Position numbers and translations under genes: made by a program
The notes under the pieces: model-generated
Databases searched by the model: none
What the model was told of the DNA's origin: nothing
What the model saw: only the letters and a program-made list of their open reading frames with translations
Assembly: GCA_011525845.1 (NCBI GenBank)
Contig: WYBP01000015.1
Span: forward strand, 110,723-153,267
Reading direction: 5' to 3'
Length of the DNA: 42,545 nucleotides
Origin: Gemmatimonadaceae bacterium
GTDB taxonomy: Bacteria > Gemmatimonadota > Gemmatimonadetes > Gemmatimonadales > Gemmatimonadaceae
Shown: positions 1 to 42,545 of the stretch, piece by piece
How the letters are laid out: every line of letters starts with the position of its first letter
Position numbering within the stretch: position 1 is the stretch's first letter

Positions 1-188
1 GACACTTCCACGCGCGCGACGCGGACGTCCACCGCCCCCGCCGGCCGCAGGTACAGGTACGCTCCGCCCACGAGCACGACGGCGGCACCGAAGAGGAGGG
101 CCGCGTTCCGGAGCGCGTTGCGCTGCCCGGGCGAGGGCTCGTCGCGCTCGATCCGCAGGCGGGAGAGATCGGGTGGGGATGAGGTCAT
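1..188 (-). CDS. N-terminus of a probable RND/HlyD-type periplasmic adaptor (partial)
   Basis: The reverse strand reads from an ATG at 188 to the window edge, giving about 62 residues; the C-terminus lies outside. The product starts with a short polar cytoplasmic tail containing LSRLRIERDEPSPGQR. One hydrophobic helix follows (about residues 28-47, LLFGAAVVLVGGAYLYL), then RPAGAVDVRVARVEV, where the periplasmic part begins. A polar tail, a single inner-membrane anchor and a following V-x-V-x-x-V strand are typical of membrane-fusion proteins that link an inner-membrane exporter to an outer-membrane channel. No lipoyl or hairpin region is visible in this fragment, so another single-anchor protein is possible. 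No clear ribosome binding site precedes the ATG. It is divergent from the M20 peptidase gene, and the 162-base gap between them must hold both promoters. Confidence 0.55.
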   Translation of the reverse strand, partial: MTSSPPDLSRLRIERDEPSPGQRNALRNAALLFGAAVVLVGGAYLYLRPAGAVDVRVARVEV

Positions 189-302
189 ACGGTCCAAGTT
201 ACTGATGCGAGCCGATATCGGTTTCAGCGCGGCGAGCGTGCGCGGACCGGGAGACGATACCGAACAGTTCCCGAAGCTGCAAGTAGCAGCCTCGTTCGTA
301 GG

Positions 303-330
303 TTGGTGGCAGCCTTCCGACTTCCATACT
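303..330 (+). promoter_or_regulatory. Possible sigma70-type promoter for the M20 peptidase gene
   Basis: TTGGTG (303-308) and CATACT (325-330) are separated by 16 bases. They lie 21 bases before the start codon at 351, in one of the few less GC-rich stretches of this gap. The match to consensus is partial, so this is a weak call. Confidence 0.3.
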
Positions 331-350
331 TCTCCCTCGCTCCGGGCCCC

Positions 351-1655
351 ATGCGCCGTTCATTCCTTGCGCTCGCGATCCTCGCCGCCGCCGCAGCAGC
401 TCTCCTCGCCCCGGCGCCCACCTCGGCGCAGACGCACCCCACCGCGTGGGACGCGGCGCTCCTCGAGCGCCCCGACGTGAAGGCCGCACTCACGCACCTC
501 GAGCGCGAGTTCCCGGCGCAGGTGCGGGAGTGGATCCGGATCGCGGAGATGCCCGGCAAGTCGCAGCACGAGCAGCAGCGCGGGGCCTACGTGCGCGCCG
601 AGATGGAGCGGCTCGGCCTCGAGGTGCGTGTGGATTCGATCGGGAACGTCACGGGAGTCCGGCGCGGCTCCGGGGGCGGACCGACGATCGTCTTCGCCGC
701 GCACCTCGACATCGTGCACTCGCTCGAGACCGACCTGAAGGTGCGGAAGCAGGGGGACACGCTCCGCGCGCCGGGGATCTTCGACAACAGCGCCTCGGTG
801 GCGAACATGCTCGCCGTGATCCGCGCCCTTCGTGCGGCGAACGTCACCACCACGGGCGACCTGGTGTTCGTCGGCACCACGCAGGAGGAACTCGGCCTCC
901 GCGGGATGGCGTACTGGCTCGCGAACAACCCGCGCCCCGACCTGCTGATCGCGATGGACGGCGGCCTCGGCCCCATCAACTACGGCGCGCTCGGCATCTA
1001 CTGGACGCGCTACCGCTTCACCTCCGACGGAGCGCACACGCTTCGCTCCCGCGGCCAGCCCACGCCGGTGCGCGCGCTCGCCGACGCCGTGCAGCGCATC
1101 TACGCGCTCGAGCCCCCGCCCCTCCCCGACGGCGCGGTGATCAACATCGGCCAGGTGCATGGCGGCGACATCTTCAACGGCATCCCGCAGGACCTCTTCT
1201 TCACGGTGGACCTGCGCACGCCCGACCCGGTGCTGCTCGACTCGCTCGACCGCGCCATCACGCGCATCGTGCGCGAGGCCGCCGAGCGGGAGAAGGTCAC
1301 GCTCGCGGTGGAGGTGGAGCAGAAGAACGGCGCCGGCGGGACGGAGCGGATGCTGGAAGGCGCGCGCGCGCACCCGCTGGTGCAGACTGCGATCGACATC
1401 CAGCGCCAGCTCGGTGTGCGCCTCGGGCCGCCCGGGACGCCGGCCGCGATCGCCACCGGAAGCACGGACGCGAACGTCGGCGTGGTGCTCAAGATCCCCA
1501 GCATCTCGATCGGCCGCGCCTACGGCGGGAACCAGCACACGCTGAGCGAATGGGCCGACGAGCCGAGTGCGCTCCTCGGTTCCAAGCTCACGCTGCTGCT
1601 GGCGACCACCTTCGGCGATGGGGTGAAGGTGGTCGCCCCGCGCTACGTGCCCTGA
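351..1655 (+). CDS. Secreted M20-family metallopeptidase
   Basis: A 434-residue protein. Residues 1-27 form a signal peptide (MRRSFLALAILAAAAAALLA, ending in TSAQ), so it is exported. I chose the ATG at 351 over one 48 bases upstream because the signal peptide starts there. Metal-site motifs of the M20 di-zinc exopeptidases are present: H118-x-D120 in AAHLDIV, D145 in GIFDNSAS, the catalytic pair E179-E180 in TTQEELG, D203 in AMDGG, and a C-terminal His in GGNQHTLSEW. The GGDIFNGIPQDLFFTVDLRT stretch fits the dimerisation lid. The family hydrolyses peptides or acylated amino acids; the substrate here is unknown. The LRT peptidase-T/PepV-like lid suggests a small peptide. The gene converges on the gamma-glutamyltransferase gene, with a strong inverted repeat between them. 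Confidence 0.88.
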   Translation: MRRSFLALAILAAAAAALLAPAPTSAQTHPTAWDAALLERPDVKAALTHLEREFPAQVREWIRIAEMPGKSQHEQQRGAYVRAEMERLGLEVRVDSIGNVTGVRRGSGGGPTIVFAAHLDIVHSLETDLKVRKQGDTLRAPGIFDNSASVANMLAVIRALRAANVTTTGDLVFVGTTQEELGLRGMAYWLANNPRPDLLIAMDGGLGPINYGALGIYWTRYRFTSDGAHTLRSRGQPTPVRALADAVQRIYALEPPPLPDGAVINIGQVHGGDIFNGIPQDLFFTVDLRTPDPVLLDSLDRAITRIVREAAEREKVTLAVEVEQKNGAGGTERMLEGARAHPLVQTAIDIQRQLGVRLGPPGTPAAIATGSTDANVGVVLKIPSISIGRAYGGNQHTLSEWADEPSALLGSKLTLLLATTFGDGVKVVAPRYVP

Positions 1656-1678
1656 CCCGCACGAAGCCGGCGCGTCTC

Positions 1679-1724
1679 CGGCGCGACGGCGCTACCGCTG
1701 CCCGAGCGCGGCGCCGTCGCGCCG
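1679..1724. terminator. 14-bp perfect inverted repeat, probable bidirectional terminator
   Basis: CGGCGCGACGGCGC (1679-1692) pairs perfectly with GCGCCGTCGCGCCG (1711-1724) around an 18-base loop. It begins 23 bases after the M20 stop. Its right arm and loop lie inside the last codons of the gamma-glutamyltransferase gene, whose stop codon is at 1692-1694. There is no T tract on either side, so it may need a factor or act by stalling. Its position between converging genes supports a terminator serving both. Confidence 0.55.
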
Positions 1725-3449
1725 CGGGTCCGCCGCGCCGACGCGCACCCCATCGCGGCGCACGTGCACGGCGTGCACCGCCCCGAACGCGATGTCGGCC
1801 GCGCGACTCAGCGGACGGTAGCCTCGCGCGACGAGCGCGGCGTAGACCTCGGACGTGAAGCCCGGCTCGACCTCGACGTCGAGCCCGCGCGGTGTGGCCT
1901 GGATGCGTGGCGCGGCCACCGCGGCCCCCGCATCCTCGCCGAAGGCGAGGATGCGCAGCGTCACCTGCACCGTCGCGCCCTGGATGTACTGCGACCCCGC
2001 CGCGCCGACCACGAGACGTACGCGGTCCCCCTCGAGCACCATCGTCGGGGCCATCGTGGTGTTGGTGTAACGGTCCGGGCCGCGCGTGCGGTCGTCGAAG
2101 TTCGACGCGGAGGAGTTGAGGAAGAACCCGCCGGTGAAGACCCCCGAGCCGAAGAGCACGCCCACGGTCGTGGTGGCGGAGACCGCGTTCCCCTCGGCGT
2201 CCACCACGGAGAGGTGCGAGGTGAAGCTCTCGTTCGCGTCGCGCGCCGGCGCACCGGACGGGGCGACCATCACGCCCTCCGCCGCCGGGTAGGGGTCGGC
2301 CGCGCAGGCACCAGTGGGTGACTCGCGATCGGCATCGCGCGGATCCCCGGCCGCGACCACGGAATCGGCGCGCGGACCGATCTCACGCGCCCGGGACTCG
2401 GCGTACCGGCGGCTCGCGACGCCACGCGCCGGCACCGGGAGCACCGTGGGATCGCCGCGCCAGGTGGAGCCATCGCTGGTCGCGATCCGATGGATGTCCG
2501 CGAAGGTCGTCACGGCTGAGGCCCGGTCGGTGAAGCCGCCCGCGTCCGCGAGGCCCGTCACGTCGGACAGGTTGAGCATCTCCAGGGTGGGCGCCCCTCC
2601 CATCGGCGGGGGCGCGCTGAGCACCGTGTACCCGCGCCACGAGGTGCAGAGCGGGCGCATGGTGGCGACGCGATAGGTCGCGAGATCCTCCGCCGTGATC
2701 AGCCCGCCCGCGGCCTGCACCGCCGACGCGAGGTCGGAGGCGACCTCCCCTTCATAGAACGCAGACACGCCCAGCTCCGAGATGCGTGCGAGCGTGGCCG
2801 CGAGTTCCGGCTGGACGAGCCGGTCGCCGGGACGCAATGCCTCGCCCCCCGGCAGGAAGCGCTCGCGCACGACCGCGTCGCGGCCGATCCGCTGCATCGA
2901 GGACGCGATCGTGCGCGAGAGGAGCGGGGTCACCGTGAACCCGTCACGCGCGAGCCGGATCGCCGGCGCCATCACCTGCGCGCGTGAGAGCCGCCCGTGC
3001 TTCCCGTGCGCGGCGAGCAGCCCCGCCACCATGCCCGGTACGCCCGCGGCGCGCCCTGGGGTGGCCGTGTCCGGACGCGCGCCGACGGACCACTCGGGAG
3101 AGGCACCGGAGCGCGGGTAGAACGAGAGGTGGTCCGCGGCGCGCGTCCGCGCATCGAAGAAGGTGAGCGAGCCGCCGCCACCGATCCCCGTCTGCGAGAC
3201 ATCGGTCACCGAGAGCGCGAAGGCCGTGGCCACGGCGGCGTCCATCGCGTTCCCGCCAGCCTCCAGGATCTCGAGCCCGGCGGCCGCGGCGTCCGGCTGC
3301 GACGCGGCCACCATGCCGCGCGCACTCTCGGCGCGCTTGCCCGACATCGGGGAGCCCGCGGCGCCCGGCACCGCGCGCGCGCAGCCGCCGAGCGTGATCG
3401 CGATGGCCAGAGCGAGGGCGACGCCGGAACGGCCGGACACAGGACGCAT
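1692..3449 (-). CDS. ggt: Gamma-glutamyltransferase family lipoprotein
   Basis: A 585-residue protein of the N-terminal nucleophile GGT family, which cleaves gamma-glutamyl bonds such as that of glutathione and matures by self-cleavage. The signal peptide ends in a lipobox (ITLGGC), so it is probably lipid-anchored. Family sequences include AARGMVAASQPDAAAAGLEI near the N-terminus, GGNAMDAAVA, GGGGSLTFFD and the autocleavage site ESFTSHLSVVD, where Thr410 would become the nucleophile of the small subunit. The canonical GSPGG oxyanion motif appears as VVGAAGSQYI, and the large subunit carries extra sequence before the cleavage site, so activity may differ from classic GGT. I chose the ATG at 3449 for the lipoprotein signal and the good GAGAGGA ribosome site just upstream. 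It follows the M14 gene by 49 bases and is probably cotranscribed with it. Confidence 0.87.
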   Translation of the reverse strand: MRPVSGRSGVALALAIAITLGGCARAVPGAAGSPMSGKRAESARGMVAASQPDAAAAGLEILEAGGNAMDAAVATAFALSVTDVSQTGIGGGGSLTFFDARTRAADHLSFYPRSGASPEWSVGARPDTATPGRAAGVPGMVAGLLAAHGKHGRLSRAQVMAPAIRLARDGFTVTPLLSRTIASSMQRIGRDAVVRERFLPGGEALRPGDRLVQPELAATLARISELGVSAFYEGEVASDLASAVQAAGGLITAEDLATYRVATMRPLCTSWRGYTVLSAPPPMGGAPTLEMLNLSDVTGLADAGGFTDRASAVTTFADIHRIATSDGSTWRGDPTVLPVPARGVASRRYAESRAREIGPRADSVVAAGDPRDADRESPTGACAADPYPAAEGVMVAPSGAPARDANESFTSHLSVVDAEGNAVSATTTVGVLFGSGVFTGGFFLNSSASNFDDRTRGPDRYTNTTMAPTMVLEGDRVRLVVGAAGSQYIQGATVQVTLRILAFGEDAGAAVAAPRIQATPRGLDVEVEPGFTSEVYAALVARGYRPLSRAADIAFGAVHAVHVRRDGVRVGAADPRRDGAALGQR

Positions 3450-3498
3450 GGTTCCTCTCGAACGACGGGTTGGCGAACTCCCCTTCAACTCCTGACGG

Positions 3499-5361
3499 TC
3501 AGCGCGGGACGCGCACTTCCCGCTCAGCCTCGCCACCGCGGGTGCTCAACGCACGCACGATGAAGTCCGCGCCCTGTCCCTGCGGGATCCGGATGCGCAG
3601 CGTCACCGTCCGCGACTCGAACCCCGCGAGGAAGAACTCCGGCGCGCGCCCGATGACGCGCGCGTTGCTCCCGCGCGCCGGCGCGAGCGTCACGGCGTCC
3701 GGCCGGACCGCCTTCACGCGCTTGGCCTGTTCCAGCGCGGTCGGGATGCGCCCCGAGTTCCGGACGCGCACGCGCACCTCGTGCGTGGCCGAGTCGGCCG
3801 CCACGGTGCCGAGGCGCTCGACCGTGACGTCATCGATCACGATGCCGGGCAGATCCATCGCCATCGCGAGGTTGAACATCGCCTGGTTGCGCGCCCACTT
3901 CTCGAGCACCTGCGGCGGCCCGTTCTGCGAGAAGAACTTCGGGTTGTACCCGCCGACCTCCACCTCGCCGAGGTCGGGGTGCATGACCTTGGTCCAGGGC
4001 TGGAAGCAGGTGCCGTTGAACTCCTCGTCGCAGTAGCGGAGCACCTCGTACTGGTCCCAGCGCCCGTCGCCGTTGTAGTCGCGCTCGCGGCCGCCGTTCC
4101 AGAGCTCGTCCCCGTACCAGATCTGCCCCATCTGGAAGTAGCCGAAGTCCGGGCCGTGTCCGAAGAGCGGCTCGGGGCGCCCCTCCCCCTCGGGCGCGAA
4201 GCGCGTGGCGTAGGTGCGGTACACGTCCCCCGCCCACGGATACTTCGTGAGGGCGAGCCCCACGGAGTCGTAGTACTGCAGGAGCACGAGGTCCTCGGGG
4301 AAGACGCACTCGAGTTCCTCGCAGGTGGACGGCCCGCGGAGGTGCATCGGCACCGAGGTGTCCATGGAGTTGGTGACGCTGATGTTCGGGTGCGCCGCCT
4401 GCCAGAGGAACACGGCGCGCGTCTCGGGCTCGGAGAGCGGATACTCCCCCGCCCCGAACTGCGTGAAGCCGCGCCCCGTGGCCTCGGTCATCGGCCGCCA
4501 GTTGTACGGGTAATTGCGGTGCAGGTCGAGCCCGCCCACGCCGTCCTCGTTGTACCGGCCGTCCTTGTCGTTGTCGATCCCCTCGGAATACATGAGGTAG
4601 TCGCCGTTCCCGGTGCCCACCTGGCGCATCAGCCGGCCCGAGCGGTCCGCCGTGTCGACCACGGCGTTCCCCTTCCCCGCGCCGACGAACTTCCGCATCT
4701 GCCGGATGTGGCCGTCGCCGTCGAGGTCCTCGCCGCCGTCCTCGTCGAGCAGTCCGTCGCCGTCGTTGTCCACCGGGCGCACGCTGCTGCGGTTGGACTG
4801 CGCGGTGAGCTTGTACATGTCCGCGCCGTCGGGGTTGTTGTTCGGCCGCAGGTACACCGCCTTCTGGTCGAGCAGGCGGGTGATCGCGGCGTCCTTGCCG
4901 TAGTTCTCGATGAGGTGCCAGGCGAGGTAGAGGATGCTCTCGCTCGACGTGATCTCCCCCGAGTGCCGCCCGCCCTCGAAGAAGGCCGCCGGCTTGTCGG
5001 CGTGCGCACCCGTCTTCCGGTTGGTGAGCGTCAGCTGGTAGATCGGCTGGCCACCGAAGCTCGTGCCCACCTGGTACATCTCGACGAGGTCCGGCTTCTC
5101 CTTCGCCCAGCGCTCCATCCAATAGTTCAGCTCGGCGGTGGTGTGGTAATGCTGGAAGTCCATCACCCCCCACTGGCGGGGCTGCACCTCCGGATAGTTC
5201 GTGAGTGGGAACATGCTCGCGCCATCGCGCTGGCCGGGGACGACGTGCACGCGGCGCACCGTGTCGCGCGGCGGCTGGGCACCGCCGCCGGGCTGCGCGA
5301 ACGCGGGAGCGGAGAGCAGGACGAGGCCGGCGAGGGCGCGGATGATCGGGGTCGTGGGCAT
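3499..5361 (-). CDS. Secreted M14-family zinc carboxypeptidase-like protein
   Basis: A 620-residue exported protein (signal peptide about residues 1-22, ending APAFAQ). M14 features in order: SFGGQPIYQLTLTN, H133-S-G-E136 as the first two zinc ligands, RPNNNPDGAD for substrate binding, DLHRNYPYNW, and HPDLGEVEVGGYNP late in the fold. Where most M14 enzymes have the third ligand in an HT-x-x-G segment, this protein has NSMDTSVPMHLRGPS, so Asp334 takes the His position. An insertion around residues 180-200 and two later segments carry DxDxDG-type loops (DNDGDGLLDEDGGEDLDGDG, DNDKDGRYNEDG, DYNGDGRWD) that look like calcium sites. It may be a peptidase with an altered metal site or a carbohydrate/peptide-binding relative. 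A -10-like TAGGTT lies on this strand at 5404-5399. It is followed by the GGT gene on the same strand. Confidence 0.82.
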   Translation of the reverse strand: MPTTPIIRALAGLVLLSAPAFAQPGGGAQPPRDTVRRVHVVPGQRDGASMFPLTNYPEVQPRQWGVMDFQHYHTTAELNYWMERWAKEKPDLVEMYQVGTSFGGQPIYQLTLTNRKTGAHADKPAAFFEGGRHSGEITSSESILYLAWHLIENYGKDAAITRLLDQKAVYLRPNNNPDGADMYKLTAQSNRSSVRPVDNDGDGLLDEDGGEDLDGDGHIRQMRKFVGAGKGNAVVDTADRSGRLMRQVGTGNGDYLMYSEGIDNDKDGRYNEDGVGGLDLHRNYPYNWRPMTEATGRGFTQFGAGEYPLSEPETRAVFLWQAAHPNISVTNSMDTSVPMHLRGPSTCEELECVFPEDLVLLQYYDSVGLALTKYPWAGDVYRTYATRFAPEGEGRPEPLFGHGPDFGYFQMGQIWYGDELWNGGRERDYNGDGRWDQYEVLRYCDEEFNGTCFQPWTKVMHPDLGEVEVGGYNPKFFSQNGPPQVLEKWARNQAMFNLAMAMDLPGIVIDDVTVERLGTVAADSATHEVRVRVRNSGRIPTALEQAKRVKAVRPDAVTLAPARGSNARVIGRAPEFFLAGFESRTVTLRIRIPQGQGADFIVRALSTRGGEAEREVRVPR

Positions 5362-5502
5362 GGCGGTCGTGTCGGGGAGGTGGCGAGGGTCGAAGCGCAA
5401 CCTATCGCCGGCACGATCCCCCCACCACCGCACCCTCACGCGCGCTCCCCGATGTCTGCATCTTGTCCACACGGGGCATCCTCACCTGAACCGGAGCAGC
5501 AG

Positions 5503-5943
5503 ATGACCGAATCCACCGAACGCCCGGCGCCGAGCACCGGGTTCTGGGCGATCAGCGGCCTCGCCCTGGTCTGGAACATCATCGGGATCGCGACCTACCT
5601 GATGACGGTCACGATGAGTCCGGACGCTCTCGCCGCGCTCCCCGAACCGGAGCGCGCGCTCCACAGCAGCGTGCCGGCGTGGGCCACGGGCGCCTACGCC
5701 ATCGCGGTCTTCGCCGGCACGCTCGGCTGCATCGGCCTGCTGCTGCGGCGGGCCTGGGCGACGCCGGTCCTCGTGCTCTCGCTCGCCGGGATCGCGGTCC
5801 AGATGGGGCACGCGTTCTTCCTCTCGTCGATGCTCGAGGTGATGGGGGCGACGTCGGCGATCCTGCCGATCGTGCTCATCGTGATCGCGCTGTATCTCGT
5901 CTGGTTCGCGCGGTCGTCCGCGGCGAAGGGATGGCTCCGGTGA
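5503..5943 (+). CDS. Small four-helix membrane protein, function unknown
   Basis: A 146-residue protein with four predicted membrane helices: about residues 13-34 (ISGLALVWNIIGIATYLMTV), 62-82, 88-108 and 115-137. A short loop, SPDALAALPEPERALHSSVPAWA, lies between helices 1 and 2. This order of helices and the loop wording occur in a family of small uncharacterised proteins sometimes labelled sugar transporters, for which I know of no experimental support. The ATG at 5503 is preceded by GGAG (5492-5495). The next gene starts 9 bases after its stop and may be translationally coupled. The divergent neighbour is the M14 gene, and the 141-base gap holds promoters for both. Confidence 0.6.
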   Translation: MTESTERPAPSTGFWAISGLALVWNIIGIATYLMTVTMSPDALAALPEPERALHSSVPAWATGAYAIAVFAGTLGCIGLLLRRAWATPVLVLSLAGIAVQMGHAFFLSSMLEVMGATSAILPIVLIVIALYLVWFARSSAAKGWLR

Positions 5944-5952
5944 GGCGCGCTG

Positions 5953-6471
5953 GTGCTTGACCTGCCGGCGGCGCTCGTCCAGCTGCGCCGCACGCCGCAG
6001 GTGCTGAGGGCGCTCGTGGGGGACCTGCCCCACGAGCTCCTGCACGCGAACGAGGGCCCGGGGACGTGGAGTCCGTACGAGGTGGTCGGGCACCTGATCC
6101 ACGGCGAGCGGACCGACTGGATCCCGCGCGCGCGGATCATCCTCGCCGCGGGGACGGACCGTCGCTTCGCCCCGTTCGATCGCGAGGCGCACCAGCGCCT
6201 CGGTGCGTCGATCCCCGTGGGCGCGCTCCTCGACGCCTTCGCCACGGAGCGCGCCGCGAACCTCGCCACCCTCGAGTCGTTCCGGCTGACGCCCATGCAC
6301 CTCGCGCTCACGGGAGAGCACCCCGAGTTCGGCGCGGTGACGCTGGAGCAGCTCCTCGCCACCTGGGTGGCTCACGACCACGGCCACGTGGTGCAGGTCG
6401 CCCGCGTGCTGGCGAGGCGGTACCGCGATGCGGTCGGGCCGTGGCGGGCCTACCTCTCCGTCCTGGCCTGA
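5953..6471 (+). CDS. DinB-like four-helix bundle protein
   Basis: A 172-residue soluble protein with the DinB/YfiT pattern: an N-terminal helix with LRRTPQVLRALVGDLP, then WSPYEVVGHLIHGERTDWIPRARIIL with the first metal-binding His, and a C-terminal helix with LLATWVAHDHGHVVQVARVL supplying two further His residues. The family includes nickel- or zinc-dependent thiol transferases and many proteins of unknown role, so the substrate is unknown. Translation appears to begin at the GTG at 5953. TGAGG overlapping the stop of the upstream gene would act as its ribosome site, so its translation likely depends on that gene. The next gene starts 7 bases beyond its stop, making a three-gene unit. Confidence 0.8.
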   Translation: MLDLPAALVQLRRTPQVLRALVGDLPHELLHANEGPGTWSPYEVVGHLIHGERTDWIPRARIILAAGTDRRFAPFDREAHQRLGASIPVGALLDAFATERAANLATLESFRLTPMHLALTGEHPEFGAVTLEQLLATWVAHDHGHVVQVARVLARRYRDAVGPWRAYLSVLA

Positions 6472-6478
6472 CCCCGCC

Positions 6479-7966
6479 ATGGGCTTCCGGTCGCGAGCGG
6501 CCGCAGTCGCACTCCTCCTGCCGATGCAGACGCTCCGGGCGCCGTCGCCGGAGTTCCGCGCGATGCAGCCGGAGCTCTTCGCGACGCCCGGCGCACTGGT
6601 GAACGCCGCCGCCGACATCGATGGCGACGGCGACCTCGACCTCTTCGTCGGCTTCAACGGCGCGCCCAACCGCCTCTACCGGAATGACGGCGGCACGTTC
6701 AAGGAGATCGCGGCCACGGCCGGCGTCGCGGACGCGCGCGCCACCCGGGCCGGCGCCTTCGGCGACTTCGACGGCGACGGCGATGCCGACCTCCTCGTCG
6801 GCTTCGCGCCCGGGCCCGAGCCCGTGCTCCGCCTCTACCGGAACGTCGCCGGACGGTTCGAGGACCACACGCTCGCGGCCGGACTGCGCGTCGACTCCGG
6901 CGCGGTGCGGCAACCCGTCTGGGTGGACGTCGACGCGGACGGCGACCTCGACCTCTTCGTCGCGATGCGCGACCGCGCGAACCTGCTCTTCCGGAACGAC
7001 GCCGGACGGTTCACCGAGGTCGCCGCCGCGCTCGGGCTCGGCGACACGCGCCGAAGCGTCGGCGCCGTCTGGGCGGACCTCGACGCCGACGGAGACCTCG
7101 ACCTGGTCGTCGGCAACATGGACGGCGACGCCAACGGTGTGTTCGTGAACGAGGGCGGCCGCTTCACGGACCGCGCCGGGCGACTTGGGCTCGAGTGGGG
7201 CGGCCGAGCGCCGCGAGAGCCATCGAACGGGACGGTGCGCCCCTGCGTGGCCGACGTCGACGCCGACGGTCGGCTCGACATCATCACGGCGAACTACGGG
7301 ACGCCCGGGCTCTTCCTCGCGCGCGCGGACGGCACGTGGCAGGATGCCGGCGCGGCATGGGGCATCGCGGTCGACCGGCGCTACGACACCTGCGCGCTCG
7401 CCGACTTCGATCACGACGGGCGGCTCGACCTCTACCTCAACGGGACGCTCACGCAGGGGAGGAACTGGCCGGATTTCCTCTACCGGAACAGCGGCGCGCG
7501 CTTCGAGACCGCGATGACCGTCGCCCTCGAGTCGGTGCCGTCGACGCATGGCGCGCTCTGGGCCGACTTCACCGCCGACGGCACGGCCGACCTCGCGCTC
7601 GCGGGACAGGGGCCGCACGCACTCCTCGCCAACCTCCTCCCCGCCGCCACGGCGCACCGCTCACTCCGGCTTCGGATCCTGGACGCCCGTGGACTCGCGA
7701 CCCGAGCGGGCGCCGAGGTGCGCGTCTACGCGGCGGGGACGCGCCGGCTCCTCGCCACGCGACTCGTGGACGCCGGGTCCGGCTACGACGCACAGTCGGA
7801 CGCGCCGGTGCACATCGGGCTGACCACCGCGGAACCGGTGGACGTCGAGGTCACCTGGCCTGCCGCGGGGGAGCGGCAGGTCTCGCGCTGGAGCCGAGTC
7901 CCGGTCGACGGGCGACGGGTGACGGAGCTGCGCCCCCCCTCCGGCGCCGGAGCACAGGGCAGGTAG
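6479..7966 (+). CDS. Exported FG-GAP (VCBS) repeat protein with C-terminal ASPIC/UnbV domain
   Basis: A 495-residue protein. A signal-like N-terminus (MGFRSRAAAVALLLPMQTL) is followed by seven DxDxDGxxD calcium-loop repeats: DIDGDGDLDLF, DFDGDGDADLL, DVDADGDLDLF, DLDADGDLDLV, DVDADGRLDII, DFDHDGRLDLY and the weaker DFTADGTADLA. Seven repeats fit one complete seven-bladed integrin-type propeller. Residues about 400-485 match the ASPIC/UnbV domain (LVDAGSGYDAQSDAPVHIGL, then VTWPAAGERQVSRW). Proteins with this pair of modules are extracellular, related to CRTAC1, and of unclear function, probably adhesion or ligand binding. I chose the ATG at 6479 because it opens the signal sequence and starts just after the preceding stop. 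Confidence 0.85.
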   Translation: MGFRSRAAAVALLLPMQTLRAPSPEFRAMQPELFATPGALVNAAADIDGDGDLDLFVGFNGAPNRLYRNDGGTFKEIAATAGVADARATRAGAFGDFDGDGDADLLVGFAPGPEPVLRLYRNVAGRFEDHTLAAGLRVDSGAVRQPVWVDVDADGDLDLFVAMRDRANLLFRNDAGRFTEVAAALGLGDTRRSVGAVWADLDADGDLDLVVGNMDGDANGVFVNEGGRFTDRAGRLGLEWGGRAPREPSNGTVRPCVADVDADGRLDIITANYGTPGLFLARADGTWQDAGAAWGIAVDRRYDTCALADFDHDGRLDLYLNGTLTQGRNWPDFLYRNSGARFETAMTVALESVPSTHGALWADFTADGTADLALAGQGPHALLANLLPAATAHRSLRLRILDARGLATRAGAEVRVYAAGTRRLLATRLVDAGSGYDAQSDAPVHIGLTTAEPVDVEVTWPAAGERQVSRWSRVPVDGRRVTELRPPSGAGAQGR

Positions 7967-8009
7967 ATTCCCGTACCCTCCCACCCACCCGCCCCCTCCC
8001 GTGATCGTG

Positions 8010-10196
8010 ATGCGACCCTGGTCCGCGCTCCTGCTGCTCGCCCTGGTGGGCGCTGCCCTCCCCGCCCAGTCCACCGCCCGGCGCGAGATCTCCGCCCTCC
8101 GCACGCCGACGCCGATCCGGCTCGATGGCATCCTGGACGAGGAGGTCTGGACCCGCGCCACCGCCGCCACCGGCTTCGTCCAGAGCGAGCCGCGCGAAGG
8201 CGAACCCGCGACGGAGCGCACGGAGGTCTGGGTCGCGTTCGACGCGGAGAACCTCTACATCGCGGCCTTCATGCACGACGCGGCGGCCGCACGCGCGATC
8301 GTGAACGACATCCGGAAGGACTTCCGCGAGGACGACCAGGACGACTTCGAGGTGATCCTCGACACCTTCCGCGACCGGCGCAACGGCTACGTCTTCATCA
8401 CGAACCCCGCCGGCGGGCGCGTCGACCGGCAGATCTCCAACGAGGGACGGGAGATCAACTCGAGCTGGGACGCGATCTGGGACGTGCGCACCGCGCGCCG
8501 CGACGACGGCTGGACCGCGGAGATGGTGATCCCCTTCCGCACGCTCCGGTTCGAGCCGGGCGAGGACCAGCGCTGGGGCATCAACTTCGCCCGCCGCATC
8601 CGGCACAAGAACGAGATCACCTTCTGGTCCCCCGTGCCGCGCGCGTTCAACCTGATGCGCCTCTCCCTCGCCGGCGACGTCGTCGGGCTCGAGATGCCGA
8701 GCGCCGGGCGCGACCTCCGCGTGAAGCCCTACCTGCTCGCCAACACGGTGCGCGACGTCGGCGTGCGCGCGTACGACCAGACGTTCGATGCGGGGCTCGA
8801 CCTCAAGTTCGCCGTGACCCGAGGGCTCACGCTCGACGCCACCGTGCGCCCCGACTTCGCGCAGGTGGAGGCGGACGAGCAGCAGGTGAACCTCACGCAG
8901 TTCGCCCAGTTCTTCCCCGAGAAGCGCGAGGCCTTCCTCGAGAACTCCGGCATCTTCTACGTCGGCGACGCGGCGCGGAACAACCGCGTCTTCGTCCCCG
9001 CCACGCCGGACGACGACAACCTCCTCTTCTTCTCCCGCCGCATCGGCATCCGCGACGACCGTCGCCCGCTCGAGATCGACGCGGGCGCGCGCCTCACCGG
9101 GAACGCCGGTGGCTTCGGGATCGGCCTCATCAACATGCACGTCCGCGGGGACGCCACCACCCCGGACAACAACTACAGCGTGATCCGCCTGCGCCGGAAC
9201 GTCGCGCTCGGCTCCGACGTCGGCGTGCTCCTGATGCAGCGCCAGTCGACCGAGGATGGCGGCGACTACAACCGCGTCGCCGGCGTGGACGCCAACATCC
9301 GCTTCTTCCGTCGGCTCGACTGGAACTCCTACGTCGTCGGCACGCGGACGCCGGGACTCTCCGGCGGGCAGTACGCGGCCCGCACCTCCCTCAACTGGGA
9401 GGGGAACTTCTTCCACGGCAAGGGAGGCGTCCTCTCGCTCGGCGAGGACTTCAACAACGACCTCGGCTTCTACCGGCGCGTGGGCGTGAAGAAGTGGTTC
9501 ACCGACATCGGCATCCGCCCCCGCCCCGAGGTGCTGCGCCGCCACGGCATCCGCGAACTGCACCCGCACATCGTCTGGGACTACTTCACGGACCAGCAGA
9601 ACCACCTCGTCCAGAAGCGGCTGCACACGGGGCAGAGCTTCTTCTTCGAGAACGGCGCGGTGGTGGAGCTCTCGTACAACCCGTCGTTCAACCTCCTCTC
9701 GCGCCCCCTCCGGCTCTCCCCGCAGGCCGACTCGCTCCCCGCGGGCGGGTACGGCTGGAACGAGTGGGGGCTCCTCGTGAACTCGGACCAGAGCCGGATG
9801 TTCGCGCTCAGTACGCGCTACGTCTGGGGCGAGCTCTACAACGGCACGCAGCAGACCATCAACTCCACGCTGACCTACCGGCCGAACTATCGCGTGCGCC
9901 TCAGCGCCGGCGTGCAGCGCACCGCGGGGGACCTCGCACTGGCGGACGGGAAGTTCGTGAACAGCTTCTGGACGACGCGCGCGAACTACTCCTTCTCGCC
10001 CCGCATGTTCATCGATGCGCTCTCGCAGTACGATCCGACGTCCAAGCAGCTCAACGCGAACGTCCGCTTCAATTTCCTGCACCACCCGCTGAGCGACCTC
10101 TTCATCGTGTACAACGACCAGCGCTTCCTCACGCCGGGTGCGCCCGTGGCGGGACGCTCGGTGATCGTCAAGTTCACGCAGATGATGGCGTTCTAG
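8010..10196 (+). CDS. CBM9-like/DUF5916 outer-membrane protein (copy 1)
   Basis: A 728-residue exported protein. It has a signal peptide (MRPWSALLLLALVGAALPAQ), then a CBM9-like domain to about residue 225 (PIRLDGILDEEVWTRATAAT, WVAFDAENLYIAAFMHD, MVIPFRTLRF). The rest is a DUF5916 region rich in alternating aromatic strands, typical of an outer-membrane barrel. Its signature is FAQVEADEQQVNLTQFAQFF followed by PEKREAFLENSGIF. The last residue is Phe, as in many barrel proteins recognised by the Bam machinery. The family is common in Bacteroidota and Gemmatimonadota and often sits with peptidases, but its role is not established. A GTG 9 bases upstream is possible; I prefer the ATG that opens the signal peptide. 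The second copy is at 26436-28673. Confidence 0.85.
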   Translation: MRPWSALLLLALVGAALPAQSTARREISALRTPTPIRLDGILDEEVWTRATAATGFVQSEPREGEPATERTEVWVAFDAENLYIAAFMHDAAAARAIVNDIRKDFREDDQDDFEVILDTFRDRRNGYVFITNPAGGRVDRQISNEGREINSSWDAIWDVRTARRDDGWTAEMVIPFRTLRFEPGEDQRWGINFARRIRHKNEITFWSPVPRAFNLMRLSLAGDVVGLEMPSAGRDLRVKPYLLANTVRDVGVRAYDQTFDAGLDLKFAVTRGLTLDATVRPDFAQVEADEQQVNLTQFAQFFPEKREAFLENSGIFYVGDAARNNRVFVPATPDDDNLLFFSRRIGIRDDRRPLEIDAGARLTGNAGGFGIGLINMHVRGDATTPDNNYSVIRLRRNVALGSDVGVLLMQRQSTEDGGDYNRVAGVDANIRFFRRLDWNSYVVGTRTPGLSGGQYAARTSLNWEGNFFHGKGGVLSLGEDFNNDLGFYRRVGVKKWFTDIGIRPRPEVLRRHGIRELHPHIVWDYFTDQQNHLVQKRLHTGQSFFFENGAVVELSYNPSFNLLSRPLRLSPQADSLPAGGYGWNEWGLLVNSDQSRMFALSTRYVWGELYNGTQQTINSTLTYRPNYRVRLSAGVQRTAGDLALADGKFVNSFWTTRANYSFSPRMFIDALSQYDPTSKQLNANVRFNFLHHPLSDLFIVYNDQRFLTPGAPVAGRSVIVKFTQMMAF

Positions 10197-10203
10197 GAGG
10201 CCG

Positions 10204-11280
10204 ATGCCGGCTGCGCCGGAGGACGAGCACGTCGCGGCGGCGAAGGCCGCCGGCCTGGTGTACGTGACGGACGCGATGCCCGGCATCGCACGCCGTCGCG
10301 CCGGCAAGGGGTTCGCGTACTACACCCCCCGCGGCGCGCGCATCACCGACCCCGCGGCGCGGAAGCGGCTCGCGGCGCTCGCCATCCCCCCAGCGTGGAC
10401 GGACGTCTGGATCTGCCCGGACCCGCGCGGCCACCTCCAGGCGACGGCGCGCGACGCCAAGGACCGGAAGCAGTACCGCTACCACCCGCGCTTCCGCGCC
10501 GAGCGGGACGAGTCGAAGTTCGACCGGATGCTCGCCTTCAGCGCCGCCCTCCCCCGCCTGCGGGAACTCGTGGAGCGCGACCTCATGTCGCCGGGGCTCA
10601 CGCGCCGGAAGCTCCTCGCCACGCTCGTGCGCCTGCTCGACAAGACGCTGATCCGGATCGGGAACGAGGAGTACCTCAAGTCGAACAAGTCCGTCGGGCT
10701 CACCACGATGCGCCGCCGGCACGTGGTGGTGGAGGGGCACACGCTCACCTTCTCCTTCCGCGGCAAGAGCGGCGTGCAGCACGAGATCGCGGTCACGGAC
10801 CAGCGGCTCGCCCGCATCGTGAGGAGCCTGCAGGACCTCCCCGGACAGGAACTCTTCCATTACCTCGACGACGAGGGCCGGCGCCTCACGGTCGACTCGG
10901 GGGATGTGAACGCCTACCTGCAGGAGCTCACCGGGTCCGACGTGACCGCGAAGGACTTCCGCACCTGGAGCGGCACGATGCTCGCCGCGAGCGCCTTGCG
11001 CGAGTTCGGGCCGCCGGCGTCCGCCGCCGAGGCGAAGCGGAACGTGAACCAGGCGCTCGACCGCGTGGCGAAGCGCCTCGGCAACACCCGCGCCGTGGCG
11101 CGGAAGTATTACGTTCATCCGGCGATCGTCGAGGCCTACCACCGCGGCGTCGCCGCTCCCGTCCCGCGCCGCGCGCGGCGGCGTGAGCGTCCCTCGGCCG
11201 CGCTCCGCCGCGACGAGGTCGCCGTGCTCCAGTTCCTGCACGAGGAACTCGAGGACCGTCCGTCATCCAGCCGCCCATGA
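10204..11280 (+). CDS. DNA topoisomerase IB
   Basis: A 358-residue protein of the poxvirus/bacterial topoisomerase IB family, which relaxes supercoils through a transient 3'-phosphotyrosine link. Catalytic residues are visible: Arg151 (RIGNEEY), Lys188 (FRGKSG), Arg253 (DFRTWSGT) and the nucleophile Tyr303 in KYYVHPAIVEAY. The N-terminal domain carries GKGFAYYTPRG and IPPAWTDVWICPDPRGHLQATARDAKDRKQYRYH (binding surface). A basic tail (RRARRRERPSAALRR) lies near the C-terminus. AGGAGG (10195-10200) overlaps the stop of the DUF5916 gene and ends 3 bases before the ATG. The following small membrane protein starts 3 bases after its stop, so these genes are probably cotranscribed. All catalytic residues are present and the length is usual. 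Confidence 0.93.
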   Translation: MPAAPEDEHVAAAKAAGLVYVTDAMPGIARRRAGKGFAYYTPRGARITDPAARKRLAALAIPPAWTDVWICPDPRGHLQATARDAKDRKQYRYHPRFRAERDESKFDRMLAFSAALPRLRELVERDLMSPGLTRRKLLATLVRLLDKTLIRIGNEEYLKSNKSVGLTTMRRRHVVVEGHTLTFSFRGKSGVQHEIAVTDQRLARIVRSLQDLPGQELFHYLDDEGRRLTVDSGDVNAYLQELTGSDVTAKDFRTWSGTMLAASALREFGPPASAAEAKRNVNQALDRVAKRLGNTRAVARKYYVHPAIVEAYHRGVAAPVPRRARRRERPSAALRRDEVAVLQFLHEELEDRPSSSRP

Positions 11281-11283
11281 TCC

Positions 11284-11607
11284 ATGGCCTACCTCTCGCG
11301 CTTCGACCTCTGGCAGTTCCTCCTGACGCTCGTCCCACTCGTGGCGGGTGTGGCGGGAGGGATGATCGCCGCGCGTTGGACCCAGCACCTCGGCAAGGTC
11401 GTCATCGCCTACTCGGCCATCTGCATCGGCGTCGGCCTCGCGCCGCAGTGGCTCCCCGCGGCGGGACTCGTGCCCGACGGTCCCCTGCGCCCGGTGCTCG
11501 TCGAGACCAAGCTCTTCTTCATCGTGGGGATCCTCACGATCCTCGCGGCGGCCGGCCGCGCGATCCAGCGACGTTCGCGCGCGGCGGCGTCCCCCGTCAC
11601 CCGCTGA
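11284..11607 (+). CDS. Small membrane protein with three helices, unknown function
   Basis: A 107-residue hydrophobic protein. Predicted helices are about residues 10-29 ([20 protein letters not shown]), 38-56 ([19 protein letters not shown]) and 74-92 ([18 protein letters not shown]), with a basic C-terminus ([16 protein letters not shown]) that should face the cytoplasm. I do not recognise the family. Its ATG lies 3 bases after the topoisomerase stop and 7 bases separate its stop from the next start. The reading frame is supported by this tight packing and by the hydrophobic pattern; alternative frames through the same DNA give Arg/Pro-rich, gene-unlike peptides. Confidence 0.6.
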
Positions 11608-11614
11608 GGACCCC

Positions 11615-11986
11615 ATGGAACTCGGAGCCTTCTCCGTCAGCCTCGCCGTGAAGGACATCGCCGCCTCGCGCGCCTTCTATGAGAAGCTCGGCTTCACCGT
11701 CTTCGGCGGGAAGCAGGAGCAGAAGTGGCTCATCATGAAGAACGGTCCCCACGTGATCGGGCTCTTCCAGGGGATGTTCGACAAGAACATCCTCACCTTC
11801 AATCCGGGATGGGACCAGGACGCGAAGCCGCTCGCGAAGTTCACGGACGTGCGCGAACTGCAGCGCGCCCTCAAGGAGCGGGGCGTCGCGCTCACGACTG
11901 AGGCGGATGAGAGCACGAAGGGCCCGGCCAGCTTCGCGCTGCTCGACCCCGACGGGAATCCGGTCCTCGTCGACCAGCACGTCTAG
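11615..11986 (+). CDS. VOC-superfamily (glyoxalase/bleomycin-resistance fold) protein
   Basis: A 123-residue single-domain protein with the paired beta-alpha-beta modules of the vicinal oxygen chelate fold: [26 protein letters not shown] in the first, [24 protein letters not shown] in the second, closing with [17 protein letters not shown]. The closing DPDGNP turn with a following acidic strand is normal for the fold. Members include lyases, dioxygenases and antibiotic-binding proteins, and I cannot assign a reaction. Ribosome site GAGGA (11606-11610) overlaps the upstream stop. It is the last gene of the block beginning at 8010 and converges on the glyoxalase-like gene 4 bases downstream. 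Confidence 0.85.
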
Positions 11987-11990
11987 GCGA

Positions 11991-12629
11991 CTACCGGAGC
12001 TCCACGACCCGGTCGCCGACCTTGAGCGTGGCGACCAGCCCCGGCCGCGGTGCCGCCGCGACGTCGAGGTCGATCCCGAGCGCCGCGAAGGCCTGACGGA
12101 GCGGATCGGGCAACGGGTGCTCCGCGCGCAACCCGATGAGCGTGCCAACGGCGGGTGCGCTGCTGCCCGGATGCGGCGTCGAGCCCCACGCGATCAGGAA
12201 CGGGACGAGCCCGTCCACCGGCATCGCGTACGGATCGGTGAGGCGCCAGCGGACCATGCTTCCGTCCGGGCGTGCGCGCTCTCCGCCCTGCACCGCACCG
12301 AGCGCGAGTCCCGCCGCCGCTGCCCGAGCCGCACGCTCCTCGATCGCCTCGTCCCGCAGCACCCAGGTCGCGAGCCGCGGGAGCCCGGGCGCATCGACAC
12401 CGAACGGCCGCCCGCGCGCGGGGCGCGGGAGTTCTGGGTCCGCCGAGACGATCTCGAGGTAGGTCGCCGGCCCCAGGCTCAGGAGCGCGTTGTGCGTCCC
12501 GTAGCGCGGGTGAAGCCCGCCCACCTCCGCGCGGACGCCGAGCGCGCGCTCCACGGCTTCGATCCCGGACCGGAGGTCGGGGACCGCGTAGACGAGGTGA
12601 TCGACATCCGGCGGTGGGCGGGAAGACAT
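11991..12629 (-). CDS. Glyoxalase-like (VOC fold) protein
   Basis: A 212-residue protein opening with PDVDHLVYAVPDLRSGIEAVERALGVRAEVGGLHPRYGTHNALLSLG and continuing ATYLEIVSADPE. This is the opening of the Glyoxalase_3-like branch of the VOC fold: a His in the first strand, the G-x-H-x-x-x-G-T-x-N motif, and an E-I-V metal-side strand. A second module begins near residue 95 (GLPRLATWVLRDEAIEERAARAAAAG) and includes DGSMVRWRLTDPYAMPVDGLVPFLIAWGSTPHP. The reaction is unknown. I chose the ATG at 12629 because the conserved fold begins about ten residues later; upstream codons look untranslated. It is divergent from the SIMPL gene across 80 bases. Confidence 0.82.
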   Translation of the reverse strand: MSSRPPPDVDHLVYAVPDLRSGIEAVERALGVRAEVGGLHPRYGTHNALLSLGPATYLEIVSADPELPRPARGRPFGVDAPGLPRLATWVLRDEAIEERAARAAAAGLALGAVQGGERARPDGSMVRWRLTDPYAMPVDGLVPFLIAWGSTPHPGSSAPAVGTLIGLRAEHPLPDPLRQAFAALGIDLDVAAAPRPGLVATLKVGDRVVELR

Positions 12630-12709
12630 GCGCCGCGGGAACTTGCGGTCGGTCGCCGGTGTCAGCAATCTCCGGCCCCGCTCCCTCACACCCTCCCGCA
12701 CCCCCGCCC

Positions 12710-13447
12710 ATGGCGCTCGACAAGTACCTCGCCCCCTCCGCCCTCCTCGCCGCCGGCATCGCGCTCGGTGGACTGCTCGTGGGCAACGGATTCGTGCGCG
12801 CGCGCGCGGCCGACCGTTTCGTCGAGGTGAAGGGCGTCGCCGAGCAGGAGGCGAAGGCGGACCTCGCGCTCTGGCCGCTGCGCCTCGTGACAGCCTCGAA
12901 CGACCTCGCGGCGGCCCAGGCGGCGCTGGCGCGGAACACCAGCCAGACCTTCGCCTTCCTCAGGCGGCAGGGCATCGACTCCACGCGTGTCGAGATCCAG
13001 AGCGTGCAGGTCACCGACGGCTACGCCAACATCTACGGCGGGAGCCGCGAGGGCGCGCCGCGCTACGTGGTGGCGCAGGTGCTGATGGTCCGCACCACGG
13101 AGATCGACCTCGTGGTGGCGGCCAGCGGGAAGGTCGGCGAGCTCATCAGCGCCGGCGTGGTGCTCAGCTCGGGGCGCGAGGAGTACGGGGCGTCGGGCCC
13201 GACCTACCTCTTCACGCGGCTCAACGACCTCAAGCCGGCCATGATCCGCGACGCCACGGCGAGCGCGCGCGAGGCGGCCGAGCAGTTCGCGCTCGACTCG
13301 CAGAGCAAGTTGAAGGGGATCCGGCAGGCGAACCAAGGCGTGTTCGTGATCCTGCCGCGCGACCAGGCGCAGGGCGTCTCGGAGGAGTCGCAGCCCACGA
13401 AGAAGATCCGCGTGGTGGCGACCATCCAGTACTACCTCGCCGGATGA
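12710..13447 (+). CDS. SIMPL-domain (YggE-like) membrane-anchored protein
   Basis: A 245-residue protein. One N-terminal hydrophobic segment (about residues 9-28, PSALLAAGIALGGLLVGNGF) anchors or exports it, and the rest is a SIMPL domain: RFVEVKGVAEQEAKADLALWPLRLV, then SASGKVGELISAGVVLSSG-like and PTYLFTRLNDLKPAMIRDATASAREAAEQFA. The TPR-free, single-domain length fits the family. SIMPL proteins are periplasmic and form oligomers; E. coli YggE is linked to oxidative stress, but a general role is not settled. A weak promoter-like pair, TTGCGG (12643-12648) and CAATCT (12666-12671), precedes it. Confidence 0.85.
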   Translation: MALDKYLAPSALLAAGIALGGLLVGNGFVRARAADRFVEVKGVAEQEAKADLALWPLRLVTASNDLAAAQAALARNTSQTFAFLRRQGIDSTRVEIQSVQVTDGYANIYGGSREGAPRYVVAQVLMVRTTEIDLVVAASGKVGELISAGVVLSSGREEYGASGPTYLFTRLNDLKPAMIRDATASAREAAEQFALDSQSKLKGIRQANQGVFVILPRDQAQGVSEESQPTKKIRVVATIQYYLAG

Positions 13448-13484
13448 ACGGGGGCCCGGGAGGGGCACGCCGGGAATAGCGGCG

Positions 13485-13504
13485 CCTTCCGGAAGGTGTA
13501 GCTT
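13485..13504 (+). promoter_or_regulatory. 12-bp palindrome beside a -10 box, promoter/operator of the membrane-receptor operon
   Basis: CCTTCCGGAAGG (13485-13496) is a perfect palindrome. TAGCTT follows at 13499-13504, a -10-like box with 6 bases between it and the ATG at 13511, which puts transcription start at or next to the start codon. I see no good -35 element. A palindrome in the -35/-10 spacer is where a dimeric regulator would block or twist the promoter. Both roles are inferred. Confidence 0.4.
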
Positions 13505-13510
13505 CGCGGC

Positions 13511-14008
13511 ATGCGTACGTCCCGCTTCCTGCTCACCTGCCTCACCGCCGGCGTCGCCTGGATCGTCGTCGAGGTCACCGGCGGCCTCCTCTTCCTCGCG
13601 CTCGGCGTCCGGCTCTGGCGCTACGAGATCGTGCCACTGTGGTGGGATATCACGTCGCCGGTCGTCTGGTGCTTCGCCGTCGTCTTCATCGTGCCGCTCA
13701 GCGTGGTGTTCGACCGCGCCGTGACCTCGCGGTACGAGGGATTGCGGGCGTGGACCGTGCACTGTCTCTTTCTGATGACGACGGGGACCATCCTCGAGGT
13801 CGTCTTCAACGACCTGATCTTCCGACAACACTTCGGCGGCCCGCTCTACGAGTACCTCGTGCTGCCGACCTTCAACGGATCGGGATCTTGGCTCTCCCCG
13901 CTCTACTACGCGACGCTCCTGATCCATCGACCCGTCTCGGAACGCCTGCTGCGGCCGGAGCCGATGACGGACGCGACGTTCGCGGTCGCACCATCGGTGC
14001 GCGCGTGA
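13511..14008 (+). CDS. Small polytopic membrane protein, unknown family
   Basis: A 165-residue protein with about four membrane helices: residues 7-33, 43-66 (ITSPVVWCFAVVFIVPLSVVF), 79-98 (WTVHCLFLMTTGTILEVVF) and 125-140. An acidic and aromatic motif follows the third helix: E-V-V-F-N-D-L-I-F, then GGPLYEYLVLPTFNGSGSWLSPLYY. Charged residues next to membrane helices and the P-L-Y-E-Y-x-x-x-P pattern suggest an enzyme or ligand-binding protein, not a plain anchor, but I do not recognise the family. The gene appears leaderless. Its stop overlaps the GTG start of the TonB receptor by 4 bases (GTGA), so the two are coupled. Position suggests an inner-membrane partner of the receptor or of the CruF-like proteins downstream. 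Confidence 0.6.
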   Translation: MRTSRFLLTCLTAGVAWIVVEVTGGLLFLALGVRLWRYEIVPLWWDITSPVVWCFAVVFIVPLSVVFDRAVTSRYEGLRAWTVHCLFLMTTGTILEVVFNDLIFRQHFGGPLYEYLVLPTFNGSGSWLSPLYYATLLIHRPVSERLLRPEPMTDATFAVAPSVRA

Positions 14009-16497
14009 GGCGGCACCTCGGATGGGCCGCGACGCTCCTGCTCGCGCTCGGCTGGAGCGGGAGCGCCGCGGCGCAGGGCGGAACGATCACGGGACGGGTG
14101 ACGACGACCGGGGGTGCCGCACCCCTGGCCGGCATCAACGTCTCGGTCGCGAACGCGCGCCCCGCCGTCACCGATGCGGACGGCCGGTACGTCCTCCGGA
14201 ACCTCTCCGCCGGCACCGACACCGTCCGCTTCCGGTGGATCGGCTATGCGCCGCGCGAGCTCGTGGTCTCGCTCGAGGAGGGCGAGCGCCTGACGCTCAA
14301 CGTCGAACTCGAACCGGAGCCCGTGCAGCTCTCGCAGGTGCGCATCTCCGGCGCCTCACGGCAGGTCGAGCGCGTGGTGGACGCGCCGGCCGCCGTCTCG
14401 GTCGTTGCGCCCGAGCGCGTGCGCGAGATGGCGGGCGTCGGCCAGGTGCCCATGCTCGTCGCCGACATGCCCGGGGTACGCGTCGCGCAGAGCGGCGTGA
14501 ACGACTTCAACGTCAACGCGCGCGGGTTCAACACCCCCACCAATCGCCGGCTGCTCGTCCTCGTCGACGGCCGCGACGTCTCCGCGCCCCTCCTCAACAA
14601 CCAGGACTGGGCCGACCTCTCGCTCACCGACCCCGCGACGCGGGTCGAGTTCGTGCGTGGCCCGGGCTCCGCGCTCTACGGCGCGAACGCCTTCTCCGGC
14701 GTCCTCGCCATCACCACGCCCGCCGTGCGCGAGTCGCGCGGCACGTGGGTGGACCTGAGCGGCGGCGAGGTCAGCGCGCTCCGGGCGACCGCCAGCTCAT
14801 CGTGGATCACGGACGACTATCGCTGGGGGTTCCGCGCCGGTGCCGGGTACTCCACGACCCAGACCCCCGACGTCGCGCGCACGAACCTCGGGGATCTCGA
14901 GCGCGAGTACGCGGCGGCGGGCATCCCCGCCGGAGCCGCCCGGATGCCCGCCCCCGGGTACGAGCTCATCCCGCTCCAGGGCCAGACGAAGAGCGGGGTG
15001 CTCGGGTTGCCGGGCGCCGCGAGCGGCACCCCCGATCCGCTCCGCACCTCGTTCGCGAACGCGCGGCTCGACTACTATCCGGCGAACGGGGCGATCGTCA
15101 CCGCCGAGGGCGGCTGGTCGAGGATCGAGAACCCCGTCGCCACGCTCACGGCGGGCCGCTCGCAGACCCTCGAGGCGACCCGCCCGTGGGGAAGGCTCGC
15201 GTGGACCTCCGAGGGCTTCTCGCTCATGGCGTACCACACCGGGCGCACGGGGGAGAACGTCTCCCTCGCCAGCGGGCAGCGCGGCGACGACATCACGTCC
15301 ACCACGCACCTCGAGGGCCAGGTCAACCGGCGGTTCGCGGGCGCGCGCGGGCGCTTCGTGCTCGGCGGCTCGCTCCGCACCGTGATGGTGGACACGAAGG
15401 GGACCCTGCTCTCCCCCGCCGACGACGGCCGCAGCGACCGGTTCTACGGCGCGTTCGGCCAGGTGGAGTACGAACCCTTCGCGCGCTGGAAGGTCATCGC
15501 CGCCGGGCGCGTCGACGAGGGCTCGCTCAACGAGACGAACTTCTCGCCCAAGCTCGGCGTGGTGTACGCGCCGGCGTCCGACCAGGCGGTGCGCCTCACC
15601 TTCAGCCGGGGATACCTGAACCCCTCGGTGCTCGAGCGCTTCATCGCGTTCCCCGCCGGTCCGCCGCTCGACTTCTCGCTGCTCGAGGCGGGGTTGCGCG
15701 CCTCGCCGCTCGGCCCCGCACTCGCCGGCGTGCCGAACGGCGAACTGTTCACCGTCTCGAGCGCGGTGCCGCTGCTCGCGCTCGGGAACGACCAGCTGCG
15801 GTCCTCGAAGGTCAACGGCGTCGAGCTCGGCTACAAGGGACAGTTCGACCGCCTCTTCGTGACGGCGGACGTCTACTACAGCCGGATCAGCGACTTCGCC
15901 TCGGGACTCCTCCCGGGCGCGAACCCGCGCTATGCGCCATGGACGGCGCCGGCCGCGGTGCCGGGCGCGGCGGCCGCGGGGCTCGAGGGCGCCGTCGCCG
16001 CGGCCGTCGGCCCGGGCCTCACCCGCCTCGCGGACGGGAGCACGGCGCTCGTGCTCTCGAGCGGCAACTTCGGCGAGGCGCGCGAGTACGGCGCGGAGCT
16101 CGGCGTCGGCGTGCAGGTGGACCGCGCGCTGCGCTGGGACGCCAACTACACCTACTACGGCTTCGCGATCAACCAGGCCGAGTTCTACGCCGGCGACACC
16201 CTGCTCCCCAACACGCCGCGCCACGCGGTGAACCTCTCCGGCGCGTGGACCGGGGCGCAGGGCGCGCGCGTCCGCCTCGGCTGGCGATGGGAGGATGCGC
16301 ACCGCTGGCACGCCGGCGTCTGGCAGGGCTTCGTCCCGTCGAGCGGGAGCGTGGACCTGAACGCGAGCCTGCCCGCCGGCGAGCGCCTCACCTTCTCCCT
16401 CTCGGCGACGGACCTCCTCGACCAGAAGCGCTACCACCTCTACGGCGGCTCGATCGTCGGACGACGCGTGATCGGCGGCGTCTCGTGGCGGCGGTAG
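14005..16497 (+). CDS. TonB-dependent outer-membrane receptor with carboxypeptidase-regulatory-like N-domain
   Basis: An 830-residue protein starting at GTG 14005, overlapping the previous stop. The signal peptide ends in GSAAAQ. Residues about 24-105 form a carboxypeptidase-D regulatory-like beta domain (GTITGRVTTTGGAAPLAGIN, VTDADGRYVLRNLSAG, RFRWIGYAPRE). A plug domain follows (about 115-240) with DMPGVRVAQSGVNDFNVNARGF, RLLVLVDGRDVS and EFVRGPGSALYGANAFSGVLAITT. The rest is a 22-strand-type barrel ending in a C-terminal SWRR after GGSIVGRRVIGGV. Such receptors import scarce ligands with energy from TonB. The ligand is not readable from the sequence. It lies between an unknown membrane protein and two CruF-like genes, which hints at a hydrophobic ligand (inference). 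Confidence 0.9.
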   Translation: MRRHLGWAATLLLALGWSGSAAAQGGTITGRVTTTGGAAPLAGINVSVANARPAVTDADGRYVLRNLSAGTDTVRFRWIGYAPRELVVSLEEGERLTLNVELEPEPVQLSQVRISGASRQVERVVDAPAAVSVVAPERVREMAGVGQVPMLVADMPGVRVAQSGVNDFNVNARGFNTPTNRRLLVLVDGRDVSAPLLNNQDWADLSLTDPATRVEFVRGPGSALYGANAFSGVLAITTPAVRESRGTWVDLSGGEVSALRATASSSWITDDYRWGFRAGAGYSTTQTPDVARTNLGDLEREYAAAGIPAGAARMPAPGYELIPLQGQTKSGVLGLPGAASGTPDPLRTSFANARLDYYPANGAIVTAEGGWSRIENPVATLTAGRSQTLEATRPWGRLAWTSEGFSLMAYHTGRTGENVSLASGQRGDDITSTTHLEGQVNRRFAGARGRFVLGGSLRTVMVDTKGTLLSPADDGRSDRFYGAFGQVEYEPFARWKVIAAGRVDEGSLNETNFSPKLGVVYAPASDQAVRLTFSRGYLNPSVLERFIAFPAGPPLDFSLLEAGLRASPLGPALAGVPNGELFTVSSAVPLLALGNDQLRSSKVNGVELGYKGQFDRLFVTADVYYSRISDFASGLLPGANPRYAPWTAPAAVPGAAAAGLEGAVAAAVGPGLTRLADGSTALVLSSGNFGEAREYGAELGVGVQVDRALRWDANYTYYGFAINQAEFYAGDTLLPNTPRHAVNLSGAWTGAQGARVRLGWRWEDAHRWHAGVWQGFVPSSGSVDLNASLPAGERLTFSLSATDLLDQKRYHLYGGSIVGRRVIGGVSWRR

Positions 16498-16506
16498 CGT
16501 GACCCC

Positions 16507-16561
16507 GTGGTGAACCCGTGGTGAACCCGTGGTGAACCCGAGGTGAGCCCATGATGAATCC
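16507..16561 (+). repeat. 11-bp tandem repeat running through the ribosome site into a start codon
   Basis: Three exact copies of GTGGTGAACCC (16507-16517, 16518-16528, 16529-16539) are followed by the variants GAGGTGAGCCC (16540-16550) and ATGATGAATCC (16551-16561). A degenerate copy, GCGTGACCCC, may precede them at 16497-16506. The fourth copy supplies the purine-rich GAGGTGA ribosome site and the fifth supplies ATGATG, the start of the next gene. Copy number could vary by slippage. Confidence 0.85.
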
Positions 16562-17540
16562 CCCGCTCTGGATGGTGCTCGGGACGTTGATTCCGACCTT
16601 CGGGTTCGGGCTCTTCTATCTCTGGCGTGCGGTGCGGACCAACCGGTTCGACGCGATCATGTTCCCGCTCGTGGCCGCATACGGGATCTGGATCGAGCAC
16701 GCCACCGTGAAGTCGACCGAGGCGTACGACTACCCGGACATGCTGCTGATGGTCTGGTCCCCCCCGGACTGGATCCCGGTCGCGGTCGGCGTGTCGTGGG
16801 CGATCGTCGTCTACGTCGCGATGCAGGCGACCGACCGCATGGGGATCGCCAAGTGGCAGCGCCCGTTCGTGGACGGGGCGATGGCGGTCATGATCGACCT
16901 CGTGATGGATCCGGTGACCAGCGCCAGCGTGCTGGTCCCGAGCAACAGCACCTCCACCACCTGCATGGCGGTCGAGGGCGATCGCTTCGGCGGCGTGGGC
17001 ATGTGGCTCTGGTGCGTGCCCGAGCAGCACGCATACCTCTGGTACAACGTCCCCTACTCGAACTTCATCGGCTGGTTCCTCGTCGTCTTCGTGGCCTCGG
17101 CGACGATCCGCGCGGGCCGCGCCCTCACGCGCGTGGACGAGCGCCCCCTCGGCGCACAGCTCGCGATCGCCGTCGGCGTGACCCTCGTCGCCTCGGTGCT
17201 GGTCTCGCAGGCGGTCCAGGGGATGATCCGCATCCTCCGCTTCGACCTCATCTCGCCGGCACTGATGTTCTACGCCGTCTGCGCCCTCCCGGTGCTCGTG
17301 CTCGGATGGCAGCTCCGCCGGGTCGAGATCCGGAACCGGTTCGAGTTCGGGTTGATCGCCTTCCCGCTCTTCGTCTTCGTGGTGGAGCCGCTGACGTTCA
17401 TCCTGATGGGGATGGACCGGGCGAACTGGCCCGGCTCGCTGCTGCTCCTGCTCGGCACCGCGCTCTTCGGCGCGCTGCTCTTCGCGCTCCCGTACATCGG
17501 CCACCTGCGACGCGCGCCGACGACCGCCCCCCCGGCGTAA
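16551..17540 (+). CDS. CruF/DUF422-like carotenoid-type membrane protein (paralogue 1)
   Basis: A 329-residue protein with about eight membrane helices. It carries the frame of the carotenoid-synthesis DUF422 family (CruF, carotenoid 1,2-hydratase): E49 in a membrane helix, Y59-x-Y61, a P-D-W-I-P segment (72-76) and SWA, D116-L-V-M-D120-P, G-M-W-L-W and VPYSNFIGW (168-175). The usual GTxTGxPFG loop before Y-x-Y is replaced by ATVKSTEAYDY, so this is a divergent branch. A short insert holds Cys138 and Cys155, 16 residues apart, as in the downstream paralogue. Either ATG of ATGATG (16551 or 16554) fits the GAGGTGA site. It starts 53 bases after the TonB receptor stop and is followed by its paralogue after 3 bases. 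Hydratase activity is not demonstrated. Confidence 0.65.
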   Translation: MMNPPLWMVLGTLIPTFGFGLFYLWRAVRTNRFDAIMFPLVAAYGIWIEHATVKSTEAYDYPDMLLMVWSPPDWIPVAVGVSWAIVVYVAMQATDRMGIAKWQRPFVDGAMAVMIDLVMDPVTSASVLVPSNSTSTTCMAVEGDRFGGVGMWLWCVPEQHAYLWYNVPYSNFIGWFLVVFVASATIRAGRALTRVDERPLGAQLAIAVGVTLVASVLVSQAVQGMIRILRFDLISPALMFYAVCALPVLVLGWQLRRVEIRNRFEFGLIAFPLFVFVVEPLTFILMGMDRANWPGSLLLLLGTALFGALLFALPYIGHLRRAPTTAPPA

Positions 17541-17543
17541 GAC

Positions 17544-18500
17544 GTGCGCTTCACCCTCCTCCAGTCCCTGCTGCTGACCGGCCCCACGCTCGCCTTCGGG
17601 GCCTGGTTCGCGCACCGCGCCCGGCGGGAGTCGCGCACCGCGCTCTTCGCCTTCATCGGCCTCGCGGCGTACGCCTTCTCGCTCGAGCTCGCCGACGTCC
17701 TGACCACGCAGGACTACTCGTACAGCGACCTCGGCCTGATGATCGGGCGCGCGCCCGCGTGGGTGCCGCTCGAGGTCCCGATCTCCTGGGCGGTGATCGT
17801 CACCTGCGCGATGCGCACGAGCGACCGGCTCGCCCTGCCCTGGCGGCTCCGCCCCCTCTTCGACGGGCTGATGGCGCTCTCCCTCGACCTCGTCCTCGAC
17901 CCGATCCTGAGCGCCAGCCGCGCCGTCCCCGCACTCGGCGGCGGGTGCCTGACGGGTGACCAGCCGGCCCTGGGCGGGCTCGGGATGTGGATCTGGTGCC
18001 TCCCGCCCGGCGAGCAGGCGCTCTGGCTCCGTGTCCCGCTCACGAACTTCTTCGGTTGGATCGTGGTGGTCTCCCTGGTCTCGTTCGCGGTGCGGCACGC
18101 CGCGCGATCGCTCGAGGGTTCCAGCCCGTCGTTCGCCCGGACCGCCTGGGTGTTCGCGCGCAACCTGCTCGGCGCGCTGGTCGCGGTGGTCCTCACGCTC
18201 CTCGCGTACCGCGCGCTCGTCACGACCCCGTGGATGGCCTGGGCCGTGCTCGGGCTCGCCGTCGCCGCGGTGGTCCTGGTCCTCGCTCCCGCGATGCGCG
18301 CGGCGCGGCGGCAGAACCCCGTCGACGTCCCGGTCGTGGCATTCCTGCTCTCGATGATCCTGCCCTACGGCGCGCTCTTCTACTGGCGCGGCCAGGGGAC
18401 GGAGGCGGGCCTGCCGATGGCGATGGCCTACGCCGGGGCGATCGGCGTCATCCTCCTCCTCACGGCGTCACCCTACCTGCGCGGCACCCGCGCGCGCTAG
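17544..18500 (+). CDS. CruF/DUF422-like carotenoid-type membrane protein (paralogue 2)
   Basis: A 318-residue polytopic protein starting at GTG 17544. It repeats the landmarks of the gene before it at nearly the same residue numbers: E48, Y58-S-Y60, P-A-W-V-P (71-75), SWA, R-P-L-F-D-G, D115-L-V-L-D119-P, Cys135 and Cys152 (16 residues between), G-M-W-I-W-C, and VPLTNFFGW (164-172). The two are clearly tandem duplicates that have since diverged, most in the C-terminal helices. Having two may mean a heterodimer or two related substrates. The family function (adding water to a carotenoid end group) is the best analogy, but the altered N-terminal loop leaves room for another isoprenoid or lipid substrate. 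It converges on the nucleotide cyclase gene. Confidence 0.63.
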   Translation: MRFTLLQSLLLTGPTLAFGAWFAHRARRESRTALFAFIGLAAYAFSLELADVLTTQDYSYSDLGLMIGRAPAWVPLEVPISWAVIVTCAMRTSDRLALPWRLRPLFDGLMALSLDLVLDPILSASRAVPALGGGCLTGDQPALGGLGMWIWCLPPGEQALWLRVPLTNFFGWIVVVSLVSFAVRHAARSLEGSSPSFARTAWVFARNLLGALVAVVLTLLAYRALVTTPWMAWAVLGLAVAAVVLVLAPAMRAARRQNPVDVPVVAFLLSMILPYGALFYWRGQGTEAGLPMAMAYAGAIGVILLLTASPYLRGTRAR

Positions 18501-18526
18501 GTCTGCGTGAGGCTGGCGCCGGGTGT

Positions 18527-18547
18527 GCGCCGCCGGTCGCGCGGCGC
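18527..18547. terminator. GC-rich hairpin between convergent genes
   Basis: GCGCCGC (18527-18533) and GCGGCGC (18541-18547) pair perfectly around a 7-base loop in the 55-base gap between the CruF-like gene and the cyclase gene. No T tract follows on either strand. Position suggests a terminator, but stems of this kind are common by chance at this GC content. Confidence 0.35.
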
Positions 18548-18555
18548 CGGGCAGG

Positions 18556-20910
18556 TCAGGTCGCGGCCAGCGGCAGCGCGTAGAGCGTCTCCACCGCCTT
18601 CCGGCCCCGGATCGCGACATCGGGATGGCGCACGAAATCCGGCGCGACGTCCCGCCCCCGCTCCCAGGTGGTGGAATCCACGAGCACGCTCGCCGAGCGC
18701 TCGCGCGTGAGGGTCTGCAGCCGCGCGGCCAGGTTGGTCGTGCTCCCGATCGCGGACCAGATGGTGCGGTCCACCGCCTCGATGTTCCCGACGAACGCGA
18801 GCCCGGTGGCGACGCCCACGCCGACCGACATCGGGACGCCGCCCTCGGCCGAGCTCCCCATGGCGGCGACCTCCGTGACGAGGCGCCGCGCCGCGCGCAG
18901 CGCCGCCGTCTCCTTGTGCGCGAGGGGACGCGGCGCGCCGAACACCGCCATCATGCCGTCGCCGTTGAACTCGACCACCACGCCCCCCTCGTCGTTCACG
19001 ATCGCGGACACCGTCTCGGTGTACCGGTTCACGGTCGAGAAGATGTCCGTGGCCTCGCGCCCGTCCGCGAACGCCGTGTAGCCGCGCAGGTCGACGAAGA
19101 GCACCGAGACCTCCCGCTCGCCCGTCTCGAGGTCGTCGCCGAGGGCGATCGCCTCCGCCACCGCGCCGGGCACGTACCGCCGCATCCGCTCCTGCGTCGC
19201 GCGTGCGCGCTCCAGCAGCTCCGCCTCGTCGAACCGGAGCATGTGGCTCGAGAGCGTCTTGGCCACCGCGGTGAGCAGGGTGAGGTCCGTCTTCGTGAAG
19301 ATGTCCCCGGACCGCTTCTCCCCGATGCAGACGAAGGCCTCCAGCGCACCCGCACGCTGGATCGGGAACACCACCTGCGTGCCGAGGTCCGCGAGGATGG
19401 CGGTCGAGAGCGGGTCCGCCTGCCTGATCCCCGTCCGCGGCACGAGCCGCGCCTCCGGGCTCGCGGCCACCCAGCCCACGAGCGACGTCCCGGCGGGGAT
19501 CTGCGGCGGGAGGGCATCACCGCCCGTGAAGACGGGGACGTACACCCGGTCCGCCTCCACGAAGATCACGCAGCTGGTCGGCCGGAGGTTCTCGACGAGT
19601 TCCCCGCCCGTGAGCGCCCAGAGCTCCGCGGCGCGGCGCACCGACGCGAACTTCTCCGGCAGGTCCTTCATGGCCTGCTCGAGCGCGAAGCGCTCCCGGA
19701 AGAACACGCGCTCCACCTGCGGGCGCAGCCGCCGCTCGGTGAAGATGACGATCGCCGCGAGCGCGACGGTGATGGACGAGCGGCCGAGGGTGGGATCCAC
19801 CCCGAGCTGCACGGTGAGTGTCCCGGTCAGGCTCGGCACCAGGAAGAACCCGCCCCCCACCACGACGATCGCGAGCAGGTTGTACGAGACCGTCGCGCCC
19901 AGCAGGCGGTCCACGTCGAAGAGGTCGAACCGCAGCGCCGCGATCAGCACGGCCGCTGGGAACATCGCCAGGGCGATCGACGTGGCGACGTGCGTCCAGA
20001 GGGGGGCGTCCGCGGAACCGGCGTCGCCGAACGCGTAGGCGACCACGGCGATGAGCGCCGACACGTAGACGGCGTAGGCGATCCACTTGATCTTGCGGCG
20101 CCCCACCGGCCCCGAGCGCCGGAAGTTCATCGCCACCACGCTGACGTTCGTCGAGACGAAGAGGAGCACGACGAGCGTCGTCAGGGTGCGCATCGGCTCC
20201 AGCGGGAGCGGGAAGCCGTTCACGCCGGCGAAGATCGGCAGTCCCGAGAGCGCGAAGATCCAGGGCCAGTACCGGTGCACCCCCCGGAGGGAGCCGGCCT
20301 CCTCCGGGAAGGAGAGGAAGGTCAGTACGAAGAGCGGCTGGATGAGGCACGCGATCGGGAAGGCGAACACCAGCATCGCGACCGCGACGGGCGCGGGTCC
20401 CTGCATGAAGCTCGAGTAGAGCAGCGCTTCGACCGCGAGCGCCGAGAACATCAGGCGCGACGAGACGGACGGCCGCGCCCGCACCATCAGGAGGATCGCC
20501 GCGATCCCGAGGACGATGGAGTTGATGAGGTTGGGGAGGTGGCCGCGGGGCGGGCGCCCCGGGATCGACTCCGAGAGCACCATCCGCTCCCCGTCGCGCT
20601 CGACCTCCACCGCGATCGCTCCGGCACGCGCCCAAGCCTCGTCCGAGAGCGCGACGAGGAAGGTCGGCTGCCCCTTCCCCTCAAGGTCCCAGCGGCCGAC
20701 CCGGACCACCCGGTCCCCGGGTCGGAAGACCGTCTCCTCGCGGTGGTGCTCGGTCGCGTACCCCCGCACGACCGGGAACGCTCCCCCGGCCTCCCGCTCC
20801 ACGTAGACGGCGCGCGGGATGGGCGCACCCCACCCCGCGACCTGCAGCCCGTTGGTCGCGACCCAGAGCGCGATGAAGATTCCCAGCAGGATCCGGTCTC
20901 GGAGGGACAC
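18556..20910 (-). CDS. Membrane-bound class III adenylate/guanylate cyclase with GAF domain
   Basis: A protein of about 784 residues. Order: one N-terminal helix (RILLGIFIALWVATNGLQVAG), a periplasmic stretch with a PDZ-like piece (FRPGDRVVRVGRWDLEGK), about seven or more membrane helices to residue 365, a GAF-like domain (about 410-560) and a class III cyclase domain. The catalytic metal residues are Asp607 (FVDLRGYTAF) and Asp651 (NGDGMMAVFGAP). The transition-state pair is Asn726 and Arg730 (TTNLAARL). The two base-selecting positions are Glu647 and Ser719, so the nucleotide used is uncertain. I chose the GTG at 20910, since upstream codons run into the promoter of the divergent gene and look non-coding; ATGs at 21027 and 21048 would overlap that gene. 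It probably makes cAMP or cGMP in response to a membrane or ligand signal. Confidence 0.85.
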   Translation of the reverse strand: MSLRDRILLGIFIALWVATNGLQVAGWGAPIPRAVYVEREAGGAFPVVRGYATEHHREETVFRPGDRVVRVGRWDLEGKGQPTFLVALSDEAWARAGAIAVEVERDGERMVLSESIPGRPPRGHLPNLINSIVLGIAAILLMVRARPSVSSRLMFSALAVEALLYSSFMQGPAPVAVAMLVFAFPIACLIQPLFVLTFLSFPEEAGSLRGVHRYWPWIFALSGLPIFAGVNGFPLPLEPMRTLTTLVVLLFVSTNVSVVAMNFRRSGPVGRRKIKWIAYAVYVSALIAVVAYAFGDAGSADAPLWTHVATSIALAMFPAAVLIAALRFDLFDVDRLLGATVSYNLLAIVVVGGGFFLVPSLTGTLTVQLGVDPTLGRSSITVALAAIVIFTERRLRPQVERVFFRERFALEQAMKDLPEKFASVRRAAELWALTGGELVENLRPTSCVIFVEADRVYVPVFTGGDALPPQIPAGTSLVGWVAASPEARLVPRTGIRQADPLSTAILADLGTQVVFPIQRAGALEAFVCIGEKRSGDIFTKTDLTLLTAVAKTLSSHMLRFDEAELLERARATQERMRRYVPGAVAEAIALGDDLETGEREVSVLFVDLRGYTAFADGREATDIFSTVNRYTETVSAIVNDEGGVVVEFNGDGMMAVFGAPRPLAHKETAALRAARRLVTEVAAMGSSAEGGVPMSVGVGVATGLAFVGNIEAVDRTIWSAIGSTTNLAARLQTLTRERSASVLVDSTTWERGRDVAPDFVRHPDVAIRGRKAVETLYALPLAAT

Positions 20911-20931
20911 GCGTCGCGGGGCGGGTTGGGC

Positions 20932-20960
20932 TTGCGGCAAGGGCCGAAAGGCGGATAATA
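20932..20960. promoter_or_regulatory. Promoter of the lycopene-cyclase-like gene, possibly bidirectional
   Basis: On the plus strand TTGCGG (20932-20937) and GATAAT (20954-20959) are 16 bases apart. The -10 ends 6 bases before the ATG at 20966, so the message would be leaderless. The same AT-rich octamer reads TATTAT on the minus strand (20960-20955), a good -10 for the cyclase gene, with a 38-base or so leader to the GTG at 20910. I see no clear minus-strand -35. Confidence 0.55.
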
Positions 20961-20965
20961 GCACG

Positions 20966-21982
20966 ATGCGGCGACACGAGCACAGCAGGAGCCACGTCAA
21001 GCAGATCCTCGGCCTGCTCGCGCTCATCGGCGCACCGGCCGCGCTCACGCTCTGGGCCGTGCAGCCCCGCCCGGGCCCGGGATACGACGCCCACGACCCG
21101 ACGCCCTACGGGTACACCATCAGCCTCACGCTCTTCGCGATCCCCGTCGCGGTGATACTCGCCCAGCTCGTCTGGCGCGCGAAGACCCCGGTGCACCGGC
21201 ACGCGCTGATCGCCGCCTCCGCCGTCATGGCACTGGTCGGCTTCGTGCTCGACCTCTTCTTCGGCGAGTCCTTCTTCGCGTTCGAGAACCGCGGCGCCAC
21301 GCTCGAGTGGCACCTCCCGGCCTGGAGCTTCGCGGAGTGGCGCTGGGTGCCCAGCTACCTGCCGATCGAGGAGTTCGCGTTCTACATCCTCGGCGGGCTC
21401 TTCCTGCTCACGCTCTACGTCTGGATCGAGGAACGCTGGCTCCGCGACGACGAGCTGGAGGCGCGCATCGAGCACGCGCGCAACCTGCCGCGGCTGGTCC
21501 ACGTCCACTGGACCGCGCTCCTCCTCTGGCTCGCGGCGATCGCGGCCGGGTTCCTGTACAAGCGGTTCGTCGTGCAGGAGCCGGGGATCCCCGGCTACTT
21601 CCTCTTCATCATGATCATCGGCGTGCTGCCGACGGTGCTCTTCCTGCACGCCGTGGAGCGCTTCGTGAACTGGCGCGCCTTCGCGCAGGCCTTCGCCATC
21701 CTCCTCCTCGTCGAGCTCCTCTGGGAGGCCACGCTCGGCGTCCCCTTCGACTGGTGGAACTACAAGGAGGCGCAGATGCTCGGGATCCGCGTCGCCGCCT
21801 GGTCCGACCTGCCGATCGAGGCGATCCTGCTCTGGGTCGTGGTGGCCTGGGACTGCATCGTGGTCTACGAGATCTGCCGGGTCTTCCTCCACATGGACGG
21901 CCACGAGCATCCGCGCAGCGTGCGGGAACGACTGTTCGGCACGGCCCCCGCGTCCTCTCCCGCCGCTCCGCCGGCGCCTTAG
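20966..21982 (+). CDS. Lycopene-cyclase-fold-like polytopic membrane protein
   Basis: A 338-residue protein with about eight membrane helices. Two segments repeat the hallmark of the CrtYc/CrtYd and CarR-type lycopene cyclases, in which a tryptophan/aromatic stretch and a L-P-x-E motif lead into a helix: EWRWVPSYLPIEEFAFYI (about 124-141) and FDWWNYKEAQMLGI then WSDLPIEAILLW (about 261-290), the latter ending WDCIVVYE. Two such halves in one chain match the fused CrtYcd layout, except that the second half has E-A where the first has E-E. The family cyclises the ends of lycopene; the overall length and a long N-terminal region are unlike standard enzymes, so the true substrate may be another isoprenoid. 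It is divergent from the cyclase gene and its stop overlaps the stop of the next, convergent gene. Confidence 0.5.
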   Translation: MRRHEHSRSHVKQILGLLALIGAPAALTLWAVQPRPGPGYDAHDPTPYGYTISLTLFAIPVAVILAQLVWRAKTPVHRHALIAASAVMALVGFVLDLFFGESFFAFENRGATLEWHLPAWSFAEWRWVPSYLPIEEFAFYILGGLFLLTLYVWIEERWLRDDELEARIEHARNLPRLVHVHWTALLLWLAAIAAGFLYKRFVVQEPGIPGYFLFIMIIGVLPTVLFLHAVERFVNWRAFAQAFAILLLVELLWEATLGVPFDWWNYKEAQMLGIRVAAWSDLPIEAILLWVVVAWDCIVVYEICRVFLHMDGHEHPRSVRERLFGTAPASSPAAPPAP

Positions 21983-23058
21983 GGCACCAGCGGCCGGCGG
22001 AAGATGGAGTCGTAGGTCGCCAGCGCGCGCTTCGCCGCGAAGGTCGCGGTCACCAGCCCGTTCGACGCGAAGAGCGGGAGCACCGAGCCCGGCGGGAGCG
22101 GCTGGTACGCGGCGAGGTCGAGGTCGGTGTAGGTCAGCTGGAAGAGCCGCACCGCCTTGGCCGAGTCGAGCAGGCGCTCGTGCCGCCGCCAGTAGCGCGC
22201 CTGGGTCTGTGGCGAGGAGGAGACCGTGCCCACCGCGGCCGAGGTCCAGCCGCCCTCCACCACGAGGACCGGCAGCGTGCGCCCGCCCGCGAGCCGCGTG
22301 TAGTAGTCGAGCGGGATCTGGTCGGGGTCGGCGAAGGTGAAGTAGGGATACGACGAGATCGCCAGCACCTCCGTGAACGGGAAGTCGCGGAAGTCGGCCT
22401 CGACACCCACGTACGGCGCCGGCGCGGGTCCCCAGGCCACGTCGGCCTGCACGCTCGCGTAGAGCGCGGGGAGCGTCCCGCCCATCGCGCGCACGAGGGA
22501 GGCGGCGTCGTTCGCCATCGCCACCATCGCGGCGTAGACCGCCGGCGGCGAGAGCGCGCGGATCAGGTTCGACTCGGCGATCAGCCCCAGGTACTCGGGG
22601 CGCAGCTGGTCGACCACGGCCACCACGTACTGTCGGTAGACGGCCTGCACCGCCGGCTCCGTGACGCTCCGCCCCAGAGCCACGAGCTCCGGCGACTCGG
22701 CGGCGCGGTCGAGTCCGTCCCCCGGGTCGATGGTGATCGTCAGCGGGAATCCCCGTGCGCGGTACAGGTTCGCCAGCGGCACGTCCACGGTGCGGACGTG
22801 CTCCGCCGCCGTCACGCCGCCGAGGACGGCCGCGTAGGGCACCGCGAGGTGCATGATCGCCGCGTCCGCGCGCGGCGCCCACGCGTTCACGGTGGCGACT
22901 CCGCTCGCGCTCGTCGGGAGCGGCGGAACCACCGAGAATCCCATGCGGAAGGTCCGGGGGCGGAGCTCCGCGTCCGGCCGCGGACCCTCCGCCCCATCGC
23001 CACACGCGTTCGCGCTGCCCATGAGGACGACGAGCGCGAGCTGCGACAGCCGCCGCAC
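21979..23058 (-). CDS. Lipoprotein with a possible GH-A-clan glycosidase core
   Basis: A 359-residue protein. The signal peptide ends near a lipobox-like ANAC (Cys19), so it is probably lipid-anchored. The rest alternates short strands and helices like a TIM barrel: SVVPPLP, APRADAAIMHLAVPYAA, FPLTITIDPGDG, YLGLIAESNLI, VLAISSYPYF, PVLVVEGGW, VRLFQLTYTDLD. Glu162 in AESN and Glu268 in VVEGGW sit after strands 4 and 7, where clan GH-A glycosidases place the acid/base and the nucleophile. I cannot assign a substrate, and this could be a non-catalytic relative. It starts 4 bases after the stop of the BNR gene upstream and belongs to that operon. Its TAA overlaps the TAG of the convergent gene. 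Confidence 0.6.
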   Translation of the reverse strand: MRRLSQLALVVLMGSANACGDGAEGPRPDAELRPRTFRMGFSVVPPLPTSASGVATVNAWAPRADAAIMHLAVPYAAVLGGVTAAEHVRTVDVPLANLYRARGFPLTITIDPGDGLDRAAESPELVALGRSVTEPAVQAVYRQYVVAVVDQLRPEYLGLIAESNLIRALSPPAVYAAMVAMANDAASLVRAMGGTLPALYASVQADVAWGPAPAPYVGVEADFRDFPFTEVLAISSYPYFTFADPDQIPLDYYTRLAGGRTLPVLVVEGGWTSAAVGTVSSSPQTQARYWRRHERLLDSAKAVRLFQLTYTDLDLAAYQPLPPGSVLPLFASNGLVTATFAAKRALATYDSIFRRPLVP

Positions 23059-23062
23059 GCGC

Positions 23063-26000
23063 CTACATCACCGGGCGCGGCGGCAGGACGATCGCCCCGA
23101 GCCCAAGGCGCCGCAGCAGCTCGTTGAACGCCGGCACGTCCCGCTCGATGATCGTGCGCAGCTGCGCCGAGAGCGGCGCCCACTCGCGCAGCACGTCGCC
23201 GAGTCGTTCGGTGGCACCCCGCGTGGGCCGGCCCTCGGGGCCCCCGTAGATGTACGAGTCATCCCCGGTGACGTTCGCGTAGAGCTCCACGAGCTGGTTG
23301 TCGAGCTTCCCCGCGTGCCGGATCGGGTCCTGGCCGCTCTCGCTCTTCGTCTGGTTGAGTGCGCCCTCCACGCCCGAGAGCTTCGCCGCGAGCTCGTCCG
23401 CCGCCGGCGTGACGTCGGCCACCCGCCCGATCCGCCCCGCCAGTTCCACGGCCTGCTTCGCCTGCGTCGCCACCGAGCGGATGAGCTCGAGCGACTGGTT
23501 CACCACGTTCATCGAGTCGCGGAGCGCGGAGGCCACGCGGAACTGCTCCTCGTAGTCCGCCTGCGTCACCTCGGGGATCCGCGGGTCCGCGAGGAGACGG
23601 AAGGTGCGCGTCTGCGTGAGGGCGCCCGCCGTGAGCCGCACCTGGTAGGTGCCGGGCGGCGCCTTCACGCCGCCGGTGTACCCCCAGATCGTCTGGCCCT
23701 TGAGCACGCGCGGGCCGGGGTAGGTGAGGTCCCACATCACGCGCTGCGCGCCCGCCGTGCGCTTGAGCGCCGGCTGGCCGAGCTCGCGCGCACGCGCCGT
23801 GTCGGTGGTGAAGCTCCGGACCACCACGCCGCGCGCGTCCAGCACGTCGACCCGTGTCGTGCTGTCGGGCGCTGCGGCGAACCATGCGTGCATCATCGCA
23901 CCGCCCGGCAGCGGATCGGGCGCGTTCTCGATGCCCCCCGCTCCGCCCCCGCCCACCTGGATGCGGTACGCGTCGCGCGGGGTGTAGAGGTGCGCTGCGG
24001 CGCCGCGCGTGACCTCCGCCAGTTGGTGCAGCGGCGTGAGGTCGTCGAGGATGTAGAGCGAACGCCCCTGCGTGGCGACCACGAGGTCGTTGCGGTGCAC
24101 GCGCATGTCCGCCACCGGGGAGATCGGCAGGTTGAGCTGCAGCGACTGCCAGCGGCGCCCGGCGTCGAAGGTCACGTAGACGCCGTGCTCCGTGCCCGCG
24201 TACACGATCCCGTCGCGCACGGGGTCCTCGCGCACCGCGCGCACGGGCGAGCCCGCCGGGATGCCGTTCGTGCCGTCGGTCAGGAGCGTCCAGGTGCGGC
24301 CGTAGTCGTCGGTGCGGAAGATGTAGGGCCGGAAGTCATCCATCCGGAAGCGCTGCACGCCGACGTACGCGCGCCCGGCGCGGTGCGCCGAGAGGTCGAT
24401 GTTCTCGACCGTGCCGTAGCGCGGCATCCCCGGCGGGGTGATCTCCTGCCACGACGCGCCGCCGTCCCGCGTGATGTGCACGCGGCCGTCGTCGCTCCCG
24501 GCCCAGAGGGTGCGCGCGTCGCGCGGGTCCTCGCTCAGCGCGAAGATCGTGTTGAAGATCTCCACGCCCGTGACGTCGTGGTTGATCGGCCCCCCCGCCG
24601 CCTCCTGGTGCGCCGGCGTGTTGGTGGTGAGGTCGGGGGAGATCGTCTCCCAGGTCATCCCGCCGTCGCGCGTGCGGTGCACGTACTGCGACGCGTGATA
24701 CACCACCGCGGGGTCGTGCCGCGAGACGACGATCGGCGCCACCCATTGGAAGCGGTACTTGAGGTCCTTCGCCGCCTGCCCCAGCTGCAGCTGCGGGTAG
24801 ATGACCACGTTCCGGCGCTGGTCGGTGCGCGCGTCGAAACGGTTGATGGCGCCGCCATAGCATCCGCCCCACATCACCTCGGGATGGTCGGGGTGCAGCG
24901 CCACCGGTCCCGTCTCGCACCCGGCCGCATAGCGCCACTCGTTCATCGGGTGCAGCACGTTCGGGCCAGACCAGGCCGGGATGGAGATGCTCGTGTTGTC
25001 CTGCTGCGCGCTGTACACGCGGTACGGGAACCCGTTGTCCACCGCCACGTCATAGAACTCGGCCGTGGGCACGTTGTTCATCGACGTCCAGCTCTTCCCC
25101 TTGTTGAGCGTGACCTGCGCGCCGCCGTCGTCCGCCAGCACCATCACGCGATTGTCGCGCGGGTTGATCCAGAGGTCGTGCGTGTCCCCGTGCGGCACCT
25201 CGATCGGCGTGAAGGTCTTCCCCCCGTCGATCGACCGATAGATGGAGGTGTTGAGCGCGTAGACCGTGTTCTCGTCCACGGGATCGGCCTCGATCCGCGT
25301 GTAGTACCAGGCGCGCTGGCGCAGCTTGTTCTCGCTGTTCGTGCGCGTCCAGGTCTTCCCGGCGTCGTCCGAGCGGTACACGCCGCCGGCGGGCTCCGCC
25401 TCGATGATCGCCCACACGCGGTCGCCGTTCGCGGGCGACACGCTCACCCCCACCTTGCCGACGAGGCTGGCGGGAAGGCCGCCGCCGAGCTTGTTCCAGG
25501 TGTCACCACCGTCGACGCTCTTGTAGACCCCTCCCTCGGGCCCGCCCGAGAGCATCGTCCACGGCTTCCGCTCGGCGCGCCACATCCCGGCGTAGAGGAC
25601 ACGCGGGTTGCGCGGGTCCATCGACAGGTCGCTCGCGCCCGTGGAGTCGTTCAGGAAGAGCACCTGCTCCCAGGTCGCGCCGCCGTCCTTCGACCGGTAG
25701 ACACCCCGCTCCCGGTTCTTGCCGAACATGTGGCCGAGGGCCGTGACGAAGACGAGGTCGGGGTTCGCCGGATGCACGACGACGCGGCGGATCGCCCCCG
25801 ATTCCGGGAGTCCGATGAAGCGCCAGGTCCTCCCCGCGTCGAGGGACTTCCAGACGCCGCGCCCCTGCGAGGAGTTGCCGCGGATGTCGGCGGAGCCCGT
25901 GCCGACGTAGATGACGTTCGGGTCGCTGTCGGCGATGTCGATCGCGCCGATGCTCCCGCCGAAGAAGCCGTCCGTGATGTTCTTCCATGAGGTCCCGGCG

Positions 26001-26287
26001 TCGTCCGTCTTCCAGACGCCGCCGCCGGTGCCCCCCTGCAGGAAGGTGAAGGGCTCCCCGGCGATCCCCGCGACGGCGGTCGAGCGCCCGCCGCGGAAGG
26101 GTCCGATCATCCGGTAGGTGAGCGAGCCGAAGAGCGCGCTGTCGTAGGCGGGCGCGGCCGCGGGGGTCGCGGCGCTCCTCGCGCCCTGCGCCGGCAGTGC
26201 GACCGCCGGGCACGCGAGCGCGGCGGTGAGGCAGAAGCGGAGCGCGACGGCGAGGCCACGGTCGGGGCGGAGGCGGGGGGCAGTCAT
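23063..26287 (-). CDS. Exported BNR/sortilin (VPS10)-like beta-propeller protein
   Basis: A 1074-residue exported protein (signal peptide to about residue 34, ending ALPAQG). It contains about eleven Asp-box (S/T-x-D-x-G-x-T-W) repeats, among them KTDDAGTSWKN, KSLDAGRTWRF, RSKDGGATWEQ, KSVDGGDTWNK, RSDDAGKTWTR, RTRDGGMTWET and RTDDYGRTWTL. These form two stacked propellers of the VPS10/sialidase type (about residues 40-760). A C-terminal part has a strand-rich domain (VRVDVLDARGVVVRSFTTD, GTYQVRLTAGALTQTRTF) and ends in helices. Such proteins in this phylum are called glycosyl hydrolases or BNR proteins, but the sialidase catalytic residues cannot be placed with certainty. It leads an operon with the lipoprotein gene, 4 bases apart. 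I chose the ATG at 26287 because the signal peptide starts there. Confidence 0.85.
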   Translation of the reverse strand: MTAPRLRPDRGLAVALRFCLTAALACPAVALPAQGARSAATPAAAPAYDSALFGSLTYRMIGPFRGGRSTAVAGIAGEPFTFLQGGTGGGVWKTDDAGTSWKNITDGFFGGSIGAIDIADSDPNVIYVGTGSADIRGNSSQGRGVWKSLDAGRTWRFIGLPESGAIRRVVVHPANPDLVFVTALGHMFGKNRERGVYRSKDGGATWEQVLFLNDSTGASDLSMDPRNPRVLYAGMWRAERKPWTMLSGGPEGGVYKSVDGGDTWNKLGGGLPASLVGKVGVSVSPANGDRVWAIIEAEPAGGVYRSDDAGKTWTRTNSENKLRQRAWYYTRIEADPVDENTVYALNTSIYRSIDGGKTFTPIEVPHGDTHDLWINPRDNRVMVLADDGGAQVTLNKGKSWTSMNNVPTAEFYDVAVDNGFPYRVYSAQQDNTSISIPAWSGPNVLHPMNEWRYAAGCETGPVALHPDHPEVMWGGCYGGAINRFDARTDQRRNVVIYPQLQLGQAAKDLKYRFQWVAPIVVSRHDPAVVYHASQYVHRTRDGGMTWETISPDLTTNTPAHQEAAGGPINHDVTGVEIFNTIFALSEDPRDARTLWAGSDDGRVHITRDGGASWQEITPPGMPRYGTVENIDLSAHRAGRAYVGVQRFRMDDFRPYIFRTDDYGRTWTLLTDGTNGIPAGSPVRAVREDPVRDGIVYAGTEHGVYVTFDAGRRWQSLQLNLPISPVADMRVHRNDLVVATQGRSLYILDDLTPLHQLAEVTRGAAAHLYTPRDAYRIQVGGGGAGGIENAPDPLPGGAMMHAWFAAAPDSTTRVDVLDARGVVVRSFTTDTARARELGQPALKRTAGAQRVMWDLTYPGPRVLKGQTIWGYTGGVKAPPGTYQVRLTAGALTQTRTFRLLADPRIPEVTQADYEEQFRVASALRDSMNVVNQSLELIRSVATQAKQAVELAGRIGRVADVTPAADELAAKLSGVEGALNQTKSESGQDPIRHAGKLDNQLVELYANVTGDDSYIYGGPEGRPTRGATERLGDVLREWAPLSAQLRTIIERDVPAFNELLRRLGLGAIVLPPRPVM

Positions 26288-26435
26288 GACGAGGGGTGCG
26301 TGGGAGGGAGCGGGCGGCGCGAAGACCGACCCGCAGGAAGTTGCCTCACGCACCGGGCGCCGGCAAACCGCGCGACGCGGGCCGCACCCCGACGGTCGGG
26401 AGGGTCGCCGTTCCGCGGGATGGGCTCGCGCGCGG

Positions 26436-28673
26436 TCAGGAACCGAGGTTCAGCTGCCGCGTGAACTTCACGAGGAACGCCCGCTCCAGCGGCCCCTCCG
26501 GCAGCGCCGTGCGCGCGAACGTGCCCGTGTTGTCGATGTTGTTGAACACCAGGAAGAGGCCCGTGCCCGCGGTGTTGAGCCAGCCGAAGCGGATGTTGCT
26601 CGAGAAGGTCTCCGACTGCCGGTTGTACTGGAGCAGCGTCTGCAGGTACACGCGCGGCGTGAACGAGTACGCGGTCCGCAGCCGCCAGAGCACGGTGGTG
26701 AAGTGTCCTTCCGGCAGGCGGATGTCGTAGTAGTCCCCGCGGAGCGAGCTCGCGAAGGTCCGCCCCACGCGCACGTTGAGCGTGGACCCCGTGCCGGCCC
26801 GGTGCCCGGTGTAGAAGCCGCCGATGTCGATCCGCCCCTGCAGCGACACCGGCGCGCTCAGGTTCGTGTTGTACGCGAACCCCCATTCCGCGTTGTCGTA
26901 CGTCCCGGGCGGCACCACGACCCCCGGCGAGATCGTGAAGGGCGTGCGCAACGACTCGCGCGTGAGGTTGAACGCCGGGAGCTGGAAGAAGGCGCCGTTG
27001 GCGAACTCGAAGTGGCCGTCGATGTGGATGAGGCGCGTCTCGCTCAACCCGTCCAACCCGATGAACTCGTTGTACTGCACGTGCGGACGCCACTCGCGGA
27101 ACCAGGTCACGTTCGGGAACCGGACGTTCCGGCTGATGCGTGCGGCGCGGTAGCGGTACGAGGAGCGCGGCAGGAAGCCGGCACCGGGGTTGAACGCACT
27201 CCCCACCTCGCGCATCGAGCCCGTGATGCTCCAGTCCCGGCTCGTGTACGCGCCCCCGATGCCGTACGCGTAATCCCCCGTGGTCACGCCGGGCGTCTCG
27301 GAACGCGCGGCATACGCGTCCAGCGTGAGCGGCGCGCCGATGCCCAGGCGGCCGTCGACGGCATAGGTGCGGTTGAACTCCGCGCCGTCGTCCGTGTTGA
27401 CGCGGTTGACGACCATCGCGCCGATGCGGGTGCGGTTCGGGAAGTCCCGGATCAGCCGACCCACCGCGAAGTTCGTCGGAGGCGCCACGCGCACCGGCGC
27501 GCCGGAGTCGTCACGCACCGAGAGCTCGTCCGCCTGGAGGTTGAGCAGCCCCACCGTGTAGTTCCCGATCTTGCCCGTGACGCGCCCGCCCCCCTGCAGC
27601 GGCACGGCCTGCCCGGACTGGATCCCGATCCGGCGACTGAAGAACATCTCCACGCTCTGCGGCGTCCCCACGGCGAAGGTGCCCGCGTTCTCGAGGAAGA
27701 AGGGCCGCTTCTCGGGGAAGAAGAGCGCGAAGCGTGTCAGGTTCACCTGCTCGTCGTCCACCTCGACCTGCGCGAAGTCGGTGTTCACGGTGAGGTCGAG
27801 CGTGAGCCCCTGCGTGATCCCCACCTTCGCGTCCCCGCCGAACTCCGCCACGGACCGCACGGGCGCACCCGTCACGTAGTCCTTCCGCGCGGAGCCGAGC
27901 GCGTAGGGCGTCACGCTGAGCAGCCGCTGCTGCGGCGCCTCGAGCCCCACGAGGTCGCCCGCGAGCGACACCCGGTTCAGGTCGAACTGCCGCGGCAGGG
28001 GCGCCCAGAACGACTCCTCGTTCCGCCGCCGGATGTTGCGCGCGATGTTCAGCCCCCACCGCTGCGCGCCCCCCTTGCCGTAGCGCAGCGTGGAGAAGGG
28101 GATCCGGAACTCGGCGTACCACCCCTCGCCATCGCGCGACGTGGCCACGTCCCAGCTCCCGTCCCAATTCAGGTTGAATCCGCCCCCCGCGCCGCGCTGC
28201 TGGCGCTGCTGCCCTCCCGACCCTCCCTGCCCCTCGCGCGTCACCTGCCCGTCGTACTCGATGCCCGCCGGCGTGGTGGCGAAGACGAAGCCGTTCTGCC
28301 GGTCGAGGAAGGTGTCGATGATCAGGCTCACCGCGTCGGCGTCGGAGACGCCGGCGTCGCGGCGGGTCTCTCCCACCACGATCGCGCCCGGCTCCCGATC
28401 GTAGAGCCAGACGCCCACGTAGAGCGCGTCCCGGTCGAACAGGATGCGCGCCTCCGTGCGCTCCGAGACCGGCTGGCCCTCCACGGGTTCGCTCTGGACG
28501 AAGCCGTCCAGGACGGGCGCCGATCGCCACGCCGCCTCGTCGAGCCGCCCGTCGATGCGGATGCCGACCGTCACCCGGACGGCCGTCGCCGTGGGTGCGG
28601 TGCGGGCGGTCTGGGCGGCGAGTGGTGCGGCGCCGAGCAGGAGGATGAGCGTCAGGAACGACCAGCGCGGCAT
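26436..28673 (-). CDS. CBM9-like/DUF5916 outer-membrane protein (copy 2)
   Basis: A 745-residue exported protein with a signal peptide (MPRWSFLTLILLLGAAPLAAQ) and a CBM9-like domain (RIDGRLDEAAWRSAPVLDG, ARILFDRDALYVGVWLYD, RIPFSTLRYG). The DUF5916 barrel follows, with FAQVEVDDEQVNLTRFALFF then PEKRPFFLENAGTF, closely matching the other copy. A Gly/Gln-rich insert (GGSGGQQRQQRGAGGG) lies near residue 150. It ends in QLNLGS, without the Phe end of copy 1. It is divergent from the cyclodeaminase-family gene and is preceded by a TATACT box. CCCGGAGC 8 or so bases upstream of the ATG gives a GGAG ribosome site. The BNR gene starts 148 bases downstream on the same strand and may be cotranscribed. 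Confidence 0.85.
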   Translation of the reverse strand: MPRWSFLTLILLLGAAPLAAQTARTAPTATAVRVTVGIRIDGRLDEAAWRSAPVLDGFVQSEPVEGQPVSERTEARILFDRDALYVGVWLYDREPGAIVVGETRRDAGVSDADAVSLIIDTFLDRQNGFVFATTPAGIEYDGQVTREGQGGSGGQQRQQRGAGGGFNLNWDGSWDVATSRDGEGWYAEFRIPFSTLRYGKGGAQRWGLNIARNIRRRNEESFWAPLPRQFDLNRVSLAGDLVGLEAPQQRLLSVTPYALGSARKDYVTGAPVRSVAEFGGDAKVGITQGLTLDLTVNTDFAQVEVDDEQVNLTRFALFFPEKRPFFLENAGTFAVGTPQSVEMFFSRRIGIQSGQAVPLQGGGRVTGKIGNYTVGLLNLQADELSVRDDSGAPVRVAPPTNFAVGRLIRDFPNRTRIGAMVVNRVNTDDGAEFNRTYAVDGRLGIGAPLTLDAYAARSETPGVTTGDYAYGIGGAYTSRDWSITGSMREVGSAFNPGAGFLPRSSYRYRAARISRNVRFPNVTWFREWRPHVQYNEFIGLDGLSETRLIHIDGHFEFANGAFFQLPAFNLTRESLRTPFTISPGVVVPPGTYDNAEWGFAYNTNLSAPVSLQGRIDIGGFYTGHRAGTGSTLNVRVGRTFASSLRGDYYDIRLPEGHFTTVLWRLRTAYSFTPRVYLQTLLQYNRQSETFSSNIRFGWLNTAGTGLFLVFNNIDNTGTFARTALPEGPLERAFLVKFTRQLNLGS

Positions 28674-28709
28674 CGACGGGCTCCGGGAGGCGTGGTTCGG
28701 GATCGACGG

Positions 28710-28715
28710 AGTATA
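28710..28715 (-). promoter_or_regulatory. -10 box for the second DUF5916 gene
   Basis: TATACT on the minus strand (28715-28710) stands out in GC-rich DNA. A start near 28703 would give a leader of about 30 bases before the ATG at 28673. No -35 match is obvious. The gap to the divergent cyclodeaminase-family gene is 138 bases. Confidence 0.45.
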
Positions 28716-28811
28716 CGGGCTCCCCTGCGTCCGTGTTGCCCCGCCGGGCGATCCGCTGCAACATCGGGCGCAGCCCCCACTCCCCGCTCCCGTCTCCCCT
28801 GCCCCCGGCAC

Positions 28812-29786
28812 GTGTCGCCTCCCACCCTGCTCTACCTCTCCCGCGCCGACGTCGAGTCGTGCGCCGTGGACATGCGCACCGCCATCGCCCTCCTCGAGAC
28901 CGCCTTCCGCGAGAAGGGGAATGGCCGAGCGGAGATGCCGCCCAAGCCGGGGATCCATCCCCGCCCCGAGTCCTTCATCCATGCGATGCCCGCGCACATC
29001 CCCGCCCTGCGGGCGGCGGGGATCAAGTGGGTGGCCGGCTACCCCGAGAACCCGCGGCGCGGGCTGCCCTACGTGAGCGGGCTCGTGATCCTGAACGACG
29101 ACGAGACCGGACTGCCGACCTGCGTGATGGATTGCACCTGGCTCACCGGGTGCCGGACCGGCGCCGCGACCGCACTCTCGGCGCGCCACCTCGCGCGCCC
29201 GGAGTCCGCCGTCGCCGGGATCCTCGGCTGCGGCGTGCAGGGGCGCACGAACCTCGAGGCGCTCGCCGCCATCTTCCCGTTGCGGCGCGCCCTGGCGTAC
29301 GACTCCACGGCCGCCACGGCCTCGCGGTACGCGGAAGAGATGCAGGAGCGGCTCGGGATCGAGGTGAGCGCCGTGTCGAGCGCGCGGGAGGCGGTCGCGG
29401 AGAGCGACCTCGTGGTCACCGCGGGGCCGCTGCTCAAGGACCCCTCTCCCACCATCGGCGCCGGATGGCTCAGGCCCGGCGCCTTCGCCTCGGCGGTGGA
29501 CTTCGACTCGTACTGGACACCGGAGGCGCTCGCCGAGCTCGACCACCTGAGCACCGATGACCACGCGCAGTTCCAGTACTATCGCGGCCTTGGCTACTTC
29601 CGTCGGACCCCCGACCCGCACTCGGACCTGGGCGAGCTCGTCGCGGGCACCAAGGCGGGCCGACAAGCCCCCGGGGAGCGGACGATGGCCATGAACCTCG
29701 GGCTCGCGCTCGACGACATGGCCGTGGCCCCGGAGGTCGAGCGCCGCGCGCGCTCCCTCGGCATCGGGATCGAACTCGCACGATAG
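28812..29786 (+). CDS. Ornithine cyclodeaminase/mu-crystallin family NAD(P)-dependent enzyme
   Basis: A 324-residue protein of the ornithine cyclodeaminase/mu-crystallin family, with members that act on ornithine, alanine, ketimines and lysine-derived substrates. The substrate-side residues are Lys72 (GIKWVAGYPENP) and Arg115 (TGCRTGAATALSARHLA). The nucleotide-binding turn is G-x-G-x-Q-G at 139-144 (ILGCGVQGRTNLEAL). SDLVVTAGP and DSYWTPEALAELD are typical of later strands. Start GTG at 28812 gives VSPPTLLYLSRADVESC, the expected N-terminal strand of the family. The exact substrate cannot be assigned. It stands alone on this strand between the DUF5916 promoter and the small DUF gene. Confidence 0.85.
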   Translation: MSPPTLLYLSRADVESCAVDMRTAIALLETAFREKGNGRAEMPPKPGIHPRPESFIHAMPAHIPALRAAGIKWVAGYPENPRRGLPYVSGLVILNDDETGLPTCVMDCTWLTGCRTGAATALSARHLARPESAVAGILGCGVQGRTNLEALAAIFPLRRALAYDSTAATASRYAEEMQERLGIEVSAVSSAREAVAESDLVVTAGPLLKDPSPTIGAGWLRPGAFASAVDFDSYWTPEALAELDHLSTDDHAQFQYYRGLGYFRRTPDPHSDLGELVAGTKAGRQAPGERTMAMNLGLALDDMAVAPEVERRARSLGIGIELAR

Positions 29787-29818
29787 GGGCGTGGCGTCCC
29801 GTCCGCCTCGCCTCGGTC

Positions 29819-29847
29819 TTGCGGGTCCCCGTCCCGCACCCTATTTC
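29819..29847 (+). promoter_or_regulatory. Promoter of the small DUF gene
   Basis: TTGCGG (29819-29824) and TATTTC (29842-29847) are 17 bases apart, 51 bases upstream of the ATG at 29899. The same TTGCGG -35 occurs at 20932 and 12643. The start site would be near 29854. Confidence 0.45.
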
Positions 29848-29898
29848 CTAGGGGAGCGCGCGGCGCGGAGGCCGCGAGAGACAGGGGGGGATGACGGG

Positions 29899-30297
29899 AT
29901 GAACAAGGTGGTCGCTCGGTACGCCGACGGTCGGGTGCTCAAGGGCACGACCGCGGACTTCTTCCAGACGAAGGACCAGTTCCACCTCAAGGCGCTCACC
30001 GCGCCCGCCGGCGCGAAGCCGCTCGAGATCCACACGAAGGAGCTCAAGGCGCTCTTCTTCGTGAAGACCTACGAGGGTACCCCGGAGCGGGTGAAGCCCA
30101 AGAGCTACGACCCCGCGCACCTTCCCGCCGGACGTCCCATCGAGGTGAAGTTCAAGGATGGCGAGTCCCTCGTCGGCACGACGACCGGCTACCAGCCGGG
30201 CCGCCCGGGGTTCTTCCTCGTCCCCGCGGACCCGGAATCGAACACCGAACGATGCTTCGTCGTCGCGGCGGCCACGCGGCAGATCAGCTTCCTCTAG
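29899..30297 (+). CDS. Small conserved protein resembling PilZ-associated DUF domains
   Basis: A 132-residue soluble protein. It has two short barrel-like repeats: MNKVVARYADGRVLKGTTADFFQTKDQFHLK, then a strand (KELKALFFVKTYEGTPER), then IEVKFKDGESLVGTTTGYQPGRPGFFLVPADPESNTERCFVVAAATRQISFL. A DGR-x-x-KGTT and DGE-x-x-VGTT pair with a following aromatic residue is the sort of small beta domain found next to PilZ or alone in this phylum. I recall a DUF of this type without a known function. It could bind a nucleotide or RNA, but this is a guess. The ATG at 29899 follows a run of G that may act as ribosome site. It is followed by the repeats upstream of the TRAP binding-protein gene. Confidence 0.6.
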   Translation: MNKVVARYADGRVLKGTTADFFQTKDQFHLKALTAPAGAKPLEIHTKELKALFFVKTYEGTPERVKPKSYDPAHLPAGRPIEVKFKDGESLVGTTTGYQPGRPGFFLVPADPESNTERCFVVAAATRQISFL

Positions 30298-30322
30298 GGA
30301 TCATCCCGTAGGGATCGTCCCG
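30295..30322. repeat. Two tandem 14-bp palindromic repeats, candidate operator for the TRAP binding-protein gene
   Basis: TAGGGATCATCCCG (30295-30308) and TAGGGATCGTCCCG (30309-30322) differ at one base. The core GGGATCATCCC is a perfect inverted repeat with a one-base centre. The first copy overlaps the stop of the upstream gene. The pair lies 31-58 bases before a TAAGTT -10-like box (30353-30358), a position usual for activator sites. CGGCGC and GCGCCG (30321-30336) add a small stem just downstream. Confidence 0.5.
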
Positions 30323-30369
30323 GCGCGCTGGCGCCGACCCGAGGGAGCGAGGTAAGTTCGGCGCTTCGC

Positions 30370-30386
30370 GCGCGCCCCCGGCGCGC
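30370..30386 (+). promoter_or_regulatory. Leader hairpin before the TRAP binding-protein gene
   Basis: GCGCGCC (30370-30376) and GGCGCGC (30380-30386) form a 7-bp stem with a 3-base loop, 26 bases before the ATG at 30413. The TAAGTT box (30353-30358) would start the message just before this stem. It could cap the message or slow translation; a chance stem is possible in this GC-rich leader. Confidence 0.35.
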
Positions 30387-30412
30387 AGCACCCGCCACCG
30401 ATCCCCGAGCCC

Positions 30413-31531
30413 ATGGCCATCGAGCGTCGCACCTTCCTCAAGACCCTTGGCGCCAGCGCCGGCACCGCCGCCCTCGCCGCGTGCGGGAGCTCCTCCGAGG
30501 GCGGGCCCGCCGAGGGCGCGGCCGCCGGCCGCCGCGTCACCTGGCGCCTCGCCTCGAGCTTCCCGCGCAGCCTCGACATCATCTACGGGTCCGCGGAGCA
30601 CCTGGCCGAGCGCGTCTCGCAGCTGACGGGGGGTCGCTTCACGATCCGCGTGCATCCCGCGGGGGAGCTCGTCCCCGGGCTCCAGGTGATGGATGCCGTG
30701 CAGCAGGGCACCGTCCAGGCCGGGCACACGGCGAGCTACTACTACCTCGGGAAGCACCCGGCGCTCGCGTTCGACTCCTGCGTCCCCTTCGGCCTCAGCG
30801 CGCGCCAGCAGAACGCCTGGCTGCACGTCGGCGGCGGGCTCCCCGCCCTGCGGGAGATCTTCAAGCAGTTCGGCGTGATCCAGTTCCCCTGCGGGAACAC
30901 GGGCACGCAGTTCGGCGGATGGTTCCGGAACCCGGTCAACTCCGTGGCGGACCTGCGTGGCCGCCGGATGCGCATGCCCGGGCTGGGGGGCGAGGTCATG
31001 GCGCGGCTCGGCGTCTCGGTCCAGGTGCTGGCGGGGGGCGAGATCTACCCCGCGCTCGAGCGCGGCGCGATCGACGCCACCGAGTGGGTCGGCCCGTATG
31101 ACGACGAGAAGCTCGGGTTCCAGCGCATCGCCAAGAACTACTACTACCCCGGGTGGCACGAGCCGGGCGTCACCCTCTCGCTGATGGTGAGCCAGGCGGC
31201 GTGGGACGAACTCCCCGAGACGTACCGCGCCGCACTGGAGGTCGCCTCGGCGGAGCAGAACGCGCGCATGCTCGAGCGCTATGACGACTCGAACCCCGCC
31301 GCGCTGGCGCGGCTCATCGCCGGCGGCGTGGTCGCCCGCGCCTTCCCGCAGGACGTGATGGAAGCGGCCTGGCGCGAGAGCAACGCGCTCCTCGACGAGT
31401 ACGCCGCGAAGAACGCCGAGTTCGGCGCGATCTACACGTCGTGGAAGGCGTACCGCACGCAGTCGTGGAAGTACTTCAACGGCGCCGAGCAGGTGTACGC
31501 GGACTTCGCCTTCCCCAAGGCCGGCGGCTGA
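30413..31531 (+). CDS. dctP: TRAP transporter substrate-binding protein, TakP-like (alpha-keto/monocarboxylate type)
   Basis: A 372-residue binding protein. The N-terminus has a twin-arginine signal (ERRTFLKTLG) with a lipobox (LAAC, Cys24). The mature part matches the DctP family and especially the TakP branch: NTGTQFGGWFRNPVNSVADLRGRRMRMPG, GGEIYPALERGAIDATEWVGPYDDEKLGF and YYYPGWHEPGVTL. The Arg in the RMRMPG segment should bind the substrate carboxylate. TakP binds alpha-keto acids and other members bind lactate or pyruvate; the exact ligand is not decided here. The binding protein feeds the DctQ/DctM permease, but its gene lies on the opposite strand, ending 4 bases from the end of the permease gene. 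A twin-arginine signal means it is exported folded. Confidence 0.88.
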   Translation: MAIERRTFLKTLGASAGTAALAACGSSSEGGPAEGAAAGRRVTWRLASSFPRSLDIIYGSAEHLAERVSQLTGGRFTIRVHPAGELVPGLQVMDAVQQGTVQAGHTASYYYLGKHPALAFDSCVPFGLSARQQNAWLHVGGGLPALREIFKQFGVIQFPCGNTGTQFGGWFRNPVNSVADLRGRRMRMPGLGGEVMARLGVSVQVLAGGEIYPALERGAIDATEWVGPYDDEKLGFQRIAKNYYYPGWHEPGVTLSLMVSQAAWDELPETYRAALEVASAEQNARMLERYDDSNPAALARLIAGGVVARAFPQDVMEAAWRESNALLDEYAAKNAEFGAIYTSWKAYRTQSWKYFNGAEQVYADFAFPKAGG

Positions 31532-31535
31532 TCTC

Positions 31536-32843
31536 CTACAGGTCGAACGCGAGGAGGATCATCGCCGTCACGACCGCGATCTGGATCAGGATGAACGGGA
31601 TCGCGCCCCGGTAGATCGCCGTGGTGGGGATCGTCGGTGGCGTGACCCCGCGCAGGTAGAAGAGCGCGAAGCCGAAGGGCGGCGTGAGGAAGGACGACTG
31701 CATGTTCACCGCGAGCAGCACGCCGAGCCAGGTGAGGTCGATCCCGAGCGAGGCCGCCGGGGCGACGATCAGCGGCACGATGATGAAGCAGATCTCGAAG
31801 AAGTCGATGAAGAACCCGAGCAGGAAGACGATCAGGTTGAGCACGATCAGGAAGCCGATCGCGCCGCCCGGGAGGTTCGTCAGCACGTCGTGCAGCCAGA
31901 GGTCGCCGTTCAGCCCGCGGAGCACGAGCGCGAACGCGGTGGAGCCGATCAGCAGGAAGACCACCATGATCGTCAGGCGCGACGTCTCGTTGGTGGCCTC
32001 GTCGAGGATCTTCCGCGTGAGCTGGCGGTTGGCGAGCGCCAGGAGCATCGCACCCACCGCGCCGAGCGCGCCGGCCTCTGTGGGCGTGGCGATCCCGGCG
32101 AAGATGCTCCCCAGCACCACGAGGATCAGCACCAGCGGCGGGATGAGCGAGGTGAACACCTTGCGCGCGATCTCCGCGCCGCCGATGTCGTACACCTCGC
32201 GCGGGAGCGCGGGCGCGGCCTTGGGCCGCACGGTCGCGATCGCCGCCGCGTAGAGGATGTAGAGTCCGGTGAGCGCCAGGCCCGGGATGATCGCCGCCTG
32301 GAAGAGCGCGCCCACCGAGACGCCGAGCTGGTCCCCGAGCACGATGAGCACGATGCTCGGCGGGATGATCTGCCCGAGCGTGCCCGCGGCGGCGATGATC
32401 CCGAGTGCCAGCTCGCGCTGGTAGCCGTAGCGCAGCATCACGGGGAGCGAGATGAGCCCCATCGCCGTCACCGATGCGCCGACGACCCCGGTCGCCGCGG
32501 CGAGGAGCGCGCCGACGAACACCACGCCGATCCCGAGCCCGCCGCGCAGGCGGCCGAACAGGATGCCGATCGATTCCAGCAGGTCCTCGGCCAGCCGCGA
32601 CTTCTGCAGCACCGCGCCCATGAAGATGAAGAACGGGATCGCGAGCAGCGTGTAGTTCGACATGGTGCCGAACGCGCGCTCCGGCATGGCCCGGAGCAGC
32701 ATCCAGTCGAAGTGCCCGGCGATCGACCCGATGAAGGCGAAGAGGAGCGCCGTGCCCGCGAGGGCGAAGGCGACGGGATAGCCGCTGAAGATGATGACGA
32801 GGGCCACGACGAACATCGCCGGCCCCCAGATGCCGTCGCTCAA
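31536..32843 (-). CDS. dctM: TRAP transporter large permease
   Basis: A 435-residue polytopic protein with about 12 helices, the DctM subunit that carries sodium-coupled transport of the substrate held by the binding protein. Recognisable runs include GTMSNYTLLAIPFFIFMGAVL (the family's conserved early helix), LRGGLGIGVVFVGALLAAATGVVGASV, AAGTLGQIIPPSIVLIVLG and GLYILYAAAIATVRPKAAPALP. The likely start is TTG at 32843, which overlaps the stop of the small permease by 4 bases (TTGA). An ATG at 32819, eight codons later, is the alternative. Order on the strand is small then large subunit, as usual. The gene converges on the binding-protein gene 4 bases away. Confidence 0.9.
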   Translation of the reverse strand: MSDGIWGPAMFVVALVIIFSGYPVAFALAGTALLFAFIGSIAGHFDWMLLRAMPERAFGTMSNYTLLAIPFFIFMGAVLQKSRLAEDLLESIGILFGRLRGGLGIGVVFVGALLAAATGVVGASVTAMGLISLPVMLRYGYQRELALGIIAAAGTLGQIIPPSIVLIVLGDQLGVSVGALFQAAIIPGLALTGLYILYAAAIATVRPKAAPALPREVYDIGGAEIARKVFTSLIPPLVLILVVLGSIFAGIATPTEAGALGAVGAMLLALANRQLTRKILDEATNETSRLTIMVVFLLIGSTAFALVLRGLNGDLWLHDVLTNLPGGAIGFLIVLNLIVFLLGFFIDFFEICFIIVPLIVAPAASLGIDLTWLGVLLAVNMQSSFLTPPFGFALFYLRGVTPPTIPTTAIYRGAIPFILIQIAVVTAMILLAFDL

Positions 32844-33415
32844 ACGGCCTCCACGTGGTGCGTGGGTGGCACGTCCGCCGCCGCGGCGTCGGCGGGGATC
32901 AGGCCGCGCAGGATCGCCGTGCGCGTGATCAGCTGCGAGAGCCCCTGCAGGAAGAGGAGCACGAAGCAGATGAGGATCACGGTCTTGATCGGGTAGCGGA
33001 TGAGCCCACCCGGATCGGGCGACCCCTCACGCACCACCCAGGAGTTGTGCACGGCGGGCCACGAGGTCACGAGCATCATCACGCAGAAGGGGAGGAGGAA
33101 GAGCAGCGTGCCCGCGATGTCGATCCACGCCTTCGCGCGCGGCGCGAGGCGCTCGTACAGGACGTCCACCCGCACATGCATCTCCTGCCGCAGCCCCGCC
33201 GCGGCCCCCAGCAGGAAGATGAGGCTGAACATGTACCACTGGATGTCGAGGTACGAGTTCGACGAGAGCGACACGCCGGTGAACTTGGTGGCGTAGCGGA
33301 GGAGCGCGTTCAGCGCGCCGACGAAGATCATGGCGAGGGTCAGCCAGCGGATCATCGTGTAGACCGCGTCATTCATCCGGTCGACGGCCCGGGCGAAGGA
33401 GAGCAGATTTCGCAT
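32840..33415 (-). CDS. dctQ: TRAP transporter small permease
   Basis: A 191-residue protein with four membrane helices (about 22-42, 59-79, 99-119 and 139-163), the usual layout of DctQ. RYATKFTGVSLSSNSYLDIQWYMFSLIFLLGAAAGLRQEMHVRVDVLYERL contains the family's W-Y-x-F/L-S-x-x-F-L-L-x-x-A-x-x-L-x-x-x-x-H-V-R-V-D pattern. It couples with the large permease, with which it overlaps by 4 bases. A -10 box (TAGAAT, 33426-33421) ends 5 bases before the ATG, suggesting a leaderless message. The divergent neighbour encodes a beta-propeller protein. Confidence 0.88.
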   Translation of the reverse strand: MRNLLSFARAVDRMNDAVYTMIRWLTLAMIFVGALNALLRYATKFTGVSLSSNSYLDIQWYMFSLIFLLGAAAGLRQEMHVRVDVLYERLAPRAKAWIDIAGTLLFLLPFCVMMLVTSWPAVHNSWVVREGSPDPGGLIRYPIKTVILICFVLLFLQGLSQLITRTAILRGLIPADAAAADVPPTHHVEAV

Positions 33416-33420
33416 GCACG

Positions 33421-33426
33421 ATTCTA
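33421..33426 (-). promoter_or_regulatory. -10 box for the TRAP permease genes
   Basis: TAGAAT on the minus strand (33426-33421) is followed by 5 bases and then ATG at 33415, so transcription may begin at the start codon. No good -35 is seen. The divergent propeller gene has its start on the other side of this box. Confidence 0.4.
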
Positions 33427-33470
33427 ACCGGGACCGGATGGACCCGCTACGGAAGACCCGGCTGGCCGGG

Positions 33471-34514
33471 ATGGTGCGGCGCATGACCGCCGCCCTGCTG
33501 CTGATCGCCGCCCTACCGGCGGCCGCGCGCGCACACCCCGGATCGGGTCTCGTCGTCGACCGCGCGGGGACCGTGTACTTCGTGGTCCCGGGCTCGCACC
33601 GGATCATGCGGGTCACCCGCGACGGGCACGCCTCCGTCTTCGTCGATGACGGACGACTCCGCGCACCGCACCACCTCACGCTGCGGTCCGACGGCGCGCT
33701 CTTCGTGGCCTCCGACCACGATGGGGTCGTCTGGCGGATCCACACCGACGGATCGCTCGAGGAGCATTTCCGCTCCGCCCAGCTTCCCCGCTCCGCTCCG
33801 GGATTCAGCCCCTTCGCCGTCGGGTTCGGCGGGGATCCGTTCACGGTGGATGACGCCGGTGAGGTCTACGCCGTGCGAACGATCCTGGCCGTCGAGGTCG
33901 TGCGGATCTCCCGGACCTCGGAGGTGAAACGCCTTGGCGGCGAGACGCGGTTCGGCGACCTGCACGGCAGCAGCTTCGCCTGGGGCCCGGAGGGCGGGCT
34001 CTATGTCACCGACACCGATCGCGTCTGGCGCGTGCTCGCGGACACCGCGGTGGAGCTCCGCCCGGCGCTCACGTGGATGGAGCGGATCCAGGCGCGCCTC
34101 GTGGATCTCCCGCCCTGGCGCGCGATGGGGCTGGCCCTGGACAGTCTCGGGAACATCTTCGTCGCCGACCAACGACAGGGCCGGGTGCGGCGGCTGGCGC
34201 CCAACGGCCGGGAGAACACTCCGGCGTGGATCGCCGAGGTGCGATTCGGCCAGCCGACAGGCGTGACCGTCTCGGGCGAGAACGTGTACGTCCTGGACGC
34301 CGGCGGTCCACTCGGCGGTGGTGTCTGGAGGATCGGGCCCGATGGGCGTACCCTGCTCTACGGGTCGCGGCGCTGGCGGCTCGTGGCGATGCTCCTCCTC
34401 CCCGTCTTCGTCTCGCTCCTCACCGTGGCGTGGAGCCGCGGATACCGGCGTCGCGCGTCATCCGGGAGCGGCGACGACGCCGGGAGCGTTCCCGGCACCC
34501 CATCCGTAGTTTAG
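33471..34514 (+). CDS. Exported NHL/SMP-30-like beta-propeller protein with C-terminal membrane anchor
   Basis: About 347 residues. A signal peptide (MVRRMTAALLLIAALPAAARA) leads into repeated short strands: GSGLVVDRAGTVYFVVPGSHRIMRVTRDGHASVF, HHLTLRSDGALFVASDHDGVVWRI, FTVDDAGEVYAVR, SFAWGPEGGLYVTDTDRVWRV, GLALDSLGNIFVADQRQGRVRRLAPNGRE and PTGVTVSGENVYVLDAG. Six such repeats fit a six-bladed propeller of the NHL/SMP-30 type. A C-terminal helix (RLVAMLLLPVFVSLLTVAW) with a basic tail anchors it with the propeller outside. Such proteins bind or hydrolyse small molecules; none is indicated. Start choice: ATG at 33414 would overlap the divergent gene's start codon, and 33438 and 33483 are also possible; 33471 gives the best signal peptide. 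Confidence 0.65.
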   Translation: MVRRMTAALLLIAALPAAARAHPGSGLVVDRAGTVYFVVPGSHRIMRVTRDGHASVFVDDGRLRAPHHLTLRSDGALFVASDHDGVVWRIHTDGSLEEHFRSAQLPRSAPGFSPFAVGFGGDPFTVDDAGEVYAVRTILAVEVVRISRTSEVKRLGGETRFGDLHGSSFAWGPEGGLYVTDTDRVWRVLADTAVELRPALTWMERIQARLVDLPPWRAMGLALDSLGNIFVADQRQGRVRRLAPNGRENTPAWIAEVRFGQPTGVTVSGENVYVLDAGGPLGGGVWRIGPDGRTLLYGSRRWRLVAMLLLPVFVSLLTVAWSRGYRRRASSGSGDDAGSVPGTPSVV

Positions 34515-34535
34515 GAGCGACACGTCGATCGAAGC

Positions 34536-36926
34536 ATGCCTGAACCCAAGCACCCCGGACTCATGCGCCTCGCTCCCCTCGCCCTTCGGCTCGCGAGCCT
34601 CGCCGCACTCGCCTCGACCTGCGTCACGCTGCCGACACCGCTCCGCGCGCAGGGCGCGGCGACGCCGGCCCCATACCAGTTCACCATCGAGGACTACGCC
34701 CGCGCCGAGCGCTTCCTCGGCGCGAACGCGAGCCCGCTGGTGAGCGGGATGGCGGGACGGCCGACCTGGCTCGCGGACGGCCGCGCCTGGTACCGCGTGA
34801 GCACGAGCGGAGGTGGGGGCTCCTTCGTGATGGTGGACCCCGTCCGTCGCACCCGCGGCCCGGCGTTCGACCACGCCCGGCTCGCCGCGGCTCTGACCAC
34901 GGCGACCGGGAGCCGCGTGGAGGCCGACCGGCTCCCCTTCCAGGTCTTCGAGCTCGCGGCCGGCGGCCAGCTCACGGTGACCCTTCGCGGACAGCGCATG
35001 CGGTGCGACCTCACGGCCTACACCTGCGCGAGCGCGGGCGCCACGCGCCCGGCGCCTCCCAACTCGCGCACCTCCCCGGACGGCAAGTGGGCCGTGTTCA
35101 TCAAGGACCACAACCTCTGGATGCGCGACCTCCACACGGGCGATGAGGGAGCGCTCACCACCGACGGCATCCAGGACTTCGGCTACGCCACCGACAACGC
35201 CGGGTGGACGCACAGCGCGAACCCGGTCATCACCTGGTCGCCGGACAGCCGGCAGATCGCGACCTTCCAGCACGACGGCCGCGGGGTGCGCGACATGTAC
35301 CTCGTGAGCACCAACGTCGGCACGCCCACCCTCCAGGCCTGGAAGTACCCGGTGCCGGGGGACAGTGTGATCTTCCGCATCTCGCGCGTGATCATCAGCC
35401 AGGGCCCTGACGGGCGCCCGCGCGTGGTGCGGCTGCAGATGCCGCCGGACCAGCACCGCTCCACCGTCTCCGACCACGTCTCGTGCGGCGGCAGCATCTG
35501 CGACACCCAGTGGTATCCCGACGGGTCGCATCTCGCGTTCATCTCGAGCTCACGCGACCACAAGGACGCCTGGCTCCGCATCGCCGACGCGCGGACGGGT
35601 GCGGTGCGCACCGTGCTGCACGAACGGAGCGAGACACAGCTCGGCGACGCCTCGCTGCCGGAGGACCTCTGGCGCGTGCTGCCCGCCTCCAACGAGGTCA
35701 TCTGGTGGAGCCAGCGCGACAACTGGATCCACCTCTACCTTTACGACCTCACCACCGGCGCGCTCAAGAACCCCATCACCACCGGCGACGGGAACGTCAC
35801 GGAGGTCGTGCGCGTGGACGAGAAGGCGCGGCAGGTCTGGTTCACCGCGGTCGGCCGCGAGGCGGGTCGCGACCCGTACTTCCAGCACCTCTACCGCGTG
35901 GGGTTCGACGGAAAGGGGCTGACCCTTCTCACCCCCGAGCCGCGCCATCACACGGTCTCCGTCTCCCCCGACGGGCGCTTCATCCTCGACACCTACTCCA
36001 CCCCCGACACGCCCCCGGTCACGGTGCTCCGCGACCGCGATGGCCGGGTGCTGCAGGCCCTCGAACGCGCCGACATCTCCGCGCTCCTCGCCTCCGGGTG
36101 GCGCGCGCCGGTCCCGGTGCGCGTCAAGGCGCGCGACGGGACGACGGACATCTACGGCCTGATGTACCTGCCCACGCACCTCGATTCCACGAAGAAGTAC
36201 CCGATCATCAACCACATCTACCCGGGGCCGCAGTCGGGGAGCGTGGGGCCGCGCTCCTTCATCCCCGCCCGCGGCGACAACCAGGCGCTCGCCGAGCTCG
36301 GCTTCGTGGTCGTCGAGCTCGACGGGATGGGCACGCCGGGCCGCTCCAAGGCGTTCCACGACTACTACTACGGCCGGATGGGGGACAACACGATCCCCGA
36401 CCAGGTCGCCGGCATGAAGGAGCTCGCGGCGCGGCACCCCTTCATCGACATCGAGAACGTCGGCATCTGGGGCCACTCGGGAGGCGGATTCGCCACGGCG
36501 GCGGCGATGTTCCGCCATCCCGACTTCTTCGACGTCGGCATCTCCGAGTCCGGCAACCACGACAACCGGAACTACGAGGACGACTGGGGGGAGCGGTATC
36601 AGGGCCTCCTCGTGCGCACGGACTCCTCCGACAACTACGCGGCCGAGGCGAACCAGACCTACGCCAAGGACCTCCGCGGGAAGCTCTTCCTGATCCACGG
36701 CATGATGGACGACAACGTCCCGCCCTACAACACGACGCTCGTGGCCGACGCCCTCATGAAGGCGGGGAAGGACTTCGACATGCTGATGCTGCCGCACGCC
36801 CGGCACGGCTTCGGCGCGGACGGCCCCTACATCATGCGCAGGCGCTGGGATTACTTCGTGACGCACCTGCAGAAGAACATCCCGCCCAGGGAGTACCGGA
36901 TCGGCCAGCCGCGGATCGTGCCCTGA
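34536..36926 (+). CDS. Secreted dipeptidyl-peptidase-IV-like S9 serine peptidase
   Basis: A 796-residue exported peptidase. After the signal (ending TPLRAQ) comes a DPPIV N-terminal propeller, including SPDGKWAVFIKDHNLWMRDL, TWSPDSRQIATFQHD and TQWYPDGSHLAFISSSRDHKDAWLRIAD. The C-terminal alpha/beta-hydrolase domain has the nucleophile in GHSGGGF (Ser648), an Asp in HGMMDDNVPPYN and a His in PHARHGFG, the right order for S9. GHSGGGF is less common than the GWSYGG of classic DPPIV. It removes dipeptides or short peptides from proline-containing ends in related enzymes. The ATG at 34563 could also be the start. It is followed 71 bases later by the amidohydrolase gene and may be in one unit. Confidence 0.9.
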   Translation: MPEPKHPGLMRLAPLALRLASLAALASTCVTLPTPLRAQGAATPAPYQFTIEDYARAERFLGANASPLVSGMAGRPTWLADGRAWYRVSTSGGGGSFVMVDPVRRTRGPAFDHARLAAALTTATGSRVEADRLPFQVFELAAGGQLTVTLRGQRMRCDLTAYTCASAGATRPAPPNSRTSPDGKWAVFIKDHNLWMRDLHTGDEGALTTDGIQDFGYATDNAGWTHSANPVITWSPDSRQIATFQHDGRGVRDMYLVSTNVGTPTLQAWKYPVPGDSVIFRISRVIISQGPDGRPRVVRLQMPPDQHRSTVSDHVSCGGSICDTQWYPDGSHLAFISSSRDHKDAWLRIADARTGAVRTVLHERSETQLGDASLPEDLWRVLPASNEVIWWSQRDNWIHLYLYDLTTGALKNPITTGDGNVTEVVRVDEKARQVWFTAVGREAGRDPYFQHLYRVGFDGKGLTLLTPEPRHHTVSVSPDGRFILDTYSTPDTPPVTVLRDRDGRVLQALERADISALLASGWRAPVPVRVKARDGTTDIYGLMYLPTHLDSTKKYPIINHIYPGPQSGSVGPRSFIPARGDNQALAELGFVVVELDGMGTPGRSKAFHDYYYGRMGDNTIPDQVAGMKELAARHPFIDIENVGIWGHSGGGFATAAAMFRHPDFFDVGISESGNHDNRNYEDDWGERYQGLLVRTDSSDNYAAEANQTYAKDLRGKLFLIHGMMDDNVPPYNTTLVADALMKAGKDFDMLMLPHARHGFGADGPYIMRRRWDYFVTHLQKNIPPREYRIGQPRIVP

Positions 36927-36997
36927 GCGCGCATCCCGGCCCGGCCGTCCATCCGGTTATCGTTCGTGCACCTCGATCATCCAACCCCGAGTCGCTG

Positions 36998-38218
36998 ATG
37001 CGCATCCGTTCCCTGCTCTCGTCCTCCCTGGTCGCCGTCGTCCTCTCCGCCGCCACGGCGATCGCGTGCGGGGCGCAGCCCGGCGGAGGCCAGAACCGCG
37101 GCACCCCGATCAAGGACGGCGAGCAGTGCCCTCCGGGGATGACCGAAGTCCGCCCGCGCAACTGCCAGGCGCCCACGCTGGACCCGCCGAGCATCCTCGA
37201 CTACCGCCCGCGCTCGACGCTCGTGGCGCCCGCGCATCCGGTCCCGAAGGCCAAGTTCCCGGCCATCGACTACCACGGGCACCCGTTCCAGCAGCTCAAC
37301 TCCGCCGCCGGGCTGAATGAGCTCGGCGATGCCATGGACGCCCTGAACATCCGCGTCATGATCGCGGCGAACAGCGTCTCGGGCGAGGCGCTCAAGCGGC
37401 AGGCGGCGCTCGTCGCCGCCTCCCCACGCATGAAGGACCGTGTGCGCTTCCTCACGGGCATCGATTTCAGCGGCGTCGGGCCCGGCTGGGCCGAGAAGGC
37501 CATCGCGCAGCTCGAGGCCGACGCGGCGGCGGGCGCCGTCGGCATCGGCGAGATCGGCAAGAACCTCGGACTCCGCACCACCAAGCCCGACGGGAGCCGG
37601 CTCCGCATCGACGACCCCGCGCTCGACCCCGTCTGGGCCGCGGCCGCACGCCTCAAGCTCCCGGTCTTCATCCACACCGCGGACCCGCAGGAGTTCTGGC
37701 AGCCGATCGACTTCAACAACGAGCGCTGGCTCGAGCTCGCGCTCTTCCCCAACCGCCGCTACCCCGCCGACGAGTTCCCGAGCTTCGAGCAGCTCGCCAC
37801 CGAGCGCGACAACATGGTGCGCCGGAACCGGAACACCACCTTCATCATCGCGCACCTCGGCTGGCACGCGAACGACCTCGGGCGGCTCGGCAAGCTGATG
37901 GACGAGATGCCCAATCTCATGTCCGAGGTGGGCGCCGTGCTCTACGACATCGGCCGCCAGCCGCGGGCGGCGCACGACTTCTTCGTGAAGTACCAGGACC
38001 GCATCCTCTTCGGGAAAGATTCCTTCCAGCCCGAGGAGTATCCGTACTACTGGCGCGTCTTCGAGACGCGGGACGACTACTTCGACTATTACCGCGACTA
38101 CCACGCGAGCTGGAAGCTCTACGGGATCGACCTGCCGGACGAGGTCCTGAAGAAGGTCTACTTCGCCAACGCGCTCCGGATCACCGGGGGCATTCCGCAG
38201 GGGGGATGGCCGCGCTGA
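36998..38218 (+). CDS. Exported amidohydrolase-2-family metallohydrolase
   Basis: A 406-residue exported protein (signal ending AIACGAQ). After a linker with a small cysteine pair (EQCPPGMTEVRPRNCQAP), residues from about 85 form an amidohydrolase_2 barrel: H-x-H in IDYHGHPF, GIGEIGKNLGL, VFIHTADP, FIIAHLGWHAN and the closing Asp in LFGKDSFQP. These are the metal ligands and catalytic residues of this TIM-barrel group, which includes decarboxylases and hydrolases of aromatic acids. The substrate is unknown. I chose the ATG at 36998 for the signal peptide. It lies 71 bases after the S9 peptidase, with TTATCG-like AT-rich bases between, so it may have its own promoter. It converges on the VOC gene 7 bases away. 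Confidence 0.87.
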   Translation: MRIRSLLSSSLVAVVLSAATAIACGAQPGGGQNRGTPIKDGEQCPPGMTEVRPRNCQAPTLDPPSILDYRPRSTLVAPAHPVPKAKFPAIDYHGHPFQQLNSAAGLNELGDAMDALNIRVMIAANSVSGEALKRQAALVAASPRMKDRVRFLTGIDFSGVGPGWAEKAIAQLEADAAAGAVGIGEIGKNLGLRTTKPDGSRLRIDDPALDPVWAAAARLKLPVFIHTADPQEFWQPIDFNNERWLELALFPNRRYPADEFPSFEQLATERDNMVRRNRNTTFIIAHLGWHANDLGRLGKLMDEMPNLMSEVGAVLYDIGRQPRAAHDFFVKYQDRILFGKDSFQPEEYPYYWRVFETRDDYFDYYRDYHASWKLYGIDLPDEVLKKVYFANALRITGGIPQGGWPR

Positions 38219-38225
38219 GAAGCGC

Positions 38226-38999
38226 TCACATCGGCTCGTAGGTCATCACGGAGAACATCACCCCCTGCGGGGAGATGAGCCCGGCGAAGCGCCCGACGCC
38301 GGGGACGTCGTTCGCCGGGACGCACACCGACGCACCGGCCTTCTCCGCCGCGGCCACGGTGGCGTCCACGTCGCGCACGGTGAAGTAGACGCCCCAGAAG
38401 GGCGGCATCTCCCCCATCTCCGGAACGGGAGCCATCATCCCGGCCACCCAGGTCTCTCCGAGCTTGAAGCTCGTGTAGGTGAATCCGGGCATCTCCATCG
38501 CCTCGGCCTTCCAGCCGAAGAGCGTCGCGTAGAACTTGGACGCCCGCGCCACGTCGGGGGTGATGCTCTCGAACCAGCTCGGGGCGCCGTGCTCGGTGCC
38601 CTCGGCCTCCATCCCCGGGCTCTTGCGTGGCTGCCAGAGGTCGAACGCGGCGCCGGTCGGGTCCACGCAGGCCACCATTCGGCCCTGGTCCATGACGTCG
38701 ACCCCCGGTGCCGCCTTGCCACCGAGCTTCCGGATCCGCTCGCCCACGGCATCGGCGTCGTCCACGCGGATCATCACGCCGATCCCCGGCGGGGTGCCGG
38801 GAGGCGTTCCCGGGGCGGCCAGGTCGAAGATCCCACCGACCCGCTTGCCGTCCACGTGGATGCCGTGCCCCATGTCGCCCGGGAGCGGCGTGTAGGTCCA
38901 GCCGAGCAGTGACGCGAAGAAGGCACGCGCCTTCCCGGGCTCGGGCGTGAGGATGTTGACCCAGCAGAACTCGCCGGTCTTCCGCAGGCGTGTGGTCAT
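38226..38999 (-). CDS. Two-module VOC-family protein
   Basis: A 257-residue protein with two VOC modules in a row. The first has GEFCWVNILTPEPGKARAFFASLLGWTYTPL, DDADAVGERIRKLGGKAAPGV and CVDPTGAAFDLWQPRKSPG. The second has PSWFESITPDVARASKFYATLFGWKAEAM, VYFTVRDVDATVAAAEKAGASVCVP and LISPQGVMFSVMTYEP. This is the layout of the hydroxylase-like VOC proteins found in actinobacteria and others, whose ligand is not settled. The ATG at 38999 overlaps the stop of the AlkD-like gene by 4 bases (ATGA), so the two are translated together. Confidence 0.86.
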   Translation of the reverse strand: MTTRLRKTGEFCWVNILTPEPGKARAFFASLLGWTYTPLPGDMGHGIHVDGKRVGGIFDLAAPGTPPGTPPGIGVMIRVDDADAVGERIRKLGGKAAPGVDVMDQGRMVACVDPTGAAFDLWQPRKSPGMEAEGTEHGAPSWFESITPDVARASKFYATLFGWKAEAMEMPGFTYTSFKLGETWVAGMMAPVPEMGEMPPFWGVYFTVRDVDATVAAAEKAGASVCVPANDVPGVGRFAGLISPQGVMFSVMTYEPM

Positions 39000-39769
39000 C
39001 GATGTCTGCTCGCAGCTCTGGGTGTGGCCCGGGCCTTGACGCGGCGCTCGCTCATCGCGCGCAGCCGGGGCTTGGTGGTGCGTGCGAGTCGCGCACGCGA
39101 GGCGGGGGTCCTCAGTTGTCGCAGGGCATCCGTGCCGATCCAGCGCGCCGGGGCCTCCGGCCGCGCGGCGAGCCGCCTGGCGACGGCCAGCGCGGCGCGG
39201 TTCAGTCTCGTGTTGCGCTCCGCGATCGCGCGCAGCGCCCAGTTCACCGCCTTCTTCACGAAGTTGCGGTCGTCGTGCGCCTCGCGCTCGATCCACGCCA
39301 GCGCGCGCAGGAAGGGTTCGTCCCCCGCCTCCTTGTCGTGACGTGCCAGGCTGGCCACGAGGGCGAACCCGGCCCGCTTCACGAACTCGGCCTTCCGCCT
39401 GCTCCACGCCTCCGCGCGCCCCCAGGCGTGCGGCGTGCGGTCGAAGAGGTGCATGCAGCAGGTGTCGCAGATCCCCCAGTTCTCGAAGTCGCGCGCCCAG
39501 CGGTCCATCTGCCTCACGGTGACGCGCGAGGGCTCGTCGATCAGGGCCGCCAGCATCCGCGCCTCGTACCATCCGCTCTCCCAGAGGAGGAGCGCGAGCG
39601 CGTGGTTCTTCCCCACCCGGCGCGCGATGTCGTGCAGCCGCGCGACCGACACGCCGAACACCTTCTCGGCGGTCAGACCGTAGCGGGCCATCCCGTCGCG
39701 GTTCCGCTTGCTCCCTCGCCGCTCCAGTTGGAGGAGGATCCCGGCGGCGCGCTCCTCGAGCTCGGTCAT
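38996..39769 (-). CDS. AlkD-like HEAT-repeat DNA glycosylase family protein
   Basis: A 257-residue all-helical protein of the AlkD family of DNA alkylation repair. The segments follow the family: GMARYGLTAEKVFGVSVARLHDIARRVGKNHALALLLWESGWYEARMLAALIDEP, then WARDFENWGICDTCCMHLFDRTPHAW and KRAGFALVASLARHDKE, DRNFVKKAVNWALRAIAERN. The conserved W-x-x-x-F-x-N-W-x-x-C-D and the KxxxxWALR parts line the DNA groove in AlkD. The last 45 residues are basic (RARLARTTKPRLRAMSERR, KARATPRAASRHR), like a non-specific DNA-binding tail. Some AlkD-like proteins lack excision activity, so the reaction is inferred. It overlaps the VOC gene downstream by 4 bases, an arrangement that suggests joint expression but no obvious shared pathway. 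Confidence 0.85.
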   Translation of the reverse strand: MTELEERAAGILLQLERRGSKRNRDGMARYGLTAEKVFGVSVARLHDIARRVGKNHALALLLWESGWYEARMLAALIDEPSRVTVRQMDRWARDFENWGICDTCCMHLFDRTPHAWGRAEAWSRRKAEFVKRAGFALVASLARHDKEAGDEPFLRALAWIEREAHDDRNFVKKAVNWALRAIAERNTRLNRAALAVARRLAARPEAPARWIGTDALRQLRTPASRARLARTTKPRLRAMSERRVKARATPRAASRHR

Positions 39770-39839
39770 GACTGGAGATAACGCGAACGCATGCCGCCGT
39801 CCACGGGTACCCTGGCAACACGGGCGCGGCGGCGCACCG

Positions 39840-39896
39840 TGGTATCTTTCCCGGCGGGAATCCGCTGCCCCTGCGCCACCCCGTGTCGCCTGGAGG
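39840..39896 (+). promoter_or_regulatory. Extended -10 and ribosome site for the alpha/beta hydrolase
   Basis: TGGTATCTT (39840-39848) reads as an extended -10, TG-n-TATCTT. GGAGG at 39892-39896 ends 6 bases before GTG 39903, which supports that start over any upstream codon in the frame. The leader would be about 50 bases. Confidence 0.45.
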
Positions 39897-39902
39897 TCCC
39901 TC

Positions 39903-40838
39903 GTGCGTGTCGTGCGTGTCGTTCGCGTCGTCGTGCTGCTGGTGCTCGCCGCGGTCGTCGGCCTCGTGGGCTGCGTCTACCTCGCCCCGGTCCGGACCAC
40001 CAACTTCGCGCTCGCCCTCGAACGCCAGCGCGCCGGCCTCGAGAAGAAGACGGTCACCCTGCCCGGGGGACTGCGGATGGTCTACCTCGAGGGCGGCTCG
40101 GGTGATCCCGTCGTACTCGTCCACGGCTTCGGCGCGGACAAGGACAACTTCACGCGCGTCGCCCGCGACCTCACGCCGCACTACCGCGTGATCATTCCCG
40201 ACCTCGCCGGCTTCGGCGAGTCGGACAAGCCGGCCGACGCGGACTACGCGCCGATCGCCCAGGCCGAGCGGATCCACGCCTTCGCGACCGCCCTCGGCGC
40301 GACCCCGATGCACCTGGGCGGCAGTTCGATGGGGGGACAGATCGCGCTCACCTACGCCGCGCGCCACCCCGACGCGGTGCGCACCCTCTGGCTCCTGGCG
40401 CCCGCCGGCGTCTGGACGGCACCGCCGAGCGAGATCCGCGTCACATACGACAAGACGGGGAAGAACCCGTTGCTCGTCCGGTCCGAGGAGGAGTTCGCAC
40501 AGCTCCTCGAACTCGTGATGGAGGATCCCCCCTACCTGCCGCGGCCGATGGTCAACGTCATGGCGCGATGGCGGATCGCGAACGCCGACCTCGAGGAGCG
40601 CATCTTCACGCAGATCTTCACCGACTCGGTCGAGGGGCGGGTCGCGGGCCTGCCCACGAGGACGCTGATCGTCTGGGGCGACCGGGACCGCGCGCTGCAC
40701 GTCGCCTCAGGCGAGGTGCTGCGCGCCCTCCTCCCGAACGCGACGCTCGTCATCATGCCGGGGATCGGCCACGCGCCGATGATCGAGCGCCCGAAGGAGA
40801 GTGCGACGCGGTACCTCGAGTTCCTCCGCTCGCCATAG
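39903..40838 (+). CDS. Membrane-anchored alpha/beta hydrolase
   Basis: A 311-residue protein starting with GTG. An N-terminal segment repeats Val-Arg-Val three times and runs into a helix (VLLVLAAVVGLVGC), so it is membrane-anchored, perhaps lipidated at Cys24. From residue 50 it is an alpha/beta hydrolase: VVLVHGFGADKDNF (oxyanion strand), nucleophile Ser142 in GGSSMGG, RTLIVWGDRDRAL with the acid, and GIGHAPMIERP with the His. It resembles esterases and C-C hydrolases of the MhpC type, with no clear substrate. The ABC ATPase begins directly after its stop, so the three last genes form one unit. Confidence 0.88.
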   Translation: MRVVRVVRVVVLLVLAAVVGLVGCVYLAPVRTTNFALALERQRAGLEKKTVTLPGGLRMVYLEGGSGDPVVLVHGFGADKDNFTRVARDLTPHYRVIIPDLAGFGESDKPADADYAPIAQAERIHAFATALGATPMHLGGSSMGGQIALTYAARHPDAVRTLWLLAPAGVWTAPPSEIRVTYDKTGKNPLLVRSEEEFAQLLELVMEDPPYLPRPMVNVMARWRIANADLEERIFTQIFTDSVEGRVAGLPTRTLIVWGDRDRALHVASGEVLRALLPNATLVIMPGIGHAPMIERPKESATRYLEFLRSP

Positions 40839-41756
40839 ATGCCCGACGCGGTCATCACGGTCTCGCAGCTGGGCAAGCGCTACGGACGCACGGTGGCGGT
40901 CGACGACGTCTCCCTGCAGGTGTACGAGGGGGAGATCTTCGGCCTGATCGGCCCCAACGGCGCCGGGAAGACGACCACCATGGAGTGCGTGCAGGGGCTC
41001 CGGCGCCAGGACCGGGGCACGGTCTCGGTGCTCGGCCTCGATCCCCAGCGGCAGTCCGCCGAGCTGCGGCGGCGGATCGGCGTGCAGCACCAGGAGGCGC
41101 ACCTCCAGAAGCGCATCAAGGTGTGGGAGGCCGTCGACCTCTGGTCGGCGCTCTACGACCGGACGGTGGATGCCGACGCGCTGCTGGCGCGGCTCGGGCT
41201 CACGGCCAAGCGGGACGCCTGGTTCATGACGCTCTCGGGGGGCCAGAAGCAGCGCCTCTTCATCGCCCTCGCGCTGATCCACGAGCCGGCGGTCGTCTTC
41301 CTCGACGAGCTCACCACCGGGCTCGACCCGCAGGCGCGCCGCGCCATCTGGGAACTCGTCACCGACATCCGCGCGCGAGGGGCGACGGTCTTCCTCACGA
41401 CCCACCTGATGGAGGAGGCGGAGCGCCTCTGCGACCGCGTGGCGATCATCGAGCACGGCCGGCTGATCGAGGTCGGGACGCCGGCCGAGCTCGTGGCGCG
41501 GCACTGCCCGGAGCGGCGCGTGGTGTTCACGAGCGACGACGCGATGGCGGCCGAGGCGCTGCGGCGCACCCCGGCGGTGCGGGCGTTCGAGGCGACGGGG
41601 AGCACCGTGACGCTCCACGGCGAGGGGGATGACTTCGTCACCGCCGTGATCCAGGCGATCGCCGTCAGCGGCGTCCACGTGCGCGGCTTCCGCACGGAGC
41701 TCCCGACGCTCGAGGACGTCTTCCTCAGGCTCACCGGCCACGGGATCCGAGACTGA
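40839..41756 (+). CDS. ABC-2-type transporter ATP-binding protein
   Basis: A 305-residue ATPase. Walker A is GPNGAGKTT (38-46), the Q-loop lies in QHQEAHLQKRIKVWEAV, the signature is LSGGQKQR, and Walker B is VVFLDE followed by TTGLDP and the switch His in TTHLMEEA. The C-terminal 70 residues (VVFTSDDAMAAEALRRTPAV) end in LPTLEDVFLRLTGHGIRD, the tail typical of drug- and lipid-type ABC-2 exporters of the NodI/DrrA class. It starts immediately after the stop of the hydrolase and ends 2 bases before the permease, so it pairs with that protein. The substrate is not indicated; export of a drug, lipid or polysaccharide part is usual for the class. Confidence 0.93.
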   Translation: MPDAVITVSQLGKRYGRTVAVDDVSLQVYEGEIFGLIGPNGAGKTTTMECVQGLRRQDRGTVSVLGLDPQRQSAELRRRIGVQHQEAHLQKRIKVWEAVDLWSALYDRTVDADALLARLGLTAKRDAWFMTLSGGQKQRLFIALALIHEPAVVFLDELTTGLDPQARRAIWELVTDIRARGATVFLTTHLMEEAERLCDRVAIIEHGRLIEVGTPAELVARHCPERRVVFTSDDAMAAEALRRTPAVRAFEATGSTVTLHGEGDDFVTAVIQAIAVSGVHVRGFRTELPTLEDVFLRLTGHGIRD

Positions 41757-41758
41757 CG

Positions 41759-42499
41759 ATGCTCAAGGGCCTCTGGAAGCTCACCTGGGTGGAGACGAAG
41801 GTCTTCGTGCGCGAGCCCCTGGGGCTCGTCGGGAGCCTGATCATCCCGGTGGTGATCTACGTGCTCATGGCGCGTGCGGTCGGGCCCGTCCCGTCGCAGG
41901 CCCCCGAGGCGGAGTCGCCGTTCAACGTGGCGATCCTCGCGGCGCTGATCATCGCGGTCGGCGCCGTGCTCTCGCTCATCGCGATCATCGCGATCTACCG
42001 CGAGGGGGGCATCCTCAAGCGGCTGCGCGCCACGCCGCTCTCCCCGGTCACGATCCTCGCGGCGCACGTGGTCGTGAAGCTCGGCTTCACGGTGGCGAGC
42101 CTGGCGCTGCTGGTCGTCGCCGGCCGGCGCTTCTTCCCCGGCGCGCTCGACGTGGACCTCCTCTCGTTCGGCGCCGCGCTGCTGCTCAGCACGCTGAGCA
42201 TCCTCGCGCTCGGGTTCGTCCTGGCGAGCCTCGTGCCGACCGCGCGCTTCGCGCAGCCCCTCGGCGCGGCGATCCTCTACCCGATGGTGGCGATCTCGGG
42301 GCTCTTCGTACCGGTGGACCGGCTCCCCGGGGTGGTGCGGGCGGTCGCGCGCGTGCTGCCGACCACCCACGCCGTCTCCCTGATGCAGGGGGTGTGGGAC
42401 GGCGTGCCCTGGCTGGCACTCTGGGTGCATGTCGCGGCGCTGCTCGCCGCGTTCGCGCTCTGCGTGGCGGTCTCCGCGCGCGTCTTCCGGTGGGAATGA
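41759..42499 (+). CDS. ABC-2-type transporter permease
   Basis: A 246-residue protein with six membrane helices: about 21-41, 57-80, 100-120, 135-155, 168-190 and 218-240. The amphipathic N-terminus (KLTWVETKVFVREPLGLVGSLIIPV) is usual for the DrrB-type permease, as are REGGILKRLRATPLSPVTILAAHV and PMVAISGLFVPVDRLP. The paired ATPase ends 2 bases upstream. This subunit forms the pore, probably as a homodimer, of an exporter with unknown cargo. After its stop only about 45 bases remain in the window, with a weak G/C stem near 42503-42527. Confidence 0.9.
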   Translation: MLKGLWKLTWVETKVFVREPLGLVGSLIIPVVIYVLMARAVGPVPSQAPEAESPFNVAILAALIIAVGAVLSLIAIIAIYREGGILKRLRATPLSPVTILAAHVVVKLGFTVASLALLVVAGRRFFPGALDVDLLSFGAALLLSTLSILALGFVLASLVPTARFAQPLGAAILYPMVAISGLFVPVDRLPGVVRAVARVLPTTHAVSLMQGVWDGVPWLALWVHVAALLAAFALCVAVSARVFRWE

Positions 42500-42545
42500 G
42501 GCGACGGGGGCGCCACCCCGCCTCCCGGATGCACGAAGCGGCCGG

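Follow-up and report, generated by a model that had tools for sequence, protein, structure and literature searches.

A stretch of 42,545 nucleotides from a Gemmatimonadaceae genome (hereafter the window) encodes, between positions 13511 and 21982, divergent relatives of carotenoid end-group enzymes side by side with a TonB-dependent receptor and a class III nucleotide cyclase, and the host genome lacks CrtI. Our tentative reading is that this locus is a TonB-linked membrane module that handles a hydrophobic isoprenoid not supplied by the cell's own carotenoid pathway and is coupled to cyclic-nucleotide signalling. Each of the protein families is known; judged by sequence comparison, the novelty would lie in the undescribed, recurrent genomic setting in which these relatives are found. 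A search of the open-access literature turned up no earlier account of this combination.

Gene calls and family scans recovered every gene named in a preliminary description of this DNA. Five lie on the plus strand, encoding a small hydrophobic protein (13511-14008), the TonB-dependent receptor (14005-16497), two CruF-like membrane proteins, A (16551-17540) and B (17544-18500), and a two-half lycopene-cyclase-like (lyc-like) membrane protein (20966-21982). The cyclase lies on the minus strand (18556-20910), converging with the CruF-like pair and diverging from the lyc-like gene, from which it is separated by 55 bases. A minus-strand ORF adjoining the locus (21979-23058) is missing from the loci of the relatives and was not counted as part of the module. 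Elsewhere in the window, a 358-residue ORF at 10204-11280, near a glyoxalase-like gene, resembled a type IB DNA topoisomerase by eye and is unrelated to the locus.

The TonB-dependent receptor carries a signal peptide followed by CarboxypepD_reg, plug, and barrel regions. A Pfam scan matched PF00593 (107 bits), PF07715, and PF13620, and the presence of both plug and barrel domains places the protein among TonB-dependent receptors. Orthologues scored 472-953 bits in five Gemmatimonadota genomes, where the next-best TonB gene reached about 146 bits, and in four of the five the orthologue was located at the lyc-like locus. Two further orthologues (412-438 bits) occurred in Thermoanaerobaculia, on contig C474 of genome G406 (L124) and contig C79 of G412 (L123). 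Both were away from the lyc-like locus, and no isoprenoid genes were found near either.

The receptor gene begins at a GTG that overlaps the end of the small ORF by four bases (GTGA, 14005-14008), as had been described. Judged from this overlap, the 165-residue small protein is translationally coupled to the receptor. However, its proposed membership in the module did not survive comparison: Pfam, NCBIfam, and profile searches gave no match to the protein, and about 50 related loci contained no homologue. It is probably an accessory. Separately, shared ancestry of the small protein, the CruF-like and lyc-like proteins, and a DUF6989 membrane protein encoded at three lyc-like loci (L027, L036, and L054) found no convincing support in hhalign profile comparison (probability <5%).

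Both CruF-like proteins exceeded the PF04240 cut-off of 25 bits (A, 35.5; B, 46.2), which bears out their description as adjacent CruF/DUF422-like genes. They share 34% identity and their genes are separated by 3 bases. Neither matched the CruF equivalog models (TIGR03460, NF041333, and NF045693) in NCBIfam at an E value of 0.1; the homologue at L060 did match them, far under the cut-offs. In a phylogenetic tree, the locus CruF-like genes formed a clade separate from the CrtI-adjacent CruF genes of G039, G182, and G396 (split support 100/99). G182 carries one gene of each kind, in different clades. Variant arrangements were also seen. At L036, a single 662-residue protein (7903-9891) fuses two CruF-like domains and adjoins both the DUF6989 gene and an FAD protein with a weak match to FAD-type lycopene cyclases. 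In the Thermoanaerobaculia loci L051 (6333-8671) and L060 (14926-17215), the neighbours of a divergent CruF-like gene are an FMN reductase and a PF04240 gene of canonical type, which scores about 125 bits.

The lyc-like protein most likely starts at the ATG at 20966, about where its homologues begin; the upstream ATG at 20819 enters the cyclase. The window protein fell below the cut-offs of both PF18916 (16.8 versus 27 bits) and TIGR03462 (21.2 versus 39.4 bits). Its relatives in L036, L042, and myxobacteria exceeded the PF18916 cut-off, and the family profile aligned over 236 columns with the myxobacterial set that passes this model (hhalign E value 3e-7). The two halves of the family also aligned with each other (E value 3e-6), and each contains an invariant P-x-E motif alongside other invariant acidic positions. 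Together, the passing relatives, the profile alignment, and the aligned halves establish homology to lycopene cyclase, as the preliminary description had surmised from motifs.

Structure prediction yielded AlphaFold models of moderate confidence for the lyc-like (eight predicted helices; pLDDT 75.5, pTM 0.79) and CruF-like (pLDDT 72.6, pTM 0.77) proteins, and PDB searches by Foldseek and by sequence gave no significant match for either. Mycobacterial Insig (4xu4) was among the top weak VIA-align matches of both models (Z 6.2 and 4.5), both scores lying below the level meaningful for helical bundles. The family also includes other architectures. In L046 (6138-8123) and L048 (4536-6554), the lyc-like domain is fused to an acetoacetate-decarboxylase-like (ADC-like) domain, and the fusion gene adjoins an HpnE-like amine oxidase and a kinase-AAA-GAF-histidine kinase protein. 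In myxobacteria (L068 and L070-L074; e.g. L071, 8680-12156), two tandem lyc-like genes are followed by a PAS histidine kinase, another conserved arrangement built around this family.

The cyclase ORF spans 18556-21048, with its likely start at 20910. The protein scored 46.9 bits against PF00211 (cut-off 21.9), and its metal and transition-state (Asn/Arg) motifs are intact. PDZ-like, seven-transmembrane, and GAF parts were assigned by eye. The purine-specificity positions hold Glu (in VVEFNGDG) and Ser, constant in four homologues (the window, L010, L011, and L067). Adenylate cyclases usually have Lys and Asp there, and the window protein might be a guanylate cyclase.

Within Gemmatimonadota, these genes are rare and keep their arrangement. 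Of 249 genomes searched in the phylum, four had CruF-like A (one weakly), and the lyc-like gene turned up in 6 of 395. Genomes G115 and G182, the latter of the same genus as the window genome, carry TonB receptor, CrtC-like, CruF-like (two copies in G115, one in G182), cyclase, and lyc-like genes, the shared ones in the order and orientation of the window. Identity to the window proteins was 51-53% for the lyc-like protein, 54-55% for the receptor, and within about 50-55% for the cyclase. The CrtC-like protein just exceeds the PF07143 cut-off, and its gene is absent from the whole window genome. The window also differs from these two loci in lacking a Ser/Thr kinase gene beside the receptor, with the orphan small-protein gene upstream instead. 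The fragmented contigs of G374 hold a partial set (CruF-like, cyclase, and lyc-like), with the receptor orthologue on another contig next to the kinase, as in G115 and G182.

The joint occurrence of the genes, proposed at first from a single sequence, thus extends to relatives and also to other phyla. Scanning 84,980 species genomes for the lyc-like family revealed 46 loci in about ten phyla, nearly all metagenome-assembled (Gemmatimonadota, Acidobacteriota, Nitrospinota, Myxococcota, Verrucomicrobiota, Pseudomonadota, Fibrobacterota, Planctomycetota, Spirochaetota, Chloroflexota, and others). A CruF-family gene adjoined the lyc-like gene in 10 of the 16 genomes having any PF04240 gene, with 0.09 expected (the window, L010, L011, L028, L036, L042, L051, L060, L062, and L067). 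On the lyc-like tree, this neighbour occurs at no fewer than four separate positions and requires at least four changes, a pattern that inheritance from one recent ancestral locus would not produce. TonB genes adjoined in 11 of 15 genomes tested against 0.6 expected, an expectation somewhat underestimated because only TonB genes similar to that of the window were counted. Single neighbour assignments may be wrong, since genes were called with a simple codon-model script.

The cyclase was enriched as well. Class III cyclases adjoined the lyc-like gene in 11 of 30 host genomes (the window, L010, L011, L027, L028, L051, L055, L058, L060, L064, and L067), whereas 0.65 were expected from PF00211 match numbers and genome sizes in these genomes (P about 5e-12). 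With near relatives merged, the comparison was 7 versus 0.6 (P about 1e-6). These results argue that the cyclase, initially treated as incidental, belongs to the module and is among its most conserved parts. Signalling proteins of unrelated build lie beside lyc-like genes, including PDZ-7TM-GAF, AAA-TPR, and response-regulator cyclases and a kinase-GAF-histidine kinase. Other neighbours included an MpaB/rubber-oxygenase-domain protein (L027) and, in Myxococcota and others, an amine oxidase related to HpnE and carotene desaturases together with an ADC-like protein. Many loci in Acidobacteriaceae and Verrucomicrobiota had no partner at all. Overall, the initial interpretation is partly supported. 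It retained both of its family links and came through the neighbourhood comparison that might have refuted it, and it lost the incidental cyclase and the small membrane protein as a component.

Genes for an ordinary carotenoid pathway were missing from the host. The preliminary description had seen no phytoene synthase or desaturase nearby, and this holds genome-wide. The window genome is nearly complete (3.58 Mb; completeness 99.8%) and contains no CrtI, its three partial matches being unrelated flavoproteins. Its sole PF00494 gene, on another contig, matched best as a squalene synthase, below the cut-off, so that the CrtB and CrtI pair of a carotenoid biosynthesis locus was not found. Among the ten genomes with adjacent lyc-like and CruF genes, CrtI exceeded its cut-off in G182 only; such absence is strong evidence for the window genome and weak in several hosts represented by incomplete assemblies. 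CrtI-like genes of G406 and G412 (157-168 bits; cut-off 238) suggest that desaturation of some kind is possible there. Rhodopsins, which would point to retinal supply, were not found in the 30 host genomes, an observation of little weight because control genomes were equally silent. The lack of CrtI, the squalene-synthase-like PF00494 gene, and the separate CruF clade set this locus apart from ordinary carotenoid loci.

Isoprene chains are the shared target of CruF, lycopene cyclase, CrtC, and rubber oxygenase, which act on them within or at the membrane by protonation, hydration, cyclisation, or cleavage. The presence of a TonB receptor with isoprene-active families in a cell without CrtI is most simply read as handling of a hydrophobic isoprenoid, taken from the environment or drawn from a pool other than carotenoids, with a tie to a cyclic-nucleotide signal. 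Likewise, the CrtC-like, MpaB/rubber-oxygenase, and amine oxidase genes at lyc-like loci suggest partners that also work on isoprenoids or similar chains. We infer from this gene content that the receptor would move a hydrophobic compound over the outer membrane, most simply inward. At the inner membrane, the CruF-like (hydratase family) and lyc-like (proton-driven cyclase family) proteins would act on isoprene ends by hydration, cyclisation, or binding, with a CrtC-like hydratase assisting them in the sister loci. The adjacent cyclase would make a cyclic nucleotide, either as a readout of the process or as a means of controlling it. We know of no enzyme or transport activity for any member of the module. 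Several observations count against the module reading, including the sub-threshold lyc-like scores, the lack of a CruF equivalog match, the missing CrtC-like gene, the partnerless lyc-like loci, and the distant TonB orthologues of Thermoanaerobaculia. Nor did the analysis reveal an isoprenoid carrier or an inner-membrane transporter.

In a more specific version, bacteria that make no carotenoids would import an external isoprenoid by way of TonB, modify it using proteins related to CruF, lycopene cyclase, and CrtC, and convert its presence into a cyclic-nucleotide signal. This is a speculative proposal that we consider unlikely. If true, it would describe a terpenoid-sensing and scavenging system common to uncultured members of several phyla.

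Somewhat doubtful, and the best of the alternatives, is that the cell builds an isoprenoid of a kind not yet known from its own pool (squalene, quinone, or a polyprenyl precursor), which the lyc-like and CruF-like proteins tailor and the TonB receptor retrieves or displays. The squalene-synthase-like gene of the host is consistent with this, and the ADC-like and amine oxidase genes at other lyc-like loci, with two ADC/lyc-like fusions, look like a biosynthetic pathway. However, the locus itself showed neither a prenyltransferase nor a terpene synthase or squalene cyclase, and the squalene-synthase-like gene is on another contig.

The recurrence of unrelated signalling proteins beside lyc-like genes, including the myxobacterial PAS histidine kinase, would also fit a sensory system in which the lyc-like and CruF-like proteins are non-catalytic isoprenoid-binding receptors steering the nucleotide cyclase. 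We regard this as improbable, because both lyc-like halves keep P-x-E and further acidic positions without variation, as acid catalysis would predict, and because sister loci encode relatives of CrtC, MpaB, and amine oxidases, all of them enzyme families.

The family names, and a CrtI gene over the cut-off in 12 of the 30 host genomes, could suggest that these genes are a dispersed piece of a normal carotenoid pathway and act on carotenoids made elsewhere in the genome. This is very unlikely given a nearly complete window genome without CrtI and the coexistence in G182 of CrtI-adjacent and locus CruF genes from different clades. Chance proximity without common function, conceivable in genomes rich in TonB and signalling genes, is scarcely credible against the cyclase, CruF, and TonB enrichments and the recurrence in separate lyc-like clades.

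Relatives of lycopene cyclase and CruF are normally annotated as carotenoid genes. Their linkage to each other, and to TonB receptors and cyclases, in genomes without CrtI means that this labelling can be misleading. Should the linkage prove functional, the tentatively favoured TonB-linked module would give bacteria a new route to isoprenoid use or sensing, and the clade-specific families of CruF-like and lyc-like proteins would be defined candidate enzymes.

Several known systems resemble parts of this locus. The best NCBIfam match of the TonB protein was TOL_0244, a receptor induced by a C28 alkane (PMC6304351). This recalls the long-chain alkane receptors (TOL_0244 and OmpS of Alcanivorax dieselolei) and their putative hydrophobic ligands, but at 137 bits against a cut-off of 645 the window protein is not a member, and the match offers the module reading a weak lead. 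Likeness to the CrtC carotenoid 1,2-hydratase and Diels-Alderase lipocalin-like family (PF07143 and PF24137) is confined to the sister loci of G115 and G182, while the window genome has no member. With the CruF carotenoid hydratase, the window pair shares a Pfam family and a multi-helix membrane build, but differs in matching no equivalog, standing apart from CrtI in a separate clade, and occurring in a host without CrtI. The cyclase agrees with class III nucleotide cyclases (PF00211) in catalytic motifs and score, and departs from adenylate cyclases in its Glu and Ser and in having isoprenoid-type enzymes as genome neighbours. Finally, the lyc-like protein (about 330 residues) shares with CarR/CrtYcd-type lycopene cyclases (PF18916 and TIGR03462) a homologous second half, a two-half build, and one P-x-E motif per half, while scoring below both cut-offs. 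Whereas those cyclases accompany CrtI and CrtB, the lyc-like family is tied to nucleotide cyclases and TonB receptors.
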